This document shows positions 1 through 64,000 of a stretch of DNA of 64,000 bases, piece after piece. Under the pieces are notes generated by a model. The model was not told the DNA's origin. It searched no databases and was given only the letters and a program-made list of their open reading frames with translations. The stretch comes from Neolentinus lepideus HHB14362 ss-1 (Eukaryota; Basidiomycota; Agaricomycetes; Gloeophyllales; Gloeophyllaceae): contig KV425551.1 in NCBI GenBank assembly GCA_001632425.1, forward strand, positions 544,996 through 608,995, read 5' to 3'. A program made the translations under genes and the position numbers. Each line of letters begins with the position of its first letter. Position 1 is the first letter of the stretch.

Positions 1-773
1 TGGGTGAAAGAGGCGGGGTCTCGGGCAAGGCGATCCGGCGGCGTCGGCGGGTGTACGAATACTCGACGATATGCGTCTACGGAGTATGAGTGTCTGGAGC
101 GTGAATGGCGGCACAGTAAGACTTACAATACCCAGACATAATACGACGACCAAGCCAAGTATTGAAAAGTAAGCGACGAACGCTGGTCGTCGGAAGAGTC
201 GCAGCAGATCTTCGAGCGAATGTGTAGGCTCGGGCACGATCCCGAACACGGCGATGAGGACGGCTCCGCCGGCGATGAGCAGTGTGCCGAGGACCATCCA
301 TGGCGAGAAGACGTCGCCCAGGAGGAAGCGGGCGAAGAAGGCGTTCCATAGAAGGGAGACCGCGCCGAGTGGTGCGAGGATGACGACAGGGAGGGAGGCG
401 ATTTGGAAGAGTGATCCCAATATGTTGGAAGATACGAACACAGCTGTACGAAGAACATGTGAGGTTCAGATTGAGAATGTAGACAGATGCAGATGAGCAC
501 GCACCGAAACCCAACAGCCAGAGCCTTCAGAAACCCAAAGATGAATCACGATGAGTCCAACTCACTCAATCTATCACAGATAAAAACAATTGGAATCGCG
601 ACTCACGGTCTCCGATGCTCGACCCGCTGCTCGCTCTCGGGCAGCGCCTGGTTCAAGACATGGCTCTTCCGCTGGATGGTCAGGCCCAGCGACTGCACAC
701 ACGACGCCAGCAGGCCGATGACGATGCCGGCGGGGATAGAGATGGTCGGGTCGCCGTGTTCTGCTGCATGCAT
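1..773 (-). CDS. NIPA-family (DUF803) magnesium transporter, C-terminus outside the window
   Basis: Polytopic membrane protein of the NIPA/DUF803 family, whose members transport Mg2+ at plasma or endosomal membranes. Exons on the minus strand are 773-607, 524-505, 443-127 and 76 to beyond base 1. The start is the ATG at 773-771, followed by a hydrophobic helix (IPAGIVIGLLASCVQSLGL) and the family's QRKSH element. After the splices comes RRPLWLLGFAVFVSSN, then the conserved LFQIASLPVVILAPLGAVSL and LLGDVFSPWMVLGTLLIAGG stretches, all typical of family helices 2-4. Exon 2 is only 20 nt and supplies the LWLLGF codons; without it the phases do not match. The gene runs off the left edge, so the last helices and stop are not seen. 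Family assignment is confident; the transported ion is inferred from the family. Confidence 0.85.
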
Positions 774-1167
774 AGGAATGGATGGACGGCGGGGCGAGTA
801 ATAATAGTATATGTGTGTGTTCGTGTGGAGGCTGCCCGCGCTGCCTCGAGGGCGCGACGGAGTCAGATCGTATCGGTGGTGCCACGTGATCGAGAAGGAT
901 CGTCTGCCACCGACGTTGCCATTTCTGATCGTCTGTTGTGGCCAAACGACATGCGACCAATTCCGTCGAGTCATCATTTGGATCTGATAGGTTGCGATTG
1001 TATACATTGGTGGCGACATGCCACTTAATTATAACGCTCTGTGCTAGTAAATACAAAAATATACAAGTAAGTGAATTACAAGAAAGTCATCACATAGCGC
1101 CTAAATTAGCAGCAGGCAGTAGGGGCGAAATAGCGTCAACTCAAGCAGATCAATCAAAAGCGATGCC
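774..1167. other. Intergenic interval between the NIPA start and the DUF7918 stop
   Basis: About 390 bases holding the upstream region of the NIPA-type gene and the 3' flank of the DUF7918 gene. A short TG-rich run lies near 810-825. I see no coding signal, RNA gene or repeat. Confidence 0.5.
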
Positions 1168-2322
1168 CTAAGTGAGGTCGATGACCTCTCGCGAGGTAGA
1201 GACCTTTTCGTCCGTCAAAGGCTCCCTCTTTACTTTCTTTGTCTTGGTGCCACTACTCCTAGAGATCTGAGATGGGGGCGACTGTAACTTCGCGCGTCAC
1301 GCATGAGAATTTCAGATAGTGCAGACACTTACGCCTACGAATTCCATCTCTCCGTCATCTATCGCAGCTCGTGTCCTCTTGCGCTTGGGCTTGACGTCAA
1401 CATCTTTAGCAGAAACCTGCCGAGCAGTGGCCGCAGCCTGGGGCGCAATGCCGTTTGCTCGAAGGACGTCTGTCCCGCACACGGGTAGTAGCCCGTAAGT
1501 TTGAATCCGAACGGCACTCCGTGGGACATACCTATGGAATTATACCGGAATACAAACGTTGCAACAGGCGCAGCTTCCAATTTCTTAGCCACGATCCCTG
1601 CTGCCCGGATGGAGGGAGCATCATCCCCTAACCTTCGGTGCCAAAGTAAGCTATCTTCTCGCATCAGAAGAGTAGACGATCACCTACTTAACACTGTGGG
1701 AGCCGGCCTTTTTAGTACGCTCGTGGATCTTTCGCTCTTTCGGAATCCCTTCTGATATAGATCCCCGCCAACTTCGTATCACCTTCGTACATTCAATTCT
1801 CCATATCTCAAGCTTGATTTGCCCCAAGTTCTGGACCCCTGGGCTGTTTTCTAAATAATGGTCATCATCTGTTGGCACCCAGATAAGTACCAGATTCTGA
1901 TAGATTATGCAGATATAAATAGGAAATACCGGTGAGATCCAGAGAGGAGAATATTAGCGGCTTTTCTGTGCTTTCAGAGGTGCGATGTCCAGTCATGGAC
2001 ACCTTTATTTTACCCCTTGCTGGATCCAACGCTACGCCACCACACTCAAAGCCATCGACGTTCAGATAACCACCTGTACGCCCACCAAGATAGGATACAG
2101 CTTGCTCCCAGTGAACATGGAAGGCCTGTGAGGTCACGATTGACATAAGCATGAGATTTTCTCGGGGTCTGGTGATATTATTGGTGGCATCTTCACCTTT
2201 CCGACTTCGGACGCTATCCAGCAGGTGACAGTCCGTCCACCGGAAGATCGTTGTTCACTGTATTGTTCCAATGTGACACCGTCGACAGTGATCCATGCCG
2301 AGAAGTCATTACATTGTGGCAT
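1168..2322 (-). CDS. DUF7918 domain protein, intact copy
   Basis: A protein of the Agaricomycete DUF7918 family; its function is not known. Exons are 2322-2197, 2125-1930, 1868-1688, 1632-1532, 1469-1333 and 1281-1168, which join in frame to 284 residues. Family marks visible in order: MPQCNDFSAWITVDG at the N-terminus, TCWIASEVGK, YLNVDGFECGG, IFSSLDLTDDD, LGQIKLEIWRIE, KIHERTKKAGSHSVKLGDD, ATFVFRYNSIDVLRANGIAP, then a basic stretch with an NLS-like PKRKRTR. The protein ends EVIDLT, which resembles a SUMO-interacting motif, as in other members I know. A decayed sister copy starts 161 bp upstream in the opposite direction. The reading frame is open throughout, so the gene is probably functional. 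Family call confident, role unknown. Confidence 0.85.
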
Positions 2323-2828
2323 TGTTATGACTCTTAGCAGTAGCGTTGGGGAAAAGATCAAGGCAGCAAACGAGCTTTATAACGCGCGTTTAGTCGCGTT
2401 GCTCTCGATGTTGGCATGGGCATTCCACGTGACCTCGCCAGGCCAGGATCTTTTGATGCTTCCGCTCAGATCTTAGATTGAAAATGTCGCGCCTCGGATG
2501 CGATGCCTGGATAACCGTCGACGAGTTTAACGCGTACGGCGATGAAGCAATATGCTGGATGCCATCGGAGGCAAGCAAGGCAAGTGGCTTTGAACGCTCT
2601 AGCGTGCACGTGACGTAGAAACTTGTCGTGCACAACCTCCCGGATGGAGCGGTTGATACAGCTATTTACTTGGATGTCGATGGTATCGTTTGTGGTGGCC
2701 CATGGATCCGGGGAGGTCGCCGTGATCTTATGGAGAAGACAAGAGATCAAAACAGAACTTCAGGTACGCTAAGCGTCTCTTATCTTTTGCGAAACTATGT
2801 ACGATTCACCAGTCGGTGGCTATCCGTG

Positions 2829-2911
2829 TACGGTTGACCATCTGGGACAGGTCAAATCGAAAACTCAGTTCAACTTTTCGATTGCAAACCAGGTCGCAGG
2901 TTCGATCCTCC
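2829..2911 (+). repeat. Left terminal inverted repeat
   Basis: Begins TACGGTTGACCATCTGGGA and pairs with the reverse complement of 3746-3828. It contains GGTTCGATCCT, which matches a tRNA B-box consensus but without a tRNA fold. Confidence 0.75.
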
Positions 2912-3745
2912 GTGATGTAGTCTAGACCAAATTAGGACTGTCAGCATATATGTGTGTGCTAGCCTTAGTCATCCAGGACCAGTTCCGAACGGCAACCTAA
3001 GCAATGTTAAAAGTCGAGTTGGCTCAGCACGAGTGCAGCCAGAGTCGCCACCATCGCACGATGTTCGACTCTCGAGTGCCGCTGGCGCTGCAACTTGGCT
3101 GCAACTCTTGCTTAGCGCATCAGTGTGCCAGTGCTTTTCTGCGCGTCGGCGAGTCCGAATAGAGCTCAAACTACCCACGCCACAAGTTGAAAACGTCGCT
3201 ATCGAATTTGCCTTGTGTCCCTCGGACTGACTAAGCCAGACAGTATTGTAGTATTTACCTGAAGCTGTGGCCTTGGGATATGGGCCAGCAACCCTTGCTT
3301 TGGCTTGGGTGGTACCTTTTGGCCTGACTTTACTGCAGCTGCATTAGCTACACCACGTGGCGCGGGCACAGCTTTTGTGGGCCACTTCAAGCTTCAAGAC
3401 CTGTATCTCGACGAAACGAGCACCGAACAACATCATTCAAAGTGCTAATACTATCCTTAGAAGTAATAATACAGTTTTAAATTAATATATTTGACGAGTA
3501 ATGCATTTTAAAGCTGAAAAAAGCGATGTATCTCAAATTAAGTTTCAATTCTAGTCAAAATTGACATTAACATTGTGTTTGTGAATGGAAAACTGCAGCT
3601 ACCTGGAGAAAACTTGATGTATATGTTGAACACAGTAACAAATGAATTTACATTCTTTTTTCTGACTGAAAAAGCATTGGCTCGTCGTGCAGAAAGCCAC
3701 CCACGTCACGTGATGGTCCAATACTGTATTGGAACCGGACTCAAT

Positions 3746-3828
3746 AGAGGATCGAACCCGCAAGCTGGTTTGCAAATGGAAAGTCGAAACCGAGTTTGAA
3801 TTTGACCTGTCCCAAATGGTCAACCGTA
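3746..3828 (-). repeat. Right terminal inverted repeat
   Basis: Read on the minus strand it begins TACGGTTGACCATTTGGGA, matching the left repeat with scattered substitutions. The B-box-like GGTTCGATCCT is also conserved here. Confidence 0.75.
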
Positions 3829-4615
3829 TCCGTGGTAAAATATGCAGTTTACGATTATCCGGAAAGATAACGGAACACTTTAGCGTTACTGAAACAGGTA
3901 CCAAGGATATTGGAAGGATTGTACTGAAAGTCTACAAATCAGATCTGTAGAGATTGAAGGGCTTAATCTTGATGCCGAAAACCTCCAGAGGGTCTCCTCG
4001 CAAGCTTGATCACAGTCCTTGTGTTGGGTAAGTCCCTCGCTGAGGATATATATGCGACACTGATTTAATAGCAACAAAAATTTACCGATGGCGTCGTAGC
4101 TGTGCGACAGCCAAAGTTGGTCAGATTCAATCGTCTTGAAGAGGCGCCACATGTGACCTTCATGTCGAAGTCCAATGCGATTGTGTCTCGGATGCAATTG
4201 TAATTTCCTTGCTGCTTGAGGTTATTTCAATGTACCACAGTTGTTCTCGTCGCAAATGGTACTGCACCGCAATTGTCAGCCAAGTCGGAGCAGCTTGTAG
4301 AAAGGTCTCGAGCCAAAATCGAGTCGAAGAATGAACTTGAGCCTCGTTTAAAATGAGAGTCACTTGGACACGGATTTAGTTGAAGTCCAAGCGTGAGGGT
4401 CGTGACGTACTGCTCAGAGCTCGCATGCTCATCACCTAAACGGAAGCTTTGAAGGTCCAGAAGGAGATTTAAAAGCTGGAGGTATGCATAGTAATTATCT
4501 TAACTAATTGAAGTGTTAATAACATGTGTATCCCAGGCACAACTGTTTGCTCGCAAAGCGCGACAAAAGCGAACTAGTGTGAAGGTCAAAGCCGGGCGTT
4601 CTTTCAGGCGATGAC

Positions 4616-5365
4616 GTTATCTAACTGCCTGAGACTGGAAATATAAGGAGTTCGACTGTATATTACAGGTTATTTGTTGGAATTCGAGTTGTGGTGAGGT
4701 ATGCACGAGCTCGGAAGTGGAACGGGGCCGCCAGGTCCGGCCGCTATGGCTGAAGCTAATTCGCTGTATTTACTAGTTGTATGCTAATACGTGATTACAG
4801 TGATTGCCCTTTGGGCAACCGACGTCCGAGGACAAGTGCATCGCTTATACGATCTCGAGTTTGATTCAACATTATGCGTCTGTTACAAGTCGTATGGACA
4901 CGATAAATTTGCTAATGTCTTAATAATGTAAGAGATGTTATAAAGGATAACTGGTATAATTCATGAGAAACGTAAATGTCGCATTCCTTCATCCAATTAA
5001 GTCATTATATCATTCAAGGAATCTCCATTTCTTATTTGACGGTGATGGAGGTTAAAAATACCCCATACCGAGTATACCTATAATTTTATGGAGCCGCTCG
5101 AGTCTGTCACATTCTGGGAGTGAAGTGTGGCAACTTCACTGGGATCTGTGGCAACCAATCAGGAGACCGTGTGAAGAGTGTGACATTCCAGTGACATCAC
5201 GAAAGTTCTGTGTGCTTCTCGACCATAGCTGCGTCAATTCTGGCTAAACATCGACAATTCCAGAGTATGCTCCGCCGCCGTTAGCTTCCTATAAAGCCTC
5301 TTTGTAGGCTCGCCGATGTCCCTTAACATTGTATACCCCCAGCGACTATATCTTCATCATCTAAC
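4616..5365. other. Intergenic region upstream of Hsp104
   Basis: AT-rich stretch of about 750 bases without a supported gene. The right-hand 250 bases are the Hsp104 promoter; the rest shows nothing recognisable. Confidence 0.5.
5201..5295 (+). promoter_or_regulatory. Candidate heat-shock element and TATA box of Hsp104
   Basis: GAAagTTC at 5201-5208 is two adjoining inverted nGAAn units, the core of a heat-shock factor site. A TATAAA lies at 5290-5295, about 70 bases before the start codon. Further isolated TTC/GAA units lie nearby. Function is inferred from position and from the known Hsf1 control of HSP104. Confidence 0.4.
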
Positions 5366-8300
5366 ATGACTTCAAACTTCGAATTCACCGACAAGGCACA
5401 GGAGACTCTCGCAGCTGCCATTCAGCTTGCGAAGGACTACGCCAATGCACAGGGTATGCCTTGATTGATCACCTTAGTTAGATGTCATATTGATATAATG
5501 CTCTGCAGTGCACCCGGCACATCTTGGCTTTGTGCTCTTGAATGAGGCAGCTGGTGACCAGACTGCCCCGGGCGGTATCACTCACACCTCTGGCGCGTCA
5601 TTATTCTCGTCTGTGATTCAGAAAGCCGGTGGCGATCCTGTAAGATAATTGTATTGCTTATTGTTTATCGTGCTGAGACTGATTATCTTCGTGTTCAGGC
5701 TTTAGTCAAGCGCGGCCTCCAGAAACTCATCGTACGGCTACCTGCCCAGTCTCCGCCTCCAGAAGAGACTACCCTTAGTTCTGCTGCACTGAAAGTGCTT
5801 CGCGAGGCTCAGTCTTTACAAAAGGCGATGCATGACTCCTACATCGCTCAAGACCACCTCATCCTCGCCCTCATCAAAGACTCGTCGATAGTGCCGGTCT
5901 TGAAAGAGGCTGGATGCAATGAAAACACAGTCAAAACTGCAGTCGAGCAGGCGAGAGGTAATCGGAGAGTAGAGAGCCGAACAGCCGAACAAGGCTTCGA
6001 TGCGTTGTCAAAGTACGCTGTCGACTTAACGTCTCTCGCAGAAGAGGGCAAGATCGACCCTGTTATCGGACGAGATAACGAGATCCGGAGAGTCATTCGT
6101 ATCCTATGTCGAAGGTATGTTACATTTGTGCAGCGACGTAGTCTGACTTGGGTGCTAACTATTCGTTTACAGAACAAAGAACAACCCCGTCCTAATTGGT
6201 GAACCCGGTGTTGGTAAGACTTCCATTGCGGAAGGTCTTGCCCAACGTATCGTCAACCGTGACGTTCCCGCTTCTCTCATTGGTCGCTTATTCTCCCTGG
6301 ACATGGGTGCGCTAATGGCCGGCGCCAAATACAAGGGCGAGTACGAAGAGCGTATCAAGTCCGTCCTGAACGAAGTGGAGAAATCCGCCGAGGAGGGGCA
6401 GACCATAATCCTCTTCATCGACGAGCTTCATCTTATCATGGCCGGTCGCGGTTCTGAGGGAGGAGGAATGGACGCAGCGAACCTCTTCAAGCCCCTGCTT
6501 GCAAGAGGTAAGTTGCGGTGCATCGGTGCAACGACGTTGGCCGAATACCGCAAGTACATCGAGACGGATGCAGCTTTGGAGCGTCGGTTCGCGCAAGTCG
6601 TCGTTAACGAGCCGAGCGTGCCGGAGACTATCAGCATTCTCAGAGGTATTCGGGAAAAATACGAGGTTCACCACGGTGTACGGATTCACGATGGTGCATT
6701 GATTGCTGCTGCGCAACTGGCCCACCGGTACTTGACCTCAAGACGATTGCCAGATGCAGCTATTGACTTGGTCGACGAGGCCTGCGCCAGGTGGGTATTC
6801 CAGCGTTTTGCTTACATTGAACCATACGCTGACTTTCATATTTCAGTGTTCGCGTCACTCGCGAGACTGCACCCGAAGCAATCGACAAACTTCAGCGCAG
6901 GAAGCTCGAGCTTGAGGTTGAGATCCACGCGCTCGAGCGCGAGAAAGACGAAGCAAGCAAGGAGCGTCTCCAGATCGCACACAAGGCTATCGCCGACGTG
7001 GATGACCAACTCCGCCCATTGCAAGCTGCCTACGAAGAAGAAAAGCGCATCGGCGACCAGATCCACGAAGTCAGACGCCGGATGGACGAACTCAGGGCGA
7101 AGGCCGACGAAGCAGAGCGCCGCTATGACCTTGCGACTGCATCAGATCTCCGGTATTATGCCCTCCCTGACCTGCAGAACAAGCTGCAACGACTGGAGGT
7201 GAAGAAAGCTGAGGAAGACGCTCGGCGTGGCGGTGACACGGACACCGTGACGCCAGAGCAGATCGCGGAGATCGTCGCGAGGTGGACGAGCATCCCAGTC
7301 ACGAGGTTGATGTCGACGGAGAAGGAAAAGTTGTTGAGGATGGAGAAGGTGCTCAGTGAGAGCGTTGTTGGTCAGCCCGAGGCCGTGAAAGCTGTGGCCA
7401 ATGCAATTAGGTTGTCGAGAAGCGGTTTGAGGAATGCGCAGCGGCCTATTGCAAGCTTCTTGATGGCTGGTCCAAGTGGTACCGGTAAGACGTTGCTGAG
7501 CAAGACGGTGAGAAACTCCACTTTGTATCCATTCATCAATCATGATACTGATATTGTATTGTCGTTTCTAGCTCGCAACTCTACTTTTCGATTCACCCGA
7601 CGCCATGATTCGTATCGATGGCTCCGAATACTCTGAGAAGCATTCGATTGCTCGGCTAATTGGTGCTCCTCCGGGGTATGTCGGCTATGACGCTGGTGGG
7701 CAGCTTACGGAATACGTTCGTCGCAAACCGTACTGCATTGTCCTCATCGACGAGATCGAGAAAGCTAGCCGCGAATTTGTCACCCTTTTCCTCCAAGTAC
7801 TCGATGACGGGCGGTTGACCGATGGTCAAGGTCGTATTGTCGACTTCCGTAACACTGTCATTATCATGACCAGTAATCTTGGCGCCGCCTACCTCAACGA
7901 CATGGGCGACGGTCCGGTCAAACCAGTCACTCGCGAGTTGGTTATGGGAGCCATTCAGGCCCACTTCCCGCCCGAATTCATCAACCGTATCGACGAGATC
8001 GTCATCTTCCGTACTTTGTCGCGGAAGAATGTGCTCAACATTGTCGACATCCGGATCAAGGAGGTGCAGGAACGGTTGGCGGACAGAAAAATGGTCTTGG
8101 ATCTCGACGAGGAGGCGAAGGAGTATCTCGTGTCCATCGGATACTCACCTACGTACGGTGCCCGTCCTCTCAATCGTGCGATCCAGAGCGAGCTGTTGAA
8201 CCCGTTGTCTGTGATGATCCTGTCCGAGCGTGTGCGCGATGGCGAGATTGTCAAGGTGCGATTCGACGCTGCTTACAACAGGTTAATGATCGTGCCCAAT

Positions 8301-8375
8301 CACGAGGGATCCGGTGATGTGGATGGGATGGATGTGGACTTGGAGGATGACATCGAGATCGAAGAGATGGACTAA
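5366..8375 (+). CDS. HSP104: Hsp104/ClpB disaggregase
   Basis: Hexameric AAA+ chaperone that threads aggregated proteins through its pore together with Hsp70/Hsp40; cytosolic in fungi. Exons 5366-5453, 5509-5639, 5699-6114, 6173-6790, 6847-7507 and 7572-8375 give 905 residues, the usual family length. Visible parts: Clp N-domain ([29 protein letters not shown]), first AAA+ module with Walker [10 protein letters not shown], Walker B FIDELHLI and sensor [14 protein letters not shown], then the coiled-coil middle domain (about residues 405-530). The second module has Walker A GPSGTGKT, pore loop [10 protein letters not shown] and Walker [10 protein letters not shown], and the C-terminus is acidic and ends DIEIEEMD. 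Such an acidic tail marks the cytosolic Hsp104 rather than mitochondrial Hsp78. No damage seen. Confidence 0.97.
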
Positions 8376-8585
8376 GAATGTATCAAACGGACTGTAGAAC
8401 AAGCCTCATCAATCTGTGACAGTATTGTAGCATAATCACCGTTGTATTTGTATCATATAGCATCGGAATGTATCAATTGGCTTTTTTTAACAAGTTCCTT
8501 GCGAGTTAGCGGTGCACTCACATGTCAAGTTCCCACGGGATCTCTAGTGAGGCGCCGTCGACATCGAGAGCACTTAGCAAGGACA

Positions 8586-9268
8586 ATGATACTCAGTCGA
8601 CGGCTGGTCTCCCGACTCAACTCTGGTGCCGCGCAACTAGCACGCGCGGCGTCGACGTCTTCTACGAACTCCAGCGTTCCAGCCGCAGCACCCGATCCCC
8701 CTTCTCAGCAATCATCTGTCGCACCCGCCCCTCAAGCTCCAAACTACGCTAAACCATGGTCTACGAGTCAGCGTCCCCGACCTCAGGGTCGCTCTGGGCC
8801 GCGCTTTGAGCAGACGAAGATGGAGTTGCAGCCAAATCCCTTGAGTGCGATGCAAATGATTGATGAAGAGCCGATTCGGATTGTCCAGGGGCGGAAGGCT
8901 GTCTGTGACGGAGGTATGTCCGCACCATGTAATGGAACGTATGAAACCCGTGTGGCTTACCGCTCGTCTTGACGCAGGAGGAGGTCCTTTGGGCCACCCC
9001 AAGATCTTCATCAACCTCGTGAGCAGAACCCAGTCCCTTAATCGTGCCTCTAATACTGACCGCGATGGAACAGGACCAGCCGGGTGCGCATCCTTGCGGG
9101 TACGTTCAATCCGTTTAATGTTGTTCCATGTCTTGACGTGCTTTCACCTCACTTACTAACACAAGTTACTGGTACGTAACCCAAACAATGACTTTTAGTC
9201 GGATAACTGACCTCGCTGTCAGTGGACTGCGTTTCGAGCAAGCTCCGCATCACGGGCATGATCATTAG
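8586..9268 (+). CDS. NDUFS6: NADH:ubiquinone oxidoreductase zinc subunit (NDUFS6 type)
   Basis: Accessory subunit of mitochondrial complex I that binds zinc and is needed for assembly of the NADH module. Exons 8586-8913, 8978-9018, 9074-9099, 9166-9171 and 9223-9268 give 148 residues. The N-terminus (MILSRRLVSRLNSGAAQLARAAS) looks like a mitochondrial presequence and is followed by a Ser/Pro/Ala-rich stretch. The zinc ligands are VCDGG (Cys), LGHPKIFINL (His) and HPCGYCGLRF (two Cys). The protein ends with a His/Asp-rich tail (HHGHDH). The CxxC pair can only be built if a 6-nt exon, TTACTG at 9166-9171, is included; skipping it gives HPCGGLRF and loses a zinc ligand. Identity is confident. 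Confidence 0.92.
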
Positions 9269-10051
9269 AATAGCATGCTCAGTAACCGGCTTCATGAAAC
9301 AATACACACCGGTTTTTTTGGTCTGATTTGGACCTTCTTCACATGGCCTCGCCCGCTGCGAATAGAGCGTGCGACCGGTTAAATTATTGGCAGGTCCGAT
9401 GATAGTGGAGGATTATGCGCTTTGATCCACGCTTGCGCAGATCCTGTGAAAATCACCGGTGTCACGTAGTCAGACAGACTCTGGAAAGGCCGTGCTGGAT
9501 TATCTGGAATACGGTACGTAACCATGAATATCCCGATGCAGATACAGTGTCTTGAAGGAAATTTCGCGGGCATAAAAAACAATTCGACTGCTTCTCAGCC
9601 CGGATCACACAGATTTTGCTGTTTTTCAGTTCCGCAATTTATTCTGACGGATAGCACAGCAGTGCGTAATAATACAGTGTGTCTACTAGTATGAGTCCTC
9701 CCCATAAGCAGTTAGTGAAATAGTGAACAATATGGTACTAGTAAAAGAGAAGCCGACAAGACAGAAAGCGTGCGGGTAAGACAAGGCGCAGGCTTTGGAG
9801 GGCTGCTAGTGCAAGATTCGCAATCCCTCCCTAACCGGCAGGGGAAAGGGTGATGCTTGAGTGAATATGAGAGGTATGTTGATGCTGAGGTGTGCAATGG
9901 GATAGAGCAAGTAAATAAAGAGTGTTTGCGAGCATTTGAGGTGCGTTGACCAGAGGAAAGCGAGCAAATTGTAACAGAGATGGTCAGAGCAAGAAACGAA
10001 GAAATGCTTAAATAAGATCACAAAATGAGGGTGACAGCGACGCGACTCGCG
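9269..10051. other. Intergenic 3' flanks of two convergent genes
   Basis: About 780 bases between the NDUFS6 stop and the kinase stop. Only short unconvincing reading frames are present; no repeats or RNA genes recognised. Confidence 0.5.
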
Positions 10052-13000
10052 CTATGAAATATCTTCCGGAGTGGTAAAGGACATTGGTGATAAAGGTGGG
10101 TACTCTCCTTCTGCCACAGCCTCGAGGTGTGCGAAGGAGGGTAGTAATGGTGGTGAGGAGAATTCGGATGACGGTGACGGCAGTGGAGGCTATTACGATG
10201 TGAGATATTAATCCAAGAAGTGTGTTACAGGTACTTACCACTTTGACGTTGAACATGGGATTGATGGCAGACTTGGGAGCCTGACCAGGACTTGGCGGAT
10301 GCCCAGCTACCTGGCCACCCAGTCCGAAATTTGGCGCTTGCAGGTGTTGTGTCTGTATCGGTGGGGGCATCGAGATGTATGAGGGCCGACCTCCTGTCGG
10401 AGACAGTGATAGTGACCGGAGAGGAGGTGGAGACGTGGTATTGGGTAATGCAACATTCACCATGCCTGGATCCATCGATGCTCGCAAATGGAAGTTCTGT
10501 GCCAATTCCTGTTCCAGGGACAAAGAGTTGGAGGAGCGAGGTGAGCCCGGGAACGCATCATCGCCAAACGAGGTACGTAAGGACGACGTAGAGGTCATCC
10601 TATCGATGCCGAATAGACTTGGTCGTGAACGCAACCGCGCTGGACCAGGATCACTGTCCACTGTGGCAAACGAGATGACTGACATGCGGCCGAGACTGCT
10701 GTGCATATCTGAAGACGACATGGAATGGTCGTCATCCCAATCTCTCCGACGAGCCTTGGCAAACCGTTCGCTGTCCCGACGCCAATCGCCGAAGGACGAT
10801 CCGTCGGCAGGGCCGAACCTGGCACCAGCTGCGTTGACCGTTGGTGATCCCATTCCTCCAGACGTGTGCTGCCTGTGGGACCCTGACGCAGCTGCCTTAC
10901 CCTTACTACCTCGGCCCAGAGTACCCTCGCCCTGCAGTAGATGCGCGGAGTTACTGGACTTCCACTCGAGGTCTTGGCCGGCTTGCTGCATGAGAACCTG
11001 GTTCCGCTTCTGCATGACAGCTCGCGCTTGCTCCCTCTGCATCTTCTTGGCCAACTCACGCCGCTGCTTCTCAGCCTCCTGCAAACTGCGCTTGGCCTCC
11101 TCTTTGACCTTCTTCGGATCCAATCCGAGACCAGGGGGTTCGCTAACACCTGGCGAGTCAAGGGATCGACTATCAGTGCTAGAAGACTGGGTACGCTTCA
11201 GAGACGATGTATGCGAGTCTATTCCAGACATAGGGTTCAATTCGTCTACCGGCGTCAGAATGCTCGTCTTCTCGCTGTTGCTGTGACCACCAAACATTCC
11301 CAGACCCCATTTACTCGACTTCTTGCCAAAGCCAAACGCATTGAGTTTGCTGCCGAGTTTATTACCCTGCTGAGGAGGTTGGACTTGCATGATACCATCC
11401 TCGTCGAGAGGTCGCGTTGGGTACTCTTGAACGATTGGAGATTGCTGGATCTCCATTGGCTGACCAGATGCGTACTCGTTTTGAGGCGAAGAGACGTCCA
11501 TGGGCCAGCCGTTCTCAGAGTGCTGAGCCTGTGCAGCGATCCAGCTACTCGCATTTGCGACTCGGTCGCCAGCGCCGTCCCCAAACGAATAAACGGAAGA
11601 AGAGAGTGCACTCGCATTCGGGACTGCCAGTCGGCCATTCAAATCGGAATTGAGAGTGTCTGCGGAATGGGCGTAGTCGCGCAACTCGTGGGCGTACTGG
11701 GAGTTGCCTTGTGAAGGAGTGGACGACGACGACGACGCAGAAGGGTAGAATGACGAGCGATGGCTGGACGCTGCGTCCGGTATGTGAGGTTGCTGGGGCC
11801 GGAGATGTTGGAGGGAGGCATCGAAGGCGGGCTTCGCATGGGCCGGGGTATGGGAGTGGGAGGGGGGGACGTTGCGGGGTGCAACCGAGGGTAGACTGCC
11901 CTGTCTCGGAGGGACACTATTAGGGTTAGCATTACCGTTAGCGAGTTTAGCGTTGATAGACTGGGCGGGCGCATATATAAGGGATGGTATAGGCGGATTA
12001 TTCTTGGGCGCTGTTTCGAGCAGATACGGATGCGTCATGCATTGCTGTGACGTCAGCCGTACGTCAGGATCATATTTAAGCAGATCCGCTATGCAGTCAA
12101 CCAGCTTGACCGGGACGCTTGGGTCGAACAGCGCATACATGTTTTTCGGGTTAACCTATCCACAAATTAATTTAACCAAATGTTAATGCTAAATTCTCAC
12201 TCGCCTTCGGGAATACAAAGCCCACACTCTTCGCCATCTTTATACCCCGAGTCCACCGCCCACCACCGATGGACTTGCCCCTCGTATCGTGACCGTAGTC
12301 ATTCCCAGGATCACCAAGCACCTCGCATATCCGAGCAACCTGATCTATCTCTCCCTGCCCCGGGAAAAGAGGCCGCAAGTTGACCAACTCGGCCATGATG
12401 GTTCCCAACGCCCACATATCCACGGGATTGGAGTAGTCTCGCGACCGCAAAAGAACCTCGGGCGCGCGGTACCATCGCGTAGAGACATACTCGGTGTAGG
12501 GTGGCTTGGACTTGGTCTCACGCGCAAGGCCAAAGTCCGCCAACTTGACAATCACTACGACGTCCTTCTCCATCGGCGCGTTGAGCGGAGCAATGGGTGA
12601 CACGGGCGTGTAGTCGTACAAGCCTGTCGTAGTCACTAGAAGGTTTTCTGGTTTCATATCCCTGTGAAAGTAACCAGAGGCATGGATGTGGTGAAGGCCC
12701 GATATCACCTGCTTGAAGATGGAGGAGACCAGGCCACCCGCAAGCGGTCGTCCCTTGCGAGATTTGATCAGCTGGTATAGGTTGCCCTCCATTGATTCGA
12801 ACACGAAATAGAGCTCCTTCGTCGTGGGAAGTAAGAATGCGTCGTATAGGGGAATGATGTTCGGATGGTAAGGAATCGCGCGCAGCGACTGCGACGCGTA
12901 CGCAGTGTTACACGAGTCCATCGGAAAGAGCAGAAGGACATACCTCCAACTCCTTCAGCTTCCTGCATTCCTCCCAGCCGCCCTCCCACTTCTTCTTCAT

Positions 13001-13510
13001 TCTCTTCACCGCTACGAGTCTCTTTCCTGCCCACTCTGGCCGCGCACCGGCACCACATTGCATGGCCGACAAGGGTGTATTGGGGGGTAAGGGCCCATGC
13101 CAATCGCATAGCCAGACTGTACCAAACGAACCATCACCCACGACTTTGAGGGGCGTATATGTACGCGTTGATCCTGGGCGAAAGATGACATGGGTCAATT
13201 GACCTCGATTGATGAGCAAAGTATCAGACTTACTGCTGTTGGAGTCTCCGATGAGGACGTCGTTGGCGCGCAGCGTAACGGAGGGTATTCCATCCACAAT
13301 AACCGGCTCTTTCTGCGCCGCCTGCTGGGGCGCTTGTCGATTGGATTGTTGCTGCGCCGGTGGCGCTTGCGGCGGTGGCGGCTGGGGAGAGCCGAAATGG
13401 CTCGTAACGTGAGGAACGAGATGTGCATGGGAGATGATGGAGCTGGGTCCGTTGTATGGCTGGTTGTGCAACGATGTCTGCTGATGAACATGGATGTCAG
13501 GTTGGAACAT
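10052..13510 (-). CDS. Ime2/Crk1-type (RCK/MAK family) Ser/Thr protein kinase
   Basis: Kinase of the Ime2/RCK/MAK branch, which in fungi controls meiosis and morphogenesis (Ime2 in yeast, Crk1 in Ustilago). Exons 13510-12944, 12888-12205, 12155-10239 and 10189-10052 give 1,101 residues. Kinase domain about residues 65-440: glycine loop VVGDGSFGTV, Lys in VAVKRMKKKW, catalytic HRDMKPENLL, DFGLARE, activation loop PPYTEYVSTRWYRAPEVLL with the dual TEY target, and DMWALGTIMAEL. The long tail is Ser/Pro/Gln-rich with a charged helix (about KKVKEEAKRSLQEAEKQ) and ends TPEDIS. The start is the ATG at 13510; an upstream in-frame extension begins with TTG only. Intron 2 appears to use a GC donor (see findings). 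Partners and targets cannot be told from sequence. Confidence 0.9.
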
Positions 13511-14062
13511 GATACGAGTGCTGAGCCTCGCATCGCCCAAGGATAGGATATTGATGTTAGTGTGACCTAGTGTCGAAGAATGTCAAGCAGACATGAAACG
13601 AAGGGGCTCGTGCGTTTTGGGGAGCGGAAGGCGTCGGTCGGGAAGAGCGGCTGATGGGGGAGGGAGGAGAGGGGAAGCGGACGGTCTAATTAAATGATAT
13701 TAGAGTGGGCGACGGGGCGTGGGAGACGTGCGCGACGACGACGGGAAGGCAGCGGAAGACGTGGAGGCCAGCGAAGACAGCAACGACGGACTTGATGCAC
13801 GCACAAGGGAAAGAGGCGAAAAAGAAGCGACGGCCTGACAAGGGAGCGTATGGGAGAGTGCGATTGGAGGACTTGTTTGGATCACAGAAGCCTCGACAAA
13901 CTGAAGATTCCGTCCCAGTCTGCCGGCTCTGTCACATCTTTCCTTTCCTGGAACTCAGATCCCTAGATCTGGCCCCGGCCGTCATCGCCGATCCCGGCCA
14001 CAACTCCGGCCACTGATTAAATATTTATTTCTATTCAGGATGTCTATTTGAGTTAGCTTTTT
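13511..14062. other. Upstream region of the Ime2-type kinase
   Basis: About 550 bases, rich in GA/CT runs around 13620-13680. It probably contains the kinase 5' UTR and promoter. No further gene recognised; a short plus-strand frame at 13705-14016 has no family features. Confidence 0.4.
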
Positions 14063-14620
14063 GTGTTCCCGTACTCAACGTCTCTCGTCTTCGACCCCAC
14101 GTTCCTCGCGCAATGCCGCACCGTTGCCTTCGTCGCACGTAAAGTCCTCTACGACACCGGCATCAAAGACGTCGAGGTAAAGATCTGCGTCTCCAAGGAT
14201 GTTCGGTTCGCAGCTTATCGCGCTCTACCTCCATCTGCGCCGATGAGAGACCTGCCGGACAACGGGACGATCGAGTACAAGAGTCCCAGTCAGCCTCGCC
14301 ACAAAATGCCCCTCCTCGACGACGCCGTCTACAAGAATCTTGTCATGTTCATCATGGAGGGATGTACCCCGAGCTCGTAATCGTGCCCATTTCAAGTATC
14401 CCACCGATCACCTCCTGAAATGGTACCGTGTAGTTCCAATAGGCTTGAAACTCGAAACTCCATGATTCCATTTTTGTCGACGAGATGCGTCCCCGCAGAT
14501 GGTCGACAGGACAGCGAGAAATGCGCCATGGTCCTCAAGAACAGTGGCAAGATCGGCCAGACCATCGGGCGCGCCAACGGCGTCTTCTCGTACACTTGCT
14601 ATCACTTTGAAAACAGCCCT
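14063..14620 (+). pseudogene. Broken gene fragment of unknown family
   Basis: An open stretch from 14063 reads SLVFDPTFLAQCRTVAFVARK, then VLYDTGIKDVEVKI, and later DDAVYKNLVMFIMEG. Removing a plausible intron (14375-14397) continues it as YPTDHLLKWYRVVPIGLKLETP, but an in-frame TGA follows at 14462-14464. Coding-like sequence resumes in another frame (GKIGQTIGRANGVFSYTCY, about 14543-14600). I do not recognise the family with confidence. The compositional coding look with a stop and frame change suggests a pseudogene; a badly modelled exon structure is the alternative. Confidence 0.35.
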
Positions 14621-15289
14621 GGCCAGCCGACAGCATGTTCGGCCTCCTCTCTGCTTCGGGCTCGGTCATCGTCGACGGTAGCCGACGCATCGGCGGGCTA
14701 CTCAGTCTACTCACTCAGGATGGCGGTGCTACGGAGACATCTGACATTACATGATTTCGGGCTTCAAACTTCAAGGCCAACTTCAATCTGCCGTTCGTCG
14801 CCTAGGCATTGCCTCGAGCATCACTCGCGATATTCGAGTTTGTCTCGTTTCTTTCCTCCTCTTCTCCCTCCCCTTTCCCATTGTCTGACTCCGTAGGACA
14901 TCATCTGTGTATTTTTCAATATGTGCGTTCAGAAATTTTATAGTATAGGTATTTTAAGTTTAATTAGCTTATATTACAAGAATTATGCGTAGATCAATTC
15001 TACGGCGATTAGATGTGATTCTTCGGCGAGACGTGATGTGACGGTAAGCAGTTCGGTAAATCTACCCCGGCGACTTGTCCACTCTGACAGCCACCGCCCC
15101 GCCCGTCTGCACCCGCGCCCGCCGCGTGTCTCGGCCCCGTCGCCATCACTCTTCTAATGTCGGCCTGTCTCCCATTTGGATTCCATCATTTCTCTACGCT
15201 CCAATCACCGGGAGATCCTCGAGTAAAATACACGGCAGCTCGCCTAGTCCGTTAGGCATATTCGTAATCCTTCCATCTTACCCTGACCT
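14621..15289. other. Intergenic region 3' of PRPP synthetase
   Basis: About 670 bases, including a pyrimidine-rich stretch (14850-14890) and an AT-rich segment (14930-14990). No gene supported. Confidence 0.4.
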
Positions 15290-16655
15290 CTAGTATGGGA
15301 CCTCGTCAAACAGTTTCGACACGCTCTCTCCGTAGTGGCTCCGTCTAATCACCTCGCCCAGAACGTTCCCAATGTCTATCACCTCGATCTTGTTGCATCG
15401 CTCCTGGTTCTCCGCCTGCGGCAAGGTGTTGGTAACCACAAGCTTCTCCAGCGCACTGTTCTCCAGCTTCTGCAACGCATTCCCGCTCAGAATCCCATGC
15501 GTTACGAAAGCATAGATTTTCGAAGCGCCCGCTTCTGAAAGATGCTGGGCTGCCAAACACAGTGTACCGCAGGTATCCGCCATATCGTCAACAAGTATGG
15601 CAACCTTGCCGGTCACACTACCAACCAGCACCATCCGCGAGACCTCATTGGCCTTTTTCCGCTCTTTGTGGAACAGCGCGAAGTCAACACCTAGCCGGTC
15701 CGCCATCGAGGTGGCTCTGATTATGATACATATTAGTTATCAACACCAAATATACCATCCTGCACAACACACCTCTTGGCGCCTCCAGCGTCCGGTGACA
15801 CGATTACAACATCCTTGGTGTCAAAATGCGAACGGATGTATTGAGTGACCGAAGGCTCCGCGTATAACTTAAGACGTGCAGATAGTGATCGAAATGACCC
15901 ACGTGTGAAGGTCAAACTATAATAGATCAATGGGCGCTACTTACACTGCGCAATCAAACGTTTGCGATGAGCATCTATGTACTGCAAAGTCTGCTATGAC
16001 ACGTACTTGTCAACCGGGACGTCAAAGAATCCCTGTATTTGAGAGGCATGCAAGTCCATGGTCTTCATGAAACAAAGATACGCTTTAGTGAGCTCAAGTA
16101 GGACAGATATTGCCAGTATGCTTACAATGACGTGGTCGCATCCACTCTTTTGGATCATATTAGCCACTAACTTGGCTGTAATAGGCGCACGGCTCTTGTC
16201 CTTCTTGTCTTGTCTAGCGTACATAAATAATGGCAATACGGCAGTGATCCGTTTTGCACTTGCGATTTTGCAGGCGTGAATCATGATACAGAGCTCCATG
16301 AGTGCGGTGTTCACCGATGTCGCGGACGGGGTCGGGGACGGGGAAGGAGAGGTGATGATGTATACATCGTCAGAGCGCACTGATTCAGCTATCCGAACTT
16401 GCGTTTCGCCAATGCCAGAGCGAGAGACATGCGCTTTGGAAAGCGGGATGCCTAGCCTGTGATCCCGAAATGTTAACGTCGATCCTGCTCCGGAGAAATA
16501 GCACATACCGTCTGGCGATGACCTCGGCGAGTTCGGGATGGCTGGTGCCTATGGTACCCCGTTGCAGCGCACTGTCAGCAAGCCATAGAACACTGCCGGC
16601 ATCAATAGCCAGCTCACATACCACTGAATAGTTTAATCCCAGTACCGTTGAGCAT
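15290..16655 (-). CDS. Ribose-phosphate pyrophosphokinase (PRPP synthetase)
   Basis: Makes phosphoribosyl pyrophosphate from ribose 5-phosphate and ATP for purine, pyrimidine, His and Trp synthesis; cytosolic. Exons 16655-16622, 16548-16509, 16456-16126, 16062-16007, 15945 (one base), 15867-15773 and 15716-15290 give 327 residues. Family marks: [101 protein letters not shown], the PRPP loop [11 protein letters not shown], and C-terminal [18 protein letters not shown]. The joint VDN-LYAEPS needs one extra base between two introns, and A at plus-strand 15945 (T in the mRNA) supplies exactly the conserved Asn. Between VYIIT and ALMELCIM the usual short GSG-type loop is replaced by a Ser/Pro/Thr run. 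Confidence 0.93.
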
Positions 16656-18346
16656 TCTGAGTGAGATCCACCTTATGACATAAACAAAATTATTGAGAGA
16701 TGCTGGTAGAGATAAGAACGAGTAACAAGTAGACCGGGACCAGATAAGCAAGGAATAAAGAGTAGGAATAAGCAGTGCAGTAGAAAAGAGAGAGGAAAGC
16801 AGAGTCGATTAAGGGCCACGTGATTCCACTTTTTGACGGAATCGATCCGGGTTACATAACCCAGTGCTCCACGTGGTGGACCGAGCTCTTCCGTTGCGGG
16901 AAACAGGCGGGCCGGTGGCGGTGCCGGAGGTAATGGGCAGAGGCCGATGGGTACGCTCGGGGGTACTGTCACGCCTGTTCTTGGATCGAAGCCACACCGC
17001 GCGGGCACATGGAACATCCGAGGCGTTCATATTTTATTTTCCAAGATGCTTTCTACAAGGATGATCGATGAATATAAAGACAGATTTCAGGAGTTGATAC
17101 GCACCAGTTATGCATCCATGCACATGGTCGTTTTACATTAGGGGTCTCCAGCGTTCATTCCAAGAATCGGCCGAGGCTCATATTTCTTCACAGATGCAAG
17201 CTTCCTGTCGTAAGAGGAGTCCCAGATGCATAGGATAACCAAAATGACATTCATGGAAGCTAATTTTCACTTTGAAGTCACTGCGCCGCATGTCCTCGGC
17301 CCGTCATGGTATGCTTCTCCTTCCCATCGATCGTAAAGAAAGCGTCGTCGGGACAGGTGCAGACGGACATGAGTTGTGTGTTTCGATGGGTCGTGTTTTT
17401 TTGAGCCCAGACTGAAATCGAAGTTCGCGAGTGAGCCGAATGAGCTCTGATTCCCTCTGAAGCATCGGTGTTGGTTCCGCAAGATGAATTGCTTAGGTCT
17501 TCGCTGGTTGGTTCGCGAACTCCAGTCACGGTGGGCATGGAGACTTGTTCTATGGACTATACCTTGGGAGTTAGACTGACATTAAGTATCATATCGCGCA
17601 TCATACCGCCGTCGATACTTGACAAAACTCCAATGACTTATCAGTCCTATCGCAAGCATTCCGATCACGCTATCGTCCTTGGGCAGAATGTAAATGGTGA
17701 GAACTGACAGATACGCCACCGTTGCCACACTTAAAGTTAGCATGGAACGTCAGCATCTTTCGCTCAGACCTTCACGTCACCTTGATGGCTCTATGTAGCT
17801 CTATGTAATCATGGCGCCGCGACAGTGGGTCAGAATCTGTCAGAATACTCAGGCCTTGAAGCTTGAGGATGCATGTCCCGAATCGGCTTTGCGTATTCGA
17901 TATCACAGCCGCCCGGCCTCAGAATTCACAACGTTTTGGAAAGTAATAAGGACTGGCATGGAGCTTCCAGTCAGCTACGTGCAAGCGTCTTACCTTTGCC
18001 AATCATATCCTTCAACCGTCCGCGTCACCCCCGTGGCCTATATGGGGATGGTTTGCAATCGAACTGCGCAGTTTCAACGTAGGATTCAATGGATGTCATC
18101 CAACTAATGATAAAATACGACGGAAAGCCCTGATGCGACGGAAGCGACCTTCCCAAGTCTCGTGCACGACTAACCGCAGTTTTTGTGAGTTGCGTTCCGT
18201 CGGTCGTGTTCGCGCATATTTCAAAGCAAGCACTGAAAATTGGATCCCAGGGCGGTATGTTGTAAAGCTACTGTCGGAGACTACTGCGTAAACGTAATAT
18301 AAACCACGAACTCACGAAGCTTTTCATTCGTGTCGTCTTTGCGAGC
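16656..18346. other. Gene-free interval of about 1.7 kb
   Basis: Lies between the PRPP synthetase start and the FAD oxidase start. Six-frame reading shows only short frames without family motifs or a splice pattern. It must contain two promoters; no repeats, tRNA or transposon ends recognised. Confidence 0.45.
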
Positions 18347-20371
18347 ATGGGGGCCACGCTAGAGAAACTCCTGCGTGTATTCTCAACGTTCTCCCTCTCA
18401 CCACGATGGTCGACTTGCAAATGCACCTATGGATCCTCATGCTGGCCTGATGCGAACACGTTTTCATCTCTCTCAGCTCACTTGTCCGAGCCGCTTGTTT
18501 ACCCTTGTCCACCAGAGTCGGCTTGCTACCCTGCAGATGCCCCGTCCGCGAATTGCGCGGCCGTCCTGACGGGTACCTTTGATGGCAACTGGAGGGCTAA
18601 TCAAAGTGGCTCTATGCAGTCACCAAACTTCGAGACTTACATCCACCCTGATAGCACCGTGATCGAGGCATGTTATCTGAACGCTAGTCTAGGAGTTCCT
18701 TGTCAGCAAGGCAGCGTCCCGGTCGTAGGAGTTGATGCCAGGACCGTAGAAGACATCATCGAAGCTGTAAAATTCGCTGGCGCAAATAATCTGAAAGTGG
18801 CAATCAAGAATACCGGGTGTGTGGTGCACCGCTTTGATTGAATGCGTAGCGCTTAACTCCGTCGACTAGACACGATTTCCTAGGACGTAGCACCGCACGC
18901 GGTTCATTTTTGATATGGACCCACAATATGAAGGATATCACTTATAACGATAGCTTTTCCCCGTTGGGAGCACCGTCTGGCGAGACATACAACAGTCAAT
19001 GAGTTCGCAGAACCCTGCAAGCTTTTTGTTGACTCATCATCATGTTCTAGCTATCACCTTAGGAGCCGGTGTACAATGGCATGAAGCATACAGTGCTGCA
19101 GCCGTGCAAGGGGTTATTCTCGTCGGCGGTCTGTCAACTGACGGTTCAGTTGTTGCTGCTGGCGGTTGGGTTTTGGGAGGAGGCCACAGTGCTTTATCCC
19201 CCAGTTATGGCCTTGGTGAGCCCACTCCTGCGGCTTGCAGGACCAGAGTATCATTGTAATTGACTCTCTGTGTCTCTCGACCCTAGGCGTGGACAGCGTC
19301 TTGCAATTCGCAGTTGTGACTTCTACCGGGGCGTACCTCAACGTGTCCTCGTACTCATACCCTGATTTGTTTTGGGCACTGCGAGGAGGAGGGGGCGGAA
19401 CCTTCGGTGTCGTGGTCTCCGTCACATATCAGACCCATCCTTCGATACCTGTAGTGGCATCGGTCTTCTCTGCCAATACTACAAACACCACAACATTCGC
19501 TAAATTGCTCTCGGAGTACGTTCGAATATCGCCAGAGCTTGTGGACCAAGGATGGGGAGGTTACGGCGACATCATTAATGGTTCTCTGCAGTTCCTCCAT
19601 GTTGCTCCGAACGTCTCCTTGTCATCCGCTAATGATGCATACGCATCTTTCTTTGACTTCGCTCGGGCCTTGAGTGACGAGGGTCTGAATGTTCAAACTA
19701 CCTCGACGCTCTCATACTCGACATACTATGAGTGGTATAAAACGTGGTTCACTGCGGGCCAACCCGTAGGCGTCAACGTTCTACTTGGTTCTCGACTACT
19801 GCCCAGAGACGTAGTAGAGTCAAATTATACCAAGATCGGTGAGGCTTTAGCAGAGGACTTTGGATGGGTACAATGGGTGTAAGTCCATTTGACTCAAGAT
19901 GACTTGCCTTGACAATTCACATTACTGAACCCATCACAGATTGGTAGCTGGTGGAGCTGTTTCCAAAGTCGAGCCGGACGCCATGGGGGTGAATCCCGCC
20001 TGGCGTACCGCACTTGCCGAGGTTCTCACCGCCGTTTCATGGCCCGAAGGGTCGAACGTTAGTGTCATCAGCGGTTGGAAGGATGTGCTGAAGCAGAAGA
20101 TATCTATACTTGAGGATCTAGCGCCAGGCTCTGGAGCGTACTTGAATGAAGTACGTCCTCTTCCTCTTTCACTGCTCGTCGTTAATGATGCCTACAGGAT
20201 TCTTTAAATGAAGAGAATTGGCAGCGACTGTTTTTTGGATCTCATTACAGCCAATTGAAGGTTATCAAGGATCGCTACGATCCCGCCAGAATGTTCGTTG
20301 TAGTAGAAGGTGTCGGGTCAGAAGATTGGGATGAAGACCTTACGTGCATCCGCGAACACCAGTCTACATGA
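18347..20371 (+). CDS. FAD-linked (berberine-bridge-type) oxidoreductase
   Basis: Flavoenzyme of the PCMH/BBE family, which oxidises sugars, alcohols or secondary metabolites. Exons 18347-18816, 18870-18994, 19051-19215, 19287-19878, 19940-20150 and 20198-20371 give 578 residues. Marks: CKCTYGSSCWPDANTF near the N-terminus, KNTGHDFLGRSTARG with the His that usually carries covalent FAD, TLGAGVQWHEAY, GGWVLGGGHSALSPSYGLGVD, DLFWALRGGGGGTFGVV, and the BBE end motif RYDPARMFVVVEGVGSEDW. Several NxS/NxT sites fit a secreted glycoprotein. The chosen ATG gives a poor signal peptide, so the true first exon may differ. No neighbouring tailoring genes, so the substrate stays unknown. Confidence 0.88.
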
Positions 20372-20830
20372 TGCAGGTAACGGCAGTATAGCCACGAATA
20401 TGGTCTGGTGTAGTGTTATCATACTCTCTCGTTCCTATGGTGGCAGACAACGGATATCGATTGCGTGATGACTACAAAACTACAGGCTGTTGAGAGGTGA
20501 TATAGGATCGACAGAAATACTACTATGGAGCGTAAACGTTAAGTAGCAGCAGCAAAGAATGGGATGCTCGCGGACGAGAAAACAAGATACAGTCGAAGCG
20601 GACGAATCAGATAAATCAGCTAAACTGCAAGAAACCAGGAGAGAGCAATCAGTCCATAGACTAGGGTGCGATATCAAGTACGAGCAGTGCGTGTGGCAGA
20701 GATGGAAAGAACGTGATGTAGCGGTAATTTACAGATACGAGAGAATATAAAACGGTGCGCAGCTGTAGAACTAACCAAAAGTAAAGATGAAAATTATGGG
20801 CTACACAGAGGCTACTATGCCAATACTAAG
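20372..20830. other. Intergenic 3' flanks of convergent FAD oxidase and Dcp2
   Basis: About 460 bases without gene signals. Confidence 0.5.
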
Positions 20831-23564
20831 TTATCTACTACCGATGGTATTGAGGACGCTAGGCGAGGGTACCGCCGCCACCGAAGACTCTACAGGGATC
20901 GGGCCATGGGAGTTAAGGATAGATAACAGCTGCGCGTTGTCATGGGGCGTAGAGGAACGTGGTGCCGCGAGACCTAGCGTATTGAAAGGAGGCAAAGTGG
21001 TCGACGATGGGCCGGGCAGCATGTGAGGAGGTTGCATGGAGGGAAGTACACGATTAACGCGAGCTTGTGAGAAGGTATCCTGCAATGGCGAGGGTTGTGG
21101 GAATTGTGAATACGGCGTCGCTGTGGTGGATGGATAAGGACCGTAGGCGGGACGAAGCGGTCCAGCATGGGGCATCGGGTGCGCCATGACACCACTGGTG
21201 CCATTAATAGGTCCATTCAGAGTGGCGAGCAATTGTCTCTCGTGCATACTTGACCGACCGTTGGCACGATAACCGTGGGTAGGGGCGTTTGGGTGGAATG
21301 ACATTGATGTTTGCGCTCGCACTTTGTATGGGTCAGAGGGTGCCATCTGGTTAAAAGGTGGCAAGCTCTGCTGCAGAGAGGCAGGGGCTATAGCGGTGAA
21401 AGATGCAACCTGGGGATTGGAAACGGAGGAGTAAAGAACCCTGGGTTCTCGTACCCCCGAATATGCTGGATGAGACGGTCGAGCCTGTGATTGCACTGAC
21501 ATGGGCGAAGAGGGTGCAGTAGACATCCGACCACTCATGATGGTCCCGGGAGTGGCCAAGTTCCTCTGCATCAACACAGGTGTCATTCTTGCGGACTCAT
21601 CTGCCACAGTTTCCAGCAAGGCCAGCTGCTTCAGTCGTTTCCCGGAGGAGGGTATCTCGGATGGACGCAATAGGTACGGAGATATGTCGGCATTAGAACT
21701 GGAGCCTCGACGAGTGGCTGCTGGTCTAGATGAAGATACAGCGGACTTCGGGGACACTTGATATGTGACAGAAGTGGGGGAAGAGAGAGGCAGTGCGGAG
21801 GAGGGGACCTGCGAAGGAGCGGAGATAGCACCATCCAGACCTTCGATGGGTTGAACAGGGCTATTGAGAGGTATTTGGATTGGATGGGTCGAAGGTTGTC
21901 CATTTAGAAGGCCCAGAAGATGGGCAGATGAATCACTGGAGACCGAAGTTTGAATACCTGAGTGAGGGGATGGAGGCCTATCTTGCGTTTTGCGGACAGA
22001 TCCCGGACGATCTCCATCGATCAATGAGGAAATAGAGTCGGTAAATGATGCGTCAGCAGGAACAGGAGTGGAGTTAACTGCCTCAACAGAAGCTTTAAGG
22101 ACTGTCGACGGAGCCTCCTGTTCCTTCGGATCGATTCCAACGCTCTGCCCGGCGGATAAAGAAAGGGCATTCAATAAACGCGCGAGATCTGGATCTAAGG
22201 ACGATGGAGGAACATCGCTCTCCACCACCACTTGCGTAGCTTGGGGTTCACTCCACTGCGGTGATGGAGTGTCTGGGGCTCCATTATCCGCGGACGAGGA
22301 AGAACTGGACTCCTGAGCGCTGTGATTGTGAGAGATATTAATGTGAGAATGAAGATCGAGTGTCAAGTCCACGCCAGCCTCAACCCCGGGTGGAGCACGA
22401 ATGGGTGGTGGTTTTGCCGTCCTTCGCGCTGGATTCCGCGACCTGCGCTGGCCGATAAAAGTCCTTAAAGGCCTACAGCGAAAAGATGAGTTTCCGGCAC
22501 GCGGGGGTAAGAAGTAGAATTACCCGATGAATGGAGATATGAGATAGAATTTGCCAGGCACAGCCTTGTTTCGCCTCCAAGTCGGTAGATCAGTCAGTTT
22601 GAACCATTCTATCCTCTGCAGTGGCAGAGCATTTTTGGGTCAGGAGTAACAAGTATTAAATAGTGTCTACATACGCTGATTTCCTTGCGGGTCCTAGTCT
22701 TGAAAGGATAGTCTTCCGGGATATCGGGAACAATGTATAATGAGATCTTCTGTTCCCTGATAGACACTTCAATGACATGCGCAGGATTAATCTTGCCAGA
22801 CAAGTCATATCCGGTCTCCTCTAGCACCTGAAACAGTTGGTTCGTGTTGGAGCATGACATAGCTGTATAAAACAAATTGCACGTACTTCTCGAACAGCAC
22901 ACTTGTGGGGTTCCTCATCCTGATTAATTTTGCCCTTCGGAAAACCCCATCCTGACGAAGACTTCCAGCCCTTCACAAGAATGCACTGGTTCGGGAGGAA
23001 GGGCGACGAAACGGATCAGGATGAACGCGAAGAATCGAAGGATGAACCGCACCTTTTCCCAAGTCTCGTTCAGCATGATAGCACCACATACCGGTACTCT
23101 TGTCTTGTATTGCATGAAGTTAGTGAACGTTTGTTCATGATCGTCAGTCCATTGACGAAGCAATGGACATGCTTGGAATAGAAGGGCGGAGAATTTCTTG
23201 AGGGGCAGTGATGGGAATTTGGGGTTTTCCTCCCTGACGAAGTCCTCATAGAACCAGTGACTGTTGACAATACATGTTGTAAGTGAGTGTGTCGCAGATG
23301 ATAGTGCATATTGGACATACGCTTGCTCGACTTGGAAACATACGCGCTCTAGTGATGCGAGTTCTTCATCAGGAAGATTCAGAATGAAACGACTGGAAAT
23401 AGAGCATGTCGGCTGTCTATCATCCGCATGAACACGGCGATGGAGATATACCTTGACAGATCCTCGAGGACTTCGTCAATTGTGGAATATCGGTGTGCTG
23501 AGTTATCAGGAGAGTGGCTGGCAGCAGCTGCCGATATTTCAGGCGATGAAGACGACGAAGCCAT
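20831..23564 (-). CDS. DCP2: mRNA-decapping enzyme Dcp2
   Basis: Nudix hydrolase that removes the m7G cap in P-bodies with Dcp1, starting 5'-3' mRNA decay. Exons 23564-23452, 23392-23321, 23260-23053, 22985-22887, 22827-22675, 22615-22524 and 22472-20831 give 792 residues. Marks: the N-terminal Dcp2 box A domain ([46 protein letters not shown]), [16 protein letters not shown], the Nudix box in [25 protein letters not shown] with its catalytic glutamates, and box [18 protein letters not shown]. The long Ser/Pro-rich C-terminal tail carries short LLxxL-like elements ([32 protein letters not shown]). Such leucine-rich motifs in fungal Dcp2 recruit decay factors, so these are likely helical docking motifs. 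Confidence 0.95.
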
Positions 23565-24683
23565 AACTAGTAGAACGAGAGCAACAGAAATGAGAGAGTC
23601 ACTGCAGAAGGTCAGTTTTATGTACGGTGTCGGGTTGTAGAGTCGAGACGGTGGCGAACAGAGGAGGAGACTCTGACGCCGCTCCGGGTCCAAATAAACC
23701 CAAACAACTCACGTGGTTCTCGCCGCTGTGTTCACTGCCACAGTGCCATTCACTGTCTCTCTACGCTGATGTCCGCGTCAATCCATACAGAAAGACTTGA
23801 TTTGCCGGAAGCAACTGCCTTTAATCATCAAGCTTTCCAGCATCAGGCGACGACTGTTGACGAGCGTCTTCGAGTTCTTCCAGTCAGAGGAGCGAGATCT
23901 TGGCCATCGTGACCTGTCAACGGTGTTGACTCAAGTTTTTTGGGGAGCCTTATGACAAGCTACATCGTCTTGATGAATCGGAGAATTTTATTAACAGAGC
24001 CGATTGACGTTCGCAGATCTGCAGGTCCTCCGTTCGACCTAGCAGTTTCCCGTGAGAATCTCGTCCAACTGCCAGTGTACGAGACCAAGGGTAACTTGCA
24101 GCGTGCTTAGGTAATACGATTGGAAGGTGACCCTAACATAGCTTGCACAAATTATAAGGTATGAGTTCATAACACTTATTCAATCGACGTCCATTGTCGG
24201 CTTGTGCTGTAGTGTCCGGGGCACACATTCTCTTTGTCACAATTGCAGCAGTGCAGGTGTGTGCGCTTCATGTACTTTATCGTCATGGTTGTAAATGAAA
24301 AATATTATAGGCTCCGTACTATTGTTCCAGGAACTGATAGGATAGCTTTTACCAATGCCAGGCGGCTGACTAATTTGTATTATACAGATGCAGGTACTCA
24401 AGACATACTGCAGAGTCGATTCGAAGTAAGGCTTGAAGTAAGGCTTATCCGCTCTAAAGCTCGCTTCAAAGGCTGAGCGCTGAGATATGGTAACTCCTCG
24501 GGTATGATACCAACTGTCGAGAACGGTTGTTCTGGCTCATGGTTTGTAATAATCGGGGCTCCGAATGTGCTGCCGGAAGGTCGTAATATACAACTGTAAG
24601 ATTACGTTGCACGAAGTCCGATGGACTTTAAGGTATAATATTTCTAACGAAGTGAAGGTCACCGCGACACTGGCATAAATAAA
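23565..24683. other. Intergenic interval between Dcp2 start and INCENP stop
   Basis: About 1.1 kb. Contains the Dcp2 promoter. A direct repeat GAAGTAAGGCTT occurs twice in tandem at 24423-24446. A 48-codon frame from 23769 has no recognisable features. Nothing else supported. Confidence 0.45.
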
Positions 24684-27600
24684 CTACTCGTACCCCATCC
24701 GGCGAGCGTAATTCAACTGCTCCTCGATGGTCAGTCTGTCCACCCCAGTCCAGTTAGCAGAGCTGGTCCGCGCCCTGAAACGGCTTTGTCTCGTTCTGAA
24801 GATCTCCTCCATGTGCAATGGCCTGACTGCACCAAAAATATGATCTGGATTGACTGTGCTTTGCTGTTCCAAAGCCTGCCGCAAGTTCGGAGACTGCGCC
24901 CAGTGGGGTGGATCGAAATTTCGTTTCCGACCCTCGTCGTCAGAGTCCGAATATTCACTATTGATATCCGGGAGCTCGATACTCTCGCTCGGGACAGGTG
25001 GCTTAGCAGACTGGGTCGTCGGCTGCCTCGGTGGGTGCATCTGACCTGGCGTCCGCACGAGGGTCTTGGAGGGGACTCCATCTGCCACATTCTCATCTTG
25101 AGACCTTGCCTTCCCCTTGTCCTTGATAAGGATGCTGGTTTTAGACTGTGCCGAGGTCAGGGCCTTCAGGTTGGAGGGACCAGCGACAGCTGTAGGATGC
25201 TTGGGAGTGGCGATTGCCTTCAGATTTGTCTTGGACTGCGATGGACGTAACGTTGCCGGGGGTACTCGAGGCGGCAAGGGATCCTTCTTGTCCTTGGAAG
25301 GTGGTTTCTTCACTTCAACCTTATTATCTGCATCCATATTCACTTTGCGCTTCTTGTTCGCAGCATCGTCGTCAATCTGGCACAAGGATATTGTTAGAGA
25401 CATGGGATACGGTAAGCCGAACGCACCTTTTTCCCATTGATCTTGAGAGGCCGTTTGTCGGTGTGCTCGTCCCTTTCGCGCTTTCGTCGTTCGGCATCAT
25501 CCTTTGCCTTCCGCTCTTCTTCTAACACACGTGCCTTTTCCTCCTCCGCCTTCCGCTGAGAAGCTTGCTGACGTCTGGTCTCCATCTCCTTCAGTCGAGC
25601 CGTCTTCCTTTCTTGTTCCTCTTGTTGCTGCAAGACTTATTAGACTAACCAGACGGAGCATGAGGGAAATGTTACGAACCTTCTTGGCTGCAGCTGCAGC
25701 GAGTTGCAAGCTCTTCACCGGCTCGACCTTCTTCTTGCCGCTGCCTAAGGCATTGCTCACGAGCCTGGCAGCATGACCAAAGAAGCCCATCTGAGAGGTT
25801 GATGTGCCAGAGGAAGCCATAGATATCTGGCTTTCGCTTCTACCAGTGGACTTGCCTGAAGTTGACTTTGACTAGATTGCGCAAGTGACGTTAGTTTGAG
25901 CCATGGTACGAAAGCGATTAGGGATTACCTCATTTAATCGCTCTGATAGCTTGGATAAGACGAGCGCATGATCTGCGTCTGGCAGGGCTTCCTCCTCCTG
26001 GTCTGAGTCCATATCACCATCGCCCTCTTGATCTGATATGATGGGCTGATCCCCCACTTCATCAAACCCATCTTCAGGGTCACTCATATGCGCAACGTGT
26101 TCCGACGTTTCGTGGCCATCGATGGGCCCGGTGTCGCCTTTATGGCTCTCTGTAGGGTCAGTGGTCCAGGTGACCGATTCGTCTGGATTGGCGAATCCAA
26201 AAGGAGTCCATGTCGGGTTGGCCTTCGCGAAGTCCCTCTCATACCTCTCCGCTTCATCGTCTTCGTCAAAGACGGGATTAGGGTCTTCCTGCAACGAACG
26301 ACTGGACTGCGAAGTGATTTCAGTAGCATTTGTCTCTTGGCTAGGGATCCATGACGGCTGCGAGTCGAACACCGCGTCGGAAAAGAGACTCGCTGCACTG
26401 GATTGAGCTGACAGACCAGTCTTATCTGACTGCATCGGTTGTAACTTAGATGGCAGGGAGAACACCGACGGCGCACTGAAGGGATTTGAGGCCATTGATT
26501 TAAATGAGCTTTGAGTCTCGGCTGCGAATGTCTTGATTCCAGGTCGAATGTCCATCGGACGTGTGGGCGGAGGCACGAAAACCACAGGACGCAGGCTCGC
26601 ATTTGAAACGACTGGGTCGGCTTCATTAACTGTTAGTTGAGGTGGCGGAGAGTTTGGAGGTGTGGTGGAGTCACTGATCACGCCACGACTCAGGGGAGGG
26701 ACCGGACTGGAAGTCCCTGCTGGACCGGATGGTACTGACGATGTCTCCTTAATACTTTCCATTTGCTTGTCATCTCCAACAAGATCAGACATACTCAGCC
26801 TGCCCTTTGCGTCACTTGCTCCAGCACTGGACAGTTCGGCCGGGGGATTGACAGGAGGGGCGCGCTCAACGTCCTCTACGACATGCTCGATAGATTCGGA
26901 GGGAACTGCAGGGTTCTGCACCTTGTTCCTCTCAGCAACTTTCGCTTCAGCAGCTTTGCGCGCCTCAGCCAAGGCTGCAGCCGCAGCAGGGCCTCCAAGA
27001 GATTTACCACCAAGGCTCTTGCCTGTGCGACCGAACTCTTGGACTGTACGCTTCAGACGAGCAAAGTCATCCTCGGGCGGCGCGTCTGTGGTATGGGGCG
27101 AGCCAGGCCGGCTACCATGCGTCTCGTGATGTTGGGTATCTTTCACCTCCACATCTTGACTCAGTTTGGCTACTTTGCTTCTCCTTTCGTCTTCCTCCAT
27201 GCGTGCGTGAGCATCAGCATTCCAAGGGGAAGGGTGTAACATCTCGTCGCTCTTCCGCTTGAGACCTCCAGATGCTTCCCGCAACATTGTTTGGGAAGAA
27301 GTTGTCTGTTTGGGAGTCTGCGCCCGCTTCGCGGGGACCTCGATTGCCTTAGCTTCTCTGGCTTTAACCAACCAGGACGTTCGCTTGCCACCCACACCTC
27401 CTACAGCTGCCGGCGTACTCACCGTCGAGTGTAGGCTTGTGCCAACAGAAGGCTCTCTAGGTGCTCGCATGGATTTGCGCAACGGTGAAGGAGCTGGAAG
27501 AGACGGAAACATGGGGATACTAGCCTTCCTGTTCAACATCTTGGGTGAAGTCTTTGTATCCTTCAGTGGAACCATGATGACATCGTCCAGAGGTACAGGA

Positions 27601-28625
27601 ATTGCGGTAGATTGTGCATCACCGTCACTGGAAGGAGCTCGATCCGATGGGTGGGATACGGTAATGAGGTCCGGATTCTGAGTGAGATCTAATGCGACCG
27701 GAGTAGAGTTGAAGAGTGGTCTATCAGATGTAGGCACATTGACCTCCTCGCTGGCTGACGGCACAGCAGACTCGAGTACGTCCGACGAGCCCGTTTGAGT
27801 GGCAGGTGGAGCGAGATGCACATTTGATGTCCTATTTTCTCCCGAAAGAGAGGGCTGCCGGCTTCGTTCCCCTACCTCGTCATCTTCAGCGATGATAGAC
27901 AGCTCCTTTAGAGGCTCCGGAAAGACAGCAAGATGGTTCTCCAAAACTGGTACGCGCAAGGGCGATTCGGCTATAGGTCGTAGAGGCGAGCTATCGACAT
28001 CATAAATTATGACTCCGTCGTTCTCGTGTGCTGGTGTCGGCGGGACAGAATCTACCACGTCGACAATTTCCAGCCCTTCATACGATGCTTTCAAAGCGAA
28101 GCTCGGCGGATGTGAGTTTAAAGGGAGCACTTGGTGGAAGAACTGTGAAGAAGGAAACGAACGAGCGTCATCGTCACCGAGCGGATCTTCTCTTGCTTTA
28201 ACCAGCGCTCGTTGAAACGGTGCGAGATTATCGTTCTTGGAATCTTGATCCTGCGCAGATTCAGGCGGGATAGTGTGAGACAGTGTGGGATGTATTTACC
28301 TCAGCTCCTTGGAATATGATAGATTGAGCTTTGGCGGTGGCAGCAGTGGCAGCTCGTGTCCTCTTCGGTGCATCCTTCTTGCGGCTAGGGGTCTTCACGA
28401 GCTCGATGATAGGTCTAGAAGGCATTAGGAGAGGAATTTTGGTACGCATCACACAAGTACACACTCTCGGTTAGGCCCTGTCAAAATGTTCTCCATATAA
28501 TTGTCCAGGAAAAGAAGGCCGTGTTGTTGAATCTGGTCTCCAAACGCTTGCATGGCGGGATCGCTAGCTAGGGCTGTGCGGATGGACGTGGCCCATGTGA
28601 GGATCCCAGACTGTGTATCCGCCAT
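24684..28625 (-). CDS. SLI15: Inner centromere protein INCENP/Sli15
   Basis: Scaffold of the chromosomal passenger complex, which places and activates Aurora B kinase at centromeres and the spindle midzone. Exons 28625-28465, 28414-28300, 28250-25929, 25871-25680, 25627-25427 and 25376-24684 give 1,227 residues. N-terminal helix LLFLDNYMENILTG fits the survivin/borealin-binding region. The middle is long, disordered and Ser/Pro-rich. A single-alpha-helix or coiled-coil segment (QQEEQERKTARLKEMETRR onward) is rich in Glu, Lys and Arg. The C-terminal IN-box is clear: ELPDINSEYSDSDDE, FDPPHWAQSPNLRQALE and PDHIFGAVRPLHMEEIFR, followed by a short tail containing the expected TSSANW segment. Identification rests on the IN-box. 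Confidence 0.9.
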
Positions 28626-29381
28626 CTTTGAGTAGTTGGGTCTTGTAATAGCTGGTACCCTGAGTTGCCAAGGAAAAGGCACACGACGATGCGCGAGGTA
28701 CACGGAAGGAAAGTTGAAGTGATACTTTCCAAGACGCGCACTAGACACGCCAGACGATCACGTGACCGACGCGTAGCTTCGACCGTTTTAGGGGAAAGTG
28801 TACTGAAATAAATATTTCGTTCGTCGCAAAATGCTCAGACTGCTGGGTGCAGACGATCGGTGGACAGTCCTAGGATAGTCCGAAACTATTTGTCCCATAA
28901 TTGATGTTGTTTATGCCAGTGAACTCCAAGTACTGTTATTTTTTACCCCATGTGGCACAAGACACAAATATTACTCGAGCTAAATGTTGAGCGACATGGG
29001 CCCCCCACCATCTTATTAGCCGAGTCTTCGAGGTACCGTTCGTTCCCCACTGGCAGTAACGCTCTCGACAGATCAGGCGGAGTGTCTCGAAATTCAACTC
29101 AGACAGGCACACGAGAATGAAAAGTCCACGATCGGTGTCTACGGTAAGATACACAAAGAAACAGTCGCAGCGAAAATCCAGCTTTCCCTCTCACAGCAAC
29201 AAATGCTTGACACCCTGCCATGCTGACACCGTCACTACCGAGCATACATATTCTGTTGACCCCGTTAGCAACGATCATCTGGATCACGGGACAGAAAAGG
29301 TACTACTCACCAATGCGACACAATCTGGTCATCAAGACACCGTGTAGTCTGCTCAGCAGGAATAGTATTGACGTCCGCACG
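28626..29381. other. Intergenic interval between INCENP start and the repeat-peptide gene
   Basis: About 750 bases without a supported gene. Its right end (29330-29381) still shows a degenerate piece of the peptide repeat (see findings). Confidence 0.5.
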
Positions 29382-29981
29382 CTAATATGCAACAATCTCG
29401 CCATTGACGCCTTTCGTAGGCACCTCAGCGGGCATGGAGTTGATGTCCGCACGCTTGCGGTAAGCGACGATGTCGCCATTAACACCTTTCGTAGGCACCT
29501 CAGCGGGCATGGAGTTGATGTCCGCACGCTTCCGGTAAGCGACGATGTCGCCATTGACGCCTTTCGTAGGCACCTCAGCNNNNNNNNNNNNNNNNNNNNN
29601 NNNNNNNNNNNNNNNNNNNNNNNNNNNNNNNNNNNNNNNNNNNNNNNNNNNNNNNNNNNNNNNNNNNNNNNNNNNNNNNGGCATGGAGTTGATGTCCGCA
29701 CGCTTGCGGTAAGCCACGATGTCGCCATTGACGCCTTTCGTAGGCACCTCAGCGGGCATGGAGTTGATATCAGCCCGTTTGATATAGGCGGGGATAACTT
29801 CAAAAGGCAAGACGGGCTCTCGAGCTTCCATGGCACGCTGGGCGGATATTCAGACGACAATCACTGGTTCTTAACATGAGAAACAACGTACACGCATCGA
29901 CATCGGCATGGGGACTGCAAGCGTTTGGCCGACAAAGAAAAGGGCAATAGCAGCAAAAATAGCTGGACGTGAGGAGATCAT
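29382..29981 (-). CDS. Secreted Kex2-type repeat peptide precursor
   Basis: Two exons, 29981-29892 and 29837-29382, the second containing a 100-N gap. The N-terminus is a good signal peptide (MISSRPAIFAAIALFFVGQ, then TLA and VPMP). A short leader ends AYIKR. Then follow near-identical 25-residue units that start ADINSMPAEVPTKG, end GDIVAYR and are separated by Lys-Arg, the classical cleavage site of Golgi Kex2 protease. At least four units are visible or partly visible on both sides of the gap. The last one ends GEIVAY and a stop, without KR. This layout is that of fungal Kex2-processed repeat proteins (for example Ustilago Rep1, and precursors of ustiloxin-type peptides). No modifying enzyme gene (for example of the UstY/DUF3328 type) lies in the window, so whether the 23-residue products are modified is open. 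Confidence 0.8.
29400..29785 (-). repeat. 75-bp in-frame tandem repeat array
   Basis: Units of 75 bp with only a few substitutions; for example, the segment from 29431 recurs at 29506. The array spans the assembly gap at 29580-29679. Most differences are silent or conservative (D/E in the last unit), which suggests recent homogenisation. Confidence 0.9.
29580..29679. other. Assembly gap (100 N)
   Basis: Exactly 100 N inside the tandem array, so a placeholder length. From the flanking phase the true missing length should be 1 plus a multiple of 75 bp. Confidence 0.98.
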
Positions 29982-30350
29982 CTTGAAGGGTTGATAAATG
30001 AAGAGATGGTGCAAATGACTAGAGCTGAAGGAGGTTGCGATATAAAGGTCGTCCAGCGGCCAGATGAAGAGACGAAAGAAAAGTGAACGTAGACACCGAC
30101 CGGGCGAAGGCACTAACGAAGGGGGAAGGATTCCGAAGGAAAGAGGGTCGGATATTTAAAGGCCGGCGGGGACGGCGGGTATCAAATTGTGTAACAACGA
30201 AATCTTGTAACCAAGCAAACGTTGCCATATGCGGCAGTGTCTTGTGATTTCCCACGATCACAATCACATTTTCTCTTCTCTGTTCGACCATTGGCTGCTT
30301 ACGATCCTGGAGGCTGAGCCGTATTGAACGTTGAACAACTGCTCAGTGCC
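29982..30350. other. Divergent promoter region of the repeat-peptide gene and ESF1
   Basis: About 370 bases between two divergent start codons. The minus strand has a TTTAAATA-like TATA candidate near 30152-30162. No other gene seen. Confidence 0.4.
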
Positions 30351-32627
30351 ATGTCTGATCCTCGTTTCGCACGACTTAGGACCGACCCTCGTTTCCGCAA
30401 ACTCAAACGGAAGAACGCCAAAGTTGTCGTAGACGATCGTTTCAAGTCCATCTTCAGCGACAGCAAGAAGAAGCGTAAGGAGAACGGTGCAGGTGCTACT
30501 TCAAACTGATCACGGTGGGTTTGACCTAACAATTTCTCTTACAGGACGTTCTGTGGACAAATACGGAAGGCCTGTGTCCGATAACCAGGAACAGAACAAC
30601 CTACGGCGATTCTATCGGCTCGAAAACGATGACTCACCGTCTGTTGGCCCGGACTATGCCCGCGGAGAGGTTCTTCTGCAATCCTCTGACGAAGAGGTTG
30701 ATGAGGGGCAAGAAGATGACGAAAGCGATGACGACGGTATTGTCACTTTGGGGACAGATCAGCATAAGCCCATACGAATCCCCGAGGACGAGGAGGCTGA
30801 AATCAATCTTGATGAGAATGACTACGCCGACCTGGATGCTCAGGCTGCTCAATATTCGAAGACTCACGCTAGAGAGGAGGAAGGTCAAGACATACCTGCC
30901 ACTCGACGTTTAGCAGTGGTCAACCTTGACTGGGATCATGTGCGAGCCATACATCTGTACAAAATCTTCAGTTCACTCGTCTCTACCACTGCCTCGTCTG
31001 CCTCAGGCGATAGGAAGTCTCGAAATGATGTTGTGAGGGGTAAGATCCTGAATGTTCGCGTCTACCCGAGCCAATTCGGTAAAGAGAGGATGGCGAAAGA
31101 AGAGAAAGAGGGTCCACCAGTCGAAGTCTTTAAGAAGAATACGGCTGCGTCGGATGTTGAACTTACTGAGAAAGACATGATTGAAGTTGGTGGCGGGCAA
31201 GACTACGATGAGGATGCGTTGCGAAAATACCAACTGGATCGTCTGAGGTTCGTCTCTCGGTCAGCTCCTTACTCCTTGATACAAACACTTTGAAACAGAT
31301 ACTACTATGCCATCGTAGAATGTGATACTCAGCAGACAGCTTCTCATATCTATAATGAATTGCAAGGGACGGAACTCGAATATTCCGCCAATGTCTTCGA
31401 CCTCAGTTACGTTCCCGATGACATGACATTTGACGATGAACACCGGTGAGCTGCATGATATAGATGTTGTTCGCAAATACGTTGACATATGTATAACAGT
31501 GACGAGGCCTCTGATGAGGTTAACGCAACATACAAGGGCTTGGACTTCGTTACCGACGTAAGTCGGCCGTATTGGTTTCATTCGACCCCCCTAACATGTT
31601 TTATGCATCCAGGCGCTGCGACACTCCAGAGTCAAGCTCACGTGGGATGAAGATGATCCTGAACGGGTACGTATGACCAGACGGGCACTGTCCAAAAAGG
31701 AAATCGAGGAAGCCGACTTCAAAGCGTATATTGCGTCCTCGGAGTCGGAGTCGGACAATGAAGGAGGTCCTCAGGACAGCAAGGAACACAAGTCAGCTAA
31801 CCGGGATAAACTACGTGCTCTCCTACTTGGAGGTGGTGAGGAGTTGCCAGAAGGGTGGGGCGTCAATGACAGTAAGGACGTGGTCGACATGGAAATTACC
31901 TTCACGCCGGGTTTGTCCGAGTCTAGAGACAGGAAGCAGGAAGAGACGACGCTAGAGAAGTATCAGAGAAAGATGAAGGAGAAGCGCAAAAAGAGAAAGG
32001 AGGAGTCGAAGGAGAAGGCCGCTGAGGAGAAAGCGCCAATGCAAGACGACGACTTCTTTGCGTCTGGCAGCGACGGCGAACAAGAAAATGGCCCTGTCAG
32101 ATCGAAGACGGCGCTATCCCGACTTGCGTCTACTACCGAGGAACTCAGTCTGCTGGCTGTCGCCGATGATCTTTCAGCCGCCCCGCGCCACTTCGATATG
32201 AAGGCGGTGGTTAAGTCCGAGAAAACGAAGGGGAAGAAGAAACGTAGCAAAAAGCACTTTGACGAATGCGAAGATGAAACCCAAGACAACTTTCAGATCG
32301 ACGTTAACGATGAACGTTTCACCGCTCTGCATGACGATTATAACTTTGCCATTGACCCAAGTAACCCTCAGTGCGTGTTTTAACTTACTGGACTAAATTG
32401 TTTGTTCAATCGTGTCTATCTGCAGCTTCAAGAAAACAAAGAGCATGTCAGCATTGTTGGAAGAACGTTCTCAGAGACGAAAGCATAGGCCACTGGAAGC
32501 GAATAGAGCGATGCCGGACGCTGATTCTGTGGGTAAAGACAGGACTCTCTCGAGTTTGGTAGAAAGCGTCAAGCGAAAAAGTACTGTAACCGTTCAGTCG
32601 CCCGTTGGAAAGCGGAGAAAGACGTAG
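30351..32627 (+). CDS. ESF1: Pre-rRNA processing protein Esf1
   Basis: Nucleolar protein needed for early 18S rRNA processing in the small-subunit processome. Exons 30351-30492, 30545-31247, 31299-31445, 31500-31557, 31613-32370 and 32426-32627 give 669 residues. Marks: N-terminal MSDPRFARLRTDPRFRKLKR and VDDRFKSIFSD, then VDKYGRPVSDNQEQNNLRRF. An acidic region follows, then RLAVVNLDWDHVRAIHLYKI, RYYYAIVECDTQQTASHIY and WDEDDPERV. The C-terminal NUC153 element is DERFTALHDDYNFAIDPSN with KTKSMSALLEERSQRRKH. Two donors at the end of exon 1 (after 30486 or 30492) are in frame; they differ by two residues. An in-frame stretch upstream lacks an ATG, so the start is secure. Confidence 0.94.
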
Positions 32628-32761
32628 CATACCTGTCTGTCATTCATTCCAAATTTCCGTATACCATAACAATATCTTTGTATCTTTGTGCTACTCTAAC
32701 TTACACGTAATTCGCCTTCAACGAGGAGATCATCGCAGAGAACACAGAAGGATCCCATGGA

Positions 32762-33642
32762 TTAAGAGACCTTCGCTTGAGAGAAGTCAAGCTCAGGGTG
32801 AGCAGCCTTGAACTTCTCCAGAGCCTGCAAAGAATTACTCCTACAACGTACGCTGCGTTAGAAGTCAGAGCACCTACCTCCATCTTCTTGATCTCATCTG
32901 ACGTTGGCTTGCCCATTTGCTAGACCACAACAGGTTAGCGAGACGAAGGATGACGTTACGACAGAGTACCTTCTGCTGCTGGTCGAACTGGTATGGTTTG
33001 GCTAAGGTTTACGGTGATGAGAAGACGACACGCACCATCATTTTCTCCACCATAGCTCTTCAGAGCAGCGGATCAGCTCAGGATGATAAGCTAAGTCGTG
33101 CATTCATACCTAGTCTCGCCATCAAGATCGCTGAGTTTCGAGTTTTCCGGCTGTATCTTGGTTGTATCGATCTTAGGATGATGGGTCAGTACGTTCTCCC
33201 ACCACTGTTGCTTGTTGAGCTTTTCGAGATGTATATGTACGGCCGACTGGTCCTCTTCTATGATGTCAATATAAACATCTTAAACATGACCTCTGACGTA
33301 CCTATGGTCCATGTACTTTCCTCCACCTTGATTTCTTTGCACAACTGCCCGTCCATAATCCGATCTTTCCCCTTCAAACCCATGGACAGTTCATTCTTCG
33401 TTATGGCAACGATGACATCCCTGGCTCTTGTGCCCTTTGGAACCAGGATAACGATGTCCACTTCGCCTAACTCTTGCTTCCAAGTGTAAGGCAACGCTAT
33501 ATAAGATATTGTTACTTTAGACACAACTCTCGGGCACATAAAGTGGACGTTTACCTGCTTGTTCAGCTGCTTCCCGTTCTCTGTCATCCCTGTCCTTAGC
33601 CTCCTGCTCGTCCTTTGAAAAAGTCTTCTCTTCCTCGCTCAT
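32762..33642 (-). CDS. nudC: Nuclear movement protein NudC
   Basis: CS-domain co-chaperone that works with dynein/Lis1 in nuclear migration. Exons 33642-33555, 33496-33302, 33257-33110, 33057-33036, 32987-32970, 32919-32878 and 32824-32762 give 191 residues, close to Aspergillus NUDC. Marks: acidic/charged N-terminus, [71 protein letters not shown], then [22 protein letters not shown] and the end [19 protein letters not shown]. Two internal exons are only 22 and 18 nt. Stop codons of Esf1 and NudC face each other across 134 bp. Confidence 0.95.
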
Positions 33643-33869
33643 TGTGGTGATGTCCAGAATCAGTGGGATTATCAGTCACGTGGATTTAGTTACAATTATT
33701 TCGTGATTATTTTCTCTAAGTCTGTCAAGTCACCGCGCAAAGGGCGTAGCTACAGCACAGGTCTTCTCGGTACGCCTTGTTCGTGCTCACCGTGCTTATC
33801 AATATCTAACCCTATTTCGACCTCCTTGTTGGTAGACATCAACTGCTCGGGTTGCGACCTTTCGCATCG

Positions 33870-36518
33870 ATGGCTAGTCAAGATCCTTGGTATGAGTTTG
33901 ACGTGCGCTTCTTCAATGCTGATTTGCGTCATTTGTGAGCTGAAGTCCATATCCTGGAACCTGACTAGAATTTGCGACACAATGTGAAGCAGAATACTGT
34001 GGATCGACTGAAGCATATCATCTCAGGGCTGAACGAGGAGTGCTCCACCCTAATATCCAAGTCAGGCAAGAAGCAAGAGCTCATAGATAGGATCGTGCGG
34101 CAGTTGGACAGCTGGAAACAGGCCAATAATGTGGCACTCTGGAGTAGAGCGAGGACTGTACTTCACAAAGTAAGAACATCTGGGATGTAGGTCTTCGCTT
34201 TGATTTGCTGTGGCACTGCTTCTCATATAACCTCTTCTGTACTAGGTGGACTTCATCGAAGAGCTCCAATGAATCCACCGCGTACTCCCCTCACGCGATG
34301 GCACACAATCAATATGGTGCCGGTAGTTCTACCAAACTCAATGGGTACCACTCGCCTGCTGCCGCATCTTCCAGTATCATCGGTCGCTACGACCCTTATG
34401 CGCCACCTCGAAGATCTCTTCCCACTTCTCCCGCTGCCTCTTCTTCGTCTGCGTCGGCGAAGTCTTGTAAGATCCATTCATATATTCTTCCTTGTCTCGT
34501 AATTAAAATGGGCACACAGCTATCCGATTCAAGCACTCCCCCTTTTTCCGCGTCGACCAGGCCGTGTCCTCGATCGTAGAATGCCCAGGTGCTGTCTGTG
34601 CATTATATTCTGCAGCTGTGGCATTTTTAACAATAACTTATCACCATAGAATCCGCGGGATCTATGGATCGCCGTCAGGGTAATCTGACCTTCACTCTCA
34701 ATGCTGATCAAGTATCCAAATTGCATTCGTCCAAGTAAGCAAAAGTTGATCGTCATCATCACTAGTTGATCGACCTTCGTGCAGTCCAAAATATCAGCTT
34801 CGTCTGTTTTGCACGTCGTCATCATTCTATTCTCCTGGTCTTAGTGCCTACCGTACCAACACAGGACCATGTCCTATTGAGTTCCCGCCGACTTGTGAAG
34901 TCCGCGTCAATAGCGTACAGTTGACCGCGAACCTGAAGGGTCTGAAGAAAAAGCCAGGGACAGCGCCGCCCGCAGATCTCGGGAAATCAGTCAGAATGGC
35001 TTCGCAAGCGTCGAATCGCGTAGAAATGGTCTATGTCAATAGCCAACAAGGAGTTTCGCCCAAGGTAAGACACCATCTTTGCCATCTGCTACGGTATCGG
35101 TAACGATCCTGCTCTAGAAGTACTATCTTGTTGTGATGCTGGTGGAGACGACCACCGTTGAACAACTGGTGGACAGGTTGCAGAAAGGGAAGTACAGAAG
35201 CAGAGAAGACGTGCTAGCGAAAAGTAGGTCGGTCCTGCGCATTCGCTTACTCATAACTAATATATCCTTGTTTATCAGTGAAGCAGGCCGGTTCTGAAGA
35301 TGATGATATAGTCGCAGGTGCTCAGAAGATGTCGTTGAAGTGCCCAGTACGTTGTCTCTCCTGAATGGAGATTATGTGGCTAATCAGAATGCTATGTAGC
35401 TCAGCTACATGCGTATCCAAACGCCGACCCGATCAGCTGTCTGCGTCCACTCACAGTGTTTCGATGCCACTTCATGGTTTTCCATGATGGAGCAGACGAC
35501 AACCTGGCTTTGTCCTGTCTGTGAACGAGTCTTGAATGTCGATGATCTAATTGTTGACGGGTAAGGCAGCTTCTGTGATACCTTTGTTGTTTATTCATTG
35601 TCTTTTGGGTACAGCTACTTTGACGACATATTGAAGAACACATCTGAGGATGTCGAAGACGTCGTCGTGGAGGCGAATGGGGAATGGCATACTACGGATA
35701 ATAAGTATGCTTCTCCAGGATGGAAGGCCGCACATCCAGTCGTGGGTCTTCCCCCTTCCGGAACGCCTCGCAAACCGGGACGCAAAGAGACGGCAGTACG
35801 GACGCCCAGTCGAGTAAATGGTCACGACATTAGCAGCACTGTAGAAGACAAAGGGAAGGCCAAGTCCAACAATGTCGAGATACTGGTGCTTGACTCAGAC
35901 GACGAAGATGATGACCGGGTCAAGCGAGAGCTGTCACCTTCGGGTGATGGACGAAACTCGCCGAACGGACTTGTACAGACTCAGTCATATGCCACTGTAC
36001 CTCCTCTTTCTCAATCACTCAGCATGAGCCAGACTGTCATCGACCTCACCTTGGATTCCGATGAAGAAACTCCTCCCCGAAGACCGGAGAAGAGGAAGAC
36101 AAGCGAGGCGGACTCTTTGTCGCCGACCGAGCCTGTGTGGAAGAAGTCGCGAACCGAACCTGGCCATCGCCCTAACGGATACAGTACAAACGGTGCAAAT
36201 GGTCATGTCAACGGTGCAGCATTGTCATCTTCTTCTGCCTCACCCCCTAATAATAATGCTGGCGGCAACGGCTACAGCTTCGGCGGGTTCCTTTCCAATC
36301 TGATTAGACCTAGCAATTCAGCAGCCCCTTCACCCCCTACTATAACGACGCCACCTTCACCCCCCCGTTATCGTCCAGGCACGGTGTCGAATAGCGAGCT
36401 CGCTCCCCTGCGTCACTACCAGGCCCCTACGTCTCCTTCAGATAGACACAACAACAGCTATCATATTGCCCCGCGTAATTCGTACTCAAGACCGCCGACA
36501 TCTCGCTGGCCGTCGTAG
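33870..36518 (+). CDS. SIZ1: SUMO E3 ligase of the Siz/PIAS family
   Basis: Transfers SUMO from Ubc9 to nuclear and septin-type targets. Exons 33870-33902, 33969-34186, 34246-34466, 34520-34588, 34650-34734, 34785-35064, 35118-35223, 35279-35346, 35400-35560 and 35615-36518 give 714 residues. Domains in order: SAP (LKHIISGLNEECSTLISKSG, KKQELIDRIV), PINIT (FKHSPFFRVDQAVSSIVECP, LTFTLNADQVSKL, YQLRLFCTSSS), and SP-RING (KCPLSYMRIQTPTRS, HSQCFDATSWF, WLCPVCERVL) with its Cys/His zinc ligands. Two SUMO-interacting motifs follow (VEILVLDSDDE and VIDLTLDSDEE). The tail is Ser/Pro/Asn-rich and disordered. The tiny first exon (MASQDPWYEFD) was chosen because it joins in frame to the family's N-terminal pattern. 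Confidence 0.93.
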
Positions 36519-36912
36519 CTTTTTAGTGTAGGGTTTGTGTGCTTGTGGGAGAATTTCGATGCGTTGCATTTGTTCTTCATGTACATATGTTAGCATCCCG
36601 CAGTACCTTGTATTTCGCAGCTTGTCTTGGACCAATCGCTACACAGCATTATTCCGTCCTAATCTACCCGATTTCTGGATTATTCGGGAGTGAGAAATTG
36701 GAGTTCTCACGGAAAGTCGTCGACTGGGAATCCGATTGAGCTGACTAAGCAGAAACAGCGTCGGTCCGGAGAGCAGGCCTCGGCGCAGAGCGGAGCGGAG
36801 ATAGAAAGCTGCCCGACGGTCTTTTTGGGCGGAATTTTTCCTTCGCGGTCTTGTAGCTTCCTTCCACCAGCAATCCCCACTCTCAGACCCAGGCCTTCGC
36901 CTTCGCCCAGCC
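36519..36912. other. Promoter region of the ADP/ATP carrier
   Basis: About 390 bases between the SIZ1 stop and the carrier start; pyrimidine-rich just before the ATG (36835-36905), common for strongly expressed fungal genes. No gene. Confidence 0.45.
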
Positions 36913-38260
36913 ATGGCCGATGTTAAGAAGACCAAAACTGCAAAGGAGTTCACTAGTGCGTATGGCGTTCAGCGTCTTCTTTATCTATGCAGTCGTCGTC
37001 TTCTGTGCTGAGCTGGCGTATTCTGTATAGTTGACTTCCTGATGGGAGGTGTGTCTGCGGTGTGTGTCCGCGTCCTATGATACTCTACGTGCTGTTAATC
37101 GTATATTCTTTGGTAGGCTGTAGCCAAGACATCAGCGGCCCCCATCGAGCGTATCAAGCTTCTAGTCCAGAATCAGGATGAGATGGTGAGGAGGAAGCAC
37201 ACGCTCATGCTTTATTCATGACCGCTGACAGATCTTCTCTGGCAGATCAAGCAAGGTCGTCTGGCTACTCCTTACAAGGGCATCGTCGACTGTTTCGCGC
37301 GAACATACAGAGACGAGGGTTTGGTATCGTTATGGCGTGGTAACACCGCGAACGTCATCCGGTACTTCCCCACTCAGGCCTTGAACTTTGCGTTCAGTGC
37401 GTGTTTAATCCACTCTGTTGTGGATGTGCTTAATCTTCCTTGACAAATAGAGGACTATTTCAAGTCTCTCTTCGGCTTCAAGAAGTCGGAAGGTTATTGG
37501 AAGTGGTTCGCCGGCAACGTCGCATCTGGTGGTGCTGCTGGTGCTGCTTCACTACTCTTCGTGTACTCCCTTGACTACGCTCGTACCCGTCTCGCCAACG
37601 ACGCTAAGTCTGCTAAGGGTGGAGGCGCCCGTCAGTTCAACGGTCTGATCGATGTCTACAAGAAGACCCTCGCTTCTGATGGTATTGTTGGTCTCTACCG
37701 CGGCTTCGTTCCGTCTGTTGTTGGTATCATCGTCTACCGTGGTCTTTATTTCGGTGTTTACGACTCCCTTAGTGCGTGTCATCTCTTGTGCTCTAGTCGA
37801 TCCTGACAAAATAATAACGCAACCACTTTACAGAGCCCGTTGTCCTGACTGGTGCCCTCCAAGGCTCCTTCTTGGCTTCGTTCTTGCTCGGTTGGGGTGT
37901 TACCATCGGCGCTGGTCTCGCTTCCTACCCTCTTGACACCATTCGGTTCGTTCATATCTTAGTCATGTTTGTGTCGTTACTGATGGTGCTTGTCAGTCGT
38001 CGCATGATGATGACTTCCGGTGGCGGTGTTCACTACAAGTCCATGTTCGACGCTGCTTCGCAGATTGTTGCCAAGGAGGGCACCAAGTCTCTGTTCAAGG
38101 GTGCTGGTGCGAATATCCTCCGTGGTGTTGCTGGTGCTGGTGTGCTGTCGCTGTACGACAAGCTCCAGGAGATCATGTTCGGCAAGGTCTACTCTGGTGG
38201 TACGTAAATTGCTCTATTCCAAGGATGCACTAGCTGACGACATTTGCAGGATCTGGTTAA
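36913..38260 (+). CDS. AAC: Mitochondrial ADP/ATP carrier
   Basis: Exchanges ADP and ATP across the inner mitochondrial membrane. Exons 36913-36955, 37031-37059, 37117-37185, 37246-37396, 37451-37771, 37834-37945, 37997-38199 and 38250-38260 give 312 residues, the family length. Three carrier repeats are visible, with signatures [27 protein letters not shown] and [22 protein letters not shown] is the diagnostic motif of ADP/ATP carriers. Other marks: [25 protein letters not shown] and [20 protein letters not shown]. The last exon contributes only 11 coding bases (GSG and stop). Codon use is biased to C-ending and T-ending codons, fitting high expression. Confidence 0.97.
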
Positions 38261-38618
38261 AAGGCTTTCAACGGCTGGAGATGGACTGGAGCGTTGGCTG
38301 GGGTCTCCCTTCTACATTATATCATACGATCTTGCGCATAGACACTCAGATTATATCCTTTTTATGGTCTTTGCACTCTATTGTGGGGTTCAAGCCCCAT
38401 CATAGGGCTTGTAAATACGGAATGCACAAAAACATCCAGAACCCAATCACGAAAGATGAGAGCGATGAGAGCAATCTTTTCTTGTAAGATGATACTGGTT
38501 AACCTTGAGTACTTGAGTATTGGCCGGCAATGCGCTGAAGCGCTTCCTGTTTCTGTAATTTGCGCCTCATCTTAAGAATCCTATGAAAACTTTACTCCAG
38601 ACAGCGGCAGTCTAGTCC
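38261..38618. other. Intergenic interval between AAC and IRC3
   Basis: About 360 bases; contains the AAC 3' UTR and the helicase promoter. Nothing else recognised. Confidence 0.5.
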
Positions 38619-41206
38619 ATGATAATATGTCCACGTCGCTTTCCGGCCTTCGCGATCTTTCCATTCACAAGAGCAGGCCGTAGCATATCAAGTAACGCGG
38701 GAGACTCTCAGGTGCTTTTGAGACCCTATCAAGAAGCCTGTCTCGATGCCTGCACCAGTGCCCTGAAATCTGGCCTTTCCAGAGTCGGTGTCTCACTCCC
38801 GACCGGCTCAGGGAAAACTACTGTCTTCGTGTCTTTGCTCTCTCGGATACCTGCTCGCAACGCTGAAGCCACTCGCTCCCTCGTCCTTGTGAATGGTATA
38901 GAGTTGGCAAAACAAGCCGCCGCGCAAGCCCGCAGAATTTGCCCTGAATGGACTGTTGAGATCGAGCAGGGTGGAAAGCACCAAGCCTCTGGACATGCGG
39001 ATGTGTGAGCTATGTTCGCTAATGCCCTCAGACTCAGCGCTGACGGCCTTGAATGGAAAGCACCATTGCTACATACCAGACACTCATACGACCTGAACGG
39101 CTAGCGAAATTTGACGCGACGAAATTAAAAGCGATAGTGGTGGATGAAGCCCATCACTCGGCATCCCCATCGTAAGGATGTCTACGACGCCATAGTAACA
39201 CCTTCAGCTCAATGTTATTTCCAGCTATCGACGAATTCTTTCACATTTCGCACCAGAAATAAAAAGCTGCGACGATCCTACAAGTCCTATCCCTGCACAA
39301 AGCATCCCCATCATCGGTTTCTCAGCCACATTCAGCCGGCACGACGGTGTGGCGCTGGGTTCGGTGTATGAGCGTATTGTATACCACCGCAGTTTCTTGG
39401 AAATGATGGAAGAACAGTGGTATATCCTTTTTTTTCAATCACCGTGTTCGAACTCAAGTCTTTCTGTAAACAGGCTTTGCAATGTTCGCTTTACTTGCGT
39501 ACGGGCCAATATAGACCTGAGCAATGTCACTGTCAGCTCTCGTTCCGGAGAGTTCGTGGCGCGAAGTCTGGCTCAAGTAATCAACACGGAAACCATGAAT
39601 AATCTCGTGCTCCAGACTTGGTTAGACAAAGCCAGTACGTTGTGTCATCATCTTTATATGATTCTAGCTAATCCACGCCAGGTGACCGCAAGTCAACCTT
39701 AGTTTTCTGCGTCAATCTTGCCCATGTTGGACATTTAACAAAGACCTTCCGTGAGGCTGGAATAGATGCGCGGTATTTGTACTCTGGAACGCGCGCAACG
39801 GAGCGTACAACTCTTATCGCCGATTTCAAAGCAGGAAAATTTCCTGTGCTAGTCAACTGCGGTACGTCACGGCATATGTTACCGGTCAATCTTATCTCTC
39901 AAGAGAGAGCGTAGATATCCTCACTGAGGGTGCCGATATCCCCAATATTGATTGTGTGATTCTCGCCAGACCAACTCGATCCCGTAATATTTTCGCTCAG
40001 ATGGTTTGTGACGCTTCGGAATGCATTGCCTGATACAACCTAATCTTTGCTAGATTGGGCGGGGCATGAGACTGTCCCCCGAAACCGGAAAGGATGATTG
40101 TCTTGTAATCGATTTCGTGGATAGCACCAGTCGAGTGGCTGGTGTAGTCTGCGTACCGACTCTGTTCGGCTTGGATCCATCGGAAGTAATTGATGGTACG
40201 TCTTGATTTGCTCAACGGTATCGTTTCAGCTAAGCGCATGATCCAGGCGAGACTATTGACGAATTGAAGGAGCGAGTGCCTGATGTAGATGATCCCAATG
40301 ACGTGCTCCGGTTCGATACCAGACAAAATATTGCAGATCCTACATCAGTCACATATATCGACTATGAGGATCCGTTCACCTTGGCGGATCAAGCGTCGGG
40401 GGCGCCTCATATCGCAGTCCTGAGTAACTTTGCATGGGTGGGATGTGGTGGCGATATCTACGTACTGGAATGTCTTGGCAAGGGTTACATCCGCATTGAG
40501 AAAGCCAAACAGGAGGAAGGTCCGTGCTCATTCCGGCTTCCTGACGGTCATTGGACGTATTAACAGTAGTTCCAGGCGAAGATGACTGCTGGAAAGCACA
40601 CTACTGCTCATCTCTTTTGGATAAAGCCACTGCTTCTGCCATGCGAATATCTCCATATACTCGAAGTAGGGAGGTATTGACTGCTCAGACTCTTGATGAT
40701 GCAGTCCGAGGATGCGACACATATGCCTTGAAAAAAGTCGTGCGTGGACCGCTCGTTATGAGGTACGTCTCTTGCGCGGTCGTTATATTGTAAATTCAAT
40801 CATGTTTGCATGTAGCTTGCGACGAAATGCTGCCTGGCGGAGCCAGCCGGCCACAGCGAGCCAAAAGGAGTTCATCCGGAAACGTTGGAGTTCACGCAAG
40901 ATAATTTCTGTGCAAGAAGTAGTAGATGTGACCAAGATGGAAGAACGCGAGCGTAAGATAGACCGCATGACAAAGGGAGAAGCAGCTAATATCATCACTC
41001 GGCTCAAGCACGGAGCACAAGTAAGTCAAGGTCTACGCTTGGATATCTAGCTTGTACTCACACACTCTGTTGTCCTGCAGAAACGATACGAGAAGAAGAT
41101 ACAGACGGCGACCAGACAGGCTGCAAGGCAGAAAAAGAAGCAGAACGACATGTCTAACTTCCTGACGGGAGATGTAGACGTTACTTTTGGTAGACAGTCG
41201 GCATAG
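38619..41206 (+). CDS. IRC3: Irc3-type mitochondrial DEAD/DEAH helicase
   Basis: Superfamily 2 helicase; yeast Irc3 unwinds branched DNA and keeps mitochondrial DNA stable. Exons 38619-39004, 39061-39171, 39225-39419, 39474-39634, 39682-39861, 39915-40003, 40054-40195, 40247-40519, 40567-40762, 40816-41020 and 41081-41206 give 687 residues. The N-terminus is basic and hydroxylated, a likely presequence. Motifs: [12 protein letters not shown] (Q motif), [12 protein letters not shown] (I), TIATYQTL (Ic), VVDEAHHSA (II, DEAH), [11 protein letters not shown] (III), [12 protein letters not shown] (IV), [21 protein letters not shown] (V) and [17 protein letters not shown] (VI). The basic C-terminal tail ([17 protein letters not shown]) fits DNA binding. 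All exons join in frame. Confidence 0.92.
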
Positions 41207-41248
41207 TCGCAGTGATATATTTATCGTGTAATAATCCTTGTTTTCATA

Positions 41249-44212
41249 TCACAATAGGTTCGAAAGTAATGGCGAGACGGCGTTCGCGCTTTGCAAGGTC
41301 ATGACTGCACTTTGCTGGGCCAAATCGATGACCTCGTTCATCGTTTTCGGATCTTCGAATGCGCTCTGATTCCGCACCAAGCTGGCAAGTATGCTTCCAA
41401 CCAGGGAATCCCCAGCTCCAGTAACGTTAACGATCGTCCCGGGGTCCACATTGGCAGCGGGCAAGTGCTTCAGCACGACAATCTCCCCCGCACCCGTCTT
41501 CCCATGCGCAACAACACACCGAGCGTGGACGTTGCTTCGCTCACCCGCCCAGGCAGGGCTGGCAGCAGCGTTGGTGCGCATCGCGACGACGACGCCCACC
41601 TCCCCGCACTTGACGATGAGGTGCCGGAAGAACGGGAGGAGGTTCACGGCCATCTGCGCAACGCCGCTGTCGACCAGGAACCCGAGCGCGGGCTCGCGGC
41701 GCGCGAGGTGCTCGAGGTCCATGCGGAACTCGGCGCCGAGCGAGAAGGCGTCGACGGTGTGCCACCAGGCGGGGTGCGCGGTCAGGTCGTACGTGTCCGA
41801 GCGCGCGGTTTGGTAGAGATGCTTGAGTTCGAGGAGGTTGGGAGAGGCGAAGGTGACTGGGGAGTCGTGAGGAGTGGATGAAGAGGACGTCAAGGAAGAT
41901 GCGATGGCTGAGAGGATTGCGGTGGATTTTGTGACGGAGGTTGGTTCACTAGTGGAGGGTTCACTACGACGCGCGGTCTGGGAAACAGAATACTCACAAG
42001 AAAGCTACGAAATCTTAATAAGACACTGACGCAAGATTCAACTCCAAAAGAGACTCACTTTTGATACCATGCTCGCGACACCACCGCACCACCGCCGAGA
42101 TCGTGTCCGGCCTGAGGTTGGCGTCCAACGCAACGATCCTCGGGGCGAGCTTCTGCAGCGCCTCCAACGCCTCCTCCCCCTGCAGCGTCTCCACCCCGCC
42201 CATGTCCGCCACCCCGCCCACCAGCCCGCCCTTCGCATCCATCACCATATTGCACACCGCCGTGCGCCCGGCGCGGACGAGGCCGTCGGTGCGCATGCCG
42301 ATGCGCGCGAGCTCGTCGAGGAGGACGCGCCCGAAGGCGTCCTGCCCGACGGGGGAGACGAGCGCGACCGGGGAGGCAGGGGGCGGGGACGAGAGGCGGA
42401 ACGCGGCCTCGGCGACGTTCCGGGCGACGCCCCCCAGGGAGAGCGCGATGCTGCCGGGGGAGGTGGAGTGCGCTTGCAGGTCGGCGGAGGGGTGTGGGTG
42501 CGCGCTGATGTCGATAGCGGAGGCGCCGAGGATGGCGAGGTCGGCTTGCGGTGGGGGCGGTGGCTGGAGGGGGGAGTTGGATGGGAGAGTGTCTAGAGGC
42601 AGAAGTGACTCACTGGAGTGTTGACGGTTGGTGAAGGGGAAAGCAAAGCAGATGGTGTTAATGCTGAGGCCTCCGGCTGAGACGGCACAGCGGGCTGAAA
42701 GGTCTAAGAGAATTCATGCATTCCATTATTATGTTTCCTGTGTACAAGACCCGTCGTGCATTGATCTTACGCTGGTTCCTGAGCTTTCCAGTCCGTGTCC
42801 CTGTTCCCTGACCAGATCCGAATACGCAACCGCGATTTGCGCACCTGCGCCCGGACTCAAGTCAACAAACGAACGCAGTAACATCATCCTCCACTCACCA
42901 ATCTTCGCGGTATTCTCAATCAACGCCACGTCTGCAACAAAATTCCATCAGCCCCCCGCACATCACATCCCCATAACATGCTCACTGCTCGCCAGGCTCT
43001 CTCCCCTCGTCAGCTCCCCCACCCTCTTCAGCAGCCACGGCGTAACCTCCTTTCCGCGCCTGCTCATCCCGTTCTCCTCGCTCTCCCTCACGGCTGCCTC
43101 GACGGCTTCTTGTATTTTTGATGCGGCGGCGTGGTAGGCGGAGGGGATGGGCGCGGCGAAGAGGGCGCCGGTGGGCATGGAGAGGAGGGACTGGGCGTCT
43201 ACAAGGCCCATTAGTTAATATGAGAGGGCGTGGAAGTGGGGGACATACGCAGGACACGTGCGGCGGAGATGGGGTCGTTGATTGAATAGGGACTCTGCAC
43301 GGCAGGCGCGGGTTACGACTGCTAAAACCAAGCAAGGGCGGAGACGGATACCTGGAACCCGCTCGCAGGGCTGTAGAACGCGGGAAAGTCATTCGACTCG
43401 CCATACGTGAGGACAGGCACGCCCAGCGTTTCCTGCGCGCGTTATGTAAGCTGGGGAGGTGGAGACGGAGTGACGGACGTACGAGGTACTCCAGGGTGCG
43501 GCCGATGTCCAGGATGGATTTTATGCCGGCGGAGACGAGGCCGACGGGGCAGCGGGTAAGCTCGTGGAGGTCGGCGGAGATGTCGAGAGCTGCATAGGTG
43601 ATTAGGACGTGGAGGTGTGTATAGGATATAGCGTACAGTTTTCCCCGCCACGGTGCACTCCACCTAGACTATAAGACGATCAGCAGCACAGTGGGGCAGC
43701 GAATTATTGCTAGCTTACCCTCCCGTTGCAAAGACCTGGTATAAATGCGTGGTCGGGTGAACACTGGCATGCCCTGTAAGAGCAACAACGCAACGCACCT
43801 TGATCCCGGCCAGTGCAGAAAATATCAAGGTAGCGCTGCACGTCGTCCCTCCATCCTTTCCCAGCGCAAGGACAGGCCCAATGTCTCTCCGACTCACTTT
43901 GACCACACTCCCTTCGCCGCTATTGTGCACGAGCCTCTCAAGTAAGGGCTTCTCCATGCCGACCTTTACGCGCCCCTGGACAATGGCGATAGTGGCGGGG
44001 ACAGCGCCGTGTGCGCGGACGATGCCTTCGACGGAGAGGGCGGTGGCGAGGTTGGTCGGGTAGGGCATGCCATGGGTTATGATGGTGGACTCGAGGGCGA
44101 CGACGGGGGCGCCGGTGTGGAGAGCATGTTGGACTTCGGCGACGACGTCGACAAAGGGCGGGAGGCGGGCGACATGGGAGAAGGAGCGGAGGAGGCGGGG
44201 GAGGGGACGCAT
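41249..44212 (-). CDS. Bifunctional pseudouridine-5'-phosphate glycosidase / pseudouridine kinase
   Basis: Fusion of PsuG (N-terminal) and a PfkB-type kinase (C-terminal), which together phosphorylate pseudouridine and split it into uracil and ribose 5-phosphate. Exons 44212-43799, 43735-43719, 43668-43637, 43589-43483, 43432-43352, 43294-43249, 43198-42986, 42931-42899, 42844-42771, 42694-42614, 42563-42059, 42004-41998 and 41948-41249 give 769 residues. PsuG marks: VVALESTIITHGMPYPTNL, VSRRDIGPVLALGKDGGTT, VFATGGLGGVHRGGENSLD, YGESNDFPAFYSPASGFQ and NVALIENTAKIGAQIAV. After a Pro/Ser linker the kinase reads LAILGASAIDIS, LGGVARNVAEAAFRL, ALDANLRPDT, KTFFEPTSVTKS and the PfkB signature VNVTGAGDSLVGS. 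A 17-nt and a 7-nt exon are required. The N-terminus (MRPLPRLLRSFSHVARLPP) could target mitochondria. Confidence 0.93.
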
Positions 44213-44259
44213 GGGTGACGGACAGACGAGTGTTGTGATCTTATCTTATCGTTTAAGCC
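44213..44259. promoter_or_regulatory. 47-bp bidirectional start region
   Basis: The start codons of the pseudouridine enzyme (minus) and molybdopterin synthase subunit (plus) are separated by 47 bp, so both promoters must overlap each other or the coding regions. It contains a short AT-rich core (near 44239-44255). Confidence 0.5.
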
Positions 44260-44809
44260 ATGTCGTCTGCGTCTGTGGATGCGCGCGATGAGACAGAGCT
44301 GGGCGTCGCTGTTCTGACGCACGGGCCACTCAACGTCGAGCACATCGTCGCCTCTGTCGCAGACGACGGCGCCGGTGCTACGGCGGTGTTCATAGGCACA
44401 ACTCGCAACTCGTTTAAAGGTACATCTTCCGTCCAGTACATACTCAACCCATTCACAGTCCCTAGGCAAAGTCGTCACCAAGCTTGAGTACCAGGCCTAC
44501 TCCAAGCTCGCCATCAAGACCATCGCGGACATCATCGCTGACGCCCACGCATCCTTCACGCCTCTTACGCCTCACACACACGCTCAGTCTTCACAACGTC
44601 TCATCCGGATCGCAGTCCACCACAGACTCGGCACCGTTCCAGTCGGAGAGCCTTCCATCGTTATCGCGGTCTCGTCCCCGCACCGCAAGGAGTCGTTTGT
44701 AGCTTGCGAAATGGTATTAGAAGAGGTGAAGAAAAAAGTGCAGATTTGGAAGAGGGAGTATTACGAAGGGGAAAGGGAGGATGACGCCGAGTGGAAGGCC
44801 AATGCGTAG
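44260..44809 (+). CDS. MOCS2B: Molybdopterin synthase catalytic (large) subunit, MoaE/MOCS2B
   Basis: Adds two sulfurs to precursor Z in molybdenum cofactor synthesis, using the thiocarboxylated small subunit; cytosolic. Exons 44260-44419 and 44466-44809 give 167 residues. Marks: GAVAVFIGTTR-type core read here as ATAVFIGTTRNSFKGK, KLEYQAYSKLA, IAVHHRLGTVPVGEPSIVIAV, SSPHRKESF and the catalytic Lys region EEVKKKVQIWKREYYE. All MoaE hallmarks are present. The small subunit gene (MoaD) is not in the window. Moco is needed for nitrate reductase and sulfite oxidase. Confidence 0.95.
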
Positions 44810-45188
44810 AAATCTCGCGGAGATAGTGAAGAACCCGATGTGTGAATGGAGAAGCCAATGCGTATGGACGGTGCAGCAATACTAGTGACAAGTCACTCGT
44901 CCTTATAGTCTTACACCGAGGAATCCAGCTTCAGCCACTGCAAGTAGTCAGCCTCATGCACGTCCATATGCTTGGCCCGTATGGACAGCGTATCGACACC
45001 ATATGCCCCGCTGCGTCTCTCTGCACAACATATCTTCCTGCCCGTATGATCCTCTGCTTCTCCCGGGACCGCGGCTGCCTTCCCCAGTCTCGATCGCGAC
45101 CACTAACGCCATCTCTACTGTCGTCACATTCTCCTGCCTTCATATAAAGCTCCCTTGCCTAGGATTTCAATCAGAGTAAGTAGTCGTG
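44810..45188. other. Promoter region of the carboxypeptidase
   Basis: About 380 bases; a TATAAA lies at 45143-45148, some 45 bases before the ATG. No gene. Confidence 0.45.
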
Positions 45189-47367
45189 ATGCTCCTCCGG
45201 TCCCTCCTCCCCCTCATCCTCTCGGCCTCGGCTGCCGTTGCCCTCGACCCGCGCATCGAACGCCTCCGCGGACCCAAATTCCATCTCTCAGATGACGCCC
45301 CAACCCCCCAGCAGAAGCGCTCTCATGCTCCTGCTCCCAATGCGGCGAGCAAGTTCTACACCCCGAGCTTCTCTAATTCTGCGGCGGCTGACTTTCACGT
45401 GAACTCGTCCGCGCTGCCCTTGGTTACTTGGCAGCTGCAGGACTCGTGGGCGGGCAGGTTGCCCATTTCGAACGAGTCGAGCGAGTCTAGGGTGAGTATG
45501 AATATGAAGTGTGAAGGCCACTGCTGATTTGACAATATATTTTATAGGAGCTATTCTTCTGGTACTGGCCCTCGTCCGAGTCAGGCTCCTCAGAGTTCCT
45601 GACGATCTGGCTGAACGGAGGGCCAGGGTGCAGCTCGCTAGAGGGTTTCCTCGAGGTCTGATCTCTCTGGTGGCGTCTTTGGTGCACAAGAGGGTGGCTG
45701 ACCACATTAATTGCAGGAAAACGGCCCCGTGTCGTTCCAACCTGGCGCATCTGCCCCCGTGCAAAACCAGTACTCGTGGACGACCGTTTCTGATGTCGTT
45801 TGGATCGAGCAGGTAAGGAATCACGAACGCCCGACAGGGCAGCGCTCTGATATGTCTTTGCCTCAGCCCGTTGGCACCGGCTTCACCAAAGGCACGCCCA
45901 ACATCCACAACGAGGACGAGCTCGCGGACCAGTTCTACGGCTTCCTGTATGCACTCCCTCCTCCCTTCCTATACATAACCCATACTTACCCAAATTCCAG
46001 CCAGCAATTCTTCTCGGTCTTCTCCGAGCTCGCCACCAAAAAGCTCTACATCACGGGCGAGAGCTACGCGGGGTTCTACATCCCGTACATCGCGACGCGC
46101 ATCCTCGACGCCAGCGCCGCGGAAAAGGCGGCGCTCCCCCTCGCGCTGCAGGGGCTGTTGATCAACGACGGGGTTTACAGCAGCTTGTAAGTACAGCGTG
46201 CACTTGGACATACATACAGGCTGGAGCTGACCGTGCTATGTGTGTGTTAGCATCACCTCGGAACAGGTCCCGGTCGCGAACTTCTCGGCGGCGAGGCAGA
46301 GCACGCTCGGGTTCAGCAGTTCGCAGGTGCAGAGTCTGCAGAGAAAAGCCGAGTCTTGCGGGTACGCGCTGCGTTTTCTTTGGTGCTGAGATCACAAGCC
46401 GAGCTGAGTGGGACCAGGTACCAGACGATCATCGACCAGCTGGCTTACCCGCCCAAGGGCAAGATCGACCTCCCGAACGGGAATCAGGACGTCGTCTCGG
46501 ACGGCTGTGATCTGTTTGACACGTTCTACGATGAAGGTGAACCCTCTCTAGCAGTTTTTTGCCCCCCCCCCCCCCCCCTTGGTGCTGATGTGTGTGTGGT
46601 GGGTTGCAGCGTACGACGCGAACTCCTGCTTTGATATTTACCGCATCACGGATAAGTGCCCGACGCCGAACGATCCGATTGAGGATTATTTCTCTGTGAG
46701 TGCTGGGAGGTTAGTGTGTACGCTGAGCTGACGGGACGGGTGGTGGAGTAGCGCTCGGATGTCCAGACATTGCTGCACGTCCCCGGATTCGGATCATGGA
46801 GCGAGTGCTCGAACGAGGTATGTCCCCTTATCACCTTCCCTCGATCCTGGCGCTCGATCCTGGCGCTCAACATGCTTCTTGTCTTTTCTGCTTGACAGAA
46901 CGTCTTCGTCGACGGCGTGCGTACTTTTCCCATATTCACACTCGACGATCTCGCTCCTAACCCTTCTCCGATTGCAGAACGACGAGTCCGCCTACACCGA
47001 GACGCTGTTCCCGCACCTGCTCGCGACGCTCCCGCACGGCGTGACGCTCTGGCACGGGCTCGACGACGCGATCCTCTTCAACCTCGGCGACCGCATCACC
47101 ATCCAGAACCTAACGTGGAACGGGGCGCAGGGCTTCCAGACCGCGCCCACCACCCCTTTGCTGCTTAACGGCGCGCAGAAGGGGATCTACCACTCTGAGA
47201 GGAATTTGACGTATATCGAGGTTAACAGTGCCGGACGTGAGTGCTTTTCTGGATTTTTTGGAGTGGGTGAGGCTGATGGGGCGTGGGTGGCAGATATGAT
47301 CGCCGAGGACCAGCCCCCGCTTGCGCTGCATGTCTTCCAGTCGGTGCTCGGCCTCACTACCCTATAA
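45189..47367 (+). CDS. Secreted serine carboxypeptidase (peptidase S10)
   Basis: Removes C-terminal residues from peptides; vacuolar or secreted. Exons 45189-45491, 45548-45655, 45717-45812, 45867-45946, 46001-46186, 46251-46361, 46418-46536, 46610-46695, 46752-46817, 46899-46916, 46978-47236 and 47294-47367 give 501 residues. Signal peptide [18 protein letters not shown]. Marks: [33 protein letters not shown], catalytic Ser in [15 protein letters not shown], Asp in [14 protein letters not shown] and His in EVNSAGHMIAEDQP. Exon 10 is 18 nt (NVFVDG). Many NxS/T sites. GC-rich codon use, like the pseudouridine gene nearby and unlike the flanking genes. Confidence 0.95.
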
Positions 47368-47639
47368 TTCGGGAAGTTTGAGGGAAGCGGCAATGCAAAT
47401 TCAGAGAGAGCTTTGGTTGAATAAAATGCACTGTGTACGTCGTACTGCCCTCGCGTTATCCAGTGTCGTAGCATTTGTTCCATAGGCATTAATATTACCG
47501 AATAGAATAGATGTACACTGGATACGACTCGGACCTGTCCTGCTGCTAGATGTGATGAACATTCCGGTGTCCATGGTGATAATGTAAGCTGCGATAACCC
47601 GAGCAAGATACGTAGAATCAGAGTATCTCAGTCTACGAA

Positions 47640-48987
47640 TCACTCGACTTTCCACTCCTTGGTGATAGGGTCGTCTTCGGCGCTCACGAAGAGCTCGACG
47701 GACCAGATCACGAGGGTGAAGAAGATGTTCATCCAGCGCCACCAGATCTGCGAGGAGGGGTCTAGCACTGTTGTGATGTTAGGCGCGAGTAGGGCGTAGG
47801 CAATGCGGGTACGTACGCAAGAGGTTGGAATAAACGGTCACAAATATCGCTTGCCGGTAGGTGAGTAATAGCCGTGTAAATTTCGATGTCTGCAGCATCG
47901 TCGGCATGCTTGCAACTTTTGAGTATTAAGAATGGACACATACTGGTCGACTTTCCCAGCCGTCGTCTACACCATATTCTGATTCCCAAGCGTCCGCACC
48001 GATGGTGGGTAATATACGGGACCCGAGGTGGAGGATCAAAAGCCGGTATATCAAGGCCACGAGGACTGGCTTGGGGAGGGTGTTCGTAATAAAGTTGACG
48101 AGAGTCTGTAGGTGCGGGAGGATGTTCTCTAACAGAGGTGCGCTATATTATGACGAATCAACGGTTGGTAAATGTCGAAATCACTCTGAAGTTGATGAAA
48201 CGCACTAGGACGATGCCGAGTCTCTGAATGATTGCTGGTCGAAACCGCATAGCCAGACATTATATGCAAGGAACAGTGCGAGCCCGGAGGACTCGATGAT
48301 ATTCGTGCGACGCAGACCAAAGCCGATAAAAGTTAGGAAAAGAAAAGCGGTCAAGGCTACTCCAAGAAATGTAGACGAGAGGGGGGATGACGCTGCAGAT
48401 GGATACGCCTAACAAATCGTCTTGTATACGTAGACGGAACAAAAAATGTGGCGGCCATACCATGACTATCCACCAGGCGGAGGTTACATACGCTGCTGCC
48501 GCAGCAATCAGCAGACCAAACTGATATCCTTCTCCCTTTCCCACTAGCTCCTTCCCCTCCTGTCCCAGCTTCTGTACGACCAGCAAGCTACTCAGGCCCT
48601 CCAGGGCAATAAATCCAGGGCTGGAGAACTTGAGGAAGCTCCCCCACCACGACGCTGTTGTCGTTAACCACGCGCTAGGAGACTGCGCGAACGCGTTGAA
48701 ACACACAAGAAGGAGGAAGGGGTGCATGGGCACTTGGAGGATAGACAGTGCAGAGGAGCCCCATAGGAGGAGGAGCGTGCCATGGATGAGAGCGTGCAAG
48801 AAAAGCAGAAAGGAAAGCAGAAGGAAAGCAGACGTCGAGAGCGTCGAGAGCGTCAAAGGGAGAAATAGTAGGATCTGCGAAACTGTAGACAATCTAGCCT
48901 GCTAGTGAGCTTGGAGGATTTTTCGATGGAGCGCGCATACCTTGCGATGTGAGCGAGGGCACTCCAAAACAGCCACCGTCGAGACAT
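47640..48987 (-). CDS. ICE2: Ice2-family ER membrane protein
   Basis: Polytopic ER protein; yeast Ice2 shapes cortical ER, helps its inheritance and links lipid droplets to the ER. Exons 48987-48941, 48893-48461, 48408-48206, 48142-47944, 47889-47817 and 47767-47640 give 360 residues. Several hydrophobic helices: QILLFLPLTLSTLSTSAFLL, LLLLWGSSALSILQVP, then the family stretches GLSSLLVVQKLGQEGKELV, AAAAAYVTSAWWIVMAYPSA, SSTFLGVALTAFLFLTFIGF and RRTNIIESSGLALFLAYNVW. The C-terminal part reads LPKPVLVALIYRLLILHLGS and LLTYRQAIFVTVYSNLLLLD, ending DPITKEWKVE. The first exon was set by phase: splicing at the TAG before 48893 restores IARLSTVSQIL. Confidence 0.85.
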
Positions 48988-49288
48988 TGGGGGGCAACGC
49001 CTGGGTAGTCGTCCGCGTCAGGTAAGGGTATCAGAACTCGAGGTCAGTTAGATGTAGCCCTGCAACATCGTCGACCACAGGAGTTTAGAGAGTGGCCTAT
49101 ATCAAGGGCGCTCAATCCGCGAGGCCAAGTTCAGTGGCGTCCCATTCTGATCAATTGCCTCTTCTCTCCGTACTGCTGGCTATGCCCAAGCAGTATCACA
49201 GCGGCGAAGGACACCCTATATGTAACTGAAGAACATTTGCATTCCATTCTACCACTGGACTCCGGTGCTGCAACTGTTCCAGACAACT
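48988..49288. other. Divergent promoter region of ICE2 and VPS20
   Basis: About 300 bases between two divergent start codons. No additional signals recognised. Confidence 0.45.
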
Positions 49289-50208
49289 ATGGGTGCATCC
49301 CAGTCAACCCCCAAAGTCACCGCGCAGGATCGCGCTATACTCGAGTCCGTGCGCCGCTATTCACTATCTTTATCTCAGCCGATACCGATTCAATTTCATT
49401 GCGCAACGCTAGCCTTAAGTTGCAGCGGGATAAGCTGAAACAGTATCAGAAGAAGGTACGTCTCCCTGAGGCTGAGATTGGGTTACATGGAATCTATCTA
49501 ATGCGCCGTCTCCAGCTTCAGCAAGTCCTAGACAGGGAGAAAGAAATCGCTAGGCAACATTTAGAGGCTGGCGACAAGCAGCGTGCCCTCATCGCCCTCC
49601 GAAGGCGCAAGTACCAGGAAACCTTACTCGTGAAGACAGACAGTCAACTTGAGAACTTGGAGCAGCTGGTCTCGACCATTGAGTTCTCCTTGATCGAAGT
49701 CTCTGTGCTACATGGCCTGAAGCAAGGCAATGAGGTGCTCAAGGAGATACACAAGGAGATGAATATCGAGAGCGTCGAGAAGTTGCTAGAGGAGACTGCG
49801 GAGGCTAGAGAATATCAGCGGGTGCGTCCATCCGATCTGTTGGTTCACCTTGGAGCTGAAGTTGACACTTTTCTCCCCCAGGAAATTGACGAAATGCTAT
49901 CTAATAATCTGACTGTCGAGGAAGAGGAGGCGGTGGAGGCAGAGCTGAAAGCGCTTCAAGCCGAGAGTGTAAGTGGGCACGTCCTTGCGATCACATATGT
50001 ATTCAGAACCAGACTCTAGGACAAGGAGCAGGAGGTCGACCAAGTCCCTGTGGAACTCCCAACTCCCCCAGTCACTGTCCCTGTTGCGCCAGAAGGTACA
50101 TATTCCCTTCTGCCGTTGCAGTCCACTCTGACAGCACCTTCAGAATCGGTACCAGCAGCAAGGAAAGAGGAGCCAGAGCAGGGAGAGCGTGTTCCTGTGT
50201 TGGCCTGA
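49289..50208 (+). CDS. VPS20: ESCRT-III subunit Vps20/CHMP6
   Basis: Membrane-bound nucleator of ESCRT-III on endosomes, which links ESCRT-II to Snf7 filaments. Exons 49289-49344, 49413-49455, 49516-49821, 49882-49968, 50020-50095 and 50144-50208 give 210 residues. Starts MGASQSTPKVTAQDRAILDL: Gly2 and Ser6 fit N-myristoylation, as in known Vps20. Then basic helix LKLQRDKLKQYQKKLQQVLD, KQRALIALRRRKYQETLLVKT, LEQLVSTIEFSLIEVSVLHG, helix ESVEKLLEETAEAREYQ and the acidic regulatory part LTVEEEEAVEAELKAL. The tail is Pro/Val/Glu-rich, a possible MIM region for Vps4. Confidence 0.94.
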
Positions 50209-50329
50209 TTTATATCCAGATTATAGGCGGTTATTCATCAAATTTTCATCGGACAATGTACTATATCGCATTGCATGTAATCCTACACAGCAGTCATACA
50301 AGGCACATCAGTATACACCTGAGGCCAGT

Positions 50330-52398
50330 CTACCACCCCTCAAAGTCACCAAACCCAAGCTTCCGCTTCTTCTTCCCCTCCACAGCTCCAACCTCCAGAG
50401 CTGCCGCGGGCGCAGGGGAAGCAACGTTCAGCGGTCTCTTATTATTCGCATTCAAGTTGAGATATTTCCCTACACCCCCACCGCCTCTAACAGTAGGCTT
50501 GTTCGCTGTCCCCACCTTGACACCGAACCAGTTCATATCGTCGCCGGTTTTCTTTTCCTGGGGTTTGCTAGACTCGGGGTTGCTATCGGCTTCAGCGCGC
50601 TTGGCTAATTTCTTGGCCAGGCGCTCTTTGTACTCCTCGAACGGATCTTGGTAGCTATTCAAGTAGACCGTGAGTCTTAGTGTCACGAATGAAAGAGCAA
50701 AATACGAACATGATGACCTCAGTTATCTTCACTGGCTTCGCTGGTCGCTCTGTGCCAGGCTTGACCGGCAGCTTCTCAAGGGCATCTAGCACGTCCTCCC
50801 CACCCACAACCTTCCCGAAGACGGTATGCTTCTTGTCCAGATGTGGTGTGGCCTTGAAGGTCACATACCACTGAGATCTTTATAGGAACGTCAACGTAGT
50901 TCAGGGAAAGCCCAGTATGGTGGTGTAGACACACCCATTAGTAGAGGGCCCCTTGTTCGCCATTGCAACAACCCCCCGGCCATCGTGCTTCGCCGCGCCC
51001 TTCATATCGTATTCATCTCTGAAGGGAGTGCCCCAGTACGATTCTCCACCCGAGCCCGTACCGGCAGGATCACCGGTTTGAATCTTTGAAACGAGTTAGG
51101 CCGGCGTTATCCATCGGAAATTCAGGTGCTTGCCATGAAATTGGGTATGAGTCGGTGGAACAGGCAATCATTATATTTCCCATTTCGTGCAAGCATGAGG
51201 AAGTTGTAGCATGTCTTGGGAGCCTGACGTAGACGTCAGCTAGCAGAGACAAATAACCTCTAGCGACCAGCACTACCTTTTCACAAAATAGCTCAAGATT
51301 CAGCGAGCCTCTGAGACTTGTGACGACGCGCACATACGCTCGTCTCTTCCCAACATCCTTCTCCTTACCTTTGCCTTTCGGTGGATTGGCGATTGCTTCG
51401 AACATCATCTCTTCCTGAATGATGGTCAGAGATAGCGCAGCATATAATTAGAGGGGCGCACCTCATCCCAAACCAGTCTAGACGTGGCGGTTTGAGGATC
51501 AACCGAAGTAGATGTTAGAGATGCACCAGGAAGACCGGTCGAATATGGCGAGACATTCCCTGTATAATCAGCGTCAGGACATGTAGAGGGGCACGTAACA
51601 GCAGTAGGACACACATGGTTGGTTTACATTTGCCTTGATTACTGCAGGATTCGCCTTCGGGACTACTGCCTTCGCTTTCTCCGCCTCCGCGCTCGTTTTT
51701 GATGTACTGGGGGCCGCGACCGACGCAGACGGCATCCCGTGGGGATTCTGTAATGTGATGACATCCGCTCTTGATAGTCCATATGAGCTACCATTTGAGC
51801 CCTTCTGCATGATAGACTTACTTTTTGAATGGAACGTCGTCTACCAAATCTTTCCCTCCCTTAATGCTCTCCGCAAGGAACACATTCCCCGTTGTTGCAA
51901 TTGCGACGATATGTGAGTGCTGACTGAAAGGCTTGAAAGAAATGGGATCATGAATCTCGCCAGACGCTTTCCGGGCATAGTGGAGGGGAACGAGATCGGC
52001 TGGTATTAAAGGTTCTTGGGTCACGGGATTGATATTGTTATGTTGTCTGCATGAGTGTGGAGCCTTGGTAAGAAGTAGTAATGATAGGTGCGACCACTCA
52101 CTTCAACCAAGGTATGATATTCGTTAACTCGAAGACATTCCCCGTCCCGTCTGCGTTCCTCGCACAAACCGGGTTCTGGAAGGGCTGCGATGACAATGCA
52201 CAGCAGTCAAAGGGCGTGAGGTTTCCAGGGTGAGGCGTTTGTGGTTTCCTAGGACGTACAACTTAGAAACTGTATTTGAGCCTGAGGCGGACTGCAGACT
52301 TACGCCTTGAAACCTGATGTTGAGGCCGTGTGTTGGCCAAACATGCCCGAGTGCTCGGCATGGGTGATGTAGAGCTTGTCCGAGTTGCCATGCCCCAT
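50330..52398 (-). CDS. PPIL2: U-box peptidyl-prolyl cis-trans isomerase, PPIL2/CYC4 type
   Basis: Nuclear cyclophilin with an N-terminal U-box, a spliceosome-associated isomerase and putative ubiquitin ligase. Exons 52398-52304, 52248-52102, 52046-51822, 51769-51615, 51559-51462, 51414-51277, 51223-51134, 51083-50935, 50877-50710 and 50654-50330 give 529 residues. Marks: [52 protein letters not shown] and [18 protein letters not shown] (U-box part), then [40 protein letters not shown] and the cyclophilin core [58 protein letters not shown] and [17 protein letters not shown]. The basic tail is [14 protein letters not shown]. Intron 7 has a GC donor. The family is well preserved, no damage. Confidence 0.95.
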
Positions 52399-52812
52399 CT
52401 TGCCCTAATATGACAGTATTGAAGGAAAAGAATTAGCAGATGTGGACGCCGACGCGAAACCGTACAAGCAAGAGGAATCGCCACTGATCGGCAAGTCCCA
52501 GCCAGCGTGTCTTGTGGGTCCTTGTTTACACTCCCACTTCGGCGCGTTCGAGATGTGGCTTTCCAGTTGACTGCGACCTCAGTCGGACTCTGCTTTGGGG
52601 CGTATAATTCCCTCTCGTTTAATGCCGAAGTCTATCGATTATACTCGTTTTAAAACTAGAAACGGGGTCTCTTTGTTCGAGTTCACACTGGGAAGCGTCG
52701 AAGGTTGTTATAATGGTCGCCGTATGCCGGACGCGTTCGTCATGCAAAGGACGTCAACTATATATGACTCCACTTCGCCGGGCGGTATAGCAGTGTGGGC
52801 CTTTAATTGATA
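52399..52812. other. Divergent promoter region of PPIL2 and the stomatin-like gene
   Basis: About 410 bases; a short plus-strand frame (52595-52810) has no recognisable features. No gene supported. Confidence 0.4.
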
Positions 52813-54068
52813 ATGACTGTCCTCGTCCGCAGTATGAGCCGCTCTGGCGCTGCAGTTGTACGCTCATCAAGGTCTCTTTCACAAGCTGTATATGTAGAGC
52901 AAGGTCATGAAGGATGAAGACTGTCGCTCGGGAGGAATCCAACCAAGCTAAACCCTGGGCTTCGTCTCGCGATTCCCTTGTATCATAATATCCAGGTATG
53001 TTCAGTACTCATTATTGATGCTAGAACGTGGCTTGAAGTGTCTATTACAGACGGTTGATATACGGGAGACCTCGGTATTCGCTCTCTGACGTCTCTCGTC
53101 TTCCCAAGCTTATTAAAGGAGGTAGACATCCATGACTTGGCGGGTTTTACCAGCGATAATGTACCTGTACTCGTCTCCAGATCTTTGTTCTACCGCGTGG
53201 ACGACTCTTACAACGCCTGTTTCTCAGTGAACAACTTCAAAGAGAATGTACGGAATATCGACACGTCAGCCATTCGATCCATCATCGGTCACTTCACGGT
53301 ATGCGTCGAGATTATGGCTTAACGCATGCTCAAGAAATGATTATAACTAGTACGATGACGTGATTGGCGATAGGCATAGGACGAATATAAAGTTAAAGTT
53401 GCACGAGACGATCGGGTCTAGCATCGAGAAATGGGGTGTCCAATGCCCTCGCTTCGAGATACAGACTTTCCGACCTTTGAATCGTGATATCGAAAAGCAA
53501 CTAGAGTTGCAGATGGCTGCGGAACGCGAACGTCGCAAGCAGCTCCTGGACACACAGGCTCTTGTCAATGTTGCAGAAGGACAGAAGCAAAGGATGATTT
53601 TGGAGTCAGAAGGAGGTATGGACAGGCCGCTCTGTTTCATTATTGCAACTGACGGTCTTTTTAGCTCTGCAGGCGGAACTGAATCGGGCCGAAGGTCAAA
53701 AGGGACGGCAGATCTTGGAATCGGAAGGTGCACTGGCAGTGTCCATGAACCAAGGCCAAGCTCTTGCACAACAAATGAACGTCATTGCGGACGCTCTTAC
53801 GGGTGGAGACAAAACTCCATCTTCGGAGACTAGGATGAAAGCTCTAGACGTGCTGGTCGAGTTGCGCAGACTCGAGCAGCTCAAAGCCATTGCCACAGGG
53901 TCGGGAAATACGACGTATTTCTTGGACTCGTTGAACGTTGGCAGGGAGCCTTATGACGTTGATAATTTGGAGAAATGGAAGCAAACTCAGTGCAAAACTA
54001 TCCAGACTCGAGAAAGCATCCGGCCTGAGCCCACACTTTCTCCTTCCTCAGTTCCCTCTAGTATCTGA
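52813..54068 (+). CDS. Stomatin-like mitochondrial SPFH protein, with an in-frame TGA
   Basis: SPFH/band-7 protein like stomatin-like protein 2, which organises inner-membrane lipids and proteases. Proposed exons 52813-52995, 53051-53074, 53119-53298, 53351-53615 and 53665-54068 join to 352 codons, of which one is TGA at 52915-52917. N-terminus MTVLVRSMSRSGAAVVRSSR looks like a presequence. Then VYVEQGHEG, the TGA, LGRNPTKLNPGLRLAIPLYH, TVDIRETSVEVDIHDLAGF, SDNVPVLVSRSLFYRVDDSY, SAIRSIIGHFTYDDVIGDR, EKWGVQCPRFEIQTFRPLNR, then the coiled coil IEKQLELQMAAERERRKQLL and ILESEGALAVSMNQGQALAQ. Apart from the stop, the frame is open and splices agree with the family. It may be a recent pseudogene, a sequencing error, or start further downstream. 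Some conserved Gly positions are changed (SRSLF, NIDTS). Confidence 0.75.
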
Positions 54069-54388
54069 ACTGACTAACATCCTACATGATACGATACCCA
54101 GGCATTGATATCCGCGTTCCCAAGACATCTCGTATCACATCTCGACCCCCACTCACTTGTATTATTTCGATCTATGTTACATGTAGCATCGACATACTCT
54201 CCGCTCAGTAGCTAAGCGTGTTTGCAAGCCAATGCAAGGTCTAAACGACCACTTTCCTTTAGAAATTTGAGGTTCTGATCCAGGACGGAATGCCGCACAC
54301 GATATCTGTCTGATGCAGACTTCCTCGCAGCACTCGTGTTTTCGATTCTTTCGACTTCATTTCTTTTCAGGGATGAATCTAGATTCTA
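54069..54388. other. Intergenic interval before the PPR gene
   Basis: About 320 bases with no gene; if translation of the PPR protein starts at 54482, the interval is 410 bases. Confidence 0.45.
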
Positions 54389-56722
54389 ATGTACATGAAA
54401 TCTAATTTTGTCGAGAGTCCTGCGGGAACAGCCGGGCCGCTCTTACCACTTTCGAGGTCAGCAGAGAAGGTCTTCTCATACATGCTTGTCCGCCATGCTG
54501 CTAGCAGAGTCCCTGTCGTCCTCTTCGACTTTTTGGCGCCCACTCTCATAGGCTATCGCAATGCTAGCACCGCCCGTCGCACGAAAGTTTTCACTCGTGA
54601 TGAACTTATACCTCCCGCACCTTCATCCTCGACCGATCGAACTCGACTCCAGGAGCAGATTCGGACACAATTAAGTCTCCTAGGATCATCATCATCATCG
54701 ACTCCATCTACCCCTGAAGTAAACCTCTTTCATAACACGACTTCGCAACTGCGGTCGGCACTGACGGAGGGCAACTTTGAGAAGGTATGGGCACATTGGT
54801 CAACGCTCGAGGAGAAGCAGTTGCTGCAGTTTCTCAGCCCTGCTCAGCTAGATGCATACTCGCGAGCGGTGGCTGCCTTCTGTCCTCAGTCGGAGGAGGA
54901 CCAGTGGGAAGATGGGCGTAGAGAAGCCGTGGAACACATTGGCCTTGTGACGGCCTGTGGAGGTGCGACGACGACGTTACGACATTGCATGAACCTCCAT
55001 ATCAAGCGCAAGGAACCTGAAGCGGTCCTGCGTCTCTACGAGAGATACATTGAGCTGTGCAACAGTGGCGTCGACTTGAAGGAGCCACAGGGCGAGGAAG
55101 GTTGGGACGCAGATTGGCAAGCGCTCGCAGAGCCTTCCTTCGATGAGGCAACTTCGGGAACTTCGGGTCATGATAGGTCCCAGTTGGTTCTTGCTGCAAT
55201 CACCGCATACGCTATGCGAGACTCTTTCAAGGATGCTCTTCACTTGTCCCTGCAATTCCGTCTGAGACTTAGGCCACCATCGGTTACGCTTTTCTTGAAG
55301 ACTCTGGCGTATGATGAAGCGTTACAACGGAAAGTCTCGCAATACGTGCGTATTCTGGACATGGCTAGGTTGGTTTCTCGGCCTGCTAGCCTGTCCAAAC
55401 AGATTACAAATCTCGTTAATGACCAAGCAACTGGCCTTCTCGAGAGACTCTACAACAACATTGTAGCTGGCTTTTCTCCACCATACCCTTGGTTGGCTGC
55501 TACACCCAAAGCTGTCAGCCCAGAGCGGCCTGTCTTAATGCCAACCGTTGGTTGGACCTCTTTCATTCTGGCGTTCCTAAAATGCCGGAGATTTGACCTG
55601 GCAGAGAAGTTGTGGAATGATGCGGTAGCGCAAGGTGTGAAGCCAGGCGTGGAGATGTGGACGGCCCTCCTGGACGGCTATGGAGCAATTAGGGCATTGG
55701 ACGAGAGTCTAGTAACGTGGAACGCTATGAAGGCAGCGAACATCAAACCGGATTGCATGGCATATCGCGCCTTCATGTCCACGCTCTTCGATTTGCGCAA
55801 GTTCGACCTGGCGATGGCCCGCTTCAAGGAATTTGAAAAGCTGAGTCATTCAAATGATGCGGACAAGTCCCAAGTGTTGCCAGTCTACAATACTGTCCTC
55901 CATGGATTATTATTGAGTCGTCGGGAAGACGAGGCTCGTGATATCTACCAGAGGATGAGAACAAAGGGGCCAACTCCCGACGTTGTGTCATACAATACGT
56001 TTTTGCGGTACTGCGCTAGGAAAGGAGACATGAAGTCGTTTGCTCAATGGTTACAGGCGATGACTGATGTAGGACTTGAGGGCGATGTTTTCACTTGGTC
56101 CACGGTGCTGTCGGCCTTGTTCAAAGCTGGTCGGAAAGACGGACCCCAACTGGTGACTAACATCATGCGGATGCAGAAGATTGAGCCAAATGTCGCGACA
56201 TACACTTCCATCATTGATCACGCCGTACGCCAGCGAGATGAACCCATGTTAAAGGCGGCGTTCGACCTCCTCAGATGGATGGAGCAGCAGCAAGACGCGG
56301 ACATCAAGCCGAACCAAGTCACTTACACAAGTATTCTCAGCGGGATGTACCGAGAGGAGTGGTTGAATCCATCACTGCGCGAAGAATGCAGAAGCTACAT
56401 TCTCGAAAGCATGCAGCGGCGCAAGATGCAACCGAATCGCATCACATACCACATTCTCCTGAAGGCCTGCCTACAGAATCCTGGACCTGAAGGCCTTCGG
56501 CAAGCCCTTGCGTACTACAGGGAGATGGGAGAACGCAAAATCCACAAAGACTATGATACATGGTACACCATCTTACAGGGACTCGTCCGGAGGGGCGAGT
56601 GGGATGTCGCCGCAGAGATGGTGAACGAGATCAAGCGGACTGGATTCGTCCTCAGTGGTGGTCTATTGAATCTAGCACACAAAGTTTATATGCGGCCAGC
56701 AAATAACAGTAGTAGACGCTGA
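54389..56722 (+). CDS. Mitochondrial pentatricopeptide repeat (PPR) protein
   Basis: Single long exon of 777 residues, unusual beside its intron-rich neighbours. PPR proteins bind organellar RNA and act in its processing or translation. Repeats are clear in the C-terminal half: WTSFILAFLKCRRFDLAEKL, WTALLDGYGAIRALDESLVT, YRAFMSTLFDLRKFDLAMAR, YNTVLHGLLLSRREDEARDI, SYNTFLRYCARKGDMKSFAQ, WSTVLSALFKAGRKDGPQLV, TYTSIIDHAVRQRDEPMLKA and YHILLKACLQNPGPEGLRQA. The first ATG at 54389 gives a weak start. An in-frame ATG at 54482 begins MLVRHAASRVPVVLFDF, a better mitochondrial presequence, so it may be the real start. Its RNA target is unknown. Confidence 0.88.
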   Translation: MYMKSNFVESPAGTAGPLLPLSRSAEKVFSYMLVRHAASRVPVVLFDFLAPTLIGYRNASTARRTKVFTRDELIPPAPSSSTDRTRLQEQIRTQLSLLGSSSSSTPSTPEVNLFHNTTSQLRSALTEGNFEKVWAHWSTLEEKQLLQFLSPAQLDAYSRAVAAFCPQSEEDQWEDGRREAVEHIGLVTACGGATTTLRHCMNLHIKRKEPEAVLRLYERYIELCNSGVDLKEPQGEEGWDADWQALAEPSFDEATSGTSGHDRSQLVLAAITAYAMRDSFKDALHLSLQFRLRLRPPSVTLFLKTLAYDEALQRKVSQYVRILDMARLVSRPASLSKQITNLVNDQATGLLERLYNNIVAGFSPPYPWLAATPKAVSPERPVLMPTVGWTSFILAFLKCRRFDLAEKLWNDAVAQGVKPGVEMWTALLDGYGAIRALDESLVTWNAMKAANIKPDCMAYRAFMSTLFDLRKFDLAMARFKEFEKLSHSNDADKSQVLPVYNTVLHGLLLSRREDEARDIYQRMRTKGPTPDVVSYNTFLRYCARKGDMKSFAQWLQAMTDVGLEGDVFTWSTVLSALFKAGRKDGPQLVTNIMRMQKIEPNVATYTSIIDHAVRQRDEPMLKAAFDLLRWMEQQQDADIKPNQVTYTSILSGMYREEWLNPSLREECRSYILESMQRRKMQPNRITYHILLKACLQNPGPEGLRQALAYYREMGERKIHKDYDTWYTILQGLVRRGEWDVAAEMVNEIKRTGFVLSGGLLNLAHKVYMRPANNSSRR

Positions 56723-56744
56723 CCTGCGTGTCATGTACCACTCG

Positions 56745-57072
56745 TTACGTATACATCGTGGATAGATGACTTTCGCCGAAGAAAAACGCCTTCCCTAACC
56801 CGAGTCTGAGATACCTCGCATATGCTAAATGAACGGGCCATCGTGAGCGCAGAGAAACGACATATACTGCCTGGGTATTCACCCCAGTGGCTCCACCGTC
56901 TGCCTAACCACTTCCCCAGGAAAGGTAGTAGAACCACAGACAGGATAAGCTGTAATTGTTGCAGGCTCTCCTGGAATTCCTGTTCAACCGCTAGGCGGTA
57001 CTCTTCGTCAGAGTCGTAGGAGTCATCTGACACTGCAGAGGTAGAGTCGAGGGACGCGACGGAGGCGGGCAT
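56745..57072 (-). CDS. MIM2: Small outer-membrane import protein, Mim2-like
   Basis: Two exons, 57072-56883 and 56824-56745, give 89 residues. Acidic N-terminus (SAVSDDSYDSDEEYRLAVEQ) is followed by an amphipathic stretch and one hydrophobic helix LQLILSVVLLPFLGKWLGRR, then ARYLRLGLGKAFFFGES. The layout matches fungal Mim2, which with Mim1 inserts helical proteins into the mitochondrial outer membrane: an acidic cytosolic head, one helix and a conserved GKxLGRR. The assignment is from memory of the family pattern, so moderate. The stop lies 22 bp from the stop of the convergent PPR gene. Confidence 0.6.
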
Positions 57073-57230
57073 GAGCGATATGGCGGTAGAAGAAGACCGG
57101 CAAGCTAGCCACGTGCGGACTCTACCATCCGACCGCGAGGATCCATAAACACGCTTTCATCTGATACATAACCTTCGTTCCTCTGCCTTACTCTCTGTTT
57201 CTTTCCTCTGACGCTGGTCATCAATGCAGT

Positions 57231-59876
57231 ATGGTCGAGGTCGCGGCACCAGGAAGTCGACACAGGCTGGTGGGGCAGCCTCTGCTCTATGCCATCTCCC
57301 TCTTCGCTAGCTTGGGTGTGTTCCTGGTAAGGCTCGAAACTCGCAGTATGATATCTGTTGCTCATGTATGCGCGTAAAGTTTGGATATGACCAAGGGTAT
57401 GTTGTTGCTGTATCACAATATTGAATGCAGAAATGCACACGTCTTTGTCAGTGTCATGTCTGGCGTTATCACTGGTCCCCACTTCCGCAAGTTCTTCAAT
57501 TCGCCGGATGCCATATCACTTGGGACTATGGTCGCAGTCCTCGAAGTTGGCGCATTTAGTACGACTAATGATCTACTGTGTCTTTTCACGTTTCTTACAC
57601 GTATTGTACGAAAGTCACATCGCTCGCTGCAGGCAGAGTCGGCGATATCATTGGTCGCAGAGGCACCCTACTCATCGGTGCACTTGTATTTACCGTCGGC
57701 GGCGCAGTGCAGACCTTCACCCTTGGCTTCAAAACCATGGTTATTGGACGCATTATAAGTGGATTTGGTGTTGGTTTGCTATCGTGAGTGGAGCATTCTC
57801 TCCTGACAGCATCGGCGTTACTGAAAGTTTCTCTCAGAACTATCGTTCCTATCTACCAGAGTGAAATCTCTCCTCCAAATCACGCAAGTATTCATTATTA
57901 TGCGGTAGGCTCACGTAATGCTAAGCCTCGTTATTCATAGCGCGGAGCTCTCGCATGTATGGAGTTTACGGGAAATATCTTTGGCTATGCCTCGTCTGTT
58001 GTAAGTGAATCACAGCCTGACTTTATCGATCCCGCGACTGATGGGCTGGGCAGTGGTTCGATTACTTCTGCTCCTTCATTGACTCCGATTTGGCATGGCG
58101 TATACCTCTATTCATTCAATGCGTCATAGGAGCCATTCTCGCAGCTGGCTCTCTGATCATGCCAGAAAGTCCCCGGTACGCACCCGTTACACCAGCTGTT
58201 CGTCATCTGATGTATATTTGTCCAGTTGGCTGATAGATGTTGATCGTGACGCTGAAGGGATGCGTATCTTGGTGGACTTGCATGGGGGTGATCCCGAGGA
58301 TGTGTTAGCAAAAGCCGAATTCCAGGAGATCAAAGACAGAGTCATCTTTGAGGTATTATCTATCATTTCATGTTCTGCCGTGTTCTGGTCTATATGCTCA
58401 TGTTATAAATCAGCGTGAATCCGGCGAGGCTCGTTCTTATGCCGTAATGTGGAAAAAATACAAGCGCCGCGTTTTGTTAGCCATGTCGTCACAGGCATTC
58501 GCACAACTGGTATGTTCGTCCGTTTACGTTGTCCTCCTAGACACTCAAATATGTACGTGCGCAGAACGGGATTAATGGTATGTCGCATGTTTTACGCATG
58601 TTTTGGCAGGTTACATTTAGCTTATCTGTTCTTTCTAAGTCATTTCGTACTACGCTCGTGAGTCTGGTGCCTCCGGCTTGCCACTTAGATCTGACAAGCG
58701 ATTCTTGCTCCCTAGCGAGAGTATTCGAAGGTTTTTGGTCTTTTGCTGACTACTGTCCTGACTCTGACGTTCACTTACCCATGCAGAGGCCGGCTGGCTG
58801 GGACGTGATGCCATTCTGATGACAGGAATCAATGCTATCTTCTATATCGCCAGCACTATCCCTACGTCTGTCCAATGCATTTTCTTTGTATGCTTAGCAA
58901 AGGCTCATAATGGCAACTAGGTGGTGGTTGGTTGATCGCTGGGGCAGACGGCCTATCTTGCTATCCGGTGCAGTGCTCGTGAGTACTTCTTTCATGTTGC
59001 AGTGACTGGCATCATAGACTTCTAACCTCTCAATATAGACCGGCGTTTCATTGGTAGCTACCGGTTGGTGGATGTACATTGACGTGCCCGAAACGCCTCG
59101 AGCCGTTGTCATATGCGTCATCATCTACAACGCATCATTCGGCTATAGGTCGGACGTCCCTTTATAATGTTGTCTAAACATATACTTATTGAGGTTCGAC
59201 AGTTGGGGTCCTTTGCCATGGCTGTACCCACCTGAGGCATGATGTTTATTATTTTTATGTAAAGCATGGAAGTCTAATATAAATTTTTGCGTAGATCATG
59301 CCGTTGACCGTACGAGCTAAAGGTGTCTCTCTGTCCACGGCAACCAACTGGGCTTTCAACTTCCTTGTTGGCGAGGCTACCCCTATATTGCAGGAGGTGA
59401 TTGAATGGCGATTGTACCCAATGCATGGAATGTTCTGTGCTTGCAGCTTCGTCGTTGGTATGTTCATTGCACTTATTTCGGTCTTGATTAATTCTTACGT
59501 ATTGTATCAGTTTACTTCTGTAAGTCTTGTTCTTGCCCGTTTGCCCACGTTGAGCTGAGTGCCGCCAAGTGTACCCTGAGACAAGGGGCGTGCCATTGGA
59601 AGAAATGGACGCCGTCTTCGGCGAAGGTGAGGGGTCCATATTGTATTTGGGCTTGACCAGCTACTTAATGGCGATGCAGAGGAGTTGGAAGAAGCTCTAG
59701 ATAACGAGTCAGAGCGCGCTTCCTTAGTCAACAGCACCTTGCCTACAAACCATCAGTCCATCAGCCCCCCTCGACCAAAAAGAACGCCAGGTCCACGGCG
59801 TGGATGGGTCAGCCGCCTTATTGGTCAGTCAGACCATCGGGCGTCGTATGAACCCATCCGAGATGGGGAAGAATAG
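57231..59876 (+). CDS. MFS sugar (hexose) transporter with 20 exons
   Basis: Sugar porter of the plasma membrane. Exons 57231-57326, 57380-57396, 57452-57558, 57615-57783, 57838-57883, 57941-58000, 58054-58175, 58226-58352, 58414-58509, 58565-58577, 58640-58657, 58716-58730, 58787-58865, 58921-58978, 59039-59148, 59203-59236, 59295-59457, 59511-59519, 59570-59626 and 59680-59876 give 530 residues. Family marks in order: LFGYDQGVMSG, GRVGDIIGRRGTLL, GRIISGFGVGLLSTIVPIYQ, SEISPPNHRGAL, PESPRWLID, AQLNGINVISYYAPRVFEE, VDRWGRRPILLSG, WGPLPWLYPPEIMPLTVRAK and YPETRGVPLEEMDAVF. Five exons are 9-18 nt and two introns appear GC-AG. All motifs are intact, so the gene looks functional. The exact sugar cannot be told. 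Confidence 0.93.
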
Positions 59877-60266
59877 GAACTCGCGAGGATGAATCGTCGC
59901 GAATCCGAGGAAAGTAACGATGCTTTAGAGCAATGAGCGTGCTGGATCGTAGGTGGGGTCGCATGTCGTGTGCTAATATGTCCCATGGCGTGGCGGAGGG
60001 TCACTTGTAGGTGTCTTCGTCATACTCTGGACCTTCCTTGGCTTTGCCCTTTCATCCTCTGCCGCATTTTTTACCTTAGTCACTGGCTTAACTACTTACG
60101 ACCACACTCCAAGGACATGCTTCGTAGACACACTATTGCCCTCGGCGCTGTATATTCCAACCACCTTGACGACATGACATGATATTGCCTTTTCCTTCAC
60201 AATTTTACCTTGAAATTTGCTCTTGAATAATTTATCACTTCGTCGCATTCAGTTGAGTCACGTGGT
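59877..60266. other. Intergenic interval between the transporter and MRH4
   Basis: About 390 bases; no gene signals. Confidence 0.5.
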
Positions 60267-62105
60267 ATGCAATTCTTGTCGCGTACATCATGCGCAACTC
60301 TCGCAGCTCTTTCTGCCCGTCGGTCTTTACAGGCTCATAGCTCCCAGTACTGTGCAGAGTCGCGCATCCGGAACATAACCGCTCGGCCGTACAGTATTAA
60401 TGGCACAAGTGGGAAGGAGGTCCTCACTTTCGAAGACATCGGCATCCATCCTATAGTTGTGGAGTCCTTGCGCAGAGCGTTTCCCAATGTTCAGAATCCG
60501 ACTGACACTCAGTGCGACTTCATCCCGCAAGTGCTCAGCGGGAAAGACGTTCTGCTGAAGGATGATACTGGAACTGGAAAGTACGTCATGTTAGACTTCG
60601 ACCCGCTTTCTAAATTCTAATTGCTCTTTTTCAAGGTCTTTCGGGCTAATGTTGGCATTACTGAGCAAGTCTCGAGCTCCCCGAGCTAATGGTATCGGAC
60701 GCTCAGAGGGATCCTCCGACAAAGCTGCAATTACCTCCCTTGTCCTTGTTCCTCATCGTGATCTGGCGTATCAATTACACTACTGGATCGAAGCCATTGT
60801 GTCGAAATCCATCTCGCCACCTTCCTTCCCGCCTACTGTTGTGCAGACACTTGTTCGCGGAGCATCGGTGTCTATTCAAGATCAAATTTCAAAACTACAC
60901 GAAATGCCTCCCCACGTTCTTATAGGAACCCCCCAGGCTGTGCAAGAAGTCTTTGATGGAGACAGGAACGCACTTCAATTGGACACTTTGTCGACCGTTG
61001 TGGTCGATGAAGTGGACTATCTAATCGATGCTGTTCCCAGGCATGCATCGGGGTACAAGCAAGAAAAATTGAAGAAGAAGATCCAAAAGCACCCCGGCCC
61101 TACCAGAGAGTTACTCAATTATATCTATGACAGGAAGCGGATGTCGGTTACCAAAGGCACGGAAGGTCGCGGACCACAGCTGATTATGACGAGTGCGACT
61201 TTCAGGGTGGGACACCGCGAGGAAGTTCTCAAGAGCGGCTGGTTGCAAGGACAGGTTGTGAAGGTCACCGGAACATTGTCTATGCCGTCGAGTGTCGATA
61301 GCAAGGATGGCACCCCTTCACACTCACCAGGGCTAGTCCATCATGGGTTGGTCGTCTCTCAGGACGGCAGAATCTCAAACATCGAAGGAGCTGTGGAACC
61401 TCAGAGTCAGCAATCCGATGATATCCGAAGCGCAACCGAGTTTCCTGACGAAGTCTTCCAAGTGACGGATGAGGATACGGATGAGACATTCCAACCCAAA
61501 TTAGACAGTGAACTTAGGAAGAGTAAGTGACTCATTTAGTAGGCAGTACTTAGATCATCTAATCTTAATTCGGGTTTACAGAGTTTGTATCCACTCCGTC
61601 TCCCTTTAACCCAGCCTTGTTGGAGGCGGTCTCGGCTGCATTCGCTCTCGATGTCCCTCGCCTTGCATTATTGGTCCTGCCGGCGGAGGCGTCCGTCAAG
61701 CGCGCAGTGTTTGAGCTGCAGCAGCTGGGCGTCTCTGCTATTGCCTTGGACCTCCTCGGAGACAAGGGTCGGACGTATCTCTTAAATGGCGATCCGCATG
61801 CTCCCGCGGACACCCCGACTCTCTTGGTTTCAACGCTGGCTTCTACGAGGGGGCTGGACCTGCCGGAGCTGTCGCATGTCTTCATATTGGGAGTGCCTGA
61901 GGACCGGAGAGTCGACAACTACCTCCACATAGCAGGGCGGGCAGGGCGATTTGGGCGCGGCGGCAAGGTGGTGACGGTGTTGGAAGAGCGACGGGAGGTC
62001 ACCTTTCTGGACGGGAAGCGGATTGTTCTGGACGATCCAAAGCGACTTGCTGTCATGCTGAAGGAGATCGGCTGTGTGGCTACCAAATTTGAGCACTTTG
62101 ATTGA
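60267..62105 (+). CDS. MRH4: Mitochondrial DEAD-box RNA helicase, Mrh4-like
   Basis: ATP-dependent RNA helicase; yeast Mrh4 is needed for assembly of the large mitochondrial ribosomal subunit. Exons 60267-60580, 60636-61522 and 61582-62105 give 574 residues. N-terminus MQFLSRTSCATLAALSARRS looks like a presequence. Motifs: Q-motif region LTFEDIGIHPIVVESLRRAF with PTDTQCDFIP, Walker A DDTGTGKSF, Ia VLVPHRDLAYQL, Ib IGTPQAV, II VVDEVDYLID (DEVD in place of DEAD), III TSATF, V TRGLDLPELSHV and VI HIAGRAGRFGRGG. The long insert between motif III and the second RecA domain and the DEVD box are in line with Mrh4-type proteins. Subfamily call is moderate, helicase call firm. Confidence 0.85.
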
Positions 62106-62677
62106 AGCGTGTTGTTGGCTCTTGTGGCGTGTGCGATCGAGCGTCGCAGAGAGAAGAGATGTGTGTTGCGGGGGAGTAGTTTATCCAACACGTCATAGGG
62201 ACGGCAGCAACCTGTTGACCGAGAAAGTGAATGGATATTACTGAGAACAGAAATACATATGGTACATCTGTCGGCCTGACAGTCCTGCGTGTGTAAGGCA
62301 ACTAGAGGGATATACATAGCGGTCTCCAGGCCTAGGCGCAGCGACCATCCGCACTCAAATACTTTTGCGCGAGTCGCCGCGGAGGACTTCCCTTCCACAC
62401 CGCCTGAAACGTCGTTGGACGCGGTCGGTCACCACAAGCGACAGTGAGAGAGTCGAAACGAGATAGGACCGCTGTGGCCGGTAAAGAAGCAGATAAATCC
62501 ACGGCAGCCGTTTTCCCACCTTCCATCACGAGAACGCCACTCCCACAAGCAGCGGTTCTCTCGCGGGGCTGACCAGCCTGACCTATGTTCTCCTCTCTCT
62601 ACTCCTCTGCCATATAACCGTCTCCTTCTCTTATTTTATTCCTTTTCTTCTATCTCTGTCGTTGCTCGCTTTTCACT
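62106..62677. other. Intergenic interval before the TM198-type gene
   Basis: About 570 bases; a strong pyrimidine tract (62583-62670) sits directly before the next start codon. No other gene recognised. Confidence 0.5.
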
Positions 62678-64000
62678 ATGGCGGCGCGCTCCGCCAGACG
62701 TGTTCTGCTAGCCATTGCTCTCGCCTTCCTGACGGCGATAGTCTCCGTGTCCGCACAGTCTTCCCCCTCATCCGTCTCCTCGACATCCTCTCTTTCCGCA
62801 AGCACGACGCTCAGTTATGTCACGACCTCGGTAACGACCACCTTCACATCCCACTCCGGCAACCAGAACATCCCAATCACCACCGTCATTCCTATCTCGT
62901 TCGGCGTCAATGTCACTGTTACGCCAACCGCTAGCGCGAACGCCTCTGCCTCTGCAACTGCTACGTCGGACCCCTCGCAATTGGCAACTGTCATCGATCC
63001 AGCCTTCGGTGTGCTAGGAGGTATACTCATCCTAACGGGTATCCCTACTGCGTTCTTGGGTCACAGGAACAGATGGTGAGTCCTCTGATAAGGTCAATGA
63101 TCGCTGTACTGACCCCATCCTAGGACGTCGTTTTTCCTGATTGGCTTCTATACCCTCTCCCTGGTCTGCTTCGTGCTTATAGTCCGGTTTGGCGTCCTTG
63201 CTGCCATACATCCGCCCACTAAGACCATTCGAGGCATGTTCCTTCTTGCGTCAGTTGTTGCAGGTGTAGCCGGTGGTGCCGTCACAATTTTCTTTTGGAA
63301 AGCCACGAAATACGTCATCGGCGCATGGGGAGGCTTCGCCTTTGCTCTGTGGATTCAATGTTTCCGGAACGGCGGCCTTATAAGCCCTATAGGGTACAGG
63401 TGGATCATGTATATAGGTGTGTATATATGTTATTCTGCAGATGATTTTTCCTCACTGACTTGGATAAACAGCGGCCGGAGTCATAGGGTTTGTGTTGTGT
63501 ACGATTCCCAAGATACACTATCACATACTGCTCATATCGACTGCATTTGTTGGGTCCACGGCGTTCATGTTGGGAATCGATTGCTTTACTACGGCCAATC
63601 TCAAGGAGGTTTGTGATTTGTGTATTCATCGTTGTGCAACCACCTCATAGTGTTATCTAGTTCTATATGTGGAACCTTGGTTTCAAGAGCCTCTTCCCGA
63701 GATTCGTCGCTGACCACATCGCTTTCCCGGTCACGCAAGTGATGCAGATCGAACTTGGTCTGATGGGTGCCGTGGCTCTCGCGGGTATAGCGATACAATT
63801 CCGCTTGATAAAGGTCCTGCGTCGCAAGCTCAAAGAAATTCAAGTGGAGCAGAAACGGCGTGACGAAGAAGAGGAAGCCAGGGCGGCGGAACGGTTTGCT
63901 GATATTGACAAAGAGCGGGGCGATTGGGAGCGTCAACATGCTACGCTTCCCAAGCACGCTAGGCACGACAGCAATTTCTCAGGTATGCCGCTGATCAAGG
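62678..64000 (+). CDS. TM7S3/TM198-domain (DUF4203) membrane protein, 3' end outside the window
   Basis: Exons 62678-63075, 63124-63416, 63472-63608 and 63661 onward. Signal peptide RRVLLAIALAFLTAIVSVSA, then a Ser/Thr/Ala-rich lumenal or extracellular stretch, then several membrane helices: FGVLGGILILTGIPTAFLGH, FFLIGFYTLSLVCFVLIVRF, GMFLLASVVAGVAGGAVTIF, IGAWGGFAFALWIQCF, AAGVIGFVLCTIPKI, ISTAFVGSTAFMLGIDC and GLMGAVALAGIAIQF. The GG-rich helix pattern and the F-W-G spacing fit the TM7S3/TM198-like domain. After the last helix comes a charged cytosolic coiled coil (EIQVEQKRRDEEEEARAAER). A possible donor GTATGC at 63983 means the last bases may be intron. Function unknown. Confidence 0.8.

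Follow-up and report, generated by a model that had tools for sequence, protein, structure and literature searches.

Comparison of a 64,000-nt stretch of Neolentinus lepideus DNA (the window) with related proteins indicated that the single T at position 15945 is very probably a constitutive 1-nt exon of a PRPP synthetase gene. Both the frame and a conserved residue depend on this base: the coding sequence measures 984 nt with it (stop codon counted) and 983 nt without it, and the tripeptide VDN that it completes is present in 72 of the 73 short-contig relatives listed in our protein searches. A sequence-only reading of the same DNA had treated the case as peculiar to one gene; the comparison suggests that it is common to many Agaricomycetes.

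The gene occupies the minus strand from 16655 to 15290 and comprises seven exons, including the 1-nt exon 5. Judged by its predicted product, it is a PRPP synthetase (ribose-phosphate diphosphokinase) gene: residues 7–326 of 327 matched the solved "Ribose-phosphate pyrophosphokinase 2" (E value, 1.7e-125), and a protein search returned entries of Gloeophyllum trabeum and Heliocybe sulcata with 95% identity over the full length, for which the domains PF00156, PF14572, and PF13793 are listed. Alignment to these two entries (P0001 and P0002, respectively) placed exon 1, with the start codon, at 16622–16655 (this and all following features on the minus strand). Intron 1 (16549–16621, 73 nt), exon 2 (16509–16548), intron 2 (16457–16508, 52 nt), exon 3 (16126–16456), and intron 3 (16063–16125, 63 nt) precede exon 4 (16007–16062), which ends with GTT GAC AA (phase 2) before GTACGT. 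Intron 4 (15946–16006, 61 nt) runs from GTACGT to GCGCAG and is followed by exon 5 (15945–15945), assigned from the sequence and from the VDN of the relatives as the last base of AAT, the codon of Asn-154. Intron 5 (15868–15944, 77 nt) extends from GTAAGT to CTTAAG, and exon 6 (15773–15867) begins with TTA TAC GCG (phase 0). Intron 6 (15717–15772, 56 nt) and exon 7 (15290–15716), with the stop codon TAG at 15292–15290, complete the gene. Introns 1, 2, 3, and 6 are of the GT-AG type, and all introns of the gene together amount to 382 nt.

Two further features of this gene were observed. Exon 3 (16456–16126) encodes a 15-residue stretch where most aligned relatives have NTGCGAVN; it is 7 residues longer. 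Since G. trabeum and H. sulcata have the longer form as well, a low-complexity insertion specific to the Gloeophyllales is possible. Intron 3 (16125–16063) is 63 nt long and open in frame, so that it lies with exons 3 and 4 in a single open frame of 184 aa. Because its length is a multiple of three, retention of intron 3 would leave the frame unshifted.

When the T at 15945 is included, the 327-aa frame stays open and reads VDN-LYAEPSV across the joint; when it is skipped, the frame shifts and a stop follows after 20 further codons. Inclusion of the T would thus be needed for a functional enzyme. The local architecture described in the sequence-only reading was found again: the exon ending in FFDVPVD plus AA stops at 16007, the exon starting with TTA TAC begins at 15867, and their phases are off by one. 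Between them, the T stands as CAG/T/GTAAGT (GCGCAG/T/GTAAGT in full), with AG upstream and GT downstream, as fits a 1-nt spliceosomal exon. The exons sum to a multiple of three only with this base, as had been claimed, and the flanking introns of 61 and 77 nt are normal for a gene whose other four introns measure 73, 52, 63, and 56 nt.

Alternative splice paths were enumerated across the joint. Four canonical internal exons of length 3n + 1, up to 59 nt long and with both introns of 45 nt or more, were found, and only the T was free of stops. Single canonical introns with a donor in 16050–15950 and an acceptor down to 15840 gave 11 in-frame, stop-free paths, none of which puts VDN directly before LYAEP. 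The AAT codon predicted for the joint was supported, the 1-nt exon being the sole canonical GT-AG path found with VDN directly before LYAEP. In stwintrons and recursive splicing, adjacent or nested introns are removed stepwise and a splice site is regenerated. A stwintron, with an internal intron inside an outer splice site and all of it removed, was rejected for the window gene, since excision of the whole of 16006–15868 reduces the coding sequence to 983 nt and brings in a stop. Unlike in stwintrons, one base would stay in the mRNA here, between two introns that are each complete and canonical. The probability of finding such a site by chance was estimated from 264 kb of this genome on both strands (528,000 strand-positions), where AG[T/C]GT sites whose donor scored no lower than that at 15945 occurred four times, this site included. 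For the 49 admissible positions, at which both introns would be at least 45 nt long, 0.0004 such strong sites and 0.08 AG[T/C]GT sites of any strength would be expected.

Splice sites were scored with a model trained on 34 introns with the PRPP synthetase gene masked, which is rough, above all for acceptors; two earlier trainings, on 156 groups with many random ORFs and then on 12 groups, were poor and were discarded. GTACGT (7.62) and GTAAGT (6.86) were the best two donors of 16 GTs in 16062–15840, the training median being 7.14. The claim of a good acceptor did not clearly hold: GCGCAG ends in CAG, yet its score of 0.93 falls below the 5th percentile (3.45) of the training introns. The score is lowered in part by exon base +2, a position taken by the G of the next donor, and the intron 6 acceptor of the same gene, though supported, scored −1.23, which shows that the acceptor model is weak. 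In intron 4, CTCAT lies 22 nt before the end of GCGCAG with no AG in between. The branch-point-like motifs of intron 5 lie 38–44 nt from its end, which is rather far; the nearest suitable ones in introns 1, 2, 3, and 6 lie at 16–26 nt.

The residue at the joint was compared in more distant proteins. A scan of viral contigs with a PRS alignment found 98 relatives, of which 80 were kept (37–47% identity), none of them close to the fungal gene. The aligned residue was H in 54, N in 15, and D in 11, and never K. The joint sequence VDN-LYAEPSV is obtained with the T as claimed, but it is not the invariant family sequence that the earlier reading had taken it for; since K is absent from these homologues, a codon beginning with AA at this place should be Asn. 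The solved PRPS1 and PRPS2 chains, which we take to be human, have VDNLYAEP, and the Asn of this joint presumably corresponds to N144 of PRPS1. A search of the genome (33.8 Mb in 168 contigs) found only one other PRPP synthetase–like gene, which reads VDNLYSEP uninterrupted with the Asn codon AAT. This second gene (contig C72:33000–42000, at about 3119–4436) has several introns, none of them at the VDN joint. In a table of one report, N144S of PRPS1 appears among leukaemia mutations (PMC7403961).

Three protein searches, with the VDN form, a Stereum VDKY annotation, and a Sphaerobolus VDK annotation as queries, each gave the best 120 of about 7,990 matches, and together they listed 159 distinct proteins. 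Seventy-three of these came from "jgi" or "lgn" contigs only, with longest contigs of 963–6274 bases; the other 86 had NCBI among their sources, those of Laccaria bicolor and Moniliophthora roreri also having lgn contigs. The contig exceeded the coding sequence by less than 370 bases, and thus by less than the 382 intron bases of the window gene, in 59 of the 73 short-contig proteins listed, and by at least 370 bases in 14 (P0005 and P0095 included). As the contigs leave little room for introns, we infer that this group derives from spliced RNA. Thirteen of the 73 left less than 120 bases, and all 13 have VDN; the one short-contig protein listed without VDN has VDS. The listed NCBI entries (n = 86) comprised six with VDN, 31 with VDK (one as VDK-CYAEP), 24 with VDK plus one residue, 13 in which VDN is absent, three with VDNVS(D), and nine with other changes. 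The difference between the two groups at the joint among the matches listed gave a Fisher's p of 8e-37, related species not being independent. Against the 1-nt exon, the two nearest relatives are annotated without VDN, as VDK in G. trabeum P0001 and VDKY in H. sulcata P0002. The seven species looked up were all Agaricomycetes, from the Gloeophyllales, Hysterangiales, Geastrales, Boletales, Russulales, Atheliales, and Polyporales. A pattern scan for DNA that encodes GFFDVPVD and continues with AAGT gave no matches in viral contigs (viral_contigs) or prokaryote contigs (genome_contigs).

The nearest pairs drawn from the two groups, whose members, to judge from their identity, would be the same or sister species, were also compared. 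P0005 (113 contigs) and Postia placenta P0012 differ at one of 320 residues, N to K, and so do P0095 and Pleurotus ostreatus P0109 (319 of 320 identical). Between P0092, whose contig exceeds the coding sequence by 109 bases, and Suillus clintonianus P0131, the missing VDN is the only difference, and the joint is likewise the only place of difference between P0003 and Leucocoprinus leucothites P0026. N is replaced by KW in Fomes fomentarius P0135 relative to P0114, with one other residue changed, and by KY in Stereum hirsutum P0087 relative to P0046, with four others.

These annotation patterns can be read from the genetic code as products of misplaced splice sites in the gene models. A one-base slip of any GT...AG intron that follows GACAA creates the codon AAG, so that K is the expected artefact. 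If the second GT of a GTRNGT donor is used, the sequence becomes AAG TRN and K is followed by W, Y, or C, as in the 24 one-residue insertions among the listed NCBI entries (13 W, 8 Y, and 3 C). A donor at CCN/GT would remove VDN. Where the T and GTAAGT are read as coding, N-V-S results, as annotated in Lyophyllum shimeji, Tricholomella constricta, and Rhizopogon vesiculosus. In six insertions the last residue before LYAEP or LFAEP is K or Q, as expected if an AAG or CAG acceptor had been retained. In total, 46 of the 86 listed NCBI annotations (24 + 13 + 3 + 6) put the Leu codon immediately after the downstream acceptor (phase 0). P0015, P0026, and P0029 (two Leucocoprinus and one Macrolepiota) read YS before LYAEP, which misfits a phase-0 acceptor; the S suggests an AG/Y acceptor and a single intron there, and in these fungi the loss of one of the two introns may have abolished the 1-nt exon.

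Judged from DNA alone, the strongest competitor of the 1-nt exon is a single 90-nt intron from the same donor to an acceptor ending at 15917 (TATTATAG), which would give VDN, 16 inserted residues, and LYAEPSV. This path is canonical GT-AG, in frame, and stop-free, and its acceptor scores 5.22 against 0.93 for GCGCAG. No such insertion was seen in G. trabeum, H. sulcata, or the 73 listed short-contig proteins, and the sole unobstructed branch-point-like motif lies 10 nt from the AG, the next one, at 37 nt, having three AGs before the intron end. Comparison and branch-point spacing, not the acceptor score, thus make it very unlikely. A one-base assembly error, for example a missing T after TTAAG, would also restore the frame with a single 139-nt intron. 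Given that gene models from many independently sequenced species break down at this joint, the 46 annotations with a phase-0 acceptor among them, and that a full T/GTAAGT site at the right place would be a coincidence (0.0004 expected), we consider such an error more improbable still.

Two readings take the annotations of the relatives at face value. A donor four bases downstream (AAGTAC/GTGTCA, 16002) joined to 15867 gives VDKY-LYAEPSV in frame and with canonical sites, and VDKY is what P0002 and other annotations read. This donor scores −0.4 against 7.62 for the overlapping GTACGT, K followed by Y, W, or C occurs in none of the 73 listed short-contig proteins, and P0114 and P0046 have VDN where their annotated partners have KW or KY, which together leave this path hardly any probability. 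The least credible reading, to which we give almost no weight, is a true Lys, with splicing displaced by one base to non-canonical sites (TA-AG or GT-AA). VDK does stand in 31 of the 86 listed NCBI entries, including that of G. trabeum, with its 95% identity. Against it, K is found in none of the 73 listed short-contig proteins and none of the 80 distant homologues, the N versions from Postia and Pleurotus are otherwise identical, and a one-base slip after GACAA should always produce this very residue.

In the preferred reading, that of a 1-nt exon, two short GT-AG introns would lie one base apart, one splitting the Asn codon after its second base and the other directly following the codon. 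The spliceosome would remove introns 4 and 5 by intron definition, the natural route for introns of 61 and 77 nt, and probably one after the other, because the two splice complexes could scarcely sit on a single base simultaneously. Removal of intron 4 first would yield the intermediate AAT/GTAAGT and removal of intron 5 first GCGCAG/TTTATAC; either order would end in GAC-AAT-TTA-TAC. The exon could have originated by two intron insertions one base apart.

Exons of one nucleotide are known in plants, Fusarium, and mitochondria, and the PRPP synthetase case adds to this known kind; a mitochondrial one has reportedly been published for placozoan cox1 (PMC5436844). In plants they have been published for APC11 and VPS55 (PMC4674806; PMC8831610), and stepwise removal has been proposed for Arabidopsis APC11 (PMC4674806); the passage on 1-nt exons in another paper merely cites the Arabidopsis work (PMC8208691). 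The plant exons resemble the present one in being a single base between spliceosomal introns, kept over a large clade and mostly missing from annotations, in that skipping changes the frame, and, for VPS55, in the reported donor GTRAGT. They belong to other genes and another kingdom and come with RNA-seq, RT-PCR, or reporter proof, whereas the present case is argued from sequence comparison. CYP621A of Fusarium has a 1-nt exon that its authors call the first for a fungal gene (PMC12940212). As here, it is a nuclear gene whose two introns are short (spanning 139 nt in F. graminearum, as in the window gene), the base lies inside the codon of a conserved motif, and an intronless family member serves as a length marker. 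That exon, confirmed with SRA reads, concerns one ascomycete genus, a rarely expressed P450, and the base G (AGGGT), whereas the window gene is a housekeeping gene with the base T in basidiomycetes, apparently of several orders. Fungal mitochondrial rnl introns at the adjacent sites 576 and 577 leave one A between them, and some relatives have only one of the two (PMC12308204). They provide a model for the origin of such an exon, but they are group II introns in a mitochondrial rRNA gene, neither spliceosomal nor coding. Searches of open-licence literature brought up no 1-nt exon in Basidiomycota or in a PRPP synthetase.

The protein fingerprints at the joint make it likely that the 1-nt exon is common across Agaricomycetes, where it is probably widely misannotated and would have a common origin. 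That it was already present in the agaricomycete ancestor and was kept because its inclusion is regulated, skipping or mis-splicing leading to an early stop and mRNA decay and so helping to set the PRPP supply, seems rather unlikely. At present, 80 of the 86 listed NCBI entries are without the residue seen in the apparently spliced sequences. Gene-finding software appears usually to miss this exon, on which, if it is real, gene predictors and RNA aligners could be tested. It would also offer a natural system in which to compare spliceosomal handling of a 1-nt exon and the gain and loss of such exons, and it would mean that a housekeeping gene in much of a fungal class depends on splicing in a single base.
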